NCBI RefSeq assembly: GCF_020991085.1
Contig: NZ_CP087719.1
Span: 5,211,001-5,275,000, forward strand
Direction: 5' to 3'
DNA length: 64,000 bases
Source of the DNA: Roseomonas sp. OT10
Lineage (GTDB): Bacteria; Pseudomonadota; Alphaproteobacteria; Acetobacterales; Acetobacteraceae
Program-made: the position numbers and the translations under genes
Notes under the pieces: model-generated
Told to the model about the DNA's origin: nothing
The model's database searches: none
Seen by the model: the letters and a program-made list of their open reading frames with translations, nothing else
In this document: piece after piece, positions 1-64,000 of the stretch
Numbering within the stretch: the first letter of the stretch is position 1
How the letters are laid out: each line of letters starts with the position of its first letter

Positions 1-534
1 GCCGCGCCGGGCGAGTTCTCCTACGGCAGCACCGGCACGGGCGGGGCGCTGCAGCTCGTCAGCCTGCTCTTCCTGAAGGCCGCCGGGTTGAAGATGGAGG
101 AGATTCCCTATCGCGGCAGCGCGCCCACGGCGCAGGACCTCGTCGCCGGCCGGCTCGGCATGCTCTACGACGCGGGCGTCACCGCCTTCCCGCTGGCCCA
201 GGGCGGCCAGGCGCGGGCGCTGGCGGTCTCCTCGGCCGAGCGGTCGAAGGTGATGCCGGACGTGCCCACCATCGGCGAGGCGGGCTTCCCGGCCGCCACC
301 TTCAGCGTCTGGCAGGGCATCCTGGCCCCGGCCGGCACGCCGCAGCCGATCGTCGACCGTCTCCGGCAGGAGGTCGCCGCGATCCTGGCCGAGGGCAGCC
401 TGCGCCAGCGCTTCGCCGAGCTGGGCGCCGAGCGCATCATCACCAACACCCCTGCCGAGGCACGGCAGTACGTCGATGCCGAGATGGACCGCTGGGCCCG
501 CGTGCTGCGCGAGGCCGGCATCCAGCCGCAATGA
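1..534 (+). CDS. Bug/TctC-family tripartite tricarboxylate receptor, 3' part
   Basis: The reading frame is open from the first base, so the start lies before the window and only the last 177 residues are seen. The visible part has the hallmarks of the C-terminal half of Bug receptors: a PYRGSAP segment that lines the ligand site, the stretch ending in DVPTIGEAG, and a final helix with many charged residues. These periplasmic proteins bind small carboxylates and either feed TctAB-type permeases or act as sensors. No permease is adjacent. It is followed after 11 bp by an HMG-CoA-lyase-like gene, so the receptor, lyase, CoA transferase and a second receptor probably form one catabolic transcription unit. 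The ligand cannot be told from sequence. Confidence 0.9.
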   Translation, partial: AAPGEFSYGSTGTGGALQLVSLLFLKAAGLKMEEIPYRGSAPTAQDLVAGRLGMLYDAGVTAFPLAQGGQARALAVSSAERSKVMPDVPTIGEAGFPAATFSVWQGILAPAGTPQPIVDRLRQEVAAILAEGSLRQRFAELGAERIITNTPAEARQYVDAEMDRWARVLREAGIQPQ

Positions 535-545
535 GGAACCCGCCC

Positions 546-1580
546 ATGTCCGCCATCCTGGCCAGCCCCATCCTGGTGAGCGAGGTCGGCCCGCGCGACG
601 GGCTGCAATCGATCCACCGCACCATGCCCACCGAGGCCAAGATCCGCTGGGTGCGGGCGCTCGCCGCCGCCGGGCTGCGCGAGATCGAGGTCGGCTCCTT
701 CGTCAACCCGAAGCGCCTGCCGCAGATGGCCGACGCGGCCGAGGTGGTGCGCGCGGCGCGGGAGATTCCCGGCATCACCGTGCTGGCCCTGGCCCCGAAC
801 CTGAAGGGCGTCCAGGGCGCGGCGGCGGCCGGGGCGCACAAGGTCACCATGCCCGTCTCCGCCTCCAACGAGCACAGCCTCGCCAATATCGGCGTCTCCA
901 CCGACCGCGCCATCGAGCAGGTGGCGGAGGCCGTCGCCTGGTGCGCCACCCTGCCGGAGGACGCGCGCCCGGCGATCGAGGTCGGCATCGCCACCGCCTT
1001 CGGCTGCACCATCTCCGGCCCCGTCGCCGAGGACCGCGTGATCGACATCGCCGTGCGGCTGGCCGCCGCGGGCGCGGAGAGCGTCGGCCTCTCCGACGGC
1101 GTGGGCTACGCCAACCCGGCGCAGGTGCGGCGCCTGTTCACGCGGCTGATCGCGGAGCTGGGCGACAAGGCCGGCGGCGCGCACCTGCACAACACGCGCG
1201 GCCAGGGTCTGGCCAACGTCGTCGCCGCGCTGGAGGCGGGGGCGACCACCTTCGACGCCTCGCAGGGCGGCATCGGCGGCTGCCCCTACTCCCCCGGCGC
1301 CACGGGCAACATCGTCACCGAGGACCTGGTCTGGATGCTGGAGGCGATGGGCCACGACACGGGCGTGGATCTGGACGGCCTCGCCGCCGCGCGGCGCATC
1401 CTGGCGGAATCCCTGCCGGGCGAGGCGCTCTATGGCCACCTGCCGGATGTCGGCACGGAGAAGGGCTTCCGCTACGCCGCGCGGGGGCCGGTTCCGGAGG
1501 GGACGGGGCGGGCGCATCCCGGCGGCGCCGCCTGCCAGCCTTCCGGCAAGGAGATCGCGGGCAAGGGGATCGCAGCATGA
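546..1580 (+). CDS. Hydroxymethylglutaryl-CoA lyase family protein
   Basis: This is a 344-residue TIM-barrel protein of the DRE-TIM family. It carries the N-terminal GPRDGLQ catalytic and metal motif near residue 16, an HLHNTRG metal-binding segment, and the conserved loop with the catalytic cysteine in GGCPYSPGATGN. Family members cleave HMG-CoA or related 3-hydroxy-3-methyl-acyl-CoA thioesters to acetyl-CoA plus a keto acid. The ATG at 546 was preferred over the one at 531 because the conserved barrel begins just after it. The gene overlaps the next one by four bases (ATGA), so translation is probably coupled to the CoA transferase. That suggests a pathway in which an acid is activated to its CoA thioester and then cleaved. 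The C-terminus is about 30 residues longer than usual. Confidence 0.88.
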   Translation: MSAILASPILVSEVGPRDGLQSIHRTMPTEAKIRWVRALAAAGLREIEVGSFVNPKRLPQMADAAEVVRAAREIPGITVLALAPNLKGVQGAAAAGAHKVTMPVSASNEHSLANIGVSTDRAIEQVAEAVAWCATLPEDARPAIEVGIATAFGCTISGPVAEDRVIDIAVRLAAAGAESVGLSDGVGYANPAQVRRLFTRLIAELGDKAGGAHLHNTRGQGLANVVAALEAGATTFDASQGGIGGCPYSPGATGNIVTEDLVWMLEAMGHDTGVDLDGLAAARRILAESLPGEALYGHLPDVGTEKGFRYAARGPVPEGTGRAHPGGAACQPSGKEIAGKGIAA

Positions 1581-2761
1581 GCGCCGACGCCGCCCCGCTG
1601 CCGCTCGACGGCGTGCGGGTGATCGAGTTCTCGCACATGGTGATGGGCCCGACCTGCGGCCTCATCCTGGCCGACCTGGGCGCGGAGGTGATCAAGGTGG
1701 AGCCGCGCGGCAAGGGCGACCGCACGCGCTACCTGACCAGCAGCGGCACCGGCTTCTTCGCCGCCTTCTCGCGCAACAAGAAGAGCGTGCAGCTCGACAC
1801 GGACGACGCGGCCGACCTCGCGACGCTGAAGGCGCTGATCGACACCGCCGACGTGGTGATCGAGAACTTCCGCCCCGGCGGGCTGGAGGCGAAGGGCCTC
1901 GGCTACGCGGCGCTGTCGCGGACCAACCCCGGGCTGATCTACTGCTCGCTGAAGGGCTTCCTCTCCGGCCCCTACGAAAAGCGTACCGCGCTGGACGAGG
2001 TGGTGCAGATGATGTCCGGCCTCGCCGCCATGACCGGCCCGCCCGGCCGGCCGCTGCGCGCGGGCGCGCCGGTGAACGACATGATGGGCGGCATGTTCGG
2101 CGCCATCGCCATCCTCGCCGCGCTGCGCCAGCGCGACCTGACCGGGAAGGGCCAGCACGTCCAGTCCAGCCTGTTCGAGAACGCGGCCTTCCTCGTCTCC
2201 ACCCACATGCTGCAGCAGGCGATCACCGGCGTCGCGCCGCCCTCCATGGCGGCGGGCAAGCGCGCCTGGGGCGTCTACGACATCTTCACCACCGCCGACG
2301 GCGTGCAGCTCTTCATCGGCGTCGTCACCGACCGGCAGTGGGAGATCTTCACCCGCGAGCTGGCGGAGCCGGCGCTGCTCGACCCGCGCTGGGCCACCAA
2401 CACGCTGCGCGCCGAGGGGCGCGAGACGCTGATCCCGCTGGTGCAGACGCTGGTGGGCCAGCGCGACCTCGCCACGCTGGAGGCGATGTGCGAGCGCGCC
2501 GGCCTGCCCTTCGCCCGCATCGTGCAGCCGGGCGACCTGTACGACGACCGCCACCTGCAGGAGAGCGGCGGCCTGCTGCCGCTGACCCTGTCGGACGGGC
2601 GGAGCACCAGCGTCCCGGCCCTGCCCATCCAGTTCGGCGACCGCCGGCTGGGCGTGCGCCACGACCTGCCCGCCCCCGGCCAGCACGATGCCGAGGTGCT
2701 GGGCGCGCTGCCGCGCGGCGGGGCCGCGCCGTCGCCGGCGGACACCGTCGCGGAGGGCTGA
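1577..2761 (+). CDS. CaiB/BaiF family CoA transferase (type III)
   Basis: The 394-residue product begins with the typical family III opening (LPLDGVRVIEFSHMVMGP), followed by the GAEVIKVEP segment and the NDMMGG region that carries the catalytic aspartate. Members move CoA between organic acids without a ping-pong acyl-phosphate. The start overlaps the stop of the lyase gene by ATGA, which argues for a shared transcript and a shared substrate. A Bug receptor lies on each side, so the unit likely takes up a carboxylate, activates it and cleaves it. The exact acid (succinate, formate, itaconate-like or other) is not decided by the sequence. Confidence 0.92.
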   Translation: MSADAAPLPLDGVRVIEFSHMVMGPTCGLILADLGAEVIKVEPRGKGDRTRYLTSSGTGFFAAFSRNKKSVQLDTDDAADLATLKALIDTADVVIENFRPGGLEAKGLGYAALSRTNPGLIYCSLKGFLSGPYEKRTALDEVVQMMSGLAAMTGPPGRPLRAGAPVNDMMGGMFGAIAILAALRQRDLTGKGQHVQSSLFENAAFLVSTHMLQQAITGVAPPSMAAGKRAWGVYDIFTTADGVQLFIGVVTDRQWEIFTRELAEPALLDPRWATNTLRAEGRETLIPLVQTLVGQRDLATLEAMCERAGLPFARIVQPGDLYDDRHLQESGGLLPLTLSDGRSTSVPALPIQFGDRRLGVRHDLPAPGQHDAEVLGALPRGGAAPSPADTVAEG

Positions 2762-2850
2762 CGCGACGCGAGGAACGGGCGGGCCGGACGCGCTCCGGCC
2801 CGGACGGGAAGCACCCGGGGCCGGTCTCCGGGTGCAAACGACGAGAGGAA

Positions 2851-3828
2851 ATGGACATGCACCGCCGTCATCTGCTGCGCGGGGCCGCCGCCCTGCCACT
2901 GCTTCCCGCCCTCGCGCGCGCCCAGGCCGCCTGGCCGGACCGGCCGGTCCGCCTGATCGTCCCCTATCCGCCGGGCGGCGGGACGGACGTGATCTCGCGC
3001 GAGGTGGGCAACCGCCTCACCGCCGCGATGGGCTGGACCGTGGTGGTGGAGAACCGTCCGGGCGCCGGTGGCAACATCGGCATCGACGTCGTGGCCAAGG
3101 CCACCGACGGGCACACGATCGGCATGGGCCAGACCTCGAACCTGGCGATCAACCCGACGCTCTACGCCGCCAACATCCCCTACCAGCCGCTGCGCGACCT
3201 GGCGCTGGTCTCGCTGGTGGCGGTGCAGCCGAACGTGCTGGTGGTGGCGAAGGGGGCGCGCTTCCGCAGCCTCGCCGACGTGATCGCGGCGGCGAAGGAG
3301 AAGCCCGGCGCGCTGACGGCCGGCCATCCCGGCAGCGGCACGGTGGGCCATCTCTCGTCGGAGATGATCGCCCAGCGGGCCGGAGTGGAGCTGACCATCG
3401 TGCCCTATCGCGGCGCGGCGCAGCTCACCAACGACCTGCTGGCCGGGCGCGTGGACCTCTACTCCGCCAACCCGCTGGCGGTCCGCGGCATGCTGGAATC
3501 GGGCGACCTGCGCGCGCTGGCCGTGACCTCGGCCGAGCGGATGCCCTCGCTCCCCCAGGTGCCGACGGTCGCGGAATCCGGCTTCCCCGGCTTCGAGGCG
3601 GTGAACTGGACCGGGCTGGTCGGCCCGGCCCAGATGCCGGCCGAGGTGGTGGCCAAGGTCAATGCGGCGATGCGGCGCGTGCTGACCGACCCGGCCGTGA
3701 TCGAGCGCCTCGCGGCCGAGGGCGCCACGCCGCGCCCCTCCACCCCCGAGGAGTTCCGCACCTTCCTGGCCGCCGAGATCGAGAAGTGGGGCAAGGTGGT
3801 GCGCGAGGGCAACGTGCAGGTCGGCTGA
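2851..3828 (+). CDS. Bug/TctC-family tripartite tricarboxylate receptor
   Basis: This is a 325-residue periplasmic binding protein. The N-terminus has a twin-arginine-like opening (HRRHLLRG), a hydrophobic stretch and an ALARAQA cleavage region. The mature part starts with the family's WPDRPVRLIVPYPPGGGTD signature and contains the IVPYRGAAQ ligand loop. The start at 2851 is preceded by a good ribosome site (gagagg); ATG 2857 is an alternative. It lies 89 bp after the CoA transferase and upstream of an alcohol dehydrogenase. No cognate TctAB permease is nearby, so it may be an orphan receptor served by a permease elsewhere. Confidence 0.93.
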   Translation: MDMHRRHLLRGAAALPLLPALARAQAAWPDRPVRLIVPYPPGGGTDVISREVGNRLTAAMGWTVVVENRPGAGGNIGIDVVAKATDGHTIGMGQTSNLAINPTLYAANIPYQPLRDLALVSLVAVQPNVLVVAKGARFRSLADVIAAAKEKPGALTAGHPGSGTVGHLSSEMIAQRAGVELTIVPYRGAAQLTNDLLAGRVDLYSANPLAVRGMLESGDLRALAVTSAERMPSLPQVPTVAESGFPGFEAVNWTGLVGPAQMPAEVVAKVNAAMRRVLTDPAVIERLAAEGATPRPSTPEEFRTFLAAEIEKWGKVVREGNVQVG

Positions 3829-3862
3829 GCCGGCGGGATCGCCCCCCGCGCCGCCCGCCGGC
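3829..3862 (+). terminator. Possible hairpin after the Bug receptor gene
   Basis: Directly after the stop codon there is a perfect 9-bp inverted repeat, GCCGGCGGG and CCCGCCGGC, separated by 16 bases. There is no T-run behind it, so it is only a weak candidate for an intrinsic terminator. It could equally be an RNA 3'-end stabiliser. Confidence 0.3.
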
Positions 3863-3954
3863 ATCCGCACGGGAGGGCGGCGCGATTCCCGGTTTTCCGC
3901 GGGGTGGCCGCGGCGTATCCCTGTGCCGCGAGACGAACCGGAAGGAGGGAACGG

Positions 3955-5118
3955 ATGTCCACGGCGATCGCCTTGCCACGCATCCTGCGCATCGGCGGAG
4001 GGGCCCTGGCCGAGACGGCGGAGGTGCTCGGCCTGCTGGGCCTGTCACGCCCGCTGATCGTGACCGATCCGATGATGGTCCGCTTCGGCTTGGCCGAGCG
4101 GCTGCAGGGCGAGCTGAAGCGGGCGGGCATCGCGGCGGATGTCTTCTCCGACACGGTCCCCGAGCCCGACAGCGACGCGGTGGACCGCGCCCAGGCGGCG
4201 GTGCTGGCCGGGGATTACGATTCTCTCGTCGCCCTCGGCGGTGGCTCGCCCATCGACACCGCCAAGGCCGTCGCGGTGCTGGCGAAGCAGGGCGGGCGGA
4301 TGCGCGACCACAAGGCGCCGGCGGTGAATGCCGGCCCGGCCCTGCCGGTGATCGGCATCCCCACCACCGCCGGCACGGGGTCGGAGGCGACGCGCTTCAC
4401 CGTGGTGACGGACAGCGAGACGCACGAGAAGATGCTCTGCATCGGCCCGTCCTTCCTGCCGGTCGCGGCCATCGTGGACTACGAGCTGACGCTGACCTGC
4501 CCGCCGCGCCTGACCGCCGATACGGGGGTGGATGCGCTGACGCACGCGATCGAGGCCTATGTCTCGCGCCGGGCCAACCCCTTCTCCGACACCTTCGCGC
4601 TCTCCGCCATGCGGGCCATCGCCGGCAACCTGCGCCGCGCCTATCGCGACGGCGGCGACCGCGCGGCGCGCGAAGCGCTGATGTTCGGCGCGACCCAGGC
4701 CGGCATCGCTTTCTCCAACAGCTCCGTCGCGCTGGTGCACGGCATGTCGCGCCCGATCGGGGCGCATTTCCACGTCCCCCACGGCCTGTCCAACGCCATG
4801 CTGCTGCCGTCGGTGACAGCCTATTCGGCGCCCGCCGCGACGCAACGCTACGCCGACTGCGCCCGCGCCATGGGTATCGCCGGGGCGGGCCTGCGCGACG
4901 GCGACGCCGTGGCCGCGTTGCTGGACGAGCTGCGCGCGCTGAACGCCGACCTCGCCGTCCCGGGCCCGCGCGCCTGGGGCATCGACCCGGCGCAGTGGGA
5001 AGCCCTGCTGCCGACCATGGCGGCACAGGCACTGGCCTCGGGCTCGCCCGCCAACAACCCGCTCGTGCCGGATGCGGACGAGATCCAGGAGCTCTACGCC
5101 CGGGTCTGGGCCGCTTGA
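3955..5118 (+). CDS. Iron-containing alcohol dehydrogenase
   Basis: This 387-residue protein has the family III dehydrogenase layout. An N-terminal dinucleotide-binding half carries the GGGSPIDTAK motif near residue 97, and a helical half carries metal-ligand segments including DTGVDALTHAIEAY and a later histidine in VHGMSRPIGAHF. Members oxidise alcohols or reduce aldehydes with NAD(P). The start at 3955 is supported by the ribosome site ggaggga placed 7 bases upstream. The longer reading frame from 3904 has no such site. It lies 126 bp after the Bug receptor and may belong to the same catabolic region. Its TGA stop coincides with the left edge of a dispersed repeat element. Confidence 0.93.
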   Translation: MSTAIALPRILRIGGGALAETAEVLGLLGLSRPLIVTDPMMVRFGLAERLQGELKRAGIAADVFSDTVPEPDSDAVDRAQAAVLAGDYDSLVALGGGSPIDTAKAVAVLAKQGGRMRDHKAPAVNAGPALPVIGIPTTAGTGSEATRFTVVTDSETHEKMLCIGPSFLPVAAIVDYELTLTCPPRLTADTGVDALTHAIEAYVSRRANPFSDTFALSAMRAIAGNLRRAYRDGGDRAAREALMFGATQAGIAFSNSSVALVHGMSRPIGAHFHVPHGLSNAMLLPSVTAYSAPAATQRYADCARAMGIAGAGLRDGDAVAALLDELRALNADLAVPGPRAWGIDPAQWEALLPTMAAQALASGSPANNPLVPDADEIQELYARVWAA

Positions 5119-5537
5119 TACGGATGGCGGGATGACCTGGCCGGTCGCGCTATGGTGTTCCGGCAGCGGCACCGGGAGGGGACGCCGTCCCCTCCCGGAC
5201 CCTCCCCTGCCGGGGCCACAAGCGGGCCCCGGTCCCCGCTGGGAGTCTGGTGCTTCCGGTAGGCGTCAGCCTGCGGGCTGATCCCGGGGAAAGCGCGGAC
5301 AGGCGGGACTCCAGAATAGCTTTGAAGGCATCAGCGAGTGCGGCGGCCGGTCCCGCCGAGGAGCATGGCTCCTCGGCGCTGTGACCCCGTGTCAGGCTGT
5401 CCCGCGGCAGCGCCCTTCGGGTCCAGGGCCCGCAGGGTCCTGGCGGAGTGGGGGTATCGGGGGCGAGGCAGAGCCTTGCCCCCGGGCCACGAGCGCGCCC
5501 CGCGCTGGCATGGATCAACGCATCACGCCGCGCATAT
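5119..5537 (+). repeat. Dispersed multi-hairpin intergenic element, copy A
   Basis: About 419 bp directly after the dehydrogenase stop matches copies D and E along their length and copies B and C in part. It contains a 12-bp stem at 5172-5198 with a 3-base loop, a perfect 10-bp stem with a 3-base loop at 5355-5377 (arms GCCGAGGAGC and GCTCCTCGGC), and a near-palindrome just before its right end (GGGGGCGAGGC and GCCTTGCCCCC). The two ends resemble each other in inverted orientation, starting TACGGATGGCGGGAT on the left and, on the other strand, TATGCGCGGCGTGAT on the right. Short frames inside it are not genes. It looks like a non-autonomous mobile or structured RNA element. Confidence 0.8.
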
Positions 5538-5701
5538 GAGGCCGGGGGGCACCGCGCATCACCACGCGGAACCTGTACCGGGCCGGGACTTCGCCGCCGA
5601 TTCCGTGCGTGACCTACCGGGAGCCGGTCCCGGGCCGCAGCGGCCGGTTCCCCAGCGTCATCCCCGCGCACCTCGGCCTCGCCCGCCTGGCGGGGGGTGC
5701 G
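5538..5701. other. Spacer between repeat copy A and the MerR gene
   Basis: No gene, RNA or convincing hairpin terminator is visible in this GC-rich 164-bp spacer, which lies 3' of the minus-strand MerR gene. Confidence 0.5.
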
Positions 5702-6199
5702 TCAGGCGGCCTCCGGCCCGCCATGGCTCGGGTCCAGGCAATGGCCGTGGGCGTGGTCGGCCAGCGCCTCGACGATGCGGCAATGGCCGACCTGGCCGCC
5801 GTCGCAATCTCCGTCGAGCATGCGCTCCAGCTCCGCCTCCAGCGAGCGCAGCCGGGCGATGCGGGAGCGGGTGGCGGCAAGCTGCTGCCGCGCGACGGCA
5901 TGGGCTCCGGCGCAGGGGCTCTCCGCCCCGGCATCGGCGAGGCGCAGCAGGTCGCGGATCGCTGCCATGTCGAAGCCCATCTCCCGGGCGTGGCGCACGA
6001 AGGCCAGGCGGTGCAGGTGCGCGGGACCGTAGCTGCGCTGGTTGCCGGCGGTGCGGGCCGGCTCCGGCAGCAGCCCGGCCGCCTCGTAGTAGCGGATGGT
6101 GCGCACATTCACCCCGACCGCCGTGGCCAGGTCGCCGATGGAGAGGCGGCCCTGGACGGGGCGGGGCAGGGGGTCGGATGGCGTGGCATGGTCCGGCAT
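5702..6199 (-). CDS. MerR-family heavy-metal-responsive regulator (CadR/ZntR-like)
   Basis: This is a 165-residue protein. The winged-helix DNA-binding part starts near residue 19 (SIGDLATAVGVNVRTIRYYE), followed by the dimerisation helix. Four cysteines, at 96, 132, 140 and 154, lie in the metal-binding positions, with CDGGQVGHC near the C-terminus. Allowing for an N-terminal extension of about 19 residues, the first three fall close to the cysteines that bind cadmium in CadR-type proteins. The gene is divergent from a metal efflux ATPase whose promoter has the typical MerR layout, so it very likely activates that gene on metal binding. A histidine and cysteine tail (HAHGHC) may add metal contacts. 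Cd, Zn or Pb selectivity cannot be decided. Confidence 0.92.
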   Translation of the reverse strand: MPDHATPSDPLPRPVQGRLSIGDLATAVGVNVRTIRYYEAAGLLPEPARTAGNQRSYGPAHLHRLAFVRHAREMGFDMAAIRDLLRLADAGAESPCAGAHAVARQQLAATRSRIARLRSLEAELERMLDGDCDGGQVGHCRIVEALADHAHGHCLDPSHGGPEAA

Positions 6200-6205
6200 C
6201 GAACA

Positions 6206-6225
6206 AACCTCCCATGGCTGGAGCT
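6206..6225 (-). promoter_or_regulatory. Imperfect MerR-type dyad over the merR ribosome-binding site
   Basis: On the minus strand the sequence AGCTCCAG-CCA-TGGGAGGT sits immediately upstream of the regulator's start codon and includes its GGGAGG ribosome site. It resembles the perfect dyad of the ATPase promoter (ACCTCCAG-TGG-CTGGAGGT). It could let the regulator limit its own expression. Binding is an inference from similarity only. Confidence 0.4.
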
Positions 6226-6275
6226 TCTATCTGGGGCCTTCCGCCGTCCGGGCCAAGCCGGCGCCCAATACCCCC

Positions 6276-6306
6276 TTGAACCTCCAGTGGCTGGAGGTCC
6301 CATAAC
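6276..6306 (+). promoter_or_regulatory. MerR-controlled promoter of the metal efflux ATPase
   Basis: A -35 element TTGAAC (6276-6281) and a -10 element CATAAC (6301-6306) are separated by 19 bp, the overlong spacer that MerR-family activators need. The spacer carries a perfect hyphenated dyad, ACCTCCAG-TGG-CTGGAGGT (6280-6298). This is the known architecture for zntA, cadA and copA promoters. Transcription would begin near 6313. Confidence 0.8.
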
Positions 6307-6331
6307 CCCGGCCATGACAAGCGAGGCGAGC

Positions 6332-8641
6332 ATGGCGGATTCCGGCGGGCCGGGCACGGCGCTGTCCTGGCGGGTGGAAGGCATGGACTGCGCCTCCTGC
6401 GTCGCGAAGGTGGAGCGGGCGGTGAGCCGGCTGCCGGGGGTGCGCGACGTGCGGGTGAACCTGATGGCCGAGCGGCTCAGCCTCCTGGCCGAGGATGCCG
6501 GGTCCGGGGCGGCGGTGGAGGAGCGGGTCCGGGCCCTGGGCTATACCCCGACCCGCCTCGCCGCGGCGGGGTCGGCCGAGGCGGGCGGGGAGGCGGCCGG
6601 CCACGGTCATGGCCGCGCGCCGCATCCTGACCACGGCCACGACCATGGTCACAGCCACGACCACGACCGCCATGGCCCCGGCCATGCCGCGCCCGCCGAC
6701 GCCCACGGCCATGCCGCCGGCCTGGCGCACGGGCACGACCATGGCGCGGAGGAGCCGCCCGGCACCCCCTGGTGGCGCAGCGGCAAGGCCCGGCTGGTCT
6801 TCCTGCTCGGCGGGCTGGTCGCGGCCGCCTGGCTGCTGTCCCATCTCTGGCCGGCGGCGTCCTTCTGGTTCTACCTCGCCGCGACCCTGGCCGGGCTCTG
6901 GCCCTTTGGTCGGCGGGCGGTGGCGCTCGCCCGCGCCGGCTCGCCCTTCTCCATCGAGACGCTGATGTCCGTCGCTGCGCTGGGCGCCGTCGCCATCGGC
7001 GCGGTGGAGGAGGCGGCGCTGGTGGTCTTCCTCTTCGCCCTGGGTGAGCTGCTGGAGAACGTGGCGGCCAGCCAGGCCCGCGCCGGCATCCGCGCCCTGG
7101 TCGCGCTGATCCCCCGCACCGCCCAGCGCGAGGGGCCGGGCGGTGCGCCGGAGGAGGTGCCCGCCACGGCGCTGCGTCCCGGCGACACGGTGATCGTGCG
7201 TCCCGGCGACCGCGTCCCCTGCGACGGGGAGATCCTGGAGGGCCGCTCGGCGCTGGATGAGAGCGCCGTGACCGGGGAGAGCGTCCCCGTCTCGCGCGGA
7301 CCGGGCGAGGCGGTGGTGGCCGGTGCGATCAACGCCGAGGGGATGCTGCGCGTGCGGGTGACGCACGGCGCGTCGGACAACACCCTGGCCCGCATCGTGC
7401 GGATGGTGGAGGAGGCCACGGCCTCCCGCGCCCCGACCCAGCGCTTCGTCGAGCGCTTCGCCCGCTGGTGGACCCCGGCGGCCATGGCCGCGGCGGCGCT
7501 CACCATGCTGGTGCCGCCGCTGCTGCTTGGCGGGGAATGGGCGGTCTGGATCTATCGCGGCCTTGCCCTGCTGCTGGTGGCCTGCCCCTGCGCCCTGGTC
7601 ATCTCCATCCCCGCCGCGATGGCCTCCGGCCTCTCGGCCGGGGCGCGGCGCGGGCTGCTGGTGAAGGGCGGCGCGGCGCTGGAGGCGATCGGCGCCGCCC
7701 GCCGCATCGCCTTCGACAAGACCGGCACCCTGACGCTGGGCCGGCCGCGCGTGACCGACCTGCTGCCGCTGGCCGGGCAGGACCGGCGCGAGGCGCTGCG
7801 GCTGGCGGCGGCGGTGGAGCAGGGCTCCTCCCACCCGCTGGCGCGCGCCATCCTGGCGGCGGCCGAGGCCGAGGGGATCGGCACGCTGCCCGCCCTCGCC
7901 GAGGCCGGGGCGGTGGCCGGGCGCGCGGCGACGGGGCGGGTGGAGGGACGGTCGATCGCCATCGGCAGCCCCCGCCATGCCGCCGAATCCGGCGCTCCGC
8001 TGGATGCCGCCGCCGGGGCCGCCACGGAGGCGCTGGAGGCAGAGGGCAAGACCGTCACCGTGCTGCTGCTGGATGGGCGCGCCGCCGCGCTGATCGCGCT
8101 GCGCGACGAGCCGCGCCCGGAGGCCGCCGAGGGCCTCGCCGCGCTGCGCCGCCTGGGGGTGGAGACGGTGATGCTGACCGGCGACAACCCGCGCACCGCC
8201 CAGGCCATCGGCGCGGCGCTGGGGATCGAGGCGCGGGCCGGGCTGCTGCCGGAGGACAAGCTGCGCGAGATCCGGACGATGGCGGCGCAGGGCCCGGTGG
8301 CCATGGTGGGGGATGGCATCAACGACGCGCCCGCCCTGGCCGCGGCCTCCGTCGGCATCGCCATGGGCGGCGGCACCGACGTGGCGCTGGAGGCGGCGGA
8401 CGCGGCGCTGCTGCGCGGCCGGGTGACGGGGGTGGCCGAGCTGGTGGCGCTGTCCCGCGCCACCCTGGCCAACATGCGCCAGAACGTGGCGGTGGCGATC
8501 GGGCTGAAGCTGGTGCTGCTGGTCACCACCCTGCTGGGCATCACCGGCCTCTGGCCCGCGATCCTGGCCGATACCGGCGCGACCGTGCTGGTCACCCTGA
8601 ACGCGCTGCGCCTGCTGGCCTGGCGGCCGCGGGACGCGTGA
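6332..8641 (+). CDS. Heavy-metal-translocating P1B-type ATPase (Zn/Cd/Pb exporter)
   Basis: The 769-residue product pumps divalent soft metals out of the cytoplasm using ATP. Residues 17-23 (GMDCASC) form a heavy-metal-associated domain. A linker around residues 85-145 is very rich in HGH and HDH repeats and probably binds metal. The membrane core has the CPC motif at C418 and C420, the phosphorylated aspartate in DKTGTLT at D462, the HP dipeptide of the nucleotide domain, and GDGINDAP near residue 661. The CPCALVISIP context and C-terminal DTGATVLVTLNALRLL fit ZntA/CadA rather than copper pumps. ATG 6314 is also possible, but it would leave almost no leader after the predicted transcription start, and 6332 has a GAGG ribosome site. 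Confidence 0.95.
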   Translation: MADSGGPGTALSWRVEGMDCASCVAKVERAVSRLPGVRDVRVNLMAERLSLLAEDAGSGAAVEERVRALGYTPTRLAAAGSAEAGGEAAGHGHGRAPHPDHGHDHGHSHDHDRHGPGHAAPADAHGHAAGLAHGHDHGAEEPPGTPWWRSGKARLVFLLGGLVAAAWLLSHLWPAASFWFYLAATLAGLWPFGRRAVALARAGSPFSIETLMSVAALGAVAIGAVEEAALVVFLFALGELLENVAASQARAGIRALVALIPRTAQREGPGGAPEEVPATALRPGDTVIVRPGDRVPCDGEILEGRSALDESAVTGESVPVSRGPGEAVVAGAINAEGMLRVRVTHGASDNTLARIVRMVEEATASRAPTQRFVERFARWWTPAAMAAAALTMLVPPLLLGGEWAVWIYRGLALLLVACPCALVISIPAAMASGLSAGARRGLLVKGGAALEAIGAARRIAFDKTGTLTLGRPRVTDLLPLAGQDRREALRLAAAVEQGSSHPLARAILAAAEAEGIGTLPALAEAGAVAGRAATGRVEGRSIAIGSPRHAAESGAPLDAAAGAATEALEAEGKTVTVLLLDGRAAALIALRDEPRPEAAEGLAALRRLGVETVMLTGDNPRTAQAIGAALGIEARAGLLPEDKLREIRTMAAQGPVAMVGDGINDAPALAAASVGIAMGGGTDVALEAADAALLRGRVTGVAELVALSRATLANMRQNVAVAIGLKLVLLVTTLLGITGLWPAILADTGATVLVTLNALRLLAWRPRDA

Positions 8642-8990
8642 TGCGGTTCGGGGCCCGGAGCCGGCCCCCCCGGGGGGGGGAAGGCTCCGCCTTGCCCCCC
8701 GGACCCCCCATCCGCCAGGAGCAGAGCCCCTGGACCCCCGTTCACGGACGCGTCGGCACGCCGGGGAGCCATGCTCCCCGGCGACGGCGGCCGCAGCACG
8801 TGCGGCCTTTGATTCTTCTTCGGTGCCCCGCCTGTCCGCGCGCTCCGCGGGTGCCGCCCGCAGGCTGACACCGGCCACGCGGCGCCAGACTCCCAGCGGG
8901 GTCCGGGGCCCGCTCGTGGCCCCGGCGGAGGGGGTCCGGGGGAGGCAGAGCCTTCCCCGGTCCGGCGGTGCCACCTACGCCACGCGCCGC
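8642..8990 (-). repeat. Dispersed multi-hairpin intergenic element, copy B (diverged)
   Basis: This element fills the gap between the ATPase and the EF-hand gene, beginning exactly after the ATPase TGA, in the same orientation as copy D. It keeps the central hairpin at 8760-8782, but with arms GCCGGGGAGC and GCTCCCCGGC. One A-T pair of copies A, D and E is replaced by G-C in both arms, which is a compensatory change. The segments gactcccagcggggtccgg and cccgcctgtccgcgc also match the other copies. The first part resembles copy C more closely than D, so B and C form a subfamily. Confidence 0.7.
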
Positions 8991-8992
8991 CC

Positions 8993-9838
8993 TCAACGCA
9001 GGGCGAACAGCCCTTCGAACAGGCCGCGCAGGAAGCCGACCGCCTCGCGGATGCCGTCCAGCCGCAGCGGCCGGCCGGCGGCCTCGCCGCCGCCCGGTCC
9101 GGGCAGGCTGCGGTCCTGCATCAGCTCCCGCACCGACAGGCGGCCGTCGCCGTCATAGTCCAGGCTGTCCACGGCCAGCCGGGCCGCGCCCAGTGCCGCC
9201 ACCGACCCGGCGCCGACGGCCAGCGCGATCTCCGGCGTGCCGGCGCCCTCCCGGACGGCGATCATCCAGGTCAGGCCACGGCCCAGCCGCGCCAGTTCCG
9301 CCGCGCTGAGCAGCCCGTCGCCCGAGACGCTGGCCTGGGCGATCAGCGCCTCGGCGCAGCCCTGCATCGTCGCGCCCTCGCCGCAGGCCGCCTCGATCCG
9401 TTCCAGCGCGCCGAGCACGGCGATCCCCTCGCCATGCTGCAGCATCCATTCCAGCGGCGGCGTGGCGCAGCGCTGCCAGCGGCGCAGCGGCGTGGGGCCG
9501 GGCAGGCGGTCGTCGCGCAGTTTCGCCTCCGGCTCGCCCGTCTCCAGCATGCTGTCGCGGGCGCGCAGCATCAGGCGCGGCGCCTCCGCCCCGCGCGAGG
9601 TGCCGATGAGCCAGCCATCCGCCTCGCGCGTGGCGACGAAGCGGTCCAGGCGCGAATCCTCGGCCGAGAGGCGGGCGGCGCTGCGCGCGGTCAGCACCAG
9701 CATCTCCTCCGGCGCCGCGCAGGCCCCGGCGAACCAGGTGCCGCGCAGCGCCTCCGGGACGGGCCGCAGCTCCTCCGCCGCGGCAGGGAAGGCAAGGGCC
9801 AGCAGCAGGAGCAGGGTGGGGCGGGGCATGCGGGTCAT
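8993..9838 (-). CDS. Exported EF-hand domain protein
   Basis: This is a 281-residue protein of unrecognised function. The N-terminus is a signal peptide (TLLLLLALAFPAAAEE). A canonical 12-residue calcium loop, DYDGDGRLSVRE, lies near residue 228. A second, degenerate loop (GDGLLSAAEL) lies about 50 residues before it. Four cysteines in the mature part may pair in the periplasm. Its ATG overlaps the stop of the upstream five-repeat lipoprotein (ATGA), so the two are translationally coupled and probably work together in the envelope. Calcium binding is inferred from the loop and the partner role from coupling. No enzymatic motif is evident. Confidence 0.8.
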   Translation of the reverse strand: MTRMPRPTLLLLLALAFPAAAEELRPVPEALRGTWFAGACAAPEEMLVLTARSAARLSAEDSRLDRFVATREADGWLIGTSRGAEAPRLMLRARDSMLETGEPEAKLRDDRLPGPTPLRRWQRCATPPLEWMLQHGEGIAVLGALERIEAACGEGATMQGCAEALIAQASVSGDGLLSAAELARLGRGLTWMIAVREGAGTPEIALAVGAGSVAALGAARLAVDSLDYDGDGRLSVRELMQDRSLPGPGGGEAAGRPLRLDGIREAVGFLRGLFEGLFALR

Positions 9839-11340
9839 GGCAGCGTCACCTCCGTGCCCTGGCAGAGATCAAAGGGGTCGCGCCGCACCTCGCGCCCGTC
9901 GCGGAACACGGCGACCAGGGAAGCGGCGCAGGCCTCGGGCTCGGGGGGCAGCAGGTCCAGCGTCTCCCGGCTGCCCAGCACGTTGCGGCCCAGCCGGTCC
10001 GGGCCGCGCGGCTCGCCCGGGGCGTCCACGTACAGCTCCACGATCGGGCTGTCGGAGGCGTTGCGCAGCCGCACGCTGCCGGGGCGGGGGCCCGGCGGCC
10101 CGGGCGGGGCGGGGCTGTCGTCCAGCCGCTCCGCCAGCGTCCAGCCGGGGCGCAGGACGATGGTGCCGGCCTCGCACAGGTCCAGCTCGCGCCGCTCCTC
10201 GGCGGCGCCGCTGGGGAAGACGATGCGCAGGTCGGCCGTGCACTCCACCGGCAGCGACAGGCCGATCCGCTCGCCGCGCTCCAGCGGCTCCTCCAGCCGG
10301 TCCGGGCCCCAGTCGCGCTCGGAGGCGGCGGAGACGTAGACCTCCTCCACCGGCGCGTCGTGCCGGTTCACCAGCGTGACGCGGATGGTCGGCGGCTGCG
10401 GGATGGCGCTGCCGTCGAAGGCGACGGCCGGCGCCAGGCTCGCGCAGAAATCCACGCCGCGCCGCTCCTCCGCCGCATCGTCCTCGTAGACGGCGCGCAG
10501 GTCGAAGCGGCAGGCCGCGCGCCGCAGCCGCAGGCGGACGCTGCCGCCGTCCGACAGCACCTCCGGGCCCAGCCGGTCCGCGCCCCATTCCCCGCCGCCC
10601 TCCTCCGCCGGACGGGCGTGCAGGTTGCGGATGATGCGGCCGGCGCGGTTCTCCACCCGCGCCTCGCGCCAGGGCAGGGAGGGATCGCCGAGGACGACGC
10701 GCGGGCTGCGGCAGAGATCCGTCCGCGGGCGCGTCACCGTCGAATCATCGGCCAGCACGCCGGTCACGTCGAAGACGCAGTCCCGCGTCCGACCCAGCCG
10801 CAGGCGCAGGCTGCGGCCCGGCGCCACCGTCTCCGCGCCCAGCCGGTCCGGGCCACGGGCGTCGGCGCCCTCCGGCGCGTTGGCGGGGCGCAGGTACAGC
10901 TCCTGCAGCGGCAGGTCCGTCTCGTTGACGACGAGCGCCTCGCGCTGCGGCGCGGACGGGTCGCCGAAGACGACCCGGTTCTGGCGGCAGAGGTCCACGT
11001 CCCGCCGCTCCTCGATGCTCTCGTCCGCGAGCACGGCGCGCAGGTTGAAGCGGCAGGGCTGGTTGCGCCCCAGGCGCAGGCGCAGCCGCCCGCCCGGCGC
11101 CAGGGTGTCCTGGCCCAGCCGGTCGGGTCCCGGGTCGGCCTGCCCCACCGGTGCGGCGTAGAGCTCGCGGATCGAGAGGCCGAGCTCGTTCTGCACCAGC
11201 GCCTCCCGCTCGGCCGGCGCGCGGGGAGCGGCGGCGCGCGGGCCCTGCGCCAGGGCGGCGGGGACGATGGCGGCGGGAGCGATGCAGGCCGACAGCGCCA
11301 GTACCCCGATCCAGCCCGGCCAGGCGCCGCGTCCGATCAT
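9835..11340 (-). CDS. Lipoprotein with five tandem copies of an unnamed two-cysteine domain
   Basis: This 501-residue protein starts with a hydrophobic segment and a lipobox, LSAC, with the acylated cysteine at 19. Five repeats of about 80-90 residues follow, roughly 47-125, 134-217, 226-306, 319-395 and 421-500. Each has a segment like IRELYAAP, then a G-x-DRL motif (positions 71, 163, 253, 345 and 446; GPDRL in four copies, GADRL in the third), a basic RLRL strand, and two cysteines exactly 22 residues apart (96/118, 188/210, 277/299, 367/389, 471/493). The second cysteine usually sits in DLC. I do not recognise the domain; it looks like a small beta-rich, disulfide-linked fold. The start at 11340 was chosen for its ribosome site and lipobox; 11379 is also open. 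It overlaps the EF-hand gene. A single-domain relative lies at 44244-44753. Confidence 0.85.
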   Translation of the reverse strand: MIGRGAWPGWIGVLALSACIAPAAIVPAALAQGPRAAAPRAPAEREALVQNELGLSIRELYAAPVGQADPGPDRLGQDTLAPGGRLRLRLGRNQPCRFNLRAVLADESIEERRDVDLCRQNRVVFGDPSAPQREALVVNETDLPLQELYLRPANAPEGADARGPDRLGAETVAPGRSLRLRLGRTRDCVFDVTGVLADDSTVTRPRTDLCRSPRVVLGDPSLPWREARVENRAGRIIRNLHARPAEEGGGEWGADRLGPEVLSDGGSVRLRLRRAACRFDLRAVYEDDAAEERRGVDFCASLAPAVAFDGSAIPQPPTIRVTLVNRHDAPVEEVYVSAASERDWGPDRLEEPLERGERIGLSLPVECTADLRIVFPSGAAEERRELDLCEAGTIVLRPGWTLAERLDDSPAPPGPPGPRPGSVRLRNASDSPIVELYVDAPGEPRGPDRLGRNVLGSRETLDLLPPEPEACAASLVAVFRDGREVRRDPFDLCQGTEVTLP

Positions 11341-11485
11341 TCCCGATTCCCCAAGGTGCGCCCAACATCCCTGGCACACGTGTCGCGCGCAAGCCGCCGG
11401 GCCGCGCGTCGGAGGCGGTCGTTGCCCTCCATGGCATCGCCGCTACAGTGGGGTCGGTACGCCCTCGTCGTACCGGGAGGAACCC

Positions 11486-12454
11486 ATGCTGCGCCGTCAC
11501 CTGCTGCTCGCCACCGCCCCTGCCGCCGCGCTGCTCGCCGGCGCGCCCCGGGCCCGCGCCGAACAGCTCTTCCCCAGCCTTAACATGTTCATCCCCGCCG
11601 GCCCCGGCGGCGGCTGGGACGGGCTCGGCCGGGCCTTCGAGAACGTGGCCCGCCAGGCCGGGCTGGTCGGTTCCTTCCAGTTCGAGAACGTGGGCGGGGC
11701 CGGCGGCATGGTCGGGCTGCCCCGCTTCATCTCCCAGCGCCGCGGCAAGCCCGATGCGCTGATGGTCGGCGGCTCCGTGATGGTCGGCGCGGCGCTGACC
11801 AACAAGGCGCCCTACAGCCTGAAGGACGTGACGCCGGTCGCGCGCATGACCGCCGAGGACGCGGTGATCGTGGTGCCGGGCGAGAGCCCGATCCAGACCA
11901 TCGCCCAGTTCATCGAGGCGCTGAAGGCCGATCCGCGCGGCATGCCGGTGGCCGGCGGCAGCGCCGGCGGCACCGACCACATCGTGCTGGGGCTGATGCT
12001 GAAGGCGCTGGGCCGCAGCGCGCGCGACGCCAACTTCGTGGCCTTCGCCGGCGGCGGGCCGGCCCAGGCGGCGATCCTGGGCAACCAGGTCAAGGCGGGC
12101 ATCTCCGGCTATTCCGAGTTCGCCGAGCAGGTGAAGGCGGGCCGGATGCGCGCGCTCGCCACCTCGGGCGACAAGCGCGCGATCGAGGGGCTGCCGACGC
12201 TGAAGGAGAGCGGGCTGGACGTCTCCGCCACCAACTGGCGCGGCTTCTTCGGCCCGCCCGGCATCCGCCCCGAGGCCCGTGCCGCGCTGACCCGGCTGGT
12301 GACCGAGGTCCACGCGCTGCCGGCCTGGACGGAGCTGCTGGCCACCCGTGGCTGGGACGACGCCTTCCTGACCGGCGCCGAGTTCGAGACGTTCCTGCGC
12401 AACGACAACTCCGCGACCGACGGCGTGCTGCGCGAGTTGGGCCTGGTGACGTGA
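11486..12454 (+). CDS. tctC: Tripartite tricarboxylate transporter receptor TctC
   Basis: This is a 322-residue periplasmic receptor with a short basic N-terminus and signal peptide (ending PRARAEQ). The family's ligand loop is replaced here by IPAGPGGGWD, typical of true TctC proteins, which bind citrate or similar tri- and dicarboxylates. A GGGPAQ segment forms the second phosphate-like loop. The start has a clear GGGAGG site. The stop overlaps the GTG start of tctB, so receptor, small subunit and large subunit are one operon. No tctDE two-component genes flank it. Confidence 0.94.
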   Translation: MLRRHLLLATAPAAALLAGAPRARAEQLFPSLNMFIPAGPGGGWDGLGRAFENVARQAGLVGSFQFENVGGAGGMVGLPRFISQRRGKPDALMVGGSVMVGAALTNKAPYSLKDVTPVARMTAEDAVIVVPGESPIQTIAQFIEALKADPRGMPVAGGSAGGTDHIVLGLMLKALGRSARDANFVAFAGGGPAQAAILGNQVKAGISGYSEFAEQVKAGRMRALATSGDKRAIEGLPTLKESGLDVSATNWRGFFGPPGIRPEARAALTRLVTEVHALPAWTELLATRGWDDAFLTGAEFETFLRNDNSATDGVLRELGLVT

Positions 12455-13029
12455 GCGGCGCCGGACCCGGCCACAGCCCCTTCGACCACGTGACCCCGGA
12501 GCATGCCGGGCCCGATGCCATCGGGCCCACCTCCGCGCCGCCGCCGGGACAGGAGGTGGGGCGCGGCCCCGACCTCGCCGTCGGCGTCGCCGTCCTCCTC
12601 ATGGCCCTGCTGGTGGTCTGGCAGACCCTGGTCATCCCGGCTTCCCCCACCTACGCGGTGGTGGGGCCGACGGTGGTGCCCTGGCTGGTCGCCGCCCTGC
12701 TCGTCGGCGTCGGCGCCGGCCTCTGCGGCGCGGCGCTGCGCGGCGGCTGGAGCAAGGACCTGGAGGAGGTGCGGGAGGCCCCGCCGACCAACTGGCGCGC
12801 GCTCGGCCTCCTCGCCGCCGGCCTGATCGTGCAGGTGGCGCTGATCGAGTGGCTGGGCTTCGTCATCGCCTCCACGATCCTCTACGTCTTCGTCTGCGCC
12901 GCCTTCGGCTCCCGCCGGCCGCTGGTGGACCTTCTCATCGGCATCATCGTCACCGTCGTCGCCTACCTGGCCTTCGACCGCCTGCTGGGCGTGAACATCG
13001 GCGCCGGCATCCTGGAAGGGATTCTCTGA
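12451..13029 (+). CDS. tctB: Tripartite tricarboxylate transporter small membrane subunit TctB
   Basis: This 192-residue protein starts with a hydrophilic segment of about 40 residues, followed by four hydrophobic helices. These include [15 protein letters not shown]-like, [12 protein letters not shown] and [17 protein letters not shown] stretches, the usual TctB arrangement. The start is GTG at 12451, overlapping the tctC stop by four bases. TctB is poorly conserved in sequence, so the call rests on length, topology and its position between tctC and tctA. It supports sodium- or proton-driven carboxylate uptake by TctA. Confidence 0.9.
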
Positions 13030-13033
13030 CTCC

Positions 13034-14539
13034 ATGTCCGTCTGGGAAGGCCTGGCGCTGGGCTTCGGCAACGCGCTCTCGATTTCCAACCTCGGCTGGG
13101 CGCTGCTCGGCTGCTTCCTCGGCACCGCCATCGGCGTGCTGCCGGGCATCGGCCCGGCGCTGACCATCGCGCTGCTGCTGCCGATCACCTTCAAGGTCTC
13201 GGCCACCGGCGCCTTCATCCTGTTCTGCGGCGTCTTCTACGGGGCGATGTACGGCGGCTCGACCACCTCGATCCTGCTGAACACGCCCGGCGAGTCCGGC
13301 TCCATCATCACCTCGCTCGAGGGGGCGAAGATGGCGCGCCACGGCCGCGCCGGCCCGGCGCTGGCGACGGCGGCCATCGGCTCCTTCGTGGCGGGGACGA
13401 TCGGCACGCTGGGCATCTCCTTCCTCGGCCCGATCGTGGTGGAGCTGGCGCTGAAGCTGGGCCCGCCCGAGTACTTCTGCCTGATGGTGCTGTGCTTCGT
13501 GACGGTCTCCGCCGTGCTCGGCGGCTCGCCGCTGCGCGGCCTCACCTCGCTCGCCTTCGGGCTGACGCTGGGGCTGATCGGCGTGGATCTGCAGACCGGC
13601 CAGCCGCGCATGACCTTCGGCATGATCGACCTGCTCGACGGCATCGACGTGGTGCTGGTGGCGGTCGCGCTCTTCGCCGTGGGCGAGACGCTCTACCTCG
13701 CCTGGCGGCATGTCGAGGGCGCGCAGAAGGTGCTGCCGGTGGGCAGCATCATGATGTCGAAGGAGGACTGGAAGCGCTCGGTCGGGCCCTGGTTCCGCGG
13801 CGCGGCGCTGGGCTTTCCCTTCGGCGTGATGCCGGCGGGCGGCACGGAGATGCCGACCATGCTGAGCTACTATGCCGAGCGGCGCCTGGTGAAGCCGAAA
13901 TACGCCAAGGAGTTCGGCACCACCGGCGCCATCGAGGGCGTGGCGGGACCGGAGGCGGCGAACAACGCGGCGGCCGCGGGCATCCTGGTGCCGATGCTGA
14001 CGCTGGGGCTGCCCACCTCGGCGACGGCCGCGATCATGCTGAACGCCTTCCAGTCCTACGGCATCCAGCCGGGGCCGCTGCTGTTCACCTCGCAGGCCGA
14101 CCTGGTCTGGACGCTGATCGCCTCGCTCTACATCGCCAACGTCATGCTGGTGGTGCTGAACCTGCCGCTGGTGGGGCTCTGGGCGCGGATGCTGAAGATC
14201 CCGCAGCCGCAGCTCTACGCCGGCATCCTGGTCTTCGCGACCATCGGCACCTACGGCATCAGCAACAGCGTCACCGACCTGATCCTGCTCTACGTGATCG
14301 GGACGATCGGCATGTTCATGCGCCGCTTCGACTTCCCCACCGCGCCCGTGGTGATCGGCATGATCCTGGGGCCGATGGCGGAGCAGGCGATGCGCCAGGC
14401 GCTGACCATCAGCCAGGGCGACTGGTCCGTCTTCGTCACGCGGCCGGTCTCGCTCGCCATCCTGCTGCTGGCGCTCCTGGCCCTGGTCGGCCCGCGCGTC
14501 TACGGCGCCTGGGCGGCGCGGCGCGGGATGCGGCTCTAG
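13034..14539 (+). CDS. tctA: Tripartite tricarboxylate transporter large permease TctA
   Basis: The 501-residue membrane protein has about eleven or twelve helices and the family signatures: [17 protein letters not shown] near residue 38, [15 protein letters not shown] near residue 75, and a repeated [17 protein letters not shown] segment in the second half. It is the channel that moves the carboxylate delivered by TctC. The gene starts 4 bp after tctB. The following gene is an unrelated glycosyltransferase 34 bp downstream, so read-through is possible but the function is separate. Confidence 0.96.
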
Positions 14540-14573
14540 GCGGCAGCCGGGCGCGGCCCGCTGCGCCGGCCCC

Positions 14574-16292
14574 ATGCGGGACGAGCCCGTCGCCGTCCGG
14601 CGCACGGTCTTCGCCGCGCTGGCCGGCTGCGCCGCCCTGGGGCTGCTCTGGCTGTGCTGGCGGGCACTGGCCCCCGGCGGCTGGACCGTCTGGGAGGCGG
14701 CGATCCTGCTCGCCTTCGCCGGCACGCTGCCCTGGTCGGCGATCGGCGTGGCCAACGCGGCGATCGGCCTGGCGCTGCTGCTCTGGCACCGCGACCCGCC
14801 GGGGGCGGTGATGCCGCAGCTGCGCGCGCCGCCGGTCACGCCGCCGCTGCGGACCGCCCTCGTCGCCTGCGTCCGGAACGAGGCGATGGACGCCGTCCTG
14901 CCCCCGCTCGTCCGCCTGCTCGACGGGCTGGAGGCGGCGGGCGAGGGCGGCCGCTTCATCCTCTGGGTGCTCTCCGACACCCAGGACCCTGCCCATGCGG
15001 CGCGGGAGGAGGCGGCCGTCGCCGCCCTGGCCGCGGCGCGCGCGGGGCGGGCCTGTCCCGTGCGCTACCGGCGGCGGGCGGGGAATGCCGGCTACAAGGC
15101 CGGCAACGTGATGGAGTTCCTCGACCGCCACGCGGCGGGCCTGGACCTGTTCCTCTGCCTGGACGCCGATTCCGAGATGAGTCCGGCCGCCGTGCTGCGG
15201 CTGCGGCGCTGCATGGAGGCCGACCCGCGCCTGGCGATCGTGCAGCCGCTGATCGTCGGCCGGCCCGCGCGCGCCGCCTTCCCCCGGCTGTTCCAGTTCG
15301 GCATGCGGGCGGGGATGCGCGCCTGGGCCACCGGCCAGGCCTGGTGGCAGGGCGACGAGGGCCCGTACTGGGGCCACAACGCGATGGTCCGCATCGTCCC
15401 TTTCCGGGAGCACGCGCGGCTGGAGACCCTGCCGGACGGCCGCGCGATCCTGTCCCACGACCAGCTGGAATCGGTGCGGCTACAGGCGGCGGGCTGGAAG
15501 GTGCGCGCCCTGCCGGTCGAGGAAGGCAGCCTGGAGGCCAACCCGCCTGCCTTGCCGGACTTCCTCGCCCGCGACCTGCGCTGGGGCGAGGGCAACATGC
15601 AGTACGGGCAGCTTCTGCGCCTGCCCGGGCTGCGGCCGATGGGGCGCTGGCAGCTGTTGCAGGCGATCCTGCTGTTCCTCGGCGCGCCGCTCTGGGTGCT
15701 GATCCTGCTGGCCGCGGTCCTGAACGTCCTCACCGGCGGGGCCGAGGCGACGCCGCGCGGGGCGCTGGCGCTGCTGCTCGGCCTCGGCTGGGTCGCCTAC
15801 CACGCGCCGAAGCTGGCCGGGTACCTGGAGGTGCTGCTGAAGCCGCGCCTCGCGGCGGCGTATGGCGGGCGGGCCCGCTTCGCCGGCGGCGCGCTGGCGG
15901 AGATCGCCTTCACCCTGTTCCTGGAGCCGATCAGCCTGCTGAACAAGGCGAGGCTGCTGGTCCTGCTGCCCTTCGGCTGGCGGGGCGGCTGGCGGCCGCA
16001 GCAGCGGGCGGATCGCGGCGTGTCCTGGGGGGATGCCTGGCGCCTGCTGTGGCCCCAGACCCTGCTCGGCCTGGGCGGCGCCGGGCTGCTGGCCGCGCAT
16101 TCGGCGGCCCCGCTGCTCTGGGCGCTGCCGTTCCTGGCAGGGCCGGTCCTGGCCGTCCCCTTCTGCGTGCTGACCGCGGAGCCCGGGCTGTCCCGCGCGC
16201 TGGAGAGGCGCGGCATCGCCGCCACGCCGGAGGAGCTGGCCGCCGGGCTTTCCTGCCCCGGCGCCCCGGCCCACCATCCGCGGCAGCCATGA
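14574..16292 (+). CDS. opgH: Glucans biosynthesis glucosyltransferase, OpgH/MdoH-like
   Basis: This is a 572-residue, family GT2, inner-membrane enzyme. Two N-terminal helices precede the catalytic domain, which contains CVRNEAMD, the LDADS metal-binding aspartates near residue 198, a HDQLE region, and DLRWGEGNMQ in place of the usual RRWCQGN acceptor motif. Several helices follow. OpgH polymerises UDP-glucose into the beta-1,2 backbone of osmoregulated periplasmic glucans. It is shorter than the enterobacterial enzyme, which has a long N-terminal extension. No opgG is adjacent, so the product could be a related glucan. Its stop overlaps the start of a LysR regulator (ATGA). Confidence 0.85.
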   Translation: MRDEPVAVRRTVFAALAGCAALGLLWLCWRALAPGGWTVWEAAILLAFAGTLPWSAIGVANAAIGLALLLWHRDPPGAVMPQLRAPPVTPPLRTALVACVRNEAMDAVLPPLVRLLDGLEAAGEGGRFILWVLSDTQDPAHAAREEAAVAALAAARAGRACPVRYRRRAGNAGYKAGNVMEFLDRHAAGLDLFLCLDADSEMSPAAVLRLRRCMEADPRLAIVQPLIVGRPARAAFPRLFQFGMRAGMRAWATGQAWWQGDEGPYWGHNAMVRIVPFREHARLETLPDGRAILSHDQLESVRLQAAGWKVRALPVEEGSLEANPPALPDFLARDLRWGEGNMQYGQLLRLPGLRPMGRWQLLQAILLFLGAPLWVLILLAAVLNVLTGGAEATPRGALALLLGLGWVAYHAPKLAGYLEVLLKPRLAAAYGGRARFAGGALAEIAFTLFLEPISLLNKARLLVLLPFGWRGGWRPQQRADRGVSWGDAWRLLWPQTLLGLGGAGLLAAHSAAPLLWALPFLAGPVLAVPFCVLTAEPGLSRALERRGIAATPEELAAGLSCPGAPAHHPRQP

Positions 16293-17254
16293 CCGACCTC
16301 ACCAGCTTCGACCTCAACCTGCTGCGGGTCTTCGATGCCGTGGCGCAGGAGCGGCACGTCACCCGCGCCGCTGCCCGGCTGCACCTGTCGCAGCCGGCGG
16401 TGTCCAACGCGCTGAACCGCCTGCGCGCCGCCCTGGGGGACGAGCTGTTCCTGCGCGCCCCCGGCGGGGTGGAGCCGACCGCCCTGGCCCTGTCGCTGAT
16501 GCAGCCGGTCGCGGAGATGCTGGACCGGCTGCGCGGGACCCTGGTGGCGCAACTGCCCTTCGACCCGGCCACCGCCGACCGCGTCTTCCCGGTGGCCTTC
16601 AGCGAGTATGCCGAGGCCGTGCTGGCCCCGCCGATGCTGGAGCGGCTGGGCCAGGAGGCACCCGGCTGCCTGCTGGCCATCCGCCACGGCGACCGCACCA
16701 ACGCCGCGGCGCTGCTGGAATCCGGCGAGGCGCTGCTGGCGGTGGGCATGCTGCCGGAGCCGACCAGCCTCTATACCCGGCTGCGCCTGCTGCCGGAGGA
16801 GTTCCTGGTGATCTTCCGCCGTGGCCATCCGCTCGGCGAGGGCGAGCTGACGCTGGAGCGCCTCGTCGCCTATCCGCACCTGCTGCATTCGCCCAACGGC
16901 TCCCGCGACGGGGCGCTGGACGGGCCGCTGCGGGAGGCGGGACATCCGCGCCGCCTGGGGGCGGTGGTGGCGCACCTGGCGGCGGTCCCGGCGATCCTGC
17001 AACGAACGGAGATGGTGATGTCCCTCTCCGCCCGGCTGGCCCGTAACCTGGCGGAGGTCCACGGGCTGGAGCTGCGCCCGCTGCCGCTGCCGATGCGGCA
17101 CGTGCGCCTCTCCCTGGTGTTCCACCGCCGCTTCGAGGCCGATCAGGGCCACGCCTGGCTGCGCCGCACCCTGATGCAGGTCGCCCGCAGCATCGGCCGC
17201 GAGGAGCCGGTCCGGACCGGGCAGGAATGCGGCCGGGCGGACCGGCTGGACTGA
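16289..17254 (+). CDS. LysR-family transcriptional regulator
   Basis: This 321-residue regulator has an N-terminal winged helix of the NodD-like subgroup (FDLNLLRVFDAVAQERHVTRAAARLHLSQPAVSNALNRLR) and an effector-binding domain from about residue 95. The PAVSNALNRLR recognition helix is well kept. It is coupled to the glucosyltransferase gene by ATGA. That suggests shared transcription, although such regulators usually act on a divergent gene and none is present here. The effector is unknown. The TGA stop is followed at once by the short repeat derivative. Confidence 0.93.
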   Translation: MTDLTSFDLNLLRVFDAVAQERHVTRAAARLHLSQPAVSNALNRLRAALGDELFLRAPGGVEPTALALSLMQPVAEMLDRLRGTLVAQLPFDPATADRVFPVAFSEYAEAVLAPPMLERLGQEAPGCLLAIRHGDRTNAAALLESGEALLAVGMLPEPTSLYTRLRLLPEEFLVIFRRGHPLGEGELTLERLVAYPHLLHSPNGSRDGALDGPLREAGHPRRLGAVVAHLAAVPAILQRTEMVMSLSARLARNLAEVHGLELRPLPLPMRHVRLSLVFHRRFEADQGHAWLRRTLMQVARSIGREEPVRTGQECGRADRLD

Positions 17255-17316
17255 TACGGGCGGCGGGGCCTCCCCCCGGTCCGACGCCCGAACACGACTG
17301 CCCCGCCCCGGTCGGC
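17255..17316 (-). repeat. Short internally deleted derivative of the dispersed element, copy F
   Basis: After the LysR stop come TACGGGCGGCGGGG, matching the end sequence of the full copies, and then cggtccgacgcccgaacac, which is also present near the end of copy D at about 36877-36895. The whole middle of the element, including the central hairpin, is missing. The remnant is about 60 bp and runs into the terminator of rpsO. Confidence 0.55.
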
Positions 17317-17368
17317 GGAACGAAGAAGGGCCCGGACCATCATGGTCCGGGCCCTTCTTCGTTCCGCC
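17314..17368. terminator. Bidirectional terminator of rpsO and the LysR transcript
   Basis: This is a perfect inverted repeat with 27-bp arms around a single central base at 17341. The core is GAAGAAGGGCCCGGACCAT and its complement. GC-rich pairs at the middle and an AAGAA/TTCTT stretch at the outer edge give a terminator-like profile in both directions. It lies between the convergent LysR (plus) and rpsO (minus) genes. Confidence 0.9.
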
Positions 17369-17419
17369 CGGGGGAGGAAGCGTTGCTGCCGGGCGGTGGC
17401 GTCCGGCAGCGGCGCAGCG

Positions 17420-17689
17420 TCAGCGGCGCAGGCCGAGGCGGCCGATCAGGCTCTCGTAGCGGGCCTGGTCCTTGCGCTTGACGTAGTCGAGCAGGCCGCG
17501 GCGCTGGCCGACGAGGACCAGCAGGCCGCGCCGGGAGTGGAAGTCCTTGGCGTGGCTCTTCAGGTGCTCGGTGAGGTTGGCGATGCGCTCCGACAGGATC
17601 GCGACCTGGACCTCGGGCGAGCCCGTGTCGCCGGCCTTGGTGGCATACTCGTGGATGAGCGCGGTGCGGCGCTCGGCAGTGATCGACAT
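17420..17689 (-). CDS. rpsO: 30S ribosomal protein S15
   Basis: The product is 89 residues, the standard S15 length. It contains the family hallmarks [17 protein letters not shown] near residue 18, [19 protein letters not shown], and a C-terminal [13 protein letters not shown]15 binds 16S rRNA helices 20-22 early in small-subunit assembly. It starts only five bases after truB, and this truB-rpsO order is conserved across proteobacteria. A strong hairpin terminator follows. Confidence 0.98.
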
Positions 17690-17694
17690 CGGGT

Positions 17695-18696
17695 TTACCC
17701 CTCTGGTGTGTCGTGAACGGGAACCGACTGGGCGAGCCAGCGCTCGGGGCGGAGCATGCCGTCCCCCAGCAGGCCGAGCCCGACCAGGCGTCCCCCCGCC
17801 ACCACGCGCACCAGCCCGCCATCGGGGTTGGCGTCGGATGGAACCCGACCCATGAACTCGACCAGGGAAAGCTCCTGGCCGAAGGAGAGTCGGGCAGCCT
17901 CCGCCTCGGTCACGGCCAGAGCCGGGATGTCGGCCAGCGCGGTCATGACGGGCAGCAGGAGGTCCGGGGAAGGGGGCGGGGCATCGCCCGTCGCGGCCAG
18001 GCTGTCAAGCGAAACCGCATGCGACTCGTGGAAGGGTCCGACCCGCAGCCGGCGCAGGGCGGCGATATGGCCCACCGTGCCGACCGCGCGCGCCAGGTCC
18101 CGGGCGAGGGAGCGCATGTAGACGCCCTTGCCGCTCTCCACCGCGAAGATGGCCGTATCCGCGTCCGGCCGCTCGATCAGCTCGAACCGGTCCACCCGGG
18201 CCGGGCGGGGCATCAGCACGGGGGCATGGCCCTCCCGCGCCAGGTCATAGGCGCGCTGGCCGTCCACCTTCAGGGCGGAATAGGCGGGGGGCACCTGCAT
18301 GATCTCGCCGCGGAAGGCGGGCAGGGCCTCGCGGATCGCGTCGTCGGTCGGGCGGGCGGCATCGGTCGCGGTCACCTGCCCGTCCGCGTCGTCCGTGTCC
18401 CGCGCCTCGCCGAAGCGCAGGGTGAAGCGGTAGGCCTTGGTGCCGTCCATCACATACGGGACGGTCTTGGTCGCCGCCCCGAAGGCGATCGGCAGCAGCC
18501 CGGTCGCCAGCGGGTCCAGCGTGCCGCCATGCCCCGCCTTCTGCGCCTGGAAGGCGCGCTTGACGCGGTTCACCACCTCCGTGCTGCCGATGCCCGAGGG
18601 CTTGTCGACGATCAGCCAGCCGTCCAGCGGCCGGCCCTTGGGCCGGCGATGCTGGAAGCGGCCGCGCGGGGGGCCGCCCCGGGGTTCTCCTGCCAT
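17695..18696 (-). CDS. truB: tRNA pseudouridine(55) synthase TruB
   Basis: This 333-residue enzyme makes pseudouridine at position 55 of tRNA. The catalytic motif [15 protein letters not shown] places the nucleophilic aspartate at D61. It also has KAYRF, a [13 protein letters not shown] segment and the [14 protein letters not shown] region, followed by a C-terminal PUA-like part. The first 25 residues are a basic, low-complexity extension. The ATG at 18696 begins the first plausible start; longer open frame upstream lacks family similarity. It is transcribed with rpsO. Confidence 0.97.
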
Positions 18697-18957
18697 GTTC
18701 TCTGCGTTGCTCCTCGCGTGCCGGCGCGCCCTATCACGGACGGCGGGTGCGGGGAGAGGGGGTGCGACGCAGGGGAGGGTCGAGAGGGGGGAGGGCGTGC
18801 CCGGCCCGGTCTGCCTCCCCGCACGCCATCCGGGCGGGCGAAGCGGCAGGATGCCGCCGCCGGGAGCGTCCCGGCCGCCGCTTTCACGGGGAAGCTTCCG
18901 GCCCCGCGCTTGCATCCTCCCCGGCCCGGGCCAAGGATCGGCCGACCTTGCGGGGCG
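18697..18957. other. Divergent intergenic region between truB and a nucleoside hydrolase gene
   Basis: This 261-bp GC-rich spacer must hold promoters for both directions. No confident -35/-10 pair, operator dyad or RNA gene could be picked out. The ribosome site of the plus-strand gene (gcgggg) is weak. Confidence 0.5.
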
Positions 18958-19914
18958 ATGCGCTTGAAGATTCTCCTCGACTGCGATCCGGGCCACGATG
19001 ATGCCGTCGCCCTGCTCTACGCGGCCTGCCATCTCGACCTCGTGGCGATGACGACCGTCTACGGCAACCAGACGCTGGACCACGTCACGCGCAACGCGCT
19101 CGGCCTGTGCCGCTTGGCGCAACTCGACATCCCCGTGGCGCGCGGGGCCGCGAAGCCGCTGCTGGCGCCGGCCATGGATGGCGGCACGGTGCATGGCAAG
19201 ACGGGGCTGGACGGCGCCGAGCTGCCGGAGCCGGACCGCGACGTGGTCGAGGAGACGGCGGCGGAGCTGATCATCCGCCTGGCCCGCGAGCATCGCGGCG
19301 AGCTGGTGGTGGCCGCGACGGGCAGCATGACCAACCTCGCCCTGGCCCTGCTGATGGAGCCGCGGCTGCGCGAGTGGCTGAAGGGCATCAGCATCATGGG
19401 GGGCACCACCGGCATCGGGAACGTGACCGCCGTCGCCGAGTTCAACATCTACTGCGACCCGGAGGCGGCCGACATCGTCTTCCGCAGCGGCGTCCCGCTC
19501 TGGATGGTCGGGCTGGACGTGACGCGGCGGGTCGGCGTGGATGCCGCCGGCATCGCCTCGCTGCGCCAGGGCGGCCGCCTGGCCAAGACCATGGCCGACC
19601 TGCTGGACTTCTTCCTGGCCTCGCTGAAGCGGGTGCACGGGCTGAGCACGGCGTCGCTGCACGATCCCTGCGCGCTGGTGCCCTTCATCGACCCGTCGCT
19701 GATGACCTACCGCCACACGCATGTGGCGGTGGATCTGGCCTCGCCGCTCACGCGTGGCATGACGGTCTGCGACCTGCGCCACCTGGGCCAGGGCGTGGGC
19801 GGGCACTTCCGTCTTCAGCAGCCGCCGAACGTGTGGCTGGCGCGCGATCCGGCGCCCGGGCTGGTGCCGCATATCCTGGACGCGATCCGACGGGTGGACG
19901 CGCGGCTGCGCTGA
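18958..19914 (+). CDS. Inosine-uridine preferring nucleoside hydrolase (first of a pair)
   Basis: This 318-residue enzyme splits the N-glycosidic bond of ribonucleosides to base plus ribose. The calcium-binding N-terminal motif is DCDPGHDD (D8, D10, D14, D15). Other family elements are VYGNQTLDHVTRNA, the ATGSMTNLA loop, the MGGTT segment, the EFNIYCDPEAA region and the active-site LHDPCA. No signal peptide is present, so it is cytoplasmic. A second hydrolase and an ABC importer follow in the same direction, so it probably processes nucleosides brought in by that importer. RihA, RihB or RihC specificity is not assignable. Confidence 0.95.
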   Translation: MRLKILLDCDPGHDDAVALLYAACHLDLVAMTTVYGNQTLDHVTRNALGLCRLAQLDIPVARGAAKPLLAPAMDGGTVHGKTGLDGAELPEPDRDVVEETAAELIIRLAREHRGELVVAATGSMTNLALALLMEPRLREWLKGISIMGGTTGIGNVTAVAEFNIYCDPEAADIVFRSGVPLWMVGLDVTRRVGVDAAGIASLRQGGRLAKTMADLLDFFLASLKRVHGLSTASLHDPCALVPFIDPSLMTYRHTHVAVDLASPLTRGMTVCDLRHLGQGVGGHFRLQQPPNVWLARDPAPGLVPHILDAIRRVDARLR

Positions 19915-19949
19915 CGCGATCCTCCTTCCCCGAACCTGGAGCAAGACCC

Positions 19950-20906
19950 ATGGCACGGCGCAAGCTGATCCTCGACGTGGACACCGGCACCGACGACGCG
20001 GTGGCCATCATGTGCGCGGCGCTGCACCCCGACCTGGAGCTGGTGGGCATCACCACCGTCAACGGCAACACCACCGTCGACCACTGCACCGACAACTCGC
20101 TGCGTGTGCTGGACTTCATCGGCCGCGGCGACATCCCCGTGCACCAGGGCCTGTCGCGCCCGGTCATCCGCCTCGACTTCCCGATCCCGCGCGCGATCAA
20201 GAAGGACACGGGCGTGCACGGCAAGGAGCTGGACGTGCCGCCCGCCACCAGCCGCAAGCAGGAGCAGGGGGCGGTCGAGTACCTGATCGAGACCTACCGC
20301 GCCGCGACCGACCCGATCACCCTGGTGCCCACCGGGCCGCTGAGCAACATCGCCGCCGCCATCGCCGCCGACCCGAAATTCGTGGAGCGCGTGCCCGAGG
20401 TGGTGCTGATGGGCGGCGCGCACCACCACGGCAACGTCACCCCCTCGGCCGAGATGAACATCTGGGCCGATCCGGAGGCCTCGGCGGCCGTCTTCTCCGC
20501 GGGCTTCCGCAAGCTGGTCTGCGTGCCGCTGGACGCCACGCACGAGGCGCTGGTGTCGCGCCAGGTCTGCGACCGGCTCAAGGCGCTGGGCACCCCCGCC
20601 GGCATCGCGGCGGAGCGCTTCATCGGCCGCCGCATCGGCGCCTACGACGCCAACCAGCCGATGAAGGAGCAGGGCGCGGCCCCCGTCCACGACGCGCTCT
20701 GCGTGAACTACCTCGTCGATCCCTCCGTGATCGAGACGGAGTTCCTGCACGTCGCCGTCGAGATGCAGGGGGCGCTGACCGTCGGGCGGACCGTGGTGGA
20801 CACCAACCGCCGCGGCACGGGCGAGCCCAACTGCCATTTCGCCTTCCATGCGGACCGGCAGAAGTTCTGCGACTTCCTCCTCGAGACCCTGGCCCGCACG
20901 GCCTGA
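19950..20906 (+). CDS. Nucleoside hydrolase (second of a pair)
   Basis: This is a second 318-residue family member, clearly diverged from the first. It carries DVDTGTDDA, TVNGNTTVDHCTDN, PTGPLSNIA, LMGGAHHHGN, the EMNIWADPEA segment and the active-site PVHDALCVNY. The HHHGN and VHDALC context resembles RihA/RihC-type pyrimidine or broad-specificity hydrolases. It starts 35 bp after the first hydrolase and ends 12 bp before the ABC receptor gene. Two hydrolases of different lineage suggest that purine and pyrimidine nucleosides are both degraded. Confidence 0.95.
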   Translation: MARRKLILDVDTGTDDAVAIMCAALHPDLELVGITTVNGNTTVDHCTDNSLRVLDFIGRGDIPVHQGLSRPVIRLDFPIPRAIKKDTGVHGKELDVPPATSRKQEQGAVEYLIETYRAATDPITLVPTGPLSNIAAAIAADPKFVERVPEVVLMGGAHHHGNVTPSAEMNIWADPEASAAVFSAGFRKLVCVPLDATHEALVSRQVCDRLKALGTPAGIAAERFIGRRIGAYDANQPMKEQGAAPVHDALCVNYLVDPSVIETEFLHVAVEMQGALTVGRTVVDTNRRGTGEPNCHFAFHADRQKFCDFLLETLARTA

Positions 20907-20918
20907 AAGGACCGGACG

Positions 20919-22265
20919 ATGTCCCTCCGACACCTTCCCCGACGCCTGTCCCCGGGTCTTCCCGCCCTCGCCCTGCTCGCCGGGCTGGGGGCCGGCCTGA
21001 CCGCCGCGCCGGACGCGCGGGCGCAGGGCAGCGCGCAATGTCCCGGCGGCCCCGTGACGCTGACCGTCCTGAAGCCGCAGAACAACCCCCTTTTCCCGAA
21101 CCAGATCGCCGCCTACGAGGCGGCCAACCCCTGCGTGGAGTTCGAAGTGTCGGAGGTCCCCTTCGGCCAGCTCGCCGACAAGATCAGCGTCCTCGCCGCC
21201 TCCGGCTCGCCGCCCGACATCCTGGTCTATGACGGGCCGAACACGCAGAGCTACGCGCTGGCCGGCATCCTGGAGCCGCTGGACGCCTACATCACGCCGG
21301 AGATCAAGGCGGACATCCTGCCGGCTTCGCTGACCGAGCACAGCTTCAACGGCCGCATCTATTCGCCCGGGTTGCAGCAGACGACGCTGGCATTGTTCTA
21401 CAATCGCAACGCCCTTCGCGCCGCCGGGATCACGGAAGACCCGCCGCGCGAGCTGTCGCGCGCCTGGAGCTGGGACCAGGCGCTGGAGGCCTTCAAGAAG
21501 TGCCAGCAGGGCGAGGGCGACAACGTCTCCGTCTGGGGCCTGGCGCCCAGCCGCTTCGGCACCGGCCAGCCCGGCTTCGTCTACCGCGACATGCTGTTCC
21601 TGCGCACCTTCGGCGACCCGAACGCGCCGAAGGAAAGCTCCGCCTACCGCACCTACTGGGGCATCTCGCCCGACGGCAAGACGGCGCAGGGCTGGCTGAA
21701 CACGCCGGAAGCGGTGCAGGGCGCGAAGTTCTTCCAGGATCTGTTCAACGTGGCGAAGGTCACGCCGCGCACGGGCATCCCGACCGCCTTCCAGGACGGC
21801 AAGGCCTGCTTCACCATCGACACCTCCTACTTCGTCGCCGGGCTGCGCCGGCCCGATCTCGGCTTCGAATGGGGCGTCACGCCGATGCCCTACGCGCGCA
21901 GCCCGATCGTGCACACCGGCAGCCTGACGCTGGGCGTCACCGCCCGGTCGGCCCACAAGGAGGCGGCGGTGCGTGCCGTGATGGCCTTCAGCACCGGCCA
22001 GTTCGCCCTGGACTATGCGCGCAGCAGCGGCATCCTGCCGGTGATGCAGTCCATCGTGCCGCAGGTGCCGGCGCTGTCGGAATACCCGCTCGACATCTTC
22101 ATGCAGGAGCTGCGGGAGTGGGGACAGCCGCGCCCGCCCAGCCCGCGCTTCGCCCAGTACGACAAGCTCGTCAGCGACGCGCTGCGCGACATCGCCTTCG
22201 GCGCCGACCCGAAGACCCGGCTGGATGCCGCGGTGCGCTCGCTGCAGCCCCTCCTGGCGCGATGA
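20919..22265 (+). CDS. ABC transporter substrate-binding protein (family 1, sugar type)
   Basis: This 448-residue periplasmic receptor has a signal peptide of about 35 residues (hydrophobic ALALLAGLGAGLTAAP, then ARAQG). The mature protein has the family 1 layout, with PPDILVYDGPN near residue 100, YNRNALRAAGI and a late DTSYFVAG segment. Family members usually bind oligosaccharides or glycerol-3-phosphate. Its place after two nucleoside hydrolases suggests a nucleoside or ribosyl ligand here. A good AAAGGA ribosome site precedes the ATG. Its stop overlaps the first permease gene. Confidence 0.93.
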   Translation: MSLRHLPRRLSPGLPALALLAGLGAGLTAAPDARAQGSAQCPGGPVTLTVLKPQNNPLFPNQIAAYEAANPCVEFEVSEVPFGQLADKISVLAASGSPPDILVYDGPNTQSYALAGILEPLDAYITPEIKADILPASLTEHSFNGRIYSPGLQQTTLALFYNRNALRAAGITEDPPRELSRAWSWDQALEAFKKCQQGEGDNVSVWGLAPSRFGTGQPGFVYRDMLFLRTFGDPNAPKESSAYRTYWGISPDGKTAQGWLNTPEAVQGAKFFQDLFNVAKVTPRTGIPTAFQDGKACFTIDTSYFVAGLRRPDLGFEWGVTPMPYARSPIVHTGSLTLGVTARSAHKEAAVRAVMAFSTGQFALDYARSSGILPVMQSIVPQVPALSEYPLDIFMQELREWGQPRPPSPRFAQYDKLVSDALRDIAFGADPKTRLDAAVRSLQPLLAR

Positions 22266-23161
22266 GCAGGGCTGCCCGGACGGTTGCCTCCTCCATCTCC
22301 TACTGGGCGACCGTCCTCGCCTTCATCGGCCCCTTCCTGGTGCTGCTGCTGGTCTTCCAGTACTGGCCGGTGCTCCAGATGGTGCGGGACAGCTTCTATG
22401 ACTTCTCGCTGCTGAACCCGACCGTCCGCAGCTTCGTCGGCCTGGACAACTTCGCCTATGTCCTGACCGACCCGGACCGGATCCAGGCCTTCCTGGTCAC
22501 CTTCGCCCTGGCCATCGGCACGGTCTGCACCGTCGTGCCGCTGTCCTTCCTGCTGGCCGTCTACCTGAACGGGGCGCTGCCGGCGCGCGGGATCATCCGC
22601 ACCATCATCTTCCTGCCGGTGGTGACCTCCGTGGTGGTCATCGCCACCATGTGGACCTTCCTGCTCGACGCCAACAACGGGCTGGTGAACAGCGCGCTCT
22701 CCAGCCTGGGCCTGCCGCGCGGCCTGTTCCTGACGGACAAGCACCAGGCGCTGCCCTCCATCGTGCTGATGACGCTGTGGCAGCAGACGGGCTTCGCCAC
22801 GGTGCTCTACCTCTCGGGCCTCCAGGGCATCCCGCAGGAGCTGGAGCATGCGGCCGCCGTGGACGGGGCCGGCCCGCTGCAGAAGCTGTGGCACGTCACC
22901 CTGCCGCTGCTGGCGCGCACCACCGTCTTCGTGGTGGTCATCATGACCATCTTCTCGCTGCAGGCCTTCGCCCCGCCGCTGATCATGACCGGGGGCGGCC
23001 CGGAGGGGATGACCAACTTCGTCGCCTACGACATCTACCAGCTCGCCTTCCAGCTCCAGCTTCCCGGCGTCGCCTCCGCCGTGTCGGTGGTGTTCATGCT
23101 GATCGTGCTCGCCATCAGCCTGGTGCAGATGCACCTGCTGCGCGCCCGCTGGAACTACTGA
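22262..23161 (+). CDS. ABC transporter permease (MalF/UgpA type)
   Basis: This 299-residue inner-membrane protein has six predicted helices. The cytoplasmic EAA loop that contacts the ATPase is EHAAAVDGAGPLQKLWHVTLP near residue 198. The N-terminus is short, as in UgpA rather than MalF. It overlaps the receptor gene by ATGA and is followed after one base by the second permease. Confidence 0.94.
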   Translation: MSRAARTVASSISYWATVLAFIGPFLVLLLVFQYWPVLQMVRDSFYDFSLLNPTVRSFVGLDNFAYVLTDPDRIQAFLVTFALAIGTVCTVVPLSFLLAVYLNGALPARGIIRTIIFLPVVTSVVVIATMWTFLLDANNGLVNSALSSLGLPRGLFLTDKHQALPSIVLMTLWQQTGFATVLYLSGLQGIPQELEHAAAVDGAGPLQKLWHVTLPLLARTTVFVVVIMTIFSLQAFAPPLIMTGGGPEGMTNFVAYDIYQLAFQLQLPGVASAVSVVFMLIVLAISLVQMHLLRARWNY

Positions 23162-23162
23162 G

Positions 23163-24005
23163 ATGCTGCGCCATCCCGTGAGGCTGCTGCTCGGCCTGCT
23201 GGTGCTGGCGGCGGTCGTCGTCTTCTTCCTCGGCCCCTACGCCTGGATCGTCGCCTCCTCCTTCAAGCCGCAGGACGCGATCTTCCGCGACCTGCGGCCG
23301 CTCTCCTGGGCGACCTTCTGGCCGCAATCCCCCACCCTCGACAACTTCATCCACCTCTTCACCAACCGCGGCATGGGCCGCGCCCTGCTGAACTCCGCCA
23401 TCATCTCCGCCTGCCAGGTGGCCTTCACGCTGATCCTGTGCTCGCTCGCCGCCTACGGCCTCACGCGCATCCGCTTCCGCGGCGCCAACCTGGTCTTCAC
23501 CCTGGTGCTGATGACTTTCCTCCTGCCGATCGAGAGCCTGATGGTGCCGCTCTACATGACGGTCAGCGGGCTGCGGCTGCAGGACACGCTGCCCGGCGCC
23601 TTCATCCCCTGGATCGCCAGCCCCTTCGGCCTGTTCCTGCTGCGCCAGCACTTCGAGGAGCTGCCGCGCGAGCTGGACGAGGCCGCCCGCATCGACGGCG
23701 CGGGGCATTTCCGCATCTTCTGGAGCATCGTGCTGCCCAATGTCCGGGTGGCGCTGGTGACGCTGGCGCTGGTCACCTTCCTCTTCTCCTGGAACGCCTT
23801 CCTCTGGCCGCTGGTGATCCTCTCCTCGCCGCGCAACATCGTGGTGCAGCTCGCCATCGCCCAGTCCGTCGCGCCGGGCCAGTTGCCGAACTGGGGCGAG
23901 ACCTTCGCCGGCGCGACCATCGCCACCGTGCCGCTGATCCTCCTCTTCCTGTTCCTGCAACGCTTCTTCGTCCGCGGCGTGGCGATGAGCGGGGTGAAGG
24001 GATAG
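23163..24005 (+). CDS. ABC transporter permease (MalG/UgpE type)
   Basis: This 280-residue inner-membrane protein has six helices and the partner EAA loop ELDEAARIDGAGHFRIFWSIV near residue 172. It completes the membrane channel with the preceding permease. The operon ends here: no ATP-binding subunit follows and the next gene is a MarR regulator. The importer must therefore use an ATPase encoded elsewhere, as is known for shared MsmK/UgpC-type subunits. Confidence 0.94.
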   Translation: MLRHPVRLLLGLLVLAAVVVFFLGPYAWIVASSFKPQDAIFRDLRPLSWATFWPQSPTLDNFIHLFTNRGMGRALLNSAIISACQVAFTLILCSLAAYGLTRIRFRGANLVFTLVLMTFLLPIESLMVPLYMTVSGLRLQDTLPGAFIPWIASPFGLFLLRQHFEELPRELDEAARIDGAGHFRIFWSIVLPNVRVALVTLALVTFLFSWNAFLWPLVILSSPRNIVVQLAIAQSVAPGQLPNWGETFAGATIATVPLILLFLFLQRFFVRGVAMSGVKG

Positions 24006-24070
24006 CGGGCCGCGCGGCCCGGCGGGGCCGCCCCTCGCCATGCCCCGGCGGCGGCGATAGGCTGCGCGGC

Positions 24071-24544
24071 GTGTCCAGGCCGCAGCCCCTCGACGAGCTC
24101 TACGCCCTGCCGGGCCATCTGATCCGGCGGGTGCAGCAGATCAGCACCGCCCTCTTCGCGGAGGAGTGCGGGAGCTTCGACCTCACCTCCGTCCAGTACG
24201 CCGCGCTGGTGGCGATCCAGGCGGTGCCGGAGGTCGATGCCACCCGCCTCTCCGCCCTGATCGCCTTCGACCGCTCGACCCTGGGCGACGTGCTGGAGCG
24301 GCTGGAGACGAAGGGCTGGGTGGCGCGCGCCCCCAGCCGCCAGGACCGCCGCGTGAAGCGGCTCACCCTCACGCCGGAGGGCATGCGCGTGGTCCGGGAG
24401 GTGGAGCCGGGGATGCGCCGGGTGCAGGAGCGCCTGCTCGCCCCGCTCGCGCCGGAGGAGGGGGAGGCCCTGGTCCGCCTGCTGGCCCGCATCGCCGACG
24501 TGCACAACGACGTGCTGCCGGCCCCGCTCCGCGCCACCGGGTAG
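24071..24544 (+). CDS. MarR-family transcriptional regulator
   Basis: This 157-residue winged-helix regulator contains the wing and recognition region (ATRLSALIAFDRSTLGDVLERLETKGWV, then RQDRRVKRLTLTPEG). The frame is open far upstream into the permease gene, but the first fitting start is GTG 24071, giving VSRPQPLDELY. It lies 65 bp after the ABC permease and may be co-transcribed or independent. No dyad operator was found next to it. The ligand is unknown; many relatives respond to aromatic acids. Confidence 0.88.
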   Translation: MSRPQPLDELYALPGHLIRRVQQISTALFAEECGSFDLTSVQYAALVAIQAVPEVDATRLSALIAFDRSTLGDVLERLETKGWVARAPSRQDRRVKRLTLTPEGMRVVREVEPGMRRVQERLLAPLAPEEGEALVRLLARIADVHNDVLPAPLRATG

Positions 24545-24549
24545 CAGGC

Positions 24550-24583
24550 GGCGCCTGGCGCCTGGCGCCTGGCGCCTGGCGCC
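24550..24583. repeat. Short tandem repeat GGCGCCT
   Basis: Almost five head-to-tail copies of the 7-base unit GGCGCCT lie just after the MarR stop. Each unit contains the palindrome GGCGCC, so the array can form alternative hairpins and is prone to slippage. It sits between convergent genes. Confidence 0.9.
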
Positions 24584-24621
24584 GGCCGTCGGCCTGCGGC
24601 GGCCGGGGGCGCCCCCCGCCG

Positions 24622-25677
24622 CTACCCCGCCGTCTCCCCCTCGCGGCGCCGGCGGGACGGGGACCGGGGCACGGCGGCCGGCGCAGCGGCCGTCTGGAAG
24701 CGCACCCAGCCCGGCGCCTGGGCGCCCAGGTTGACCTCCCGCCACTTCGGGTGGCGCGGCGGGCGCAGCAGGGCCGGGAAGCGCTTGGTGAAGCTGTCGA
24801 CGAAGCGCATCACCTTGGCGTGGCGCTCCGAGCCCGGCTGCCAGGCATAGACCGCCATGATGGCCCCCACCGCCACCGTCTCCACCGGCGCGTCCTCGGC
24901 GACGAGGTTGGGATAGTCGCCCGCCCCGAGGCGCGAGGGCAGGTAGGTTTCCAGCAGCGCGGGCGTCATCGGCACGGACAGGAAGCGCAGCCCCGTCCCG
25001 GCCGGCAGGGCCGAGAACAGCCGCGCCGGCTTGCCCGCGACATAGACCAGCGCCGCGATCTCGCCGCTGCGCAGCTTCTGCACCGCCAGGTCCTGGGTGT
25101 CGTTCGTCACCCGGACGGGGATGCCCAGGCTCTCGAAGATCAGCGAGGCGGTCATGGCGGTGCCGCTGCCACGCACGTCCACGTTCACCGGCTTTCCGGC
25201 CAGGTCCTCGATGCGCTCGACCCCAGGGCCGGCGAGGAGGTGGACCTCCTCGTCATAGAGCTTGGCGATGTAGCGGATCAGGCCGTCGGCCCCGGGGAGC
25301 AGGCGCTCCCGCCGCACGAAGGCGAGGCTGTCCGACTGCACGATGCCGATGTCGATCCCGCGCAGATAGGCGATGTCGCCCAGGTTCTGCACCGAGCCCT
25401 TGCCCAGGATCGGCAGCACCCGGAGCCGGTCGCCCTCGTCGAGCACGGCGGCCAGGTCGGCGGCGATGCGGATATAGGTCCCGTCCACCCCGCCGGAGAC
25501 CACGCCCACCGTGCCCGCATTGGCACGGTTCACCGCCTCGGCCATCGAGCGCGGCGGCGCGGGGCGCGCGGCGGCCGGGGGCGGGGCCGCCGGTTGCGGC
25601 TGCGCCAGGGCCTGCCCGGCGGGCAGCAGGGCCGGGGCCAGCAGCAGGCCGCGGCGCGTGGCGCCGGATGTGGTCAT
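24622..25677 (-). CDS. TAXI-family TRAP transporter solute receptor
   Basis: This 351-residue exported receptor has a signal peptide (ALLPAGQALAQ) and a Pro/Ala-rich linker, then the TAXI fold with GGVDGTYIRIAADLAAVLDE near residue 62, GSVQNL, GIDIGIVQSDSL and VDVRGSGTAMTA. TAXI receptors feed TRAP permeases with dicarboxylates such as glutamate. No fused or separate TRAP permease gene is close by, so it is an orphan receptor here. The start has a clear GGAGGGAA ribosome site. It may share a transcript with the upstream anchored protein at 25728. Confidence 0.9.
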   Translation of the reverse strand: MTTSGATRRGLLLAPALLPAGQALAQPQPAAPPPAAARPAPPRSMAEAVNRANAGTVGVVSGGVDGTYIRIAADLAAVLDEGDRLRVLPILGKGSVQNLGDIAYLRGIDIGIVQSDSLAFVRRERLLPGADGLIRYIAKLYDEEVHLLAGPGVERIEDLAGKPVNVDVRGSGTAMTASLIFESLGIPVRVTNDTQDLAVQKLRSGEIAALVYVAGKPARLFSALPAGTGLRFLSVPMTPALLETYLPSRLGAGDYPNLVAEDAPVETVAVGAIMAVYAWQPGSERHAKVMRFVDSFTKRFPALLRPPRHPKWREVNLGAQAPGWVRFQTAAAPAAVPRSPSRRRREGETAG

Positions 25678-25727
25678 GGGCCTTTCCCTCCCTTGGTTCC
25701 GTTCCCCCCTGGCGGCGGGCGGGCCGG

Positions 25728-27257
25728 TCAGCGCGGGGGCGCCGATTCGATCCAGCGCAACAGCCAGGGGGCCTCCGCATCGCCCTGGGCGATGGCGCGC
25801 CGGTACCAGGCGGCCGCCTCCGCGCGGTCGGCCAGGTCGGTGCGGGCCCCGATCGAGCCGAGGAACAACGGGTCGTAGGTCTTGCCCATCCCGGTCATCG
25901 CCGCGCGCAGCCCGGCCTGGGCGGCCCGGCTGAAGAGCAGGCGTGCGGCGGAGATGTCGCCGAGGTTCAGCATCTCCTCCCCACGCCGCACCAGCGCGGC
26001 CGCCAGGGCTGGCGACGGGGCGGGCGCGACGATGGGCGCGCGCGGAGCGGTCAGGACGGGGGACGCACCCGCCCCGTCGCCGGGAGAAGGCAGCGCGGGC
26101 GGCATGGCAAGCGGGGGTGCCAGGAGCATGGCGGTGCGGGTGGGGGGCGGCTCCTGGCCCGATGGCTCGGACGGGGGGGGCGGGGTCGTGGCCTGGAGGC
26201 TGTCTGCTGCGGTCTCGGCGGTGTCGGGAAGCGGCAGGGCCTCCGGGGCGGCGGCCTCTGCAACAGCAACGGGCGCGGGGGCGACGGGCGCGGGGGCGAC
26301 GGGTACGGGGGCGACGGGTACGGGGGCGACGGGTACGGGGGCGGCGGGCGCGGAGGCAGCCGGCACAGGGGGCGGCAGCGCATCCGGCTCGCTCGGCCGG
26401 GCGACCGGCGGAGGTGGCCAGGCGGCGGGCAACGGGTCCGGCTCCGCCCGCTCGGCCATCTCCGCACCGGCGGTGTCCTCGCTCGGTGCCGCAGCGGGCA
26501 GGGACGGCACGGCCGCGGCCTCGCCGCGGGGCGGCTCCGCGGCCGACAGGGCCGGCATGGGCGGGGGCGCCGTGCGATCCGGTGCGGCGGGGGATGCGGC
26601 GGGCTGCGGCGGATCGGCCCTGGCGACGACCTGGGGCGACGGGGCGGCGGGGGGGCCGAGATACTGCAGCAGCGCGGCACCGCCCCCCAGCCCCAGCAGC
26701 AGCGCGATCCAGAACCAGCGCAGCGCGGCGCCGCCGCGTCCGCGGCGTGCCGTCGCCTCCGGCGCGGCCTGCCGCCCCGGAGGGAAAGCGGCCTCGGGGG
26801 GCTGGCCGCTGGCCACGGTACGCAGCATGAACTCGGCGGAGAGCACCTCGCGCACCCGGGGAACCCAGGCCCCACCGCCGCGCAGCACCAGGGCCGGCTC
26901 GGTCACGAAGGCGCCGTCGAGCGTCGCCCGCAGCCAGGGCAGGTCGCGCAGGGGGACCACCCGGTGCACGATCGGCGGCAGGCCGCCGAAGCTGGCGCGG
27001 AAATCCGCCTTCTCCAGGCGGCGGAGCAGCATGCCCGTCGCGTCCAGCGTCACCGAGGGGGCGACATCGACCAGCGCGATGCCGATCTCCCGGTGCAGCA
27101 GCGTGTAGGGAACCCAGCGCCGCGGGCCGTCGCCCGCCGTCTCGCGATGGCGCAGAAGAAGCCAGCCCGGCTGCATGCCGGCCAGGGCCACGGCCATCAG
27201 CTCATCGGCTTCCTCGGAAGCGGCTGACACGGGTGCCAATCCAGGGAGGACGTCCAT
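25728..27257 (-). CDS. Membrane-anchored protein with Pro/Ala repeats and a Sel1-like C-terminus
   Basis: This 509-residue protein has unknown function. An N-terminal cytoplasmic part of about 175 residues shows no family I recognise. One membrane helix follows (WIALLLGLGGGAALLQYLG, near residue 187), then a low-complexity Pro/Ala linker of about 200 residues that includes VAPVP units. The C-terminal 90 residues look like one or two Sel1/TPR repeats (RGEEMLNLGDISAARLLFSRAAQAG and AAAWYRRAIAQGDAEAPW). Such repeats usually bind partner proteins, so the protein probably displays a binding module at the end of a flexible periplasmic arm. It is 50 bp upstream of the TAXI receptor gene. Confidence 0.8.
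   Translation of the reverse strand: MDVLPGLAPVSAASEEADELMAVALAGMQPGWLLLRHRETAGDGPRRWVPYTLLHREIGIALVDVAPSVTLDATGMLLRRLEKADFRASFGGLPPIVHRVVPLRDLPWLRATLDGAFVTEPALVLRGGGAWVPRVREVLSAEFMLRTVASGQPPEAAFPPGRQAAPEATARRGRGGAALRWFWIALLLGLGGGAALLQYLGPPAAPSPQVVARADPPQPAASPAAPDRTAPPPMPALSAAEPPRGEAAAVPSLPAAAPSEDTAGAEMAERAEPDPLPAAWPPPPVARPSEPDALPPPVPAASAPAAPVPVAPVPVAPVPVAPAPVAPAPVAVAEAAAPEALPLPDTAETAADSLQATTPPPPSEPSGQEPPPTRTAMLLAPPLAMPPALPSPGDGAGASPVLTAPRAPIVAPAPSPALAAALVRRGEEMLNLGDISAARLLFSRAAQAGLRAAMTGMGKTYDPLFLGSIGARTDLADRAEAAAWYRRAIAQGDAEAPWLLRWIESAPPR
26265..26354 (-). repeat. 15-bp minisatellite inside the Sel1-like gene
   Basis: Six tandem 15-base units (consensus ggcgacgggtacggg, read on the plus strand) encode the VAPVP repeats of the linker. 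The length is a multiple of three, so loss or gain of units would keep the frame and only change linker length. Confidence 0.85.
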
Positions 27258-27629
27258 CCTGATCCCAGAAAAGCATTTCGATCAAAAAATGTAAAAGGTC
27301 TGCCGAATTCTGCCTTTGCTGCCCGGATCGGCGCCAGTTCCCGGATATATGCAGCAAAATCAATCATCTGATGCTGTGCTGTGCAAGCGTTGGGGCTTGG
27401 CAGCTGACGGGCGGGCGTCATCGCGCCGCCATAATTTATTAACCTTTGGAGCGGATTCTGATCCGCTTGTGCCTGTCGCGAGCCCAGGCTCCTGCGGCCG
27501 CGACGTTCCGTGGGCAGGCGGGCTGCCATCCACCCGGCCTTTGCGGGGACAGCGCCCCGGCCTGCCTCATCCGGCCAGCCTTCGGGGGGGAGGCGCCGCC
27601 GGCACGCCCGGCCGGCGGCACCGGCCCGG
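27258..27629. other. Unusually AT-rich intergenic region
   Basis: This 372-bp gap contains the most AT-rich stretches of the window, such as gatcaaaaaatgtaaaagg at about 27279 and ataatttattaacctttgg at about 27431. It probably holds the promoter of the minus-strand Sel1-like gene. A 74-residue minus-strand frame starting near 27422 crosses into that gene; it has no recognisable family or ribosome site and is not called. Confidence 0.6.
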
Positions 27630-28184
27630 TCAGGCGGCGGCGGCCACCGCCGGCGCGCCGACCGCTGCCGCCTCGCCGTCCAGGACCGCCGCCACCGCAT
27701 GCACCACGGCCGCGATGCGCACCGCCGCCTGCACCTGCTCCTGGGTGACGCCGTGCTGGCGGACCACCTTCTCGTGGCTCTCCAGGCACATGCCGCAGCC
27801 GTTGATGGCGGAGACGGAGATCGACCACAGCTCGAAATCCACCTTGTCCACGCCCGGCTTGGCCATGACGTTCATCCGCAGCCGCGCCGGCATGTTGGCG
27901 TAGTCGCCGCCGACCAGATGGGTGAAGCGGTAGTAGATGTTGTTCATGCCCATGATCGCGGCCGCCGCCTTGGCGGCGGTCAGCGCCTCGGGCGACAGCT
28001 TCGGGCCGAACTCGGCCACCAGGGCGGAGGTCACCACCGGGCTGCGCGAGGCGAGGGCGCTGACCACGAAGCAGCCGTCGCGCTGCTGGTCGGTGAGAAC
28101 GGTCTCGCTGGCCAGGCTGCCGAGATTCAGCTTCAGGTCGCGGGCGTAGTCGGGAAGGCTGTTGCGCAGGCTCTCGAGCGACAT
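27630..28184 (-). CDS. ahpD: Alkyl hydroperoxide reductase AhpD (carboxymuconolactone decarboxylase fold)
   Basis: This 184-residue protein restores AhpC using electrons passed through lipoamide-type partners. The redox site is CGMC at C130 and C133, with H137 and E118 as proton relay residues. These are the same positions known for the mycobacterial enzyme; that protein's H132 is a methionine here. The ATG at 28184 was chosen over 28205 for its AGGGAG ribosome site and family length. It lies 168 bp downstream of ahpC and in the same direction, so both are probably controlled by the divergent OxyR. Confidence 0.95.
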
Positions 28185-28352
28185 GCTGGTGGTCTCCCTC
28201 GTCATATCCGTGTCTGGGGGATGGTCCGGCCGGACCGGCGGGCGGAGCGGGGTGGGGGGGGAGCCCGCTCGGCGCGCCGTCCCCCCGGCCGTCGGGGGGG
28301 GAGGCGAGGTGGCCCGGGACGGCGGGTGCCGCCCCGGGCCGGCAGGCCGCGA

Positions 28353-28907
28353 TCAGGCGGCCGGCTTGAGGACCTCTTCGCCCTGCTTCCAGTTGCAGGG
28401 GCACAGCTCGTCCGTCTGCAGCGCGTCGAGCACGCGCAGGACCTCCTGCGGGTTGCGGCCGACGTTCAGGTCGTTGACCGACACGAAGCGGATGATGCCC
28501 TCGGGGTCGACGATGAAGGTGGCGCGCAGCGCGACGCCGGCGCCCTTGTCGAGCACGCCGCACTCCGCCGCCAGCTCGCGCTTGATGTCGGCCAGCATCG
28601 CGAAGGGCAGGTCCTTCAGGTCGGCATGGTGCGTGCGCCAGTTCAGGTGCACGAACTCGCTGTCGATCGACACGCCGTAGACCACCGCGTCACGGTCGGC
28701 GAACTCGGTGTTCAGCTTGCCGAAGGCGACGATCTCGGTCGGGCAGACGAAGGTGAAGTCCTTCGGCCAGAAGAACACGACCTTCCACTTGCCCTGGTTG
28801 TCCGCGTCGGACAGGTCGGTGAAGGCGGTGTTGAGGTTCAGCCCCTCGGGGCCACCCTTCACGGCGGTCAGCTTGAAGGAGGGAAACTTGTCGCCAACGG
28901 TCAGCAT
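28353..28907 (-). CDS. ahpC: Peroxiredoxin AhpC
   Basis: This 184-residue thiol peroxidase reduces H2O2, organic hydroperoxides and peroxynitrite. The peroxidatic cysteine is C55 in FTFVCPTE. The C-terminal resolving region is ELCPCNW with two cysteines (C169, C171). This CxC arrangement is the mycobacterial-type AhpC, which works with AhpD rather than AhpF, in line with the neighbouring ahpD. A good AAAGGA ribosome site precedes the ATG. Confidence 0.97.
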   Translation of the reverse strand: MLTVGDKFPSFKLTAVKGGPEGLNLNTAFTDLSDADNQGKWKVVFFWPKDFTFVCPTEIVAFGKLNTEFADRDAVVYGVSIDSEFVHLNWRTHHADLKDLPFAMLADIKRELAAECGVLDKGAGVALRATFIVDPEGIIRFVSVNDLNVGRNPQEVLRVLDALQTDELCPCNWKQGEEVLKPAA

Positions 28908-29087
28908 GTGGCTCTTGTTCCTTTAGCAGCCGGTCTTGCGGGACACCGCCCCGTTCGGGTGCCCGGCGCGGCCCCGGCCCCTGGGGGCGGTGGGCAGCAG
29001 CCTGGGCCGCGGCGTCTGGCGGGGTTATGACGCAGTGCGGTATAGCGCTCAAATGAATAGATTTTGTTAGGATGATCGATCCCTTCG
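28908..29087. promoter_or_regulatory. ahpC-oxyR divergent control region
   Basis: This is the 180-bp gap between ahpC (minus) and oxyR (plus). Its right part is AT-rich and holds two ATAG elements at 29042-29045 and 29057-29060, which resemble half-sites of the OxyR consensus. Divergent arrangement and content suggest that OxyR binds here to activate ahpC and repress itself. The exact sites are inferred. Confidence 0.45.
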
Positions 29088-30011
29088 ATGAACATCCTGC
29101 CCAGCCCGCAGCAGCTCCGCTACCTCGCCGCCCTGGCCGATCACGGGCATTTCGGCCGCGCCGCGGCGGCCTGCGCGGTCACCCAGTCCACCCTCTCGGC
29201 CGGGATCATCGCGCTGGAGCGGCATCTGGCCACCCCGCTGCTGGAGCGCGGCGCCGCCAAGCGCCCCGTCTTCACCCGGGCGGGACTCGAGATCCTGGCC
29301 CGCGCCCGGGAGGCGCTGGCGGCGCTGGAGGCCGTGGCCGAGACCGCCGCCGCGACGCGCGACCCGCTGAGTGGCCCGCTGCGCCTGGGGGTGATCCCCA
29401 CGATCGGCCCCTTCCTGCTGCCGAGGCTGATGCCGGCGCTGCGGCAGAGCTTTCCCCGGCTGCAGCTCTGGCTGCGCGAGGATCTGACCCGCACCCTGGC
29501 CAGCGAGCTGGAGGCCGGGCGGCTGGACCTGCTTCTGCTTGCCCTGCCGGTCTCGCTGCCGGGGGTCGAGATCCTGCCCCTGGCCGAGGACCCCTTCCTC
29601 GTCGCCTTGCCGGCCAACCACCGGCTCGCCGCCCAGCCGGCCGTGCCCGCCGCCGCCCTGGCCGCGGAGCGGATGCTGCTGCTGGAGGACGGCCATTGCC
29701 TGCGCGAGCACGCCCTCTCCGCCTGCCGCCTGCCTGGCCCCTCGCATGGCGAGGGCTTCGCCGCCACCAGCCTGCACACGCTGGCGCAGATGGTGGCCGG
29801 CGGGCTCGGGGTGACGCTGCTGCCGCGCCTCGCCGTGGCGGGCGGCGTGCTGGCCGGCGCCGCCGTGGTGCTGCGCCCGCTGGAGGACACGCCCGGCCGG
29901 GTGCTGGGCCTCGCCTGGCGCCGCCGCTCGCCCCGCGCCGCGGAATTCGCGGGGCTGGCGGAGGTGATCCGCAAGGCCCTGGCCACCGCCACGGATGACG
30001 ACGCCGGCTGA
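29088..30011 (+). CDS. oxyR: Hydrogen peroxide-sensing LysR regulator OxyR
   Basis: This is a 307-residue regulator. The N-terminal winged helix begins QQLRYLAALADHGHFGRAAAA. The regulatory domain contains LLLEDGHCLREHALSAC, with cysteines C204 and C213 nine residues apart. This is the spacing of the peroxide-sensing disulfide pair in enterobacterial OxyR. It lies divergent to ahpC/ahpD, its classical targets. No ribosome site is visible ahead of the ATG, so the leader may be very short. Its TGA stop coincides with the edge of repeat copy C. Confidence 0.95.
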   Translation: MNILPSPQQLRYLAALADHGHFGRAAAACAVTQSTLSAGIIALERHLATPLLERGAAKRPVFTRAGLEILARAREALAALEAVAETAAATRDPLSGPLRLGVIPTIGPFLLPRLMPALRQSFPRLQLWLREDLTRTLASELEAGRLDLLLLALPVSLPGVEILPLAEDPFLVALPANHRLAAQPAVPAAALAAERMLLLEDGHCLREHALSACRLPGPSHGEGFAATSLHTLAQMVAGGLGVTLLPRLAVAGGVLAGAAVVLRPLEDTPGRVLGLAWRRRSPRAAEFAGLAEVIRKALATATDDDAG

Positions 30012-30180
30012 TGCCGGTGGGGGATGCTTGCCGCCCCGGACCCCCTTATCCGCCGGGAGCAGAGCCCCTGGCCCCCCGTTCACGGACGCCGTGCGCGCCG
30101 GGGAGCCTCGCTCCCCGACGGCTGCGGGTCGCAGCGCATGCGGCCTTGGGTTGCGCTTCCGGCGCCCTGGCGGAACGGCG
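30012..30180 (-). repeat. Dispersed multi-hairpin intergenic element, copy C (truncated)
   Basis: This copy starts right after the oxyR TGA and matches the first 170 bp of copy B (for example gagcagagcccctgg and ccccccgttcacggacg). The central hairpin at 30097-30119 (GCCGGGGAGC and GCTCCCCGAC) has one unpaired position. The distal half of the element is missing, ending at the dehydratase gene. Confidence 0.65.
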
Positions 30181-31112
30181 CTAGAGCGGGACCGAGCCGG
30201 GATCGGTGTTCCCGCCGCAGACCAGGACGCCGATGCGCGCCCCCGCCGGCGGCACCCAGCGGCCGGAGGTCAGGGCCGCCAGGGCGGTGGCGCCCCCCGG
30301 CTCGGCCACCAGGCGGCAGGCGGACCACAGCCGGCGCTGCGCGTCGCGGATGGCCGCGTCGGACACCAGCACGGCGGTGCGGATCTGCTCGCGGGCGATG
30401 GCGAACATCAGCGACCCCACCCGCCGGGCGCCGAGGCTGTCCGCCGCCAGCCCGCCGACCGGGCTGTCCACCGGCTCCCCCGCCGCCAGCGCGTCGTGCA
30501 GGGAGGGACAGGATTCCGGCTCGACGCTGACCACCTCGACGCCGCGCCCGGCGTACCAGGCGGCCATGCCGCCGATCAGCCCGCCGCCGCCGGCGGCGAC
30601 CAGCACATGGGTCAGCTCCGGCGCGTCCTGCCACCATTCCAGCGCCACCGTGCCCTGGCCGGCCAGGGTCTCCGGCTGGTCATAGGCATGGACGACCAGC
30701 GCACCCGTCTCGGCCGCACGCGCCTGGCTGGCGGCGAGCGCCTCGGTGTAGCTCGCGCCCACCTGCACCAGCGTCGCGCCCTCGTCGCGGATGCGGGCGA
30801 CCTTGGCGGGGGCGGAGATGGTGGGGACGAAGATCTCCGCTGCCACCCCCGGACCCGCGCGGCATGGGCGACCGCCACGCCGTGGTTCCCGCCCGAGGCG
30901 GCGATCACCCCGGCCGCCGGCAGCGGGTTCGACAGCAGCCGGTTGAACGCCCCGCGCGTCTTGAAGGAGCCGGCGGCCTGCAGCAGCTCCAGCTTCAGCA
31001 TGACGGGGAGAGGGGTGCCCAGCGCCCCGGCGGGCAGGGCGAGGAGGGGCGTGCGGCGGATCCGGCCGGCGATTCGCGCGGCCGCCGCCTCGATCTCGGC
31101 ATGGCTGGTCAT
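30181..31112 (-). pseudogene. Threonine/serine dehydratase-like PLP enzyme, frameshifted
   Basis: Two frames together make one fold-type II PLP enzyme of about 310 residues. The N-terminal frame (from ATG 31112) has the lysine motif SFKTRGAFNRLL and ASGGNHGVAVAHAARVRG. The C-terminal frame continues with VAAEIFVPTISAPAKVARIR, the phosphate loop AAGGGGLIGGMAAWY, and ends in VLVCGGNTDPGSV. The switch falls in a run of five C (30846-30850, G on the coding strand) that is one base short. As written the protein would be truncated after about 90 residues. It is either a recent pseudogene or a homopolymer error in the assembly. It lies 56 bp after the DedA gene, with which it could share a transcript. 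Confidence 0.85.
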
Positions 31113-31168
31113 GGGCGCCCAGGCTGGCAGCCGGGGCGCGGAGGGGCAAGGCGGGGCGGCGTCGCGGA

Positions 31169-31813
31169 TCAGCGCGGCGCGGCGGCCCGTGCGGCGGACC
31201 CGGCGGGCTGTGATGTCCGCTGGCGCAGGGCCAGGACCAGCACCAGCCCCGCCACCAGGGCCAGCCCGAGCAGGACCGTCCCTTCCGGCCCCCGCATCAG
31301 CGCCTCGCCACCCTGGGCGGCGGCATAGCCGGGCAGCAGCATCAGCGGTGCCCAAAGGATGGCGGAGGCGATGTTGGCCGCCTGGAAATGCCGTTCCGGC
31401 ATCCGGGCCACGCCCGCCGCGGCCGGCGCCACGGCGCGCACCGGGCCGAGGAAGCGGCCGAAGAACACCGCCGCCCAGCCCCAGCGCCGGAACATCACCA
31501 TCGCCCGGGCATAGCCGCGCCGGCTGCGGCGCGGCAGCCAGCGGCGCACGGCGCGCTTGCCGCCCCAGCGGAAGGCCCAGTAGCCGCAGGCATCGCCGAG
31601 GATGGCGCCCAGGGCGGCGGCGACCAGCACCGGGACCGGCTCCAGGAGGCCGCCGCCCACCATCGCGCCGAGCGCCAGCAGGAGGGCGGTGGCCGGGACC
31701 AGGAGGCTGATGCCGGGGAAGGATTCCAGGAAGGTGATCGCGAAGACCATGGCCGGGGCCCAGGCGCGGTGCTCCCGCAGCCAGTGCTGGAGGGTGTCGG
31801 GCAGGACGTCCAT
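31169..31813 (-). CDS. DedA-family integral membrane protein
   Basis: This 214-residue protein of the SNARE-associated/VTT family has an N-terminal amphipathic segment, [21 protein letters not shown], the conserved [19 protein letters not shown], and [23 protein letters not shown] with the typical FxRFxPxxR-like arginine. Family members translocate undecaprenyl phosphate or phospholipids across the membrane and affect envelope stress resistance. It is divergent from ynfA across 105 bp. Confidence 0.93.
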
Positions 31814-31918
31814 GATGCGGCATGCATTACAGATCGTTCATCTTGCCGGCAAGCGGACTCTGCTGCGGCGCAGCGCCCCGGCTGGCGGGAGATCGCCGGC
31901 GGGAGCAGTCTGGCGCCC

Positions 31919-32245
31919 ATGACCTCCTCCCTGGCCTTCGTGGCCGCCGCCCTGGCAGAGATCGCCGGCTGCTTCGCCGTCTGGGGCTGGCTGCGCCGGG
32001 GCTGGTCCGCCTGGGTGCTGCTGCCCGGCCTCGCCGCCCTGCTCGGCTTCGCGGCGCTGCTGACCCTGGCCGAGACCGAGGCGGCGGGGCGGGCCTATGC
32101 CGCCTATGGCGGCGTCTACGTCGCGATGGCGCTGGCCTGGCTCTGGCTGGCGGAGGGCGTGCGGCCCGACCGCTGGGACCTGCTGGGCGGGGCGGTCACG
32201 CTGCTCGGCACGGCCATCATCCTGTTCGGGCGGCGCGCCGCGTGA
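31919..32245 (+). CDS. YnfA family small membrane protein
   Basis: This 108-residue protein has four helices and matches the usual family length. It contains the conserved segments [48 protein letters not shown] (in parts) and a final [10 protein letters not shown]. YnfA resembles small multidrug resistance transporters and has been linked to drug export in enterics. No gene next to it clarifies its substrate. It precedes hprK by 46 bp on the same strand. Confidence 0.93.
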
Positions 32246-32291
32246 GACACCCCGCCGAACGCGCCGCTTTCCCTCCCGTCACCGTTTCGCC

Positions 32292-32807
32292 ATGATCGCC
32301 CCGGACCCGGACGGGGAGACGGCAAGACGGACCATGCTTCAGCACGGCAGCTGCGCCGCGCGGGACGGGCGGGGCGTGTTGCTGCTCGGCCTGCCGGGGG
32401 CCGGGAAGTCCGATCTGCTGCTGCGCCTGCTGGACCGCGGCTGGCGGCTGGTCGCCGACGACCAGGTGCTGCTCTCCCGGCGGGGGGCTGCGATGTGGGC
32501 GGAGCCGCCGCAGGCGTTGCGGGGCATGCTGGAGGTGCGTGGTCTGGGCATCCTGGAAGGGCTGGAATGGGAGGCGCCGGTGCCGCTCGGCCTGGCGGTC
32601 GAGTGCGTGGGGCGCGAGGCGGTGCCGCGCCTGCCGCAGCCGCGCGCCTGGACCCCGCCCGGCGAGGCGGCCGGCGGCGTGGCGACCGGCCTGCCGTTGC
32701 TGGCGCTGCACCCCTTCGGGGCCTCCGCGCCCCGCCGGCTGGAGCTGGCGCTGGCGCTGGCGGAGGGCCGGCTGACCGCCCGTGCCGGGGCCTTCGCGCC
32801 GCCATGA
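32292..32807 (+). CDS. hprK: HPr kinase/phosphorylase, short alphaproteobacterial form
   Basis: This 171-residue protein consists only of the kinase domain, with the P-loop GLPGAGKSD at 33-41 and RLVADDQVLL. The N-terminal domain of Firmicute HprK is absent, as is normal in alphaproteobacteria. It phosphorylates the regulatory serine of HPr (here S53 in ACSIMGLMML). The stop overlaps the start of rapZ (ATGA). It heads the regulatory PTS cluster. Confidence 0.93.
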   Translation: MIAPDPDGETARRTMLQHGSCAARDGRGVLLLGLPGAGKSDLLLRLLDRGWRLVADDQVLLSRRGAAMWAEPPQALRGMLEVRGLGILEGLEWEAPVPLGLAVECVGREAVPRLPQPRAWTPPGEAAGGVATGLPLLALHPFGASAPRRLELALALAEGRLTARAGAFAPP

Positions 32808-33844
32808 CCGATGCCGCTCCCGATGCCGCGTCCGGGGCCCTGGCCCCGGCCCCGCGCCGCGTGGTCGTGGTCACCGGGCTCTCGGGCGCCGGGAAGTCCT
32901 CGATCCTGCGGGTGCTCGAGGATCTGGGCTACGAGACGGTGGACAACCCGCCGCTCTCCGTCCTGGGCGGGCTGGTGGCCGAGCCGGGCGAGGCCCCGCT
33001 GGCGGTGGGGGTGGACGCCCGTACCCGCGGCTTCGACGCCCCCGCCCTGGCCTCGGGGCTGGAGGCGCTGCGCCGCCGCGGCGACCTGCGGCTGGAGGTG
33101 GTCTTCGCCACGGCCGACGAGGACGCGTTGCTGCGCCGCTATTCCGAGACGCGGCGCCGCCACCCCCTGGCCCCCGACAGCGCCGGGGTGGCGGAGGGGA
33201 TCGCCCGGGAGGTGGAGCTGACCGACCCGCTGCGCGAGGCGGCGGACTGGGTGCTGGACACCACTGGCCTGCCGCTGCCCGAGCTGCGCCGCATGGTCGA
33301 GCGCCGGCTGGGACCGGAGGAGGCGGCCGGCGCCGGGGGGCTGCGCCGGGGGATGCTGGTCAGCCTCCGCTCCTTCGCCTATCCCGCCGGCCTGCCGCGG
33401 GACGCGGATCTGGTCTTCGATATGCGGTTCCTGCAAAACCCGCACTACGATCCCAGATTGCGTCCCCTGACCGGGCGGGATGCGGCGGTCGCCGCCTTCA
33501 TCGAAGCCGACCCGGATTTCGCGCCGTTCTGGGACCGCATGACCGCCCTGCTGGATCTGCTGCTGCCGCGCTACGTCGCGGAGGGCAAGAAGTACCTGAC
33601 CGTCGCCCTGGGCTGCACCGGAGGCAAGCACCGGTCCGTCCTGGCCGCCGAGCGCCTGGCGGCCCGGCTGGCCGGGCAGGGCTGGCGCGTCGACCTGTCG
33701 CACCGCGAGCTGCGCCTGCCCGCCGCCCGGGTCGGGGAGGGCGGCCCTTCCACCGCGCCGGGCCCGGGGGCCCGTGCCATGCCGGCCGGCGGGGAAGCCG
33801 GCGGCGTCCTTGAGGGGCCGGAGGCCCGTACCGTCTCGCCATGA
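32804..33844 (+). CDS. rapZ: RapZ/YvcJ family nucleotide-binding protein (RNase adapter)
   Basis: This 346-residue protein has a P-loop, GLSGAGKSS, at 25-33, DLGYETVDNPP just after it, the Walker-B-like region, and the strongly conserved C-terminal NPHYDPRLRPLTG and ALGCTGGKHRSV. In gammaproteobacteria RapZ guides RNase E to the small RNA GlmZ. In other groups it is only known as a GTP/ATP-binding regulator. The last 45 residues are a low-complexity extension. It overlaps hprK at its start and the EIIA gene at its stop, which implies tight coupling to the PTS. Confidence 0.94.
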   Translation: MTDAAPDAASGALAPAPRRVVVVTGLSGAGKSSILRVLEDLGYETVDNPPLSVLGGLVAEPGEAPLAVGVDARTRGFDAPALASGLEALRRRGDLRLEVVFATADEDALLRRYSETRRRHPLAPDSAGVAEGIAREVELTDPLREAADWVLDTTGLPLPELRRMVERRLGPEEAAGAGGLRRGMLVSLRSFAYPAGLPRDADLVFDMRFLQNPHYDPRLRPLTGRDAAVAAFIEADPDFAPFWDRMTALLDLLLPRYVAEGKKYLTVALGCTGGKHRSVLAAERLAARLAGQGWRVDLSHRELRLPAARVGEGGPSTAPGPGARAMPAGGEAGGVLEGPEARTVSP

Positions 33845-34287
33845 TCGGAATCGTCCTGGTCACCCACGGCCGCCTGGCCGAGGAGCTGCGGCTCGCCATG
33901 GAACACGTGGTCGGTCCCCAGCCCGGCGTGGCGACCATCTGCATCGGTCCCGACGACGACCTTGAGGGGCGGCGCGCGGAGATCCGCGCCTGCGTCTCCC
34001 GCGTGCGGCAGGGCGACGGCGTGGTGGTGCTGACCGACATGTTCGGCGGCACCCCGTCCAACCTCGCCGTCTCGATGATGGATTCGCCGGATGTGGAGGT
34101 GGTGGCGGGGGTGAACCTGCCGCTGCTGGTCAAGCTCGCCCGGCTGCGCGGGACCGAGCCGATGGCGAGCGCGGTGGAGCACGCCGTCGCCGCCGGGCGG
34201 AAGTACCTGGGCACCGTGGCCAGCCTGCGGGGCTACGGGCCGACACCGCCGCTGCCCGCGCCCGCGATCCAGAAGGTGGCGTCTTGA
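33841..34287 (+). CDS. PTS EIIA component, mannose family (regulatory)
   Basis: This 148-residue protein has the mannose-type IIA fold, with the phospho-accepting H9 in GIVLVTHGRLAEEL and the TDMFGGTPSN segment near residue 62. No EIIB, EIIC or EIID sugar permease genes are adjacent, so it acts as a phosphorylation-dependent regulator rather than in sugar uptake. It overlaps rapZ by four bases and lies 97 bp before the HPr gene. Confidence 0.93.
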   Translation: MIGIVLVTHGRLAEELRLAMEHVVGPQPGVATICIGPDDDLEGRRAEIRACVSRVRQGDGVVVLTDMFGGTPSNLAVSMMDSPDVEVVAGVNLPLLVKLARLRGTEPMASAVEHAVAAGRKYLGTVASLRGYGPTPPLPAPAIQKVAS

Positions 34288-34384
34288 GCCTGCCACGATC
34301 CCGTCCGACCATGGTGCCCCGCCGCCGGGCCGGCTTCCGGGACGGGGCCGCGCGGCACCGCGCGACGCAGGAGGGAGGAACGCC

Positions 34385-34672
34385 ATGACCGAGGCCTCGG
34401 CGACGGCCCTGCGGCGCAGCGTGGTGGTGCCGAACAGCCGCGGGCTGCACGCCCGCGCCGCCGCCAAGCTGGTGACGCTGGCCGAACGCTTCTCCTGCTG
34501 CGTCAACGTGTCGCATGACGGGCAGAGCGTGCCGGCCTGCTCCATCATGGGGCTGATGATGCTCGGCGCGGGGAAGGGCAGCCGGATCGAGGTCGAGGCG
34601 GACGGATGGGACGCGCGCGAGGCGCTGGACGCGGTGGCCGGCCTGATCGAGGCCGGCTTCCATGAAGACTGA
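34385..34672 (+). CDS. Phosphocarrier protein HPr
   Basis: This 95-residue HPr has the phosphorylated histidine H22 in NSRGLHARAAAKLV and the HprK target serine S53 in ACSIMGLMML. It shuttles phosphate from EI to the EIIA encoded upstream. A GGAGGGAGGAA-like ribosome site lies 5' of the ATG. The stop overlaps the start of ptsI by 11 bases. Confidence 0.95.
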   Translation: MTEASATALRRSVVVPNSRGLHARAAAKLVTLAERFSCCVNVSHDGQSVPACSIMGLMMLGAGKGSRIEVEADGWDAREALDAVAGLIEAGFHED

Positions 34673-36515
34673 CACGAAGGCGGACAGGACCGAGGACCCG
34701 AAGCCGGAGAAGCCGGCCGAGCCGAGGCGCGCCGCGCGCCGGTCGCGCGAGCTGACGGTGCGTGGCCTGCCGATCGCCCCCGGCGTGGCGATAGGCCCGG
34801 TCTACGACACCACCGAGCCGCCGGCCGAGGCGCCGCGCCGCAACGTCAGGGTGGCCGATGTCGAGGGCGAGAAGCAGCGCCTGGCGACCGCCGCCGCGGC
34901 CTCGCGCAAGCAGGTCGCCAAGCTGAAGGCGCGGCTGGGCGTGCTGCCGGAGGAGGCGCAGGAGGAGCTGGCGCCGCTGCTCGACGCCTATGCCATGATG
35001 CTGGGCGAATCCCGCCTGCTGCGCGGCGCCCGCAAGCGCATCGAGACGGAGCTGCTGGCCGCCGAGACGGCCGTGACGGACGAGGCGGAGGCCATCGCCC
35101 AGGCCATCCTGGCGGCCCGGGACGACGACAAGGCGGGGCTGCGCCGCCGCGCCGGCGAGGTGCACGAGATCGCCCGCCGCCTGACGCGCAACCTGACCCA
35201 GGCCGGCTTCCGCTCCTTCAAGGACGTGCCGGAGGGCTCGATCCTGATCGCGGAGGAGCTGACGCCGGCCGATGCCGCGCTGCTCGATCCCACTCGGATC
35301 GCCGGGGTGGCCACCGAGGAGGGCGGCTCGGACGGGCACACCGCCATCATGCTGCGCGCCCTGGGCATCCCCTCCGTGCTCGGTGCGCCCGGCATCACCG
35401 AGGCCGCGAAGCGCGGCGAGGCCTGCGTGCTGGACGGCACCGCCGGGATGGTGGTGCTGCGCCCCGGCGAGAAGGCCCTGGAGGCGGCGCGCGAGGCGCT
35501 GGCCGCCCATGCCAAGGAGCGCAGCAAGCTTGCCAAGCTGCGCCGCCTGCCCGCCGTCACCAGCGACGGGGAGGAGGTGGACCTCCAGGCCAACCTGGAG
35601 ATCCCGGCCGAGCTGCCGCTGATCGCCCAGTCCGGCGCGCACGGCATCGGCCTGCTGCGCACGGAGTTCCTGTTCCTCAACCGCGACACCCTGCCGGACG
35701 AGGAGGCGCACTTCACCGCCTATCGCCAGATCGTCGAGGCGGTGGCGGGCGACGGCGTGACCATCCGCGTGCTCGACTGGGGCGGCGAGAAGGACATGGA
35801 GGCGCTGGCCGAGGGCATGGAGCCCACCCATGCCGGCCCCAACCCGGCGCTGGGCCTGCGCGGCATCCGCATGCTGCTCAAGCGGCCGGAGCTGCTGGAG
35901 GTGCAGTTCTCCGCCATCCTGCGCGCCGCAGCGCTGGGTCCGGTGCGCGTCCTGCTGCCCATGGTCACCATCCCCGCCGAGGTGAGCCAGGCGCGCGAGA
36001 TCTACGAGCGCGTCGGCAAGCGCCTGCGCCGGCGCGGCGTGGCCCTGCCGGAGAAGCTGCCGCCGCTGGGCGCGATGATCGAGACCCCGGGCGCGGCGCT
36101 GGCCGCCGACGCCATCGCGCTGGAAGCGGATTTCTTCGCCATCGGCACCAACGACCTGGCCATGTACACCCTGGCGGTGGATCGCGGCGAGGCGGAGGTG
36201 GCGCATCTCTACGACCCGCTGCACCCCGCCGTGCTGCGCCTGATCCAGTTCGCGACCGAGGCCGCGCTGCGCCTGCGCATGCCCGTCTCCGTCTGCGGCG
36301 AGATGGCAGGCAACCCGCGCCTCGTCCCCCTGCTGCTGGGCCTGGGACTGCGCAGCCTGTCGATGAACGCCTCCGCCGTGCCCCGCGCCAAGCAGGCGGT
36401 GCGCAGCCTGACCATCGACGACTGCGCCCGCTTCGCCCGCCGGGTGATGGAGCAATCCGACCCGAAGCGTATCCAGGAGCTGGTGATGGGCTTCGAAAGC
36501 GGCGCCAGAGGCTGA
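34662..36515 (+). CDS. ptsI: Phosphoenolpyruvate-protein phosphotransferase (enzyme I)
   Basis: This 617-residue enzyme I has a charged N-terminal extension of about 35 residues. The HPr-binding domain follows, with the active histidine H226 in GGSDGHTAIMLRALGIPSVLG, and then the PEP-binding barrel (LLRTEFLFLNRD, DWGGEKD, GAMIETPGAAL, FAIGTNDLAMYTLAVDR and a C-terminal SVCGEMAGNP with the catalytic cysteine). It takes phosphate from PEP to start the HPr-EIIA relay. No GAF domain is present, so it is not the PtsP form. The stop codon TGA coincides with the start of repeat copy D. Confidence 0.96.
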   Translation: MKTDTKADRTEDPKPEKPAEPRRAARRSRELTVRGLPIAPGVAIGPVYDTTEPPAEAPRRNVRVADVEGEKQRLATAAAASRKQVAKLKARLGVLPEEAQEELAPLLDAYAMMLGESRLLRGARKRIETELLAAETAVTDEAEAIAQAILAARDDDKAGLRRRAGEVHEIARRLTRNLTQAGFRSFKDVPEGSILIAEELTPADAALLDPTRIAGVATEEGGSDGHTAIMLRALGIPSVLGAPGITEAAKRGEACVLDGTAGMVVLRPGEKALEAAREALAAHAKERSKLAKLRRLPAVTSDGEEVDLQANLEIPAELPLIAQSGAHGIGLLRTEFLFLNRDTLPDEEAHFTAYRQIVEAVAGDGVTIRVLDWGGEKDMEALAEGMEPTHAGPNPALGLRGIRMLLKRPELLEVQFSAILRAAALGPVRVLLPMVTIPAEVSQAREIYERVGKRLRRRGVALPEKLPPLGAMIETPGAALAADAIALEADFFAIGTNDLAMYTLAVDRGEAEVAHLYDPLHPAVLRLIQFATEAALRLRMPVSVCGEMAGNPRLVPLLLGLGLRSLSMNASAVPRAKQAVRSLTIDDCARFARRVMEQSDPKRIQELVMGFESGARG

Positions 36516-36929
36516 TACGCGCGGCGTGGTGCTCTGACGTCTGCCGGATTGGCGCCCTTGGCCCGGGGGCAAGGCGCTGCCTCGCCCCCGATACCCCCAC
36601 TCCGCCAGGACCCTGCGGGCCCTGGACCCGATCAGCGCTGCCGCGGGACAGCCTGCGACGGGGTCGAGACGCCGAGGAGCCATGCTCCTCGGCGGGACCG
36701 GCCGCCGCCCTCGCTGACGCCTTCTGAGCTTTTTCGGAGTCCCGCCTGTCTGCGCTCCGTCAGGGTTCAGCCCGGAGGCTGACGGCCACCGCGTAGAGCC
36801 AGACTCCCAGCGGGGACCGGGGCCCGCTTGTGGCCCCGGCAGGGGAGGGTCTGGGAGGGGACGGCGTCCCCTCCCGGTCCGACGCCCGAACACCACAGCA
36901 CGACAGTTCACGACATCCCGCCGTCCGGG
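36516..36929 (-). repeat. Dispersed multi-hairpin intergenic element, copy D
   Basis: This copy of about 414 bp is in reverse orientation to copies A and E. It starts with TACGCGCGGCGTGG after the ptsI TGA. It has the central hairpin at 36671-36693 (GCCGAGGAGC, CAT, GCTCCTCGGC), the segment gactcccagcggggaccggggcc, and the GGGAGGGGAC/GTCCCCTCCC hairpin near 36855-36877, and ends at cccgccgtccgggt. The homology with A and E is readable across the whole length. Confidence 0.8.
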
Positions 36930-36989
36930 TGACGACCGGCACCTGGGCGTGGGCTTCCGGTGGGGGCTGCATTTCGTTACGTCTTGCGG

Positions 36990-39900
36990 ATGGAAGCCGC
37001 CGAGAGCGCCGGCCCGCCGGCCGGCTTCGTGCACACCGTCGCCGCCATCGCCGGCCGGGAGCCCTCGGCCGAGGCGGTGTTCCTGCTGCGGCTGGCCACG
37101 CATCTGGGCGCCGCCACGGCGGCCGGGCGTGGCATTGCCCCCGAGGCGCCGGCCCACTGGCGCAGCCTGCTGGCGGCTGCCCTGCTGGCGCCCGACCCGG
37201 CGAGCCGCTGGCTGCAGCAGATGCGCCATGCCTTCGACCTGGAGGAGCTGTGGCCCGCCCCGGCGGCCCGGGCGCGGGCTCTGCGCCTGGCGGGGGAGGG
37301 GGCGGCGGAGCCTGCGGGCATCGGAAGCGAGGCGCGCTGGTTCAGCTGGTCCGCGGAGGCCCAGATCCGGGATGCCGGCCTCATGGCCGCCCCGGCCGTG
37401 GCCGCCTGGGCCGAAGCCGGGCCCGGCCCCGCCCCGAATGCGGTCCTCCAGCCGATGCACCTGATCGGTGCCGCCATCCTGACGCCGGTGCAACGGCATG
37501 GCGACGATCCGGCGATCGGACGAGGGAACCGGGCACGCCAGGCCGCGCTGCGCGCGCATGTCGCCGGCTGGCTGGCCGATGCAGCCTTCGCCCTGGACCG
37601 GGTGTGGGACGACGCAATCCGCTCCGCCCTGTCCGATGCCGATCTTGCGGCGCCGGACCTGCCCCCGGCGCTGGCCGCGGCCCTGGAGGCCGTGGAGGGG
37701 GATAAGTTCCGCTCCTGGCTCGCGCGCATCGCCTATGCCACCTCGCCGGAACGGCATCCGGACCTCGGGACCTGGCGGGCGGCCGGCCCGCTCGGCCGGC
37801 TGCTGCTGGGCCGCGTGGCGCGCAGCGACCGGGCTGCCCAACCCGAATGGGAGCCCTGGCTCGACCTGCTCGAGGAGGCGTCCGGTGGGGTGCAGGCGGG
37901 GGAGTTGCCGGCCGGGGGCGGGCTGCTGGCCGGCCAGGGCCACACGCTCCTGGCCCGCGCCATGGCCCTGGCCGCCCGCGTGCACCGGGCCGGGGAGCCG
38001 CCGCTGACACTCGGCCTGCACCATCTGGTCGGCGCGGCCTTCGCCCCCGAGGAGGCCGACCTTCCCCCCGCCGTCATGCCCTTCCCCGCCTTCCGCCGCG
38101 GGCTGTCCCAGGCCGGCTGCCAGTCGATCCGCCGCCGCTTCCTCGGGCTGGTGCAGCAGCACCACGCCGGCCCCGGCCGCCCCGAGCGGCGCAGCGCCTG
38201 GACGGACCTGATCCTCGGCGAGCGGCTGGTCACCACGCGCATCGCCACCGACCTGCGGCCGCAGGAGGACCTGCTCGGCTTCCGCCGCTACGCCAACGCC
38301 TTCGCCAGCGTCATCGCCGACGACGACGTGCAGCCGCCGCTGGCCATCGGGCTCTTCGGCCCCTGGGGCAGCGGCAAGTCGGCGATGATCGACATGATCG
38401 ACGCCGCGCTGGGCGAGATCGACGCCCGCGCGGCGCTGGACGAGGAGCCGCGCTTCTGCCGCGGCATCATCCGCGTCACCTTCAACGCTTGGCACTATGC
38501 CGAGACCAACCTCTGGGCCTCGCTCTTCGTCCGCATCCTGGAGGAGATGTCGCGCCACCTGCGGCAGGAGGCGCCACCGGACGCCCAGGACGCGCGCGAC
38601 CGCAGCCTGCGCGCGCTCGACGCGGCGCGCGAGGCCCAGCGGCAGGCGGAGGCGGCGGTGGCGGCCGCCGAGCTGGACGCCGCGCGCGCCCGCGAGGAAG
38701 AGGCGCGGGCGGAGGCCGCGCTCTCCGCCGCCCGGCGTGCCGAGGCGGAGGCCGAGGCCGCCCGCACCCGCGCGCGGGAGGAGGCGCAGGCGGCGGCGGC
38801 CAGCCGGATCGACGCGCTGGACCTGGCCCGGGATGCGGGGGCGCTGCTGGACGCCTTCGGCCATCCCTCGCTGGTCCGGCTCGCCGGGGCAGAGGGCGAG
38901 CGGCTGGAGGCGCTGCTGCGGGAGCAGGAGCAGGAACTCGCCGGCGCGGTGCAGGCGCTGGAGGGGCTGGCGGGGCCGTTCGGCCGGCTGCGCGCCATCC
39001 TCGGGTGGAACCGGCCGTTCCTGCTGGCCCTGCTTCTGGCCGGCGCCGCAGCGGCCCTCGCGGCGGCCTGCCTGTGGCTGCTGGACCGCTACGGCGTGCT
39101 GCAGGCGGCGGCGGGCGCGATCCTCTCCATCCTGGGCGGGCTGGCGGCCCTGGCCCCGCTGTGGAGGCGCAGCCACGCCCTGCTGGCACGGGCGCCGGCG
39201 CTGATGGGGCGGCTGGCCGAGGCCGCGGAGCAGGTGAAGAGCCGGGCCAAGGCCCGGGCGGAGGCCGAGACGCGGGCCCGCCACGCCGCGGAGACGGCCC
39301 GGGCCGAGCGCGAGAAGGCGGAGACGGCGGCCGCGCTGACCCAGGCCGAGGCCGGCGCCGCCCGTGCCGCCGAGGCCGCCCGCAACGTCGCGGCGGCGCG
39401 CGCCCGGGCGGAGGCGGCGCGGCAGGCGGTGGCGGCGGCGGAGGAGCGCATGGCGGCGCTGGCGCCCGAGCGGCTGCTCAGCCGCTTTCTCGCCGACCGG
39501 GCGGCGAGCGAGGAGTACGGCCGCCACCTGGGCCTGCCCACCCGCATCCGGCGCGACCTGGACGACCTGCGCGGCTACCTGGCCGACCTCGCCCGGGATG
39601 GCGCCGCCACCCGCCGCGCCGACCGGGTGGTGCTGTTCATCGACGACCTGGACCGCTGCCCCCCGGGTGTGGTGGTGAAGGTGCTGGAGGCGGTGCACGT
39701 CCTGCTCGCCTCCAACCTCTTCGTCGTGGTGGTGGGCGTCGACGTGCGCTGGCTGCGCAAGGCGCTGGAGACGCACCATGCCGGGCAGTTCGGCGCCGGC
39801 GGGCCGCTCGATCCCGGCGAGTTCCTGGAGAAGATCTTCCAGGTTCCCTTCTGGGTGCCGGCCATGTCCGGGGCGGGGCGGCGCGCCGTGCTGGAGGCGG

Positions 39901-40463
39901 CGCTGCCGGAGATGCAGCGCACCGGCACCGGCCTGTCCGATGGCCCCGGCGCCGCGCCATCCCCCGGGCCAGGGAGCGCGGCTGCCCCACCCGCCGGTCC
40001 GGCCGAGCCGGTGGCCGCCACGGCGGTCGCGGAGGCGATGGCGCCGTTGCCGACCCTCGACCCCGTGCGGCTGCGCCCCGCCGAGCAGGCGGCGCTGCTG
40101 CGCTGGGGCGCCCTGGCGGGGGGGACGCCGCGCCGGCTGAAGCGCTTCGCCCGCTCCTATCTGATCCTGCGCGCCAGCCTGCCGCCGGCCGAGCGCGAGG
40201 CCTTCCTGGACGGGGCCGCCTACGAGGATGTCGCCCGGCTGCTGGCCTTCAACTGCGCCGGGCCGGAGCTCTGGCCGCGCCTGGCCGCCTTCGTCGCCAG
40301 TGCCGCCGACGGCGCGTCCTGGCCCGGCGAGTGGGAGGAGCTGGGCCCCGCCTGGCATGCCTTCTTCGGGCGGGAGACCGACCCGCCCACCCCCGCCGCC
40401 TGCCGCCCCTGGCTGGCGGAGGTGCAGCGCTTCGGCTTCGCCGCCGGGCAGGAGGCCGGGTAG
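36990..40463 (+). CDS. KAP-family P-loop NTPase with membrane helices and coiled coils
   Basis: This is a protein of about 1157 residues. The first 440 residues are helical and not recognisable. Then comes the KAP entry (LRPQEDLLGFRRYANAF), Walker A GLFGPWGSGKSAM near 454-466, and the diagnostic FNAWHYAE at 498. An Ala/Glu/Arg-rich coiled coil spans about 530-610, two adjacent membrane helices lie near 676-696 and 708-728, and a second coiled coil spans about 750-835. Walker B VVLFIDDLDRC is near 880-890 and VPFWVP near 960. KAP NTPases are membrane-tied ATPases; some belong to phage-exclusion systems and many have no known role. No partner effector gene is adjacent. The start is uncertain: GTG 36960 is also open, and neither has a good ribosome site. 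Confidence 0.85.
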   Translation: MEAAESAGPPAGFVHTVAAIAGREPSAEAVFLLRLATHLGAATAAGRGIAPEAPAHWRSLLAAALLAPDPASRWLQQMRHAFDLEELWPAPAARARALRLAGEGAAEPAGIGSEARWFSWSAEAQIRDAGLMAAPAVAAWAEAGPGPAPNAVLQPMHLIGAAILTPVQRHGDDPAIGRGNRARQAALRAHVAGWLADAAFALDRVWDDAIRSALSDADLAAPDLPPALAAALEAVEGDKFRSWLARIAYATSPERHPDLGTWRAAGPLGRLLLGRVARSDRAAQPEWEPWLDLLEEASGGVQAGELPAGGGLLAGQGHTLLARAMALAARVHRAGEPPLTLGLHHLVGAAFAPEEADLPPAVMPFPAFRRGLSQAGCQSIRRRFLGLVQQHHAGPGRPERRSAWTDLILGERLVTTRIATDLRPQEDLLGFRRYANAFASVIADDDVQPPLAIGLFGPWGSGKSAMIDMIDAALGEIDARAALDEEPRFCRGIIRVTFNAWHYAETNLWASLFVRILEEMSRHLRQEAPPDAQDARDRSLRALDAAREAQRQAEAAVAAAELDAARAREEEARAEAALSAARRAEAEAEAARTRAREEAQAAAASRIDALDLARDAGALLDAFGHPSLVRLAGAEGERLEALLREQEQELAGAVQALEGLAGPFGRLRAILGWNRPFLLALLLAGAAAALAAACLWLLDRYGVLQAAAGAILSILGGLAALAPLWRRSHALLARAPALMGRLAEAAEQVKSRAKARAEAETRARHAAETARAEREKAETAAALTQAEAGAARAAEAARNVAAARARAEAARQAVAAAEERMAALAPERLLSRFLADRAASEEYGRHLGLPTRIRRDLDDLRGYLADLARDGAATRRADRVVLFIDDLDRCPPGVVVKVLEAVHVLLASNLFVVVVGVDVRWLRKALETHHAGQFGAGGPLDPGEFLEKIFQVPFWVPAMSGAGRRAVLEAALPEMQRTGTGLSDGPGAAPSPGPGSAAAPPAGPAEPVAATAVAEAMAPLPTLDPVRLRPAEQAALLRWGALAGGTPRRLKRFARSYLILRASLPPAEREAFLDGAAYEDVARLLAFNCAGPELWPRLAAFVASAADGASWPGEWEELGPAWHAFFGRETDPPTPAACRPWLAEVQRFGFAAGQEAG

Positions 40464-40466
40464 GCG

Positions 40467-40535
40467 ATCGCCGCTCCGCGTCCGGCGTCACGCCGGCCCC
40501 CGGGGGAGGCGCGACGCCGGCCGCAGAGCGGCGAT
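40467..40535. terminator. Long inverted repeat between convergent genes
   Basis: A 23-base arm (40467-40489) and its near-perfect complement (40513-40535, 21 of 23 positions) flank a GC-rich loop. It lies a few bases after the KAP gene stop and before the 3' end of the minus-strand aldolase gene. This fits a bidirectional terminator, though T-runs are lacking. Confidence 0.55.
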
Positions 40536-40572
40536 GGTGGAGCCTTTTCTCCGGGGCGCCCGGCCGATCCGG

Positions 40573-41361
40573 TCAGTCGGCGAAGTCGGGCTCGTGCCGG
40601 GCCAGGATGCGCTTGATGCTGTCCAGGTGCAGCCGGGCGCTTTCCGCATCGCCGGCGCGCATCTGGGCCGCGGTGGCGCGCGCCACCGCCTCCGGCACGG
40701 CGGCCAGGCGCCGGCCGGTGGAGAGGGCGAGGCGCTGCGCCTCCGCGGCGCGCTCCAGGTAATAGAGGTCGTCCCAGGCCTCGGCGATGGACGGACCCAC
40801 CACCATCACGCCGTGGTTGCGCATGAACAGCACGTCCGCCTCGCCCATCGAGGCGGCGATGCGGTCGCCCTCGGCGGCGTCCAGGGCCAGGCCGTTATAG
40901 GCCTCGTCCAGCGCGACGCGGCCGAGGAACTTCAGCGCCGTCTGCCCGGCGAAGTCCAGCGGCGGCCCCTCGGTCATGGCGAGCGCCGTGGCGTTGGGCA
41001 TGTGGGTGTGGAAGGCGGCGGCGGCGCGCGGGTGGCGCATGTGCAGGCGCGCGTGGATGTAGAAGGCGGTCGCCTCCGGCTCGCCCTCGCCCTCGACGAC
41101 ATTGCCGTGGAAGTCGCAGACGAGGAGGGAGGAGGCGGTGACCTCGGCGAAGGCGAGGCCGTAGGGGTTCACCAGCATCAGGTCGTCGCGCCCGGGCACC
41201 AGGGCGGAGAAGTGGTTGCAGATGCCTTCGCTGAGCCCCAGCCGGGCGGCCATGCGGAAGCAGGCGGCCAGGTCGATCCGCGCCTGCCGCACCGCCGCGG
41301 CGTCGAGGCCGCTGTTGCGCAGGATGGAGGGCGCGCCGCGCTCGGTCAGGGGATGGGCCAT
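40573..41361 (-). CDS. Class II aldolase/adducin family protein
   Basis: This 262-residue protein has the AraD/FucA fold. Metal ligands are in HTHMP (near residue 118) and in the later RNHGVMVVG. NHFSALVPG and NPYGLAFAEVTAS form the substrate-loop region. Members are sugar-phosphate aldolases or epimerases, but many bacterial ones of this subgroup are uncharacterised decarboxylase- or hydrolase-like enzymes. It is divergent from a VOC protein across 109 bp, which contains no obvious operator. The substrate is unknown. Confidence 0.9.
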   Translation of the reverse strand: MAHPLTERGAPSILRNSGLDAAAVRQARIDLAACFRMAARLGLSEGICNHFSALVPGRDDLMLVNPYGLAFAEVTASSLLVCDFHGNVVEGEGEPEATAFYIHARLHMRHPRAAAAFHTHMPNATALAMTEGPPLDFAGQTALKFLGRVALDEAYNGLALDAAEGDRIAASMGEADVLFMRNHGVMVVGPSIAEAWDDLYYLERAAEAQRLALSTGRRLAAVPEAVARATAAQMRAGDAESARLHLDSIKRILARHEPDFAD

Positions 41362-41470
41362 GGCGTCCGGTCTCCGTGTCGGGGTGGCGCAGCCTGCAAC
41401 CTTGCAGCAGGGTCGGCGGGCGGCAAGATGCCGGGACCCTTCCGCCCCGCCCCGCAGGAGAGGAGCCGAG

Positions 41471-41896
41471 ATGCCGGACCAGGTGCCGCCGTTGCAGGGC
41501 GTGCTGGAGACCGCCCTCTACGTGGAGGACATGCCCCGCGCCCGCGCCTTCTACGAAGGGGTGATGGGGCTGGCCGCCATGTACGAGGACGAGCGGCTGA
41601 CCGCCTATCCCGTGGGGGGCCGCAGCGCGCTGCTGCTGTTCCGGCGCGACCAGATGAACCGTGCCGAGCACCCGCCGGGCGGCACCATCCCGCCGCATGC
41701 GGGTTCCGGCCCGGTGCACTTCGCCCTGGCCGTCGACCTGCCCGACCTGCCGCGCTGGGAGGCGCACCTGGCCGGGCAGGGGGTGGCGCTGGAGGGTCGC
41801 GTGGACTGGCCGCAGGGTGCGCGCAGCATCTACTTCCGCGACCCGGACGCGCATCTGGTGGAGCTGGTCACGCCCGGACTCTGGGCGATCTACTGA
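41471..41896 (+). CDS. VOC (glyoxalase/dioxygenase) superfamily protein
   Basis: This 141-residue single VOC module has a start at LQGVLETALYVEDMPRARAFYEGVMGL and an end at SIYFRDPDAHLVELVTPGLW, with the second metal glutamate in VELV. Proteins of this kind include glyoxalase I, fosfomycin-type resistance proteins and extradiol dioxygenases. The sequence does not favour one of them. An AGGAGAGGAG ribosome site precedes the ATG at 41471. Its 3' end overlaps the convergent TetR gene by seven bases. Confidence 0.88.
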   Translation: MPDQVPPLQGVLETALYVEDMPRARAFYEGVMGLAAMYEDERLTAYPVGGRSALLLFRRDQMNRAEHPPGGTIPPHAGSGPVHFALAVDLPDLPRWEAHLAGQGVALEGRVDWPQGARSIYFRDPDAHLVELVTPGLWAIY

Positions 41897-42525
41897 GGGG
41901 GAGGGGCCTCTGCTTCCCATGCGAGCAGAAGGCAGGTGCGGCGCAGGGCGAGGGCCGCCCGGCCGGTCAGCTCCGCCTCCCCTGGCAGCGGGAGGGCGCC
42001 GATGACGCGGCGAAGCTGCCAGTCGCCGAGCAGCAGGGACAGGTAGAGTTCCGCCGCCGCCGCGGCATCCTCGCCCCCCATCTGTCCCGCCGCCTGGGCC
42101 CGGCCGATGACGCCGGCGATCAGCGGCATGACCGTGCCCCGCCCGGCTTCGGCGAGGGTGCGGCCGAGCACGCCGCTCCCGGCCGCATCCGCATCAGCCG
42201 CTGCGGCGCGGTTCAGCGCCATGGCCCGCTCGCCCAGCAGCAGGCGGAGCAGGGCGGGGCCGGCCAGGCCCAGTGCCTCCAGCGGGTCATGGCCGGGGTC
42301 GAGGCCGGCGCGGAGGAGTTCCGCCACCGTCCCGGCATTCGCCGCGACGAGTGCAGCGAACAGGCCCTGCTTGCTGCCGTACCATGCGTAGAGCGTGCCG
42401 TTCGAGGCACCGGCCCGGCGCGCTATGGCCAGCATGGAGGTGCCGGCATAGCCCCGCTCGGACAGCACCGCATAGGCGGCCGCCTCGATCTCCCGGCGGC
42501 GCTCCTCCTGCCGCTCCGCCCGCAT
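41890..42525 (-). CDS. TetR-family transcriptional repressor
   Basis: This 211-residue regulator has the DNA-binding helix-turn-helix AIARRAGASNGTLYAWYGSKQGLFAAL near residue 33, followed by an all-helical ligand domain. The start at 42525 gives the usual short basic N-terminus; the frame stays open to 42675 without family similarity. Two dyads in the upstream region are probably its operators. It is divergent from a small membrane protein gene, the likely target. The inducer is unknown. Confidence 0.92.
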   Translation of the reverse strand: MRAERQEERRREIEAAAYAVLSERGYAGTSMLAIARRAGASNGTLYAWYGSKQGLFAALVAANAGTVAELLRAGLDPGHDPLEALGLAGPALLRLLLGERAMALNRAAAADADAAGSGVLGRTLAEAGRGTVMPLIAGVIGRAQAAGQMGGEDAAAAAELYLSLLLGDWQLRRVIGALPLPGEAELTGRAALALRRTCLLLAWEAEAPPPQ

Positions 42526-42559
42526 CCCCCGCCCCCGCGATCCTGCTTGACAGGAAAGC

Positions 42560-42600
42560 GTACAGATATGTACAGAATTTTCAACCGTACATTTGTGTAC
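42560..42600. promoter_or_regulatory. Twin operator between the tetR and membrane-protein genes
   Basis: Two dyads share the architecture GTACA-N4-TGTAC. The first is at 42560-42573 (spacer GATA), the second at 42587-42600 (spacer TTTG), 27 bp centre to centre. A TTGACA -35-like hexamer lies at 42547-42552, so repressor bound to the first dyad would cover the promoter. This stretch is much more AT-rich than its surroundings. Binding by the adjacent TetR protein is inferred. Confidence 0.75.
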
Positions 42601-42651
42601 GGTTTCTCGAGAGGGGCCCGCACTGGCGGGCCCCCGGCGAAGGACACCCAC

Positions 42652-43023
42652 ATGCCGACCCGCTCCCTGTCCCATGCAGCCCTGGCGGCGCTGATCGTGC
42701 TGCAGGCCGTGATGCTGGCGGCGCTCTACAGCCGCACGCCGCCCTATCCCCCGGAAAGCGTCCCGCTCTTCGCCCTGGGTCCCTTCCTGGGCGCGGCGCT
42801 TGCCGTGGCCGTGGCGGCCCTCACCCTTGGCGCGGCGACGACGCGCGCGGGGGCGGTTCTCACCGTCCTGGCGGCAGGGCTCGCGCTGGTATCTTTCGGG
42901 CCGCAGAAATGGCTGGACCCCGGCATCGGCCTGATCTGGCCGGCCGTCCTGCTGGGCCAGCTCGCCGCCGGCGCGGCCATGGCCCAGGCCCTGCTGCCCC
43001 GTCGCGGAGCAGCAGGGTCCTGA
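42652..43023 (+). CDS. Small integral membrane protein, likely TetR target
   Basis: This 123-residue protein is mostly hydrophobic, with about four helices: LSHAALAALIVLQAVMLAALY, FALGPFLGAALAVAVAALTLGA, a third at AVLTVLAAGLALVSFG and a fourth at LIWPAVLLGQLAAGAAMAQ. I recognise no family. It starts with ATG 42652 behind an AAGGA ribosome site and is preceded by the twin dyad. Divergence from a TetR gene hints at an inducible role in transport or membrane stress, but nothing in the sequence proves it. Confidence 0.75.
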   Translation: MPTRSLSHAALAALIVLQAVMLAALYSRTPPYPPESVPLFALGPFLGAALAVAVAALTLGAATTRAGAVLTVLAAGLALVSFGPQKWLDPGIGLIWPAVLLGQLAAGAAMAQALLPRRGAAGS

Positions 43024-43036
43024 AGGCCAGCCGCGC

Positions 43037-43255
43037 TCAGTCGAGCTGGTTCAGGTCCTCGGCCAGGATGACGAGCTGGATCGCGTAGGACACCTCGCCA
43101 TCCTCGGCATCGCGGTGGACGGTGCCGATGAACTCGTCGCCGACGCGGACCTCGATGCTGCCGCCGCGCTGCTTGGGTGCGGCCACGACGATGCGGTTGT
43201 TGCTGAACTGCTTGCGTAGGTGGGCCTGCACCGCGGTTATCTCGGCTGGGGTCAT
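43037..43255 (-). CDS. DUF3126 family protein
   Basis: This 72-residue cytoplasmic protein matches the short alphaproteobacterial DUF3126 family. It opens [17 protein letters not shown], then has [23 protein letters not shown] and [18 protein letters not shown] in order. The ATG at 43255 gives the family length; the frame is open further upstream without similarity. Function is unknown. It is convergent with the small membrane protein gene. Confidence 0.9.
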
Positions 43256-43382
43256 CGGGTCATCGACTTTCAACGCTTCCGGGCGGCACGTCGCCGCAGA
43301 GGGGGCGCATGGACGGGAGCGCGCCCCGCTTGTCAACGTCTTCGTGCCGGCCGGGACGCGGCGGGCCCGGCCGAGGCCGGGA

Positions 43383-44147
43383 TCAGGGGCCGATCAGCTG
43401 TCCGCCATCCACGACGATGGATTGCCCCGTCACCCAGCTTGCGCGCGGCGAGGCGAGGAACAGGGCGACCTCGGCCACCTCCTCCGGGCGACCGAGCCGG
43501 CCGAAGGGGATGCTGGCCAGGGTATCGGCGTAGAGCGGCTGCCCGGCCAGACGGCGCTGCTCCCACATGCCGCCGGGGAATTCGATGGAACCGGGGGCGA
43601 CCGCGTTCACCCGGATGCCCTGGCGGGCGTACATCTTCGCCTGGCTGGCGGTGTAGTGCATCACCGCCGCCTTGATCGCCCCGTAGGGCGCGGAGCGCGC
43701 GGAGGCGCGCAGGGCGGAGATCGAGGAGAGGTTCACGATCGACGCGCCGCCGGGCAGGGCCGGTGCCGCCTGGGCCAGCCAGGGCAGCGCCGCCTGGCTG
43801 GCGCGGACGATGGCCATCATGTCCACGGCGAAGGAGGCGGCCCAGCCGGCCTCGTCATCCGTGGCGCCGAAGCCGGAGGCGTTGTTCACCAGGATGTCGA
43901 TCCCGCCGAGCGCCGCGGCGGCCTCGGGGATGAAGCGGGCGATATCCTCGGCCTGCGACAGGTCGGCCGTGCCGGCGAAGACGGGGTTGCCGGCCTCGGC
44001 CAGCTCCGCCCGGGCCCGCTTCACCCCCTCGGCACCGCGGGCGCAGAGGGCCACGGCCGCCCCGGCCCGGGCGAAGCCCAGCGCGATGGAGCGGCCGATG
44101 CCGCGGCTGCCGCCCATCACCACCACCCGTCGTCCCGCGAATTCCAT
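43383..44147 (-). CDS. Short-chain dehydrogenase/reductase (SDR)
   Basis: This 254-residue classical SDR has the nucleotide motif GGSRGIG at 13-19, NNASGFG, the active-site serine in NLSSISAL, and YGAIK with the catalytic tyrosine and lysine. It also carries the late [18 protein letters not shown] and [10 protein letters not shown]. It uses NAD(P) to reduce a carbonyl or oxidise an alcohol; the substrate is not evident. A GGCGGAGAG ribosome site supports the start. It is a single gene with no clear operon partner. Confidence 0.93.
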
Positions 44148-44243
44148 GCTCTCCGCCCTCGGCTGTGCCGGCCCAGCTTCCGCGCGGCGCGGCGGGGCGG
44201 CAAGCGGGGGTGGCGCCGGAAGCGGCCTGGGCGCGGTGCCGGA

Positions 44244-44753
44244 TCAGGGGAAGCTCATGTCCGTCAGGGCGCAGGTATCCACCGCCCGGCGCTCGCTGGC
44301 CTGCCCGTCGGCGAAGACCACCCGGATGTCGTTCACGCACTGGCCGGAGGGCAGCCGGATGACGAGGCGCTGGCCGCCCGGCAGGACGTTCTGCCCCAGC
44401 CGGTCCGGGCCCCAGCTCTGGTCCTGCGCGCTGGAGACGTAGATCTCCTGGATCGCGACGCCGCGCCCGTTGGCGATGCGGAAGGACGGGTCCTGCGTCG
44501 CCCGGCCCGGCGCCGCGGCGCTCTGGGGGGCGGAGGCGGCACCGCCGCCCCGCTGCCGTTGCAGGCGCTGCATGGTCGCGTGGTTCTGCAGCATGTGCTC
44601 GTTCATCGTATCGGTCAGGGTGCGGTTCGGATTGTAGGGGTTGTTGCCGCCATCCAGGCCGGGACGGATCCAGTACTGCTGCGCTGCGGCGGGCGGGACA
44701 CCGCCGCCCAGGGCGAGAGTGAGGGCGAGGAGGGCAGGGGCGAAGCGGGTCAT
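44244..44753 (-). CDS. Exported protein with one copy of the two-cysteine GPDRLG domain
   Basis: This 169-residue protein has a signal peptide ([19 protein letters not shown]), a polar segment of about 65 residues, and one C-terminal domain. That domain carries [20 protein letters not shown] at 101-120, RLVIRL, C139 and C161. The cysteine spacing of 22 and the GPDRLG motif are the same as in all five repeats of the lipoprotein at 9835-11340, so the domains are homologous. No function is known. It stands alone, divergent from queG across 255 bp. Confidence 0.82.
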
Positions 44754-45008
44754 GGTCTGGCCTGGCAGGTCCTGGAACGGGAGGGGCGCGGGTCCGGGCT
44801 CCGGCCCGGGCGGCTTCCCTACGCGGAGGCCCGGCGGTCCACTCCCTCCAAACGGGGGGCGGTCGGACGAATCGTTTCAGAAAACGAATATCCTGCTCCT
44901 TGGCCCGGCCTGCGGCATGGGCGGGCCCCGCAACCGGCGCTTGCGGCCCCGGCCATGGCGCGGGAGAACGGTCCTCCTCCACGCCCTACACGCCAAGCTG
45001 ACTGGCCC
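44754..45008. other. Divergent intergenic region before queG
   Basis: This 255-bp spacer has the stretch cgaatcgtttcagaaaacgaatatcc at about 44867-44892 as its only AT-rich part. That part is partly self-complementary (CGTTTcagaAAACG at 44873-44886) and could be a promoter or operator. No riboswitch of the preQ1 type was recognised. Confidence 0.4.
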
Positions 45009-46133
45009 ATGCCCGCCAACGCCCCGGCCTTGCCCGCGACCGTCCCGTCGCCAGGCGCCCTGCCCCGCCCCGCGGCCCCACCCGCGCCGGCGGCCGGCCC
45101 GGCGCGCGAGGCGATCCGGGCCGAGGCGCTGCGCCTGGGCTTCGACGCGGTCGGCTTCGCCCGCGCCCATCTGGGCCCCGAGGTGCGCGAGCGGCTGGCG
45201 GCGTTCCTCGCCGCCGGGATGCATGGCGAGATGGGCTGGCTGGCCGAGCGCAGCGAGCAGCGCAGCCACCCGCGCGCGCTCTGGCCCGAGGCCGTCTCGG
45301 TGGTCGCGCTGGGCATGAACTACGGCCCTGAGGACGATCCTCTGGCGAGTCTCGCCCTGCCCGACTGCGGCACGGTCAGCGTCTATGCCCGCCACCGCGA
45401 CTACCATGACGTGGTGAAGAAGCGCCTCAAGGCACTGGCCCGCTGGATGGTGGACCGCTTCGCGGGAACGGAGCTGAAGGTCTTCGTCGATACCGCCCCG
45501 GTGGCCGAGAAGCCGCTGGCGCAGCAGGCGGGGCTGGGCTGGCAGGGCAAGCACAGCAACCTCGTCTCCCGCGCGCACGGCTCCTGGCTGTTCCTGGGCG
45601 AGGTCTACACCACGCTCGACCTCGCGCCCGACGCGGCGGAGACGGACCATTGCGGCGCCTGCACCCGCTGCCTGGCCGCCTGCCCGACCGATGCCTTCCT
45701 CGGCCCCTACCGGCTCGACGCGCGGCGCTGCATCTCCTACCTGACCATCGAGCACCGCGGTCCCATTCCGCACGAACTCCGTTCCCGGATGGGCAACCGC
45801 ATCTACGGCTGCGACGACTGCCTCGCCGCCTGCCCCTGGAACAAGTTCGCCCATCCCACCGAGGAGCCCGCCCTGATCCCGCGCACCGACCTGATGGCGC
45901 CCTCGCTGGCCGAGCTGGCCATGCTCGACGACGCTGCCTTCCGCGCCCGCTTCTCCGGCTCGCCGATCAAGCGCATCGGCCGCGACCGCTTCGTGCGCAA
46001 CGTGCTGAACGCGATCGGCAATTCCGGCGATCCCGGCCTGCTGCCGGCAGCCGTGGCGCTGTGCCGGGATCCCGACCCGGTGGTCGCGGAGGCCGCCACC
46101 TGGGCGGCCGCGCGGCTCGGGGGGGCGGCATGA
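45009..46133 (+). CDS. queG: Epoxyqueuosine reductase QueG
   Basis: This 374-residue cobalamin- and iron-sulfur-dependent enzyme does the last step of queuosine formation in tRNA. It has the cobalamin-binding N-terminal domain ([12 protein letters not shown]), [26 protein letters not shown] (in parts), and two [4Fe-4S] motifs: [16 protein letters not shown] from C215 and [13 protein letters not shown] from C268. Like many queG products it ends in a short HEAT-like tail. ATG 45009 was chosen; ATG 44955 would add a Pro-rich leader. It overlaps queC by four bases. Confidence 0.96.
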
Positions 46134-46891
46134 CGCAGAAGGGGGCGGCCGCCGTGCCGGAAGCCGGCACGGCGGAGACCGGAACGCTGCGGGACGACGG
46201 CGCGCTGGTGCTGTTCAGCGGCGGGCAGGACAGCGCCACCTGCCTGGCCTGGGCGCTGGAGAACTTCGCGCATGTGGAGACGCTGGGCTTCGACTACGGC
46301 CAGCGGCACCGGGTGGAGCTGGACTGCCGCCGCGCCTTCCGCTTCGGCCTCGCCGCCTTCCCGCGCTGGGCGGGGCGGCTGGGGCCGGACCATACCCTGC
46401 CGCTCGCCGCGCTGGCGGAGGTGTCGGACACGGCGCTGACCGCGCGCAGCGAGATCGCGATGCGCGCCGACGGGCTGCCCAACACCTTCGTGCCCGGGCG
46501 CAACCTGCTCTTTGTCACCCTCGCCGCCGCGCTCGCCTATCGCCGCGGGCTGCGCCACCTGATCGGCGGCATGTGCGAGACGGACTATTCCGGCTATCCG
46601 GACTGCCGCGACGACACGCTCAAGGCGCTGCAGGTGGCGATCAACCTCGGCATGGACCGGCGCTTCGTGCTGCACACGCCGCTGATGTGGCGCGACAAGG
46701 CCGAGACCTGGCGGCTGGCGCGGCGGCTGGGCGGCGAGCCGCTGGTGGAGCTGCTGCTGGAGGACACCCACACCTGCTACCTGGGTGACCGGCAGCAGCG
46801 CCATCCCTGGGGCTATGGCTGCGGCCATTGCCCCGCCTGCGACCTGCGCCGCAAGGGCTGGGAACGTTTCGTGGCGGAGACGGTAGCATGA
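46130..46891 (+). CDS. queC: 7-cyano-7-deazaguanine synthase QueC
   Basis: This 253-residue ATP-dependent enzyme converts 7-carboxy-7-deazaguanine to preQ0. The PP-loop is [11 protein letters not shown] at 29-39, then [19 protein letters not shown], and the C-terminal zinc cysteines in [13 protein letters not shown], with an earlier cysteine in HTCYLGDR. The start overlaps queG (ATGA) and the stop overlaps the next gene, so three queuosine-related genes form a translationally coupled operon. Confidence 0.97.
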
Positions 46892-47466
46892 ACGGCCACA
46901 TCCGCCTGCGGGAGGGGCTGCTGTTCCTCGCCGCCTTCGCGCTGACCATCCCCGCCGCCAACTGGCTGATCGGCCATGCCGGCACCGCCTGCATCCCCGA
47001 TGGCCCCTGCGTCATCCCCGTGGGCTTCGGGCTGCTGGCCCCGTCCGGCGTGCTGATGGTGGGGCTGGGGCTGGTGCTGCGCGACCTGGTACAGCGCCGG
47101 CTGGGCTTCGCCTGGGCGTTGGCCGCCATCATAGCGGGGGCGGTGCTCTCCGCCCTGTTGGCCCCGGCCGCGCTGGTCTTCGCCTCGGCCCTGGCCTTCC
47201 TGCTCAGCGAACTGGCCGACCTCGTCGTCTATACCCCGTTGCAGCGGCGCGGGCTGGTGCTGGCAGTAGCGGCCTCGGGCGCGGCCGGGCTGGTCGTGGA
47301 CAGCCTCGTCTTCCTCTGGGTCGCCTTCGGCAGCCTGGACTTCCTGGCCGGGCAGATCCTGGGCAAGGCCTGGATGGTGCTGGCCGCCCTGCCGCTGGTC
47401 GCATGGCTGCGCCGGGCCGATGCACGGCGCGGGCTGGTTCCGGCCGACCTGATCACCCCGCCCTGA
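46888..47466 (+). CDS. yhhQ: VUT family (YhhQ-like) queuosine precursor transporter
   Basis: This 192-residue protein has about six helices. The family signatures are a [30 protein letters not shown] segment (in parts), the [24 protein letters not shown] region and [13 protein letters not shown]. YhhQ imports preQ0/preQ1 in E. coli. Its coupling to queC and queG strongly supports this role here, adding salvage to synthesis. The ATG overlaps the queC stop. Confidence 0.92.
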
Positions 47467-47556
47467 CCGGGGTGACCGTGGGCCTGCCGTCAGGGAGACA
47501 GGCGCTGTCTCCCCCTGGTTCTGATTGTCGAAACACATGGGGACCAGGCCGCCTCA

Positions 47557-47969
47557 TACGCACGGCGGGATAACTTCATCCGTCGTGCTCTGGTGTTCCA
47601 ATGTCGGACTGGGAGGGGACGCCGTCCCCTCCCAGACCCTCCCCTGCCGGGGCCACAAGCGGGCCCCGGTCCCCGCTGGGAGTCTGGTGCTGTGCGACTG
47701 CCGTCAGTCTCCGGACTGAACCCTGACGGAACGCGGACAGGCGGGACTCCAGAATAGGTTTGAAGGCGTCAGCGAATGCTGCGGCCGTACCCGCCGAGGA
47801 GCATGGCTCCTCGGCGCCTCGACCCCGTCGCACTCATCCGCGCGGCAGCGCCGATCGGGTCCAGGGCCCGCAGGGTCCTGGCGGAGTGGGGGTACGGGGG
47901 CGAGGCAGAGCCTTGCCCCCGGGGAACGGGTACCACGCCGGCAGACGTCAAGGCATCACGCCACGTGGA
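47557..47969 (+). repeat. Dispersed multi-hairpin intergenic element, copy E
   Basis: This copy of about 413 bp matches A in the same orientation and D in reverse. It has TACGCACGGCGGGAT at the left, a GGGAGGGGAC/GTCCCCTCCC hairpin near 47610-47632 whose flanking pair is T-A (C-G in copy A), the central hairpin at 47793-47815, and gcatcacgccacgtgg at the right. The right end touches the TGA stop (47970-47972) of the minus-strand gene at 47970-48260. The left end is 90 bp after the yhhQ stop. Confidence 0.8.
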
Positions 47970-48260
47970 TCATTCCTCGGCCAGGCTTGTGAGCGGCGGC
48001 GCATCGCGCGGCGCTCCCTGCTTCTGCGTTTCGCCGGGTTTCACGGGGATGTTGGCAAATTCCTTCTCCGGCTGGTCCGGAGCGGCCGTGGCGGCGCTGT
48101 CCTGCGGCGATGGCTTGTAGTCTTTGCCCGGATCGAGGCCGGGGTTGGACGGGTCTTCCTGGTCCGCCTTCACGTCGTGCGGTCCCACGCTGGTCGGGCG
48201 GGCCGACTTCGTGCCACCGCCCCAGTTGCTGAACTCCTCGCGCAGCGTCTCCTCGGCCAT
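47970..48260 (-). CDS. Small hydrophilic protein of unknown function
   Basis: This 96-residue product is rich in Pro, Asp, Glu, Lys and Gln with no hydrophobic core, so it is probably disordered. It begins MAEETLREEFSNWGGGTKS and contains SNPGLDPGKDYKPSPQDS. The ATG at 48260 has a strong CAGGAGG ribosome site eight bases upstream, which is the main support for it being real. No family was recognised. It lies 70 bp downstream of glnD, in the same direction. Confidence 0.7.
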   Translation of the reverse strand: MAEETLREEFSNWGGGTKSARPTSVGPHDVKADQEDPSNPGLDPGKDYKPSPQDSAATAAPDQPEKEFANIPVKPGETQKQGAPRDAPPLTSLAEE

Positions 48261-48330
48261 GGCCGGGTCCTCCTGGTTCCTCCCGGGAGAACGCATGGAG
48301 CGGGGGGCGGTTTGTCCTCGTCCGGCCGTA

Positions 48331-51105
48331 TCAGACGGCGCTGGCGAGCGGGACCTCGGCCGCGCCGCCCTCGCCGGCCGGCATCAGGGCCTTGAGCAGG
48401 GCCTGGCGCAGGCTGGCGAGCTTGCGCTCGTTCTCCACCTTCAGGCCGAACACGTCCTTCACGTAGAAGACGTCCACCGCCCGCACGCCATAGGTGGTGA
48501 CATGGGCGGAGGCGATCTGCAGCCCCTGCTCGCTGATCGCCGCCGTCACGTCGTGCAGCAGGCCGGGCCGGTCGCGCGCGTTCACCTCCACCACCGTGTG
48601 CGAGGAGCTGGCGTGGTTGTCGATCACCACCCGCGGCGGCACGGTCACCGCCCGCAGGCGGGAGGGTTCGCGCCGCACCTTGCGGATCTCCGTGGGCAGG
48701 CGGATGCGGCCCGACAGCGCCTGCTCGATCAGCACGGACAGGCGGGCGAGGCGGTGCGGCGCGTCCAGCATGCCGCCCACCGCGTCCTGCACCCAGAACG
48801 TGTCCAGCGCCATGCCGTTGGTCATGGTGTGGATGCGCGCATCCACGATGCTGGCCCCGCCGACGGCCAGCGCGCCCGCGATGCGGCTGAACAGCCCGGG
48901 ATGGTCGGCGGCGTAGACGGTGACCTCGGTGACCGCCCGCGCCTCCAGCACGCGGGTGCGGACGGTCAGCGGCGCGCCGGTCGACTCCGCCTCGCGCATC
49001 ATGGCGGCGTGGCGAGCATGGGTCTGCGCGTCGAAGGAGAGCCAGTAGCCGGGGTAGCCCACGGACAGGAAGCGTTCCACATCCTCCTGCGGCCAGCCCT
49101 GCAGCAGGGGGGTGACCGCCTGCTTGGCGCGGGCCACGCGCACGTCGCGCTCGGGCACGGACAGGCCGCCGGCCAGGACCTCCGCCACGCGCCAGTACAG
49201 CTCGCGCAGCAGCGTGGCCTTCCAGCCGTTCCAGACCTTGGGCCCGACCGCGCGCATGTCGGCGACGGTGAGGACCAGCAGCAGGCGCAGCCGCTCCGGC
49301 GACTGCACGATCTCCGCCAGGTCGAGGATGGTCTTGGGGTCGTCGATGTCGCGCTTGAAGGCGGTCTGGCTGATCAGCAGGTGGTTCAGCACCAGCCAGG
49401 AGACGGTCTCCGTCTCCTCCGGCGTCAGGCCGATGCGCGGACAGACCTCCTGGGCGATGCGCGCGCCCAGCTCCGAATGGTCGCCGCCGCGGCCCTTGGC
49501 GATGTCGTGCAGCAGCATCGCGACGTAGAGGGCGCGTCGCGACTGCAACTGCCCGATCAGCTCGGAGGCGACGGGGGCGATGTTCTCCAGGTCGCCCTCG
49601 TCGAGCCCGTTGAGCACCCGGATCGCCTCGATCGTGTGCTCCTCGACGGTGTAGACGTGGTAGGTGTCGAACTGCATCAGCCCGACGATGCGCGCCCAGT
49701 CGGGGATGTAGCGCGACAGGAAGCCGACCTCGTTCAGCACCCGCATGCAGCGCGCCGAATGCGGGCCGGTCAGCAGGTCGAGGAACATCGCCCCCGCCGC
49801 CTTGTCGCTGCGCAGGCGGGAGGCGTAGCGCGCGTTGCGGATCAGGCTGCGGTTGGCGAGGGGGTGCAGCTCCAGCCCCAGGTCGCGCACCGCCAGCATC
49901 AGCCGCAGCATCGCCGCCGGGTCGGCCGTCACGTCGAGGCTGGGCGAGATCAGGGCCTTGCCGTCCGCCAGCGCGATCCCCGCCGCGGCCAGGGCGGGGC
50001 TGGGGGCGGGCTGCAGCGCGGGCATCCCCAGCACGCTGCGCTCGATCGCCGGCTCCAGCAGGCGGGAGAGGCGGACCACGTCGCGGGCGGTGAGGAAGAG
50101 ATGCTTCATGAAGCGCTCCACCCCGTCCTGCTTGCCATGGCGGGTGTAGCCCATGCGGGCGCCCACCACGGGCTGCAGGTCGAAGGTCAGCCGTTCCTCG
50201 GCGCGGCCGGTGACGTAGTGCAGGTGGAAGCGCACGGTCCAGATGAAGTTCCAGGCGCGGCGGAAGGCGCGGGCCTCCTGCGCCGTCAGCAGCCCGCCGC
50301 CCGGGCTCTCGGGGCCGACCAGCTCGCCCATCTTCTGCGTGCCGAAGGCGTAGCGGGCGATCCAGTACATGGTCTGGAGGTCGCGCAACCCGCCGCGCCC
50401 CTCCTTCAGGTGCGGCTCGACCAGGTAGGGGCTCTCGCCGTAGCGGGCGTGGCGGGCCTGGCGCTCCTGCCGCTTGGCGGCGAGGAACTGGCCGATCCCC
50501 CAGTCCTTGCGCGCGGCGGCAAAGGCGGCGGCGAAGGCGTCGAAGACGGGGCGGTGGCCGGTGAGGAAGCGGGCGTCCAGCAGCGCCGTCTGCACCGTGG
50601 GATCGCCCTTGGCGTCCTCCAGGCACTCCGCGATGGTGCGGGTGGCGTGGCCGACCTTCAGCCCCAGGTCCCACAGCACGTAGAGCATGAACTCCACCAT
50701 GCGCCGCCCGGCCTGGCCCAGCGGCTGCTCCGAGACGAAGAGCAGGTCCGTGTCGCTGAAGGGCGCGACCACGCCGCGGCCGTAGCCGCCGGTCGCGGCC
50801 AGGGCGAAGGGCGGGCGCGACGCCTCCTCCCGCCCGACGACGGCGAGGCTGTAGGCGTGGATGGCGGTGATCACCCCGTCCATCAGCGCGCCCAGCCGGC
50901 GCCCGGCGATCAGGCCGGGCATCTCGCCCGTCTCGAACTCCTGCTGGACGCTGGACTGCACCTTGGCTAGGCGCCGGCGCAGCAGGGCGATCGCCATGTC
51001 GCGCGATAGGGGGCCGGCAGGGGGGAGCAACGCCTCCGTCAGGGCGCGGGCGTCGTCGTCGGGAACGTGGATGGCGGTGTCGGCACCGGCCCCAAAGAGC
51101 TTCAT
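48331..51105 (-). CDS. glnD: Bifunctional uridylyltransferase/uridylyl-removing enzyme GlnD
   Basis: This 924-residue enzyme adds UMP to PII proteins at low glutamine and removes it at high glutamine. The nucleotidyltransferase motif GGYGRGVVAPFSDTDLLF lies at 106-123. The central HD domain has EEHTIEAIRVL and LLHDIAKGRGGDHSELG. Two ACT domains at the C-terminus sense glutamine (VTVYAADHPGLFSRIAGALAV and VVEVNARDRPGLLHDVTAAI). The start overlaps the stop of mutS by ATGA, so both are on one transcript, an arrangement common in the order Rhodospirillales. Confidence 0.97.
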   Translation of the reverse strand: MKLFGAGADTAIHVPDDDARALTEALLPPAGPLSRDMAIALLRRRLAKVQSSVQQEFETGEMPGLIAGRRLGALMDGVITAIHAYSLAVVGREEASRPPFALAATGGYGRGVVAPFSDTDLLFVSEQPLGQAGRRMVEFMLYVLWDLGLKVGHATRTIAECLEDAKGDPTVQTALLDARFLTGHRPVFDAFAAAFAAARKDWGIGQFLAAKRQERQARHARYGESPYLVEPHLKEGRGGLRDLQTMYWIARYAFGTQKMGELVGPESPGGGLLTAQEARAFRRAWNFIWTVRFHLHYVTGRAEERLTFDLQPVVGARMGYTRHGKQDGVERFMKHLFLTARDVVRLSRLLEPAIERSVLGMPALQPAPSPALAAAGIALADGKALISPSLDVTADPAAMLRLMLAVRDLGLELHPLANRSLIRNARYASRLRSDKAAGAMFLDLLTGPHSARCMRVLNEVGFLSRYIPDWARIVGLMQFDTYHVYTVEEHTIEAIRVLNGLDEGDLENIAPVASELIGQLQSRRALYVAMLLHDIAKGRGGDHSELGARIAQEVCPRIGLTPEETETVSWLVLNHLLISQTAFKRDIDDPKTILDLAEIVQSPERLRLLLVLTVADMRAVGPKVWNGWKATLLRELYWRVAEVLAGGLSVPERDVRVARAKQAVTPLLQGWPQEDVERFLSVGYPGYWLSFDAQTHARHAAMMREAESTGAPLTVRTRVLEARAVTEVTVYAADHPGLFSRIAGALAVGGASIVDARIHTMTNGMALDTFWVQDAVGGMLDAPHRLARLSVLIEQALSGRIRLPTEIRKVRREPSRLRAVTVPPRVVIDNHASSSHTVVEVNARDRPGLLHDVTAAISEQGLQIASAHVTTYGVRAVDVFYVKDVFGLKVENERKLASLRQALLKALMPAGEGGAAEVPLASAV

Positions 51106-53867
51106 GCGATGGAGGATAAGCCGGCGCGGGGCGCGGTAACAGCGTCGTGCAGGGTCGGGGCCAGGGATTTCAGCCGGTACAGCGCCTCCAGCGCCTCGCG
51201 CGGCGTGAGGGCGTCCGGGTCGATGGCGGCCAGTGCCTCCAGCACGAGGCCGGAGGCCGGCGCCGCGGGTTCGTCGGACAGAACGTTCCGGTCGGCTTCG
51301 GAAGGGTCCGGCGCCACGGGCGCGGCGGCCCCGAAGAGCGGCAGCTCCTCGGAGAGCGGGTCGAGGCCCTTCGCCCGCGCCTCCAGCGCCGCCAGCACCT
51401 GCTCCGCCCGCGCGACCACCCCGCGCGGCACGCCGGCCAGCCGCGCCACGTGCAGCCCCCAGGAGCGTTCGGAGACGCCGGGCGCGACGCTGTGCAGGAA
51501 GACCACGCGCCCCCGGTGCTCGCGCACCTGCAGGGTGGCCGGGGCCAGCTCCGGGAGCTTGCCGGCGAGCGCCGTCAGCTCGTGGAAATGGGTCGCGAAG
51601 ATCGCGCGGCAGCGGAGGCGGTCGTGCAGCGCCTCCAGCACCGCCCAGGCGATGGCGAGCCCGTCCCAGGTGGCGGTGCCGCGCCCGACCTCGTCCAGGA
51701 TGACCAGCGAGCGCGGCCCCGCCTGGTTCAGGATCACCGCCGTCTCGCTCATCTCCACCATGAAGGTGGAGCGACCGCCGGCGAGGTCGTCCGCGGCGCC
51801 GACGCGGGAGAAGAGCCGGTCCACCAGCCCCAGCCGCGCGCCCTCCGCCGGCACGAAGAGCCCCGCCTGGGCGAGCACCACCAGCAGCGCGTTCTGCCGC
51901 AGGAAGGTGGACTTGCCCGCCATGTTCGGCCCCGTCAGCAGGCAGAGCCGCCGCCCGGCCGAGAGGTCGGCGTCGTTCGGCACGAAGGCGGGGCCCTTCG
52001 CCCGGCGGAGTGCTGCGTCCACCACCGGGTGGCGGCCCTGGCGGATGCGGAATTCCGTCCCGTCCGTGATCTCCGGTCGGCACCAGCCGCCGCCCGCCGC
52101 CAGCTCGGCCGCCGCCGCCTGGACGTCGATCTCGGCCACCGCGCGGGCGGCGGCGTCGATGCCGGTCGCCGCGTCGAGGCAGAGCTGGCGCAGGTGCGCC
52201 ACCACCCGTGCCTCCCGCCGCCCCGCCTCGTCACGCGCCGAGGCCAGCTTGCGGTCCAGCTCGGCGAGCGCCGCGCAGGTGAAGCGGTGGGTGTTCGCCA
52301 TGGTCTGGCGGTGGATCGGCGCGAGCGGCCCCTCCTGTGCCCCCTTTCCCGATTTCTGGGCCCGCAACAGGGTCTCGCCGGCCGAGGACGGCACCTCCGC
52401 CAGGTGGCCGAACTGCTGGTGGTGGCGGATCTTCAGGCTGGCGACGCCCCAGGCGCGGGCCAGCTCGCGCTGCATCTCCAGGATCGCCTCGCGCGCCCCG
52501 TCGCGCAGCCGGCGCAGCGCGTCGAGCTGCCCGTCATAGCCGGCGCCGATCACCCCCCCATCCTCCAGCCGGGCGGGCAGGGTCTCGGCCAGGGCGCGGG
52601 CCAGCTCCGCCTGGGGCGAGGCGTCCGGGACCAGGGCGCGGGCGGCGCGGAGCAGGAGGAGGGGCAGCTCCTCCGCGCGCAACGCCGCCTGCATCGCCGC
52701 CGCCCGCCCCAGCCCGTCGCGCAGCGCGGCGAGGTCGCGCGGGTTGAAGCGCCCGACGGAGAGCCGGGCCAGGGCGCGCGCCATGTCCGGCGCCCCGCGC
52801 AGCGCTTGGCGCAGGGCCGCGCGCAACCGCGGCGCGTCGAGCAGGGCGGCCACCGCCGCGTGGCGTTCGCCGATCGGGCCGGGATCGGCCAGCGGCGCGC
52901 CGAGCCGCGCGGCCAGCTCCCGCCCGCCCGCCCCGGTCAGGGTGCGGTCCACCGCGGCGAAGAGGCAGTCCTCCGCCCCCCCGCGCTCGGCGCGCAGGAT
53001 CTCCAGGCTGCGGCGGGTGGCGCCGTCCATCCGCAGCGTGCGGGAATCGCCGCAGCATTCGGGGGGCGAGAGGCGCGGCAGGGTGCCGCCCTGGGCGTCG
53101 CGGACATAGTCCAGCGCCATGGCCAGCGCCGCGACCTCGGCGGGCGAGAAGCTGCCGAACCCCTCCAGGCTCGCCACCCCCCAGGCCTCGGCGGCGCGGC
53201 GGCCCGGGTCGCGCGGCGGAACGGCCTCGCGCAGCCGGGCACCGAGAGGGGCGAGCGCGCCACTGGCGACCAGGCCGGGCGGGGCCAGCACCTCGGCCGG
53301 GTCGAGGCGCGCGAGCAGCGCGGCCGCCTCGGCCGGGGCCAGGACCTCCGTGCAGACGGCGCCGGTGGAGATGTCCAGCCAGGCGGCGCCCAGGGCCTCG
53401 CCCGCTTCGGCCAGGGCCAGCAGCCAGGAGGGGCGCCCCCCTTCCAGCAGGGATTCCTCGGTAACCGTGCCGGGCGAGACGACGCGCACCACCTCCCGCC
53501 GGATGGTGGGCGCCTTGCGGGCCTTGGCTTCCTCCGGCGTCTCCATCTGGTCGCAGACGGCCACCCGGTAGCCGCGCCGCAGCAGCCGGGCGAGGTAGGA
53601 CTCATGCGCATACGCCGGCACCCCGGCCATCGGGACCGGCTGGCCGTTGTGCTCGCCGCGGTGGGAGGTGGCGAGGTCCAGCACCTCCCCCACCAGCAGG
53701 GCGTCGTCGAAGAACATCTCGAAGAAGTCGCCCAGCCGGAAGAAGACCAGCGCGTCCGGATGCGCGGCCTTGGCGGCGAACCACTGGGCCATGGCCGGGG
53801 TGGCGCCGCGCGGGTCGAGGCGGGGGGCGGCGGGCGGGGAGAGCGGATCGGTCGGCAGGTCGGGCAT
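51102..53867 (-). CDS. mutS: DNA mismatch repair protein MutS
   Basis: This 921-residue MutS has the mismatch-reading F48-x-E50 in RLGDFFEMFFDDA, the connector and lever domains, and the ATPase with Walker A TGPNMAGKSTFLRQ near residue 645. The signature ATHFHELTAL follows. The last 100 residues include a linker and a C-terminal LxALxxIDPDALTPREALEALYRLK dimer/tetramer segment. It recognises base mismatches after replication. It is divergent from maeB across 100 bp and coupled to glnD. Confidence 0.97.
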   Translation of the reverse strand: MPDLPTDPLSPPAAPRLDPRGATPAMAQWFAAKAAHPDALVFFRLGDFFEMFFDDALLVGEVLDLATSHRGEHNGQPVPMAGVPAYAHESYLARLLRRGYRVAVCDQMETPEEAKARKAPTIRREVVRVVSPGTVTEESLLEGGRPSWLLALAEAGEALGAAWLDISTGAVCTEVLAPAEAAALLARLDPAEVLAPPGLVASGALAPLGARLREAVPPRDPGRRAAEAWGVASLEGFGSFSPAEVAALAMALDYVRDAQGGTLPRLSPPECCGDSRTLRMDGATRRSLEILRAERGGAEDCLFAAVDRTLTGAGGRELAARLGAPLADPGPIGERHAAVAALLDAPRLRAALRQALRGAPDMARALARLSVGRFNPRDLAALRDGLGRAAAMQAALRAEELPLLLLRAARALVPDASPQAELARALAETLPARLEDGGVIGAGYDGQLDALRRLRDGAREAILEMQRELARAWGVASLKIRHHQQFGHLAEVPSSAGETLLRAQKSGKGAQEGPLAPIHRQTMANTHRFTCAALAELDRKLASARDEAGRREARVVAHLRQLCLDAATGIDAAARAVAEIDVQAAAAELAAGGGWCRPEITDGTEFRIRQGRHPVVDAALRRAKGPAFVPNDADLSAGRRLCLLTGPNMAGKSTFLRQNALLVVLAQAGLFVPAEGARLGLVDRLFSRVGAADDLAGGRSTFMVEMSETAVILNQAGPRSLVILDEVGRGTATWDGLAIAWAVLEALHDRLRCRAIFATHFHELTALAGKLPELAPATLQVREHRGRVVFLHSVAPGVSERSWGLHVARLAGVPRGVVARAEQVLAALEARAKGLDPLSEELPLFGAAAPVAPDPSEADRNVLSDEPAAPASGLVLEALAAIDPDALTPREALEALYRLKSLAPTLHDAVTAPRAGLSSIA

Positions 53868-53967
53868 CTGGGGCCCAGCCTAGCGGTCTCTGCCGCAACC
53901 GCGAAGGAGGCGACTTTCCCGATCGCGCCCCGAGCCATATACCCGTGGCCAGGGTGGAGACACGGCC

Positions 53968-56271
53968 ATGGACGACGTTTCGCGCAGCAAGAGCCAGGAC
54001 ACGCGCACGGCGCGGGTGACCGCGGAGGAGGCGCTGGCGCTCCATGCCGAGGGGCGGCCGGGCAAGATCGAGATCCGCATCACCAAGCCGCTGATCACCG
54101 CGCGCGACCTGTCGCTGGCCTATTCGCCCGGCGTGGCCGAGCCCTGCCTGCACATCCACCGCGACCCGTCGCTCGCCTACGACTACACGGCCAAGGGCAA
54201 CATGGTCGCGGTCATCTCCAACGGCACCGCCGTGCTGGGGCTGGGCAACCTCGGCGCGCTGGCCGGCAAGCCGGTGATGGAGGGCAAGGCGGCGCTGTTC
54301 AAGCGCTTCGCCGACGTCGACTCCATCGACCTGTGCCTCAACACGGAGGACGTGGACGAGTTCGTCAACTGCGTCCGCTACCTCGGCCCGTCCTTCGGCG
54401 GCATCAACCTCGAGGACATCAAGGCGCCGGAGTGCTTCGTCATCGAACAGCGCCTGCGCGAGCTGATGGACATCCCCGTCTTCCACGACGACCAGCACGG
54501 CACCGCCATCGTCGCCGCCGCCGGGCTGATCAACGCCTGCCACCTGACGGGGCGCGAGCTGAAGACCACGAAGCTCGTGATCAACGGCGCGGGCTCCGCC
54601 GCCATCGCCTGCGCCGAGCTGGTCAAGGCGATGGGCATGCGGCCCGAGAACATCCTGATGTGCGACACCAAGGGCGTGCTCTACCGCGGCCGCACCGAGG
54701 GCATGAACCAGTGGAAGTCGGCCTATGCGGTGACGACCGACCGCCGCACCCTGTCCCAGGCGATGGAGGGGGCGGACGCCTTCTTCGGCCTGTCCGTGAA
54801 GGGCGCGGTGACGCAGGACATGGTCCGCGCCATGGCGGACAAGCCGATCATCTTCGCCATGGCCAACCCCGATCCGGAGATCACCCCGGACGAGGCCAAG
54901 GCGGCGCGGCCGGACGTCATCATCGCCACCGGCCGTTCCGACTACCCGAACCAGGTGAACAACGTCCTGGGCTTCCCCTTCATCTTCCGCGGCGCGCTGG
55001 ACGTGCGCGCCAGCACGATCAACGACAGCATGAAGGTCGCGGCGGCCGAGGCGCTGGCCGCGCTCGCGCGCGAGGACGTGCCGGAGGAGGTGGCCGGCGG
55101 CAACCCGCTGCGCTACGGCCCCGAATACATCATCCCCAACGCCTTCGACCCGCGGCTGATCTCGCGCGTCTCGCCCGCCGTCGCCAAGGCGGCGATGGAT
55201 TCGGGCGTGGCGCGCAAGCCGCTGATGGACCTCGCCCGCTACACCCGCGAGCTGGCCGGGCGGCTGGACGCCGCCGCCGGCGCGCTGGAGATGATCACCG
55301 AGCGGGTGAAGGCCAATCCCAAGCGGGTCGTCTTCGCCGAGGGCGAGGAGGAGAAGGTGATCCGTGCGGCCATCGCCTTCGCCAATGCCGGCTATGGCAC
55401 GCCCGTGCTGGTGGGGCGCGAGGAGCGCATCACCGCGACCGTCGCGGCGCTGGGCATCCCGCTGCCGGACGGCATCGAGATCCACAACGCCGCCCTGTCG
55501 GACAGCAACCTGCGCTACGCGGAGTACATCTACTCCCGCAAGCAGCGCGAGGGCTTCCTGTTCCGCGACTGCCAGCGCGCGGTGAACCAGGACCGCAACG
55601 CCTTCGCCGCCTGCATGGTGGCGCTGGGCGACGCGGACGCGATGGTGACGGGCACGACGCGCAGCTACTCCGCCTCGCTGAAGGGCATCCTGCTCGGCAT
55701 CGACAAGGGCCAGGACAGCACGGGCGAGGAGCACGTGATGTTCGGCCTGACGCTGCTGCTCACCCGGCGCGCGGGCAGCGTGCTGCTGGCCGACACCGCG
55801 ATTCACGAGCGGCCGGACGCCCCGACGCTGGCCGCCATCGCGCGCCAGTCCGCCGCCCAGGCGCGGCGCCTGGGGCTGGAGCCGCGGGTGGCCTTCCTCT
55901 CCTTCTCCAATTTCGGCGATCCGCGCGGCACCATCCCCGGCTCGATCCGCGAGGCGGTGAAGCTGCTGGACGAGACGGAGGTCGACTTCGAGTACGACGG
56001 CGAGATGACGGCCGATGTCGCGCTCGACCCGGCGATGCGCACCCTCTACCCCTTCTGCCGCCTGACCGGCCCCGCCAACGTGCTGGTGATGCCCGGCCTG
56101 CACGCCGCGCACATCCTGGCTAAGGCGGTGCCCCGCCTGACCAGCGCCGCCACCGTCGGCCCGGTGCTGCAGGGGCTGGCGAAGCCGGCCCAGGTGGTGC
56201 CGACGGCGGCGGGGGTGAACCAGATCCTCGACATGGCCTGCCTCGCCGCCCACGCCGCGATCACGCGCTGA
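53968..56271 (+). CDS. maeB: NADP-dependent malic enzyme with phosphotransacetylase-like domain
   Basis: This 767-residue protein has two parts. Residues 1 to about 430 are the malic enzyme, with YSPGVAEPCL, FHDDQHGTAIV and INGAGSAAIACAELVKAMG for NADP binding. Residues about 445-767 resemble phosphate acetyltransferase but lack its catalysis and act as a metabolite-sensing domain. The enzyme turns malate into pyruvate plus NADPH. This hybrid MaeB is typical of proteobacteria. A GTGGAGA ribosome site supports the ATG. Confidence 0.97.
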   Translation: MDDVSRSKSQDTRTARVTAEEALALHAEGRPGKIEIRITKPLITARDLSLAYSPGVAEPCLHIHRDPSLAYDYTAKGNMVAVISNGTAVLGLGNLGALAGKPVMEGKAALFKRFADVDSIDLCLNTEDVDEFVNCVRYLGPSFGGINLEDIKAPECFVIEQRLRELMDIPVFHDDQHGTAIVAAAGLINACHLTGRELKTTKLVINGAGSAAIACAELVKAMGMRPENILMCDTKGVLYRGRTEGMNQWKSAYAVTTDRRTLSQAMEGADAFFGLSVKGAVTQDMVRAMADKPIIFAMANPDPEITPDEAKAARPDVIIATGRSDYPNQVNNVLGFPFIFRGALDVRASTINDSMKVAAAEALAALAREDVPEEVAGGNPLRYGPEYIIPNAFDPRLISRVSPAVAKAAMDSGVARKPLMDLARYTRELAGRLDAAAGALEMITERVKANPKRVVFAEGEEEKVIRAAIAFANAGYGTPVLVGREERITATVAALGIPLPDGIEIHNAALSDSNLRYAEYIYSRKQREGFLFRDCQRAVNQDRNAFAACMVALGDADAMVTGTTRSYSASLKGILLGIDKGQDSTGEEHVMFGLTLLLTRRAGSVLLADTAIHERPDAPTLAAIARQSAAQARRLGLEPRVAFLSFSNFGDPRGTIPGSIREAVKLLDETEVDFEYDGEMTADVALDPAMRTLYPFCRLTGPANVLVMPGLHAAHILAKAVPRLTSAATVGPVLQGLAKPAQVVPTAAGVNQILDMACLAAHAAITR

Positions 56272-56364
56272 CGGGCGGGAGGGCTCGGCCCCCCGGCACC
56301 TCCCGCCCGTCCGGGCCCGGCGCTGCCGCCGGGCCTGCCGGGATGCGGCGGGGTGGGCGCGCCG

Positions 56365-57348
56365 CTACCTCTCCGTCCCGGCGCGCAGGATCAGCCCGGC
56401 CGAGGTGGCCACGCAGCCGTGGACGGCCAGCTTCAGGTGCGGCGCGTCGGGGGCGATGGCCAGGGGCCAGCCCTTCTGGAGCGGGTAGGGCGGCAGGTCG
56501 ACGAAGCGGTCCAGCACCCCGTCGCCGGCCTCCCAGTCCATCGGCAGGGGGTCGTGGCCGTCCCGGGCGAGGCGGTCGAACAGGCTCTCCAGGTGGCGGC
56601 GGCGGAACAGCACGGTGGGGCCGCGTTCCAGCCCCGGGCCGGAATCGTCCAGGTTGAATTCGGTGGTGTGCACGGCGACGCCACCGGGGCGCAGGCAGCG
56701 CATGGCACGGCGCACGAACTCCAGCCCGGCCTCGATGCTGCCCAGGTGCTCGAAGGAGCAGACGGACCAGACGAAGTCGAACTGCCCGTCCAGCTCGGCC
56801 GGGACGTGGCGCATGTCCAGGTCGCGATGCCGGACCCGGGCATCGAAGGTCGCCCGGTCCACGAGGTGCGGGCGGTAGAGCGTGTCCAGGCTGCTGCCGT
56901 GCTGCTCCGCCCGGATCCAGGCGCGGGCGCGCGGGTCGCGGGGGGAGAGGTCGGTGGCCAGCACCTCCACCCCCGCGGCCGCCATCACCGCGGGCAGGGG
57001 CTCCGCCCCGACCGCGAAGCCCAGGCCGCGGCGGCCGGGGGCGAGCATCCCCGCCTCCCACAAGGCTTGCAGGACGAAGCAGTCCTCCCACACCTTGCGG
57101 TGGTAGAGGGGCAGGATGGCCTGGCGGTCGCACCAGTGGTGCAGCCAGGGGGCTTCCAGGTCGGCCTGGCGGCAGAGCCGGCCCGTCAGGCCGAGCGGGA
57201 CGGGGGCGGCGGGGCCGCGGGAGCCCTGCGCGGCGAAGCCCTGCTCATAGGCCTGGCGCGCCAGGACCGAGCCCAGCACCTTGGTGTTCCAGGCCGCGAA
57301 CTCCGCCTGGCGTGCCTTCGCCCGTCCCGCCGTCAGCCAACGCCACAA
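56365..57348 (-). CDS. SAM-dependent methyltransferase-domain protein
   Basis: This 327-residue protein has a Rossmann-type methyltransferase core. GLGFAVGAEPLPAVMAAAGVEVLATDLS is motif I and its acidic end (near residue 110), FDFVWSVCSFEHLGS is the post-I region, and CLRPGGVAVHTTEFN follows. Family members of this sort occur in glycan and surface-polymer clusters, but no such cluster is here. The substrate is unknown. The first in-frame start is TTG 57348, with no clear ribosome site; the true start could be upstream, as the frame stays open. Confidence 0.82.
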   Translation of the reverse strand: MWRWLTAGRAKARQAEFAAWNTKVLGSVLARQAYEQGFAAQGSRGPAAPVPLGLTGRLCRQADLEAPWLHHWCDRQAILPLYHRKVWEDCFVLQALWEAGMLAPGRRGLGFAVGAEPLPAVMAAAGVEVLATDLSPRDPRARAWIRAEQHGSSLDTLYRPHLVDRATFDARVRHRDLDMRHVPAELDGQFDFVWSVCSFEHLGSIEAGLEFVRRAMRCLRPGGVAVHTTEFNLDDSGPGLERGPTVLFRRRHLESLFDRLARDGHDPLPMDWEAGDGVLDRFVDLPPYPLQKGWPLAIAPDAPHLKLAVHGCVATSAGLILRAGTER

Positions 57349-57429
57349 GCTGCCATGCCCCTTGCCATGCCCGGCCCTGTCTGCCCGCCCCCGGCCGCGG
57401 CGGGAAGCCCCCGGGGGGCGCGGGCGGGC

Positions 57430-58446
57430 TCAACTGTCGAGCCGGATGCCCAGCTCCCGGATCAGCGGGCGCCACAGCGCGATCTCCTTCTCCACGAAGG
57501 CGGAGAACTCGGCGGGCGTCCATGGCGCGGGCTCGATGCCCAGGGTCTGCATCCGCGCCTGCAGCTCGCCGGAGGCGGTGGCCCGGTTGAGCGCCGTGTT
57601 CAACTGCTGCACCACCGGTGCCGGCACCCCGGCCGGGACGGACATGCCCTGCCAGCCATAGGCCACGGCGCCGGCATGGCCCAGCTCCAGCGCGGTCGGC
57701 ACGTCGCGGGCGGAGGCGCTGCGCGCCTCGCTCATCACCAGCAGGGCGCGCGCCTTGCCGTCGCGCAGGAAGGGGATGCCCGTGGCGCAGTCCACCATCA
57801 CGCTGTCCACCGCGCCGGCCAGCAGGTCCTGCATCGCCGCCGGGGCGCCGCGATAGGGCACGTGGGTGGCCTCGAAGCCGCCGGCGCGGCGCTTCAGCAG
57901 TTCCATCGCCAGATGGTGGGGAGAGGCGACGGCCGGGCTGCCATAGGTGGGCACCCGCTGCCGCGTCGCGGCGACGTAGTCGGCGAAGGTCCTGGCCGGG
58001 TCGTCCGGGCGCACCACCAGGAACAGCGGGAAGCGCCCGATGAAGCCGACGCCCGCGAGGTCCTTGTCGGGATCGAGCGGCAGCCGGCTGTAGAGGGCCG
58101 GGTTGTAGACCAGGATACCGTTGTCGACGTGCAGCAGGGTGTAGCCGTCGGGCGCCGCGCGGGCGACCGTCTCGCTGGCCAGCACGGCGCCGCCGCCGGG
58201 GCGGTTCTCCACCACCACGTTCTGGCCCAGCACGCCCGACATCTGCGCCCCGATCAGCCGGGCGAAGACGTCCGAGGCGCCACCGGGCGGGTAGCCCACC
58301 ACCCAGCGCAGCGGATGGGTGGGGAAGGCGCCCGTCCCGGCCCCCGCTCCCTGGGCCCTGAGGGCGGCAGGCCGGGCGGCCTGCAGGGTGGCGGCCAGAC
58401 CCAGCGTGCCGGCGGCCATCCGCCCGAGCTCGCGTCGTCCCAGCAT
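57430..58446 (-). CDS. Bug/TctC-family tripartite tricarboxylate receptor
   Basis: This 338-residue exported receptor has a twin-arginine-like N-terminus (LGRRELGRMAAGTLGLAAT) and a signal end at ALRAQGA. The mature protein has PLRWVVGYPPGGASDVFARL and the VPYRGAPAAMQDLLAG ligand loop. The ATG at 58446 is preceded by GGAGAG and fits family length better than 58491. It is an orphan receptor: no TctAB genes are near. Confidence 0.93.
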   Translation of the reverse strand: MLGRRELGRMAAGTLGLAATLQAARPAALRAQGAGAGTGAFPTHPLRWVVGYPPGGASDVFARLIGAQMSGVLGQNVVVENRPGGGAVLASETVARAAPDGYTLLHVDNGILVYNPALYSRLPLDPDKDLAGVGFIGRFPLFLVVRPDDPARTFADYVAATRQRVPTYGSPAVASPHHLAMELLKRRAGGFEATHVPYRGAPAAMQDLLAGAVDSVMVDCATGIPFLRDGKARALLVMSEARSASARDVPTALELGHAGAVAYGWQGMSVPAGVPAPVVQQLNTALNRATASGELQARMQTLGIEPAPWTPAEFSAFVEKEIALWRPLIRELGIRLDS

Positions 58447-58534
58447 GTCCGTCTCTCCGTTCGTCGGCTGCATCCCGCGCCCATCCTGCACGGACCGGGC
58501 CAGAGCGGACAGCGGGGCGGGGACGGGCCTCCGG

Positions 58535-59095
58535 TCAGCGCCCCACCAGGGCCTGCAGCGCCGCCTCGAAGCCGGAGAGGTCGTGCCAGCGCGCCTCGGG
58601 CGGGATGGCGCGGATCACCAGCGGGCCCTCTGCGGCACGGATGCCGCCATCGATCATCAGGTTGTCGTGCAGCCCGAAATCCTCGAGGTGCAGCCCTTCC
58701 TCATCCTCCCAGGAGCCATCCGCGCGGCGGCGGGCGCGGCCATCCAGGAAGGCCAGGGTGCGGTCGCGGAAGACGCCGTCGGCATTGGCATAGCCCGCCA
58801 CCGGCCGGCCCAGGGCGCGCATGAAGCCCAGCTCATAGATGGTGCCGGCATCGGCGGAGGGGCCGCGGAAGGGGGTGAGGTTGGCAATCAGCGCGTCGCA
58901 GCCGCGGATATGCGCCTCGTTGCGGAGGTAGATCTCCAGGTAGCGCTCGCCGGCCGCGTCGGCCCGTGGGCAGTCCACCGGGTCCAGCGGGAACACCCCT
59001 TCCGCCCCGTGCCGGGCGCAGATGGCCTTCTTCGCCGTGGCCAGCGCCTCGGCATCCGGGAGGAAGACTTCCGGTCCAGCGAGGTAGATTCTCAT
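58535..59095 (-). CDS. Nucleoside 2-deoxyribosyltransferase family protein
   Basis: This 186-residue protein has the N-terminal MRIYLAGPEVFLPDA, DALIANLTPFRGPSADAGTIYELGFMRALG (with the catalytic glutamate in YELG) and GYAN. Members exchange or hydrolyse the base of 2'-deoxynucleosides and work in nucleotide salvage or pool cleaning. With the two nucleoside hydrolases at 18958-20906 it adds to the nucleoside-handling genes, but they are not linked. An AAGAGAA ribosome site precedes the ATG. Confidence 0.92.
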   Translation of the reverse strand: MRIYLAGPEVFLPDAEALATAKKAICARHGAEGVFPLDPVDCPRADAAGERYLEIYLRNEAHIRGCDALIANLTPFRGPSADAGTIYELGFMRALGRPVAGYANADGVFRDRTLAFLDGRARRRADGSWEDEEGLHLEDFGLHDNLMIDGGIRAAEGPLVIRAIPPEARWHDLSGFEAALQALVGR

Positions 59096-59257
59096 TCTGT
59101 TCTCTTAGCGCGCCAAGCCCTTCCAGGCCACCAATCTGCGGTGGAGAAGGAAAGCAAAAGGTTAACGCGCCCGGCGTGCCAGGACCGCCGCACCGGAGGA
59201 TGACGGGCGGGCTTGCCGGACCCGGCCGGCGGGATCGCCGCCGGCCGCGCCGCGAGG

Positions 59258-59932
59258 TCAGGGGGCGCGCCGCCCGGCGGGGCCTCCGGGTGCGCCGAGG
59301 CGTTCCTGTCCGGCCAAGCTCCGCAGCCAGTCCCTGGTCAGCGACACGTCCATCTGCGACAGGCCATGGCCCACCGGCAGGGCATGATGCGTCACCGCCG
59401 CGCCGTCGCGGTCCAGCAGCGCGGCGAGGGCGGCGCTGCTGGCGGCGGGCACGATCGGATCAGCCGTGCCTGAGAGCAGCAGCACGGGCGTGCCGCCCAG
59501 ATCGGCCTCGGGCGGCTGGCGGAAGGGCGGCATGGCGCGCAGGAGCGCGGCGCCGCGCAGCAGGCCGGGGCGCTGCAGCAGCATCGCGGCCGCGATGTTG
59601 GCGCCGTTGGAGAAGCCCAGCGCGACCGGGGCGCCGATGCCGTAGGCGGCGCGGGCGTCGCGGACGAACTCGGCCAGCTCGTCCGTGCGGCGGCGCAGGT
59701 CGGCCTCGTCGAACACGCCCTCGGCCAGGCGGCGGAAGAAGCGGGGCATGCCGTTCTCCGACACCTTGCCGCGCGGCGAGAGCAGCGCCGCCCCGGGCGC
59801 GACCAGGCGGCCCAGCGGCAGCAGGTCGTCCTCGTTGCCGCCCGTGCCATGCAGGAGGAGGAGCGGCGGCAGGTCCGGCGCGGTGGCGGGCTCGAAGCGG
59901 TGCAGGAAGCTCAGTTCGGTGGCGGCGCGCAT
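59258..59932 (-). CDS. Alpha/beta hydrolase, MhqD-like carboxylesterase
   Basis: This 224-residue serine hydrolase has LLLLHGTGGNEDDLLPLG near residue 24 (oxyanion region), the nucleophile elbow GFSNGA near residue 125, the aspartate in SGTADPIVP, and a histidine in LPVGHGLSQMD. It lies 75 bp downstream of a ring-cleaving-dioxygenase-like VOC gene. This pair equals mhqO-mhqD, known from quinone and aromatic electrophile stress in Bacillus. The exact substrate here is unproven. A GGGGAGAA ribosome site supports the start. Confidence 0.9.
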   Translation of the reverse strand: MRAATELSFLHRFEPATAPDLPPLLLLHGTGGNEDDLLPLGRLVAPGAALLSPRGKVSENGMPRFFRRLAEGVFDEADLRRRTDELAEFVRDARAAYGIGAPVALGFSNGANIAAAMLLQRPGLLRGAALLRAMPPFRQPPEADLGGTPVLLLSGTADPIVPAASSAALAALLDRDGAAVTHHALPVGHGLSQMDVSLTRDWLRSLAGQERLGAPGGPAGRRAP

Positions 59933-60007
59933 GGGATGGTTCTCCCCGGAGGGGTGGGCCGGCAGGGGGGGCCGCGCGCCCGTTCCGGGGCGCGCGGCAT
60001 CGCGGGT

Positions 60008-60937
60008 TCAGGCCAGCTCGGGCAGTGCCGCCTCGATGGTGCGGCGGTGCGGCTCGAGGAAGTCCGGCAGCTTCAGCGCCGTGCCGAGCGACGCCTCCGC
60101 CTCGTCCACGGCGAAGCCGGGGATGTCGGTGGCGATCTCGAACAGCACGCCGCCCGGCTCGCGGAAGTAGACGGAGCGGAAGTAGTGCCGGTCCCTCTGC
60201 TCCGTGGGCCGCAGGCCATGGTTCGCGCCCAGCCGGCGTGCCATCTCCATCTCCGCCGCGTCGTCGGCGGCGCGGAAGGCGACGTGGTGCACGCTGCCGC
60301 GGCCCATCCGGCCGGGCAGGAAGCCGCCCACCGAGCGCAGGTCCACGATCCCGCCGATGGCCGTGCCCTCGGCCGCGTAGCGCGCCGTGTCGCCCTCCCG
60401 CGCCAGCTCGGCGAAGCCGAAGACGTCCGTCAGGATGGCGCCGGTCCGCGCGCCGTCCTCCAGCATCAGCGTGACGCCGTGGAAGCCCCGGATCGCGTGC
60501 TCCGCCGGGATGTCCCTGTTGTCCCACCCGGCCTCCGCCTCGAGGCCCGGCAGGGCGACGAGGGCGAGGCGCAGGCCGTCCGGGTCGCGGAAGGCCAGCA
60601 CGGTCTCGCCGAAGCGGGTGGCGCGCTCGACCTCCACGCCCTTCTCCATCAGGCGGTGCAGCCAGTAGCCGGTGGCGGCCTGCGGGATGCGGAACGCCGT
60701 CTCCTGCGTCTCGCCGATGCCGAGGCGGCCGGGGGCGGCGTGCTCCCAGGGGAAGAAGGTGAGGATCGTCCCGGGGCTGCCGGCCGCGTCGCCGTAGTAG
60801 AGGTGGTAGGCGCCGGGATCATCGAAGTTCACCGTCTTCTTCACCAGCCGCAGCCCGAGGGCGCGAGTGTAGAAATCCAGGTTGCGCTTCGCGTTTCCGG
60901 CGATGGCGGTGACGTGGTGGATGCCGTTGCGGGCCAT
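60008..60937 (-). CDS. Ring-cleaving dioxygenase family VOC protein (MhqO-like)
   Basis: This 309-residue protein has two VOC modules. The first opens GIHHVTAIAGNAKRNLDFYTRALGLRLVKKTVNFDD, a signature of the MhqO/YdfO group, followed by YYGDAAGSPGTILTFFPW. The second begins GFHGVTLMLED and ends near YFREPGGVLFEIATDIPGF. Metal ligands of extradiol type are the histidines in HHVT and SVHHVAF, and the glutamate in FEIA. It is the first gene of an mhqOD-like pair. A strong AGGAGGC ribosome site precedes the ATG at 60937. Confidence 0.92.
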   Translation of the reverse strand: MARNGIHHVTAIAGNAKRNLDFYTRALGLRLVKKTVNFDDPGAYHLYYGDAAGSPGTILTFFPWEHAAPGRLGIGETQETAFRIPQAATGYWLHRLMEKGVEVERATRFGETVLAFRDPDGLRLALVALPGLEAEAGWDNRDIPAEHAIRGFHGVTLMLEDGARTGAILTDVFGFAELAREGDTARYAAEGTAIGGIVDLRSVGGFLPGRMGRGSVHHVAFRAADDAAEMEMARRLGANHGLRPTEQRDRHYFRSVYFREPGGVLFEIATDIPGFAVDEAEASLGTALKLPDFLEPHRRTIEAALPELA

Positions 60938-61348
60938 GGAGGGAGCCTCCTGCCTATCGGTTGGGTCAGAGCGCCTGCCCTGCGGTGGCACCCCAGATAG
61001 GCCTCCCGATGCCCGGATGGCAGCGGAAGTGGATTGCATGCACGCAATCACTATCGTGCAGGAATGGAATTGACTTTGCGGTGACGCCTGCGGGGTCGGC
61101 CGGGTGGCGTGCCGCATCGCCGGGTCCGTCATCCTGGTCGCATCCCGCCCGCCCAGGCCAGGGGAGCGTGGCCGGGCGCCATTCGTGCTCCAGGCGGCCA
61201 GGATATCCCCGGCCGCCCGGGGGAACCGGTCTGGCGGAACAGGCGGCCAGGACATGCCGCCAGCACGGAGCCCCATAGGCCGGCGTCGGTCACCGCGAGC
61301 CGGGCGAGGGGCGGCCCGCCGGAAGGGGGCAGCCCTGGCCGGTGCCGT
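60938..61348. other. Intergenic region upstream of the mhqO-like gene
   Basis: This 411-bp region lies between two minus-strand genes. The only striking signal is the palindrome at 61032-61049. The rest is GC-rich and gave no gene, tRNA or terminator that I can support. Confidence 0.5.
61032..61049. promoter_or_regulatory. Palindrome upstream of the mhqO-like gene, possible MarR-type operator
   Basis: GATTGCATGCACGCAATC is palindromic at 16 of 18 positions (GATTGC-N6-GCAATC arms are perfect). It lies 95 bp upstream of the mhqO-like start in a less GC-rich pocket. In Bacillus this operon is repressed by the MarR-type MhqR; no MarR gene is adjacent here, so the binding protein is open. Confidence 0.5.
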
Positions 61349-61591
61349 TCAGCCGCGCCGGCTGGGCGCGGCGAGGTCCCAGGGGGCGCGGTTGGCCTCG
61401 TGATCGGCCTCGCTCCGGCTGATGCCGATATCGGACAGCATGCGGTCGTCCATCTCGGCGAGGAGGCGGCGGCTTTCGATGGCCTGGAAGACACGGAAGA
61501 CGGCGTGCATCCAGCCCATCGCCCGCTGGCCGCGGCTCGCCGGCGCGCCGGCACCGTAGACGAGGGCGACAGGGGAGGTGTGGGCGGACAT
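61349..61591 (-). CDS. DUF1127 domain protein
   Basis: This 80-residue basic protein has a C-terminal DUF1127 motif, LLAEMDDRMLSDIGISRSEAD. Small proteins of this family in alphaproteobacteria bind RNA or regulators and affect phosphate, carbon or stress responses. The ATG at 61591 has an AAGGAA ribosome site. It is divergent from a LysR gene, a pairing often seen for DUF1127 genes. Confidence 0.9.
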   Translation of the reverse strand: MSAHTSPVALVYGAGAPASRGQRAMGWMHAVFRVFQAIESRRLLAEMDDRMLSDIGISRSEADHEANRAPWDLAAPSRRG

Positions 61592-61705
61592 CGGTTCGTT
61601 CCTTGCGCTTCGCCGGCGGGTCGTTCCGCCGTCGGGTCCTGCATATGGCGGAGCCGGCTTCATGAGGGAAACGAGTTGTTTTGAGCTTGGGCATCAGCCA
61701 AATTG

Positions 61706-62602
61706 ATGACCATGCAAGCCCTTCCCCCGGGTCTCGACCCCGACCTGCTGCGCTCCTTCGTGCTGGTGGCCGAGGGCGGCAGCGTCACCCGCGCGGCGCA
61801 GTCGGTGGGCCGGACGCAATCGGCCGTCTCCATGCAGATGCGCCGGCTGGAGGAGGTGCTGGGCCAGCCGCTGCTTGTCCGCGGGGCGCGCGGGCTGAGC
61901 CCGACGACGCATGGCGAGTGGCTGCTCGACCGGGCCCGGCGGATGCTGGAGATGAACGACGAGATCATCTCGGGCTTCCGCACGCCGGAGCTGGTGGGGC
62001 GGGTGCGGCTGGGTTCGCCGGACGATTACGCGTTGATCTGGCTGCCGGAGATCCTGGCGCGCTTCGCCCAGGCACATCCGGCGGTGGAGATCGAGGTCGT
62101 CTGCCTGCCCAGCACCGCCCTGTTGCACGCCTATGACGAGGGCGAGCTGGACATCACCATCTTCTCCCTGGGCAACGAGCGGCCGGGGACGCAGGCGGAG
62201 CGGTTGTGGCGCGGGCCGCTGCGCTGGATCGGGGCGGTCGAGCACCCGGTCCACCTGCGCCGGCCGCTGCCGGTGGCGCTGTGCAGCGGCCCCTGCCCCT
62301 GGAGCCGGGCGGCGGAGGAGGCGCTGGTCCGCTCCGGCCTGCCCTGGCGGGTCGCCTACAGCTCCGCCTCGCAGACGGGGACACATGCCATCGCGCTGGC
62401 GGGGCTGGCGGTGACGATGGGCCTGTCCGGCAGCCTGCCGCCCGGGCTGCGCGTGCTGGGGGAGGAGGACGGGCTGCCGCGCCTGCCGGACTTCCAGATC
62501 GCGCTGCGGGTGCGGCCCAACGTGCCGCTGGCCGCGCGCCTGGGGCGGCACATCACCGAGGGCTTCCGGGCGGAGATGGAGACCACCGCCGCGGTGGCCT
62601 GA
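61706..62602 (+). CDS. LysR-family transcriptional regulator
   Basis: This regulator has about 298 residues with the helix-turn-helix LDPDLLRSFVLVAEGGSVTRAAQSVGRTQSAVSMQMRRLE (in parts). The effector domain has GLSPTTHGEWLLDRARRML and GRVRLGSPDDYALIWLPEIL, close to the LrhA-type group. TTG 61703, ATG 61706 and ATG 61712 are all possible starts and none has a ribosome site. It is divergent from the DUF1127 gene and may control it. Confidence 0.92.
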   Translation: MTMQALPPGLDPDLLRSFVLVAEGGSVTRAAQSVGRTQSAVSMQMRRLEEVLGQPLLVRGARGLSPTTHGEWLLDRARRMLEMNDEIISGFRTPELVGRVRLGSPDDYALIWLPEILARFAQAHPAVEIEVVCLPSTALLHAYDEGELDITIFSLGNERPGTQAERLWRGPLRWIGAVEHPVHLRRPLPVALCSGPCPWSRAAEEALVRSGLPWRVAYSSASQTGTHAIALAGLAVTMGLSGSLPPGLRVLGEEDGLPRLPDFQIALRVRPNVPLAARLGRHITEGFRAEMETTAAVA

Positions 62603-62723
62603 CGCCGGCGGGGCCGATCACGAGCCGGCGCAGCCCGGCCCGATGCGGCGACGGGCGCTTGAGGTCCGCCTCCCTGGCGTGGGAGGCTCCTGCCCGGGAG
62701 ACATCCGGGAAAGGAACGCGCAC

Positions 62724-63710
62724 ATGATCCTGTTGCGCCGCAAGCTGCTTGTGACCACGGCCCTGGGCCTGGCCGCGCCTGCCATCGTGCGGGCCCAGGG
62801 GGACGGGGCCGCGACCTGGCCTGACCGGCCGCTCCGCCTCATCATCGGCTGGCCCCCCGGCGGCAGCACCGACACGGTGGCGCGGATCTTCCAGCCCCGG
62901 CTGCAGGAGGTGCTGGGCAAGCCGGTGGTGATCGAGAACCGCGGCGGTGCCTCGGGCTCGATCGGCGCCATCGAGGCGGCGCGCGCCGCGCCCGACGGCT
63001 ACACCTGGACGCTGGTCTACGACACGGAGGCGACGAACCAGAGCGTGATGCGTCTGCCGTACAAGACGCTGGAAGCCATGGTCCCGGTCAGCCTGGTCGG
63101 CACGGGGCCGCTGGTGCTGACCGCGCACAAGAGCACGCCGTTCCAGACCTTCGCCCAGCTCGTCGAGGCGGCGAAGAAGGCGCCGGATACGCTGAACTAC
63201 GCCACCTCCGGCGTCGGCGGGCTGGCGCATGTCTCGACCACGCTGCTGTCGAGCCGGGCGGGCATCCGGCTGGTGCACGTGCCCTACAAGGGTGGGGCGC
63301 CGGCCGCCCAGGATGCGGTGGCGGGGCATGTGCCGCTCTACATGGGCAATGTCCTGGCCATCAATCAGTACATGCACAACGGGACGCTGCGGCCGCTGGG
63401 CGTCACCACCAAGACCGCCTCCCGCCACGTTCCCAACACCCGGAGCTTCGCGGAGCAGGGGTTCCAGGATTTCGAGGCGCCGACCTGGTGGGCCTTCCTG
63501 GGCCGGGCGGGGACGCCCGCCCCGATCGTCCAGAAGATGCACGCCGCGCTGGCCAAGGTGCTGGCGGAGGAGGAGGTGAAGCGGAAGATCGAGGAGCAGG
63601 GGGCAGATGTGGTCGCCTCCTCCCCCGAGGAATGCAGCGCGTTCCTGGCCCGGGAGATCGATCGCTGGGGCCAGGTGATCCGGGAGAACGAGATCCGCGC
63701 CGACGGATGA
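62724..63710 (+). CDS. Bug/TctC-family tripartite tricarboxylate receptor
   Basis: This 328-residue exported receptor has an N-terminal LLRRKLLVTTALGLAAPAIVRAQ signal (in parts). The mature protein has ATWPDRPLRLIIGWPPGGSTD, and the ligand loop is HVPYKGGAPAAQDAVAG. The ATG at 62724 has an AAAGGAA ribosome site. It lies 121 bp after the LysR gene in the same direction, so that regulator may respond to the same ligand. No permease is adjacent. Confidence 0.93.
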   Translation: MILLRRKLLVTTALGLAAPAIVRAQGDGAATWPDRPLRLIIGWPPGGSTDTVARIFQPRLQEVLGKPVVIENRGGASGSIGAIEAARAAPDGYTWTLVYDTEATNQSVMRLPYKTLEAMVPVSLVGTGPLVLTAHKSTPFQTFAQLVEAAKKAPDTLNYATSGVGGLAHVSTTLLSSRAGIRLVHVPYKGGAPAAQDAVAGHVPLYMGNVLAINQYMHNGTLRPLGVTTKTASRHVPNTRSFAEQGFQDFEAPTWWAFLGRAGTPAPIVQKMHAALAKVLAEEEVKRKIEEQGADVVASSPEECSAFLAREIDRWGQVIRENEIRADG

Positions 63711-63818
63711 CGTGGCGAGTCGGGGCGGCGGTTCCGGCATCCGGGGCCGCCGTCTCGGCAAGAGGGAGAGTCCCTGTTTCAGCCATGCGTCGAATGCATG
63801 AAGTTCCGTGATTTCCCT

Positions 63819-64000
63819 CTGGACGTGCGGGGCTGAACGCCCCTATATCGGCCTCACCGAAGCGGAGGGCTGGCACTGAGGTGCTGGCCTGGGGAGGCGG
63901 AGGCATCTCCTGGGAAGGCGGGATTGTTCTTGGTGATCGGTTCGCGGCCTTAAGGGTTGCGAGGCCGGGCTGAGGCACCTGCGTTGTTTGGGGGATTGAG
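63819..64000 (+). promoter_or_regulatory. Possible promoter and leader of an rRNA operon beyond the window
   Basis: After the last gene there is a long non-coding stretch that is less GC-rich than its surroundings. A CTGGAC -35-like element (63819-63824) and a CTATAT -10-like element (63843-63848) are 18 bp apart. Further on, ttgttcttggtgat (about 63926-63939) resembles the boxA antitermination signal of rRNA leaders. No frame is open through it. A 16S gene would be expected within a few hundred bases. This is an inference. Confidence 0.4.

Follow-up and report, generated by a model that had tools for sequence, protein, structure and literature searches.

What is the element that recurs between genes of Roseomonas sp. 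OT10, so often beginning or ending on a stop codon, and is its structure of use to the host? The question arises from a stretch of 64,000 nucleotides of contig NZ_CP087719.1 (positions 5,211,001 to 5,275,000; here called the window), in which a first-pass annotation had pointed out five copies of an intergenic sequence with several hairpins. We report here that the copies belong to a family of MITE-like transposons. We consider it probable, as a whole, that this is a non-autonomous family sited at gene 3' ends, with a mirror pair of double hairpins as its cargo, an IS5-type mode of mobilization, and a role of the hairpins in RNA, the last two of these being inferred.

Results

Copies in the window

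The five copies lie where the first-pass annotation had placed them, in both orientations (Table 1). Copies A, B, D, and E were as described, but copy C is only half a copy. The triplet to the left of copy A doubles as the stop codon of an iron-dependent alcohol dehydrogenase-like gene that ends at 5118. Copy B fills the gap between the stop codons of a P-type ATPase gene (8641) and of a gene ending at 8993. Copy C is directly preceded by the stop codon of a LysR-type gene (Pfam); its double hairpin (30018-30076, minus strand) is matched by covariance model R2 with an E value of 1.4e-4, and it gives no match to the nhmmer profile at E 1e-3.

Table 1. Positions of the element copies and their parts in the window
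Feature	Positions	Strand	Evidence or remark
Copy A, left target-site duplication TGA	5116..5118	.	sequence, gene call, Pfam
Copy A, full element, terminal inverted repeats both sides	5119..5536	+	nhmmer profile 1-415 of 416
Copy A, right target-site duplication TGA	5537..5539	.	
Copy A, left double hairpin (hairpins a and b)	5172..5237	-	covariance model R2, E 3.1e-6
Copy A, central stem-loop d, CGCCGAGGAGC/GCTCCTCGGCG	5354..5378	+	sequence
Copy A, right double hairpin (hairpins e and f)	5418..5484	+	R2, E 1.1e-13; unit in R2 seed
Copy B, divergent, without recognizable terminal repeats	8642..8992	-	nhmmer core hit 8675-8965
Copy B, double hairpins	8674..8738 and 8898..8961	- and +	R2; both in seed
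Copy C, half copy: one double hairpin and central stem	30012..30180	-	R2; repeats D17, D20
Copy D, target-site duplication TGA	36513..36515	.	also stop codon of a PEP-utilizing enzyme gene
Copy D, full element	36516..36929	-	double hairpins 36564-36630 (minus) and 36812-36876 (plus)
Copy D, second copy of the duplication, TGA	36930..36932	.	
Copy E, left target-site duplication TCA	47554..47556	.	
Copy E, full element	47557..47969	+	double hairpins 47609-47674 (minus) and 47856-47921 (plus)
Copy E, right target-site duplication TCA	47970..47972	.	equals the TGA stop of the minus-strand gene 47970-48260

A MerR-family regulator stands beside the P-type metal ATPase gene that separates copies A and B, and by eye this gene has a histidine-rich stretch near its N terminus (6600-6760). 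Elsewhere in the window, a 15-bp tandem repeat of the type GCGACGGGTACGGGG (repeat family D1) occupies 26251-26370 within a high-GC stretch.

Ends, target sites, and copy number

Full copies measure about 418 bp and are bounded by inverted repeats (about TACSGACGGCGGGATG...). In the 1.664 Mb searched, 43 of 89 copies match the profile to within about 20 to 26 positions of both ends. A TSA triplet stands on both sides in 23 of the 42 full copies that could be scored, and the two triplets are equal in all 23 (TGA or TCA); the remaining 19 have no intact, equal duplication. When copies are delimited instead by a motif that allows TGA or TCA, the resulting 56, in part the same copies, contain 27 equal and 2 unequal TSA pairs (L021 and L047). 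The target consensus is GNC-TSA-GGC. Codon-usage gene calls predict no gene inside the element. With terminal inverted repeats, a target-site duplication, and no coding capacity, the family consists of MITE-like transposons. Clear terminal repeats are absent from divergent copies in this genome and from 22 copies of one sister species. Full copies differ from each other by 14% on average and the closest pair by 8.6%, so that no recent transposition is seen.

That the genome holds hundreds of copies had been surmised from the five in the window, and both of our counts bear this out. The central stem, at up to 2 mismatches, occurs at 235 sites genome-wide and at none in a reversed-pattern control. 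An nhmmer profile built from 25 full copies found 85 copies in a systematic 1.6-Mb sample (80 stretches of 20 kb), and 4 more in the window bring the number to 89, made up of 43 full copies, 26 with the core only, 15 with the right end, and 5 with the left end; together they account for 2.0% of the bases searched. The density in the sample, about 53 copies per Mb, corresponds to about 280 copies on the 5.33-Mb main contig, C1, as extrapolated from a sample drawn from this contig alone and covering 30% of it. Contig C1 is poorer in copies from about 1.1 to 3.45 Mb (18 in 37 sampled 20-kb stretches versus 67 in the other 43), a region whose boundary was set after the data had been seen.

Position relative to genes

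All positions given here are relative to our own codon-usage gene calls. Convergent gaps hold 33 of 42 assigned full copies as opposed to 194 of 1033 gaps overall, and divergent gaps, which make up 183 of the 1033, hold none of the 82 copies (of 89) that could be assigned. None of the 89 copies has a midpoint lying deeper than 60 bp in a predicted gene.

Of 42 full copies, 29 have a border triplet that serves a predicted gene as its stop codon (TGA in 28, TAA in 1), as do 18 of the 23 with an intact duplication. Where, as often, the border TGA is the stop codon of the neighbor, the element leaves that gene whole. An even distribution of hits over intergenic TSA sites and TGA stops predicts 10.9 of 42, and 16.6 of 42 once the C/G context is allowed for. 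Under a stricter control using the sites within each copy's own gap, from which 2 of the 42 copies dropped out for want of a TSA site in the gap, 27 of 40 were observed versus 21.6 expected (P = 0.019). The excess of stop codons thus arises mainly from the TSA target together with the location in short convergent gaps, and we rejected stop-codon targeting as a strong preference of the enzyme. Orthologues of the gene next to copy D end at the same residue or at most 2 codons away in 14 of 14 cases in the genus, as do those of the gene next to copy A in all 5 examined, and by eye no hairpin array was found in the 200 nt past their stop codons. Since these orthologues end alike without the array, the genes beside A and D were not truncated by the insertion.

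The hairpin cargo and its covariation

At each end of the core stands a 67-nt double hairpin, the same unit in opposite orientations on either side of a central hairpin. R2 finds the single double hairpin of copy C and both of those in each of the other four copies; of these nine units, the R2 seed includes four, namely both units of B and the right-hand ones of A and E. No Rfam family matches at its gathering score in the window or in nine related loci. Divergence from the consensus, calculated for 25 full copies, is 0.7% in hairpin a, 0.2% in b, 0.8% in e, and 1.8% in f; it is 6.4% in hairpin c, 5.6% in hairpin d, 11.5% in the linkers, and 15.8% in the terminal repeats. The mean divergence of hairpins a, b, d, e, and f is below that of the linkers in every one of the 25. 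The terminal repeats are therefore the least constrained part, contrary to what is expected if transposition alone mattered, and the 21 divergent copies inspected, which have no recognizable terminal repeats, still carry the hairpin array.

Compensatory changes had been proposed in two stems. We confirm the change in the central stem, GCCGAGGAGC/GCTCCTCGGC versus GCCGGGGAGC/GCTCCCCGGC; 72 of 80 copies have this stem without a mismatch. Its 11 bp contain GAGGAGC/GCTCCTC in 59 of the 80, GGAGGTC/GACCTCC in 6, and GGGGAGC/GCTCCCC in 5. On the tree of these 80 copies, the nine stem types require 10 changes versus 17.7 in shuffles; the variants thus follow the tree, which indicates few events inherited by many copies. 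The second proposal, a C-G pair in A replaced by T-A in E, does not stand: among 32 hairpins matching the pattern, the pair is C-A in 27, C-G in 3, and T-A in 2. As the C-A mismatch prevails, each of A and E has departed from it independently by a single step.

The broader view that structure is maintained at the nucleic acid level in this dispersed intergenic family is upheld by the double hairpin. In 130 distinct sequences, 97.2% of cells pair versus 84.1% in shuffles, and two-sided changes amount to 313 cells versus 79.7, where cells count sequences and not events; slid controls pair at 67.8% or less. The underlying alignment A2 comprises the best 150 of 190 R2 matches (the 130 distinct sequences) and was fitted to R2, which favors pairing, but the unfitted seed alignment gives 97.6% versus 90.1% in shuffles. 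R2 itself was trained on alignment A1, which has 24 rows, and the later match counts include some of these.

On the strand running outward from the center of the element, there are 125 G-T cells versus 9 A-C cells, or 31 versus 9 if the two pairs with the most G-U are left out. This excess favors RNA on the outward strand as the structured molecule; a mutational strand bias could also produce it. As RNA, the plus strand of copy A folds better than shuffles (z = -3.54), and the minus strand only moderately so (z = -2.65, with 2 of 100 as good). Between 4900 and 9100, a single terminator-like site (hairpin, then T-run) was found versus 0.4 expected; it is weak and lies in copy B; copies A, C, D, and E contain none, and the one site near copy D lies outside it.

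Occurrence in related genomes

Of 100 genomes in the family Acetobacteraceae, 28 have an R2 match; they represent 27 of 99 genera. Across the class, R2 matches 2 of 190, these being the window's own genome and, weakly, one of another family. Up to 52 candidates per genome were scored in the family and up to 27 in the class, so that counts per genome are lower bounds. In a 1.7-Mb genome of another family of the class (G184), at least 11 weak R2 matches (E about 7e-4 to 1e-3) possibly belong to an unrelated repeat.

The central stem takes species-specific forms. CCGAGGAGC occurs at the 235 sites in the window's own genome, and three sister species have CCGGAGAGC, a different but likewise matching pair of arms, at 77, 97, and 82 sites; the other eleven of the genus have it at no more than 2 sites each. 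The terminal repeats are multiplied only in the window's own genome (86 plus 81 matches versus no more than 3 in each of the other 119). Twelve loci elsewhere in the family were considered as carriers of the same terminal repeats and rejected. Only one of them (L287) has a weak second match, inverted, with 4 mismatches and about 145 nt away, and by eye neither a double hairpin nor equal flanking triplets are present there. In sister species G012, 7 of 44 ends match at 5 or fewer mismatches versus 3.5% in shuffles, the motif having been read off the same sequences. A sequence that follows the stop codon of an alcohol dehydrogenase-like gene in Methylobacterium dankookense, TGATACCGCGCGGCG (L112), resembles the terminal repeat of the element, perhaps by chance.

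In another genus (G109), whose loci were chosen among its strongest R2 matches, a clear inverted partner (E below 1e-5) was found at 8 of 20 loci; 13 of the 20 are within 30 nt of a stop codon, and 14 of the 18 loci with both neighbors called are convergent. Nine loci from other genera or species include three with clear and two with weak inverted partners, and at seven of the nine the unit lies 21 nt or less from a predicted stop codon. Judged by one flanking protein, the nearest named relatives are Pseudoroseomonas and other Acetobacteraceae (83-84% identity), although records of very close relatives may be missing.

Candidate mobilizing enzymes

The transposase families searched were DDE_Tnp_1 and Y1_Tnp. 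The genome harbors a 954-bp insertion sequence (IS) with an IS5-family transposase (NF033580) in 12 copies, each of which has a 3-bp TNA duplication (TGA in 5, TCA in 3, TAA in 2, TTA in 2). The element resembles this IS in the class of target, TNA, here TSA, but differs from it in its terminal repeats (TACSGACGGCGGGATG as opposed to the IS ends GAGCCTGATCCG / GAGTCTGATTC) and in having no transposase inside. Nine of the 12 IS copies (L248-L259) are on the 286-kb contig C2, and the four pairs compared are 99.9-100% identical, for which reason the IS has likely been active recently. A 3-bp duplication combined with long terminal repeats fits DDE transposases, and IS1031 of Acetobacter is an example of an IS5-family IS with a 3-bp TNA duplication. 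Since the resident IS shares the TNA target class, this class of enzyme is a reasonable assumption, and we infer that the TSA-duplicating element owes its movement to an IS5-type DDE transposase that acts in trans and selects TNA targets.

An autonomous element with these terminal repeats was not found outside the known copies in 1.66 Mb, and beside 30 of 34 DDE_Tnp_1 matches there were, element copies aside, only terminal-repeat matches with 3-4 mismatches. At L263 (C1:1032000-1036500), about 2.15 kb of IS sequence lies inside one element copy, just past the central stem. This IS was rejected as an autonomous parent: it has inserted into the element, the two pieces of which overlap by 10 profile positions at the break. 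At L269 (C1:3731500-3735500), the right half of an element (profile 247-415) and a partial match to a DDE transposase lie some 370 bp apart. Y1_Tnp (PF01797) has no match in the genome, whereas the same search was positive in 5 of 14 controls; a RAYT origin was rejected on this ground.

Discussion

Known bacterial MITE families, MITEAba12 among them, are short and intergenic, possess terminal inverted repeats and a target-site duplication, and have no gene of their own. The element described here is like them in all of these features. It is unlike the named families in carrying a mirror pair of a conserved double hairpin as cargo, in its 3-bp TSA duplication, which often coincides with a TGA stop codon, and in that no parent IS was found in the sequence searched. 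Rhizobial RIMEs and other alphaproteobacterial intergenic mosaic elements are large palindromic intergenic elements as well, and in this description they resemble the element. The bacterial MITEs Nezha and NEMIS are named in PMC3733652, and a Methylobacterium MITE, MiniMdi3, in PMC2680597. MITEs, IS5-type targets, and REP pairs at convergent gene ends are already known. What appears to be new is the element family, its double-hairpin unit, and the distribution of this unit throughout the Acetobacteraceae: there is no Rfam match, and a literature search, judged by titles and the openings of abstracts, yielded no published description.

Several explanations compete for the hairpins. They may be kept only for transposition or replication, in a purely selfish MITE of no consequence to the host. 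The MITE anatomy of the copies agrees with this, as do the species-specific high-copy forms of the central stem here and in the sister species. However, it is the terminal repeats, which a transposase would bind, that have diverged most, while hairpins a, b, e, and f have hardly changed; the array persists in the 21 divergent copies inspected that lack recognizable terminal repeats; and the double hairpin is spread over 27 of 99 genera, whereas the terminal repeats have multiplied only here among 120 genomes. We therefore regard a wholly selfish element as rather doubtful. Alternatively, the structure could act in DNA, as a cruciform or as a site for gyrase or a nucleoid protein, with compensation arising from hairpin-templated repair instead of selection on RNA. 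The inverted repeats are perfect or nearly so, convergent genes accumulate positive supercoils between them, and template switching can make the two arms of a hairpin match in one step, all of which would suit such a role. The preponderance of G-T over A-C on the outward strand is not something that a DNA cruciform would favor, and we hold a role confined to DNA to be unlikely.

Ordinary intrinsic terminators, duplicated at gene ends, would also be stable hairpins at gene 3' ends, and copy B does include one terminator-like site. Copies A, C, D, and E include none, though, the element is far larger than a terminator and mobile, and in a relative (L055) the double hairpin by eye follows an apparent hairpin-plus-T terminator; this explanation strikes us as very improbable. 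Least credible is a REP/BIME family moved by a RAYT (Y1) transposase, given that no RAYT is present in the genome, that the 3-bp duplication and the long terminal repeats accord with DDE transposases, and that the unit is a double hairpin of 67 nt instead of 20-40 bp. The resemblance to GTAG and CGTC REPs and BIMEs nevertheless goes some way, since these too have high copy number and form inverted palindromic pairs at convergent 3' ends, often less than 20 bp from the stop codon, which the ends of GTAG REPs are able to supply, according to PMC3733652; in the same paper, CGTC repeats are reported to be missing from Acetobacteraceae.

The boldest reading, which we put well short of an even chance, is that of an undescribed insulator that acts at the RNA level, mainly in Acetobacteraceae. 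It would consist of the 67-nt double hairpin, often in mirror pairs, would close convergent transcripts without a U-run, and would be packaged in transposons that insert at stop codons and so spread ready-made gene ends through the genome. In our main reading, which on the whole is the probable one, the host would retain the hairpins, after insertion in trans at a TNA target by an IS5-type DDE transposase, for a function in RNA at the ends of two facing transcripts. Since the two units of a pair point outward, the transcript of each gene would reach the unit that reads outward in its own direction only at the far side of the element, just before entering the opposing gene. There the unit could stop or trim the transcript and protect the 3' end of the RNA. 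The G-U excess suggests that each transcript uses the double hairpin farther from its gene. The element may serve as a portable gene-end insulator, as far as its sequence allows us to judge. If a role in RNA is true, transposition would deliver transcription boundaries to gene ends, and the family would show concretely how a mobile element can become regulatory punctuation. R2 provides a defined and searchable motif by which convergent genes may be kept apart in high-GC alphaproteobacteria of the Acetobacteraceae.

Some single units depart from this far-side arrangement. In the tandem gaps L347 and L348 of G109, the units read towards the adjacent stop codon, and there is no adjacent upstream gene on their strand. 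On the incoming strand, C is abundant in the spacer that separates the hairpins (ACCCCCACTCC in copy A), and an involvement of Rho through this spacer is conceivable.
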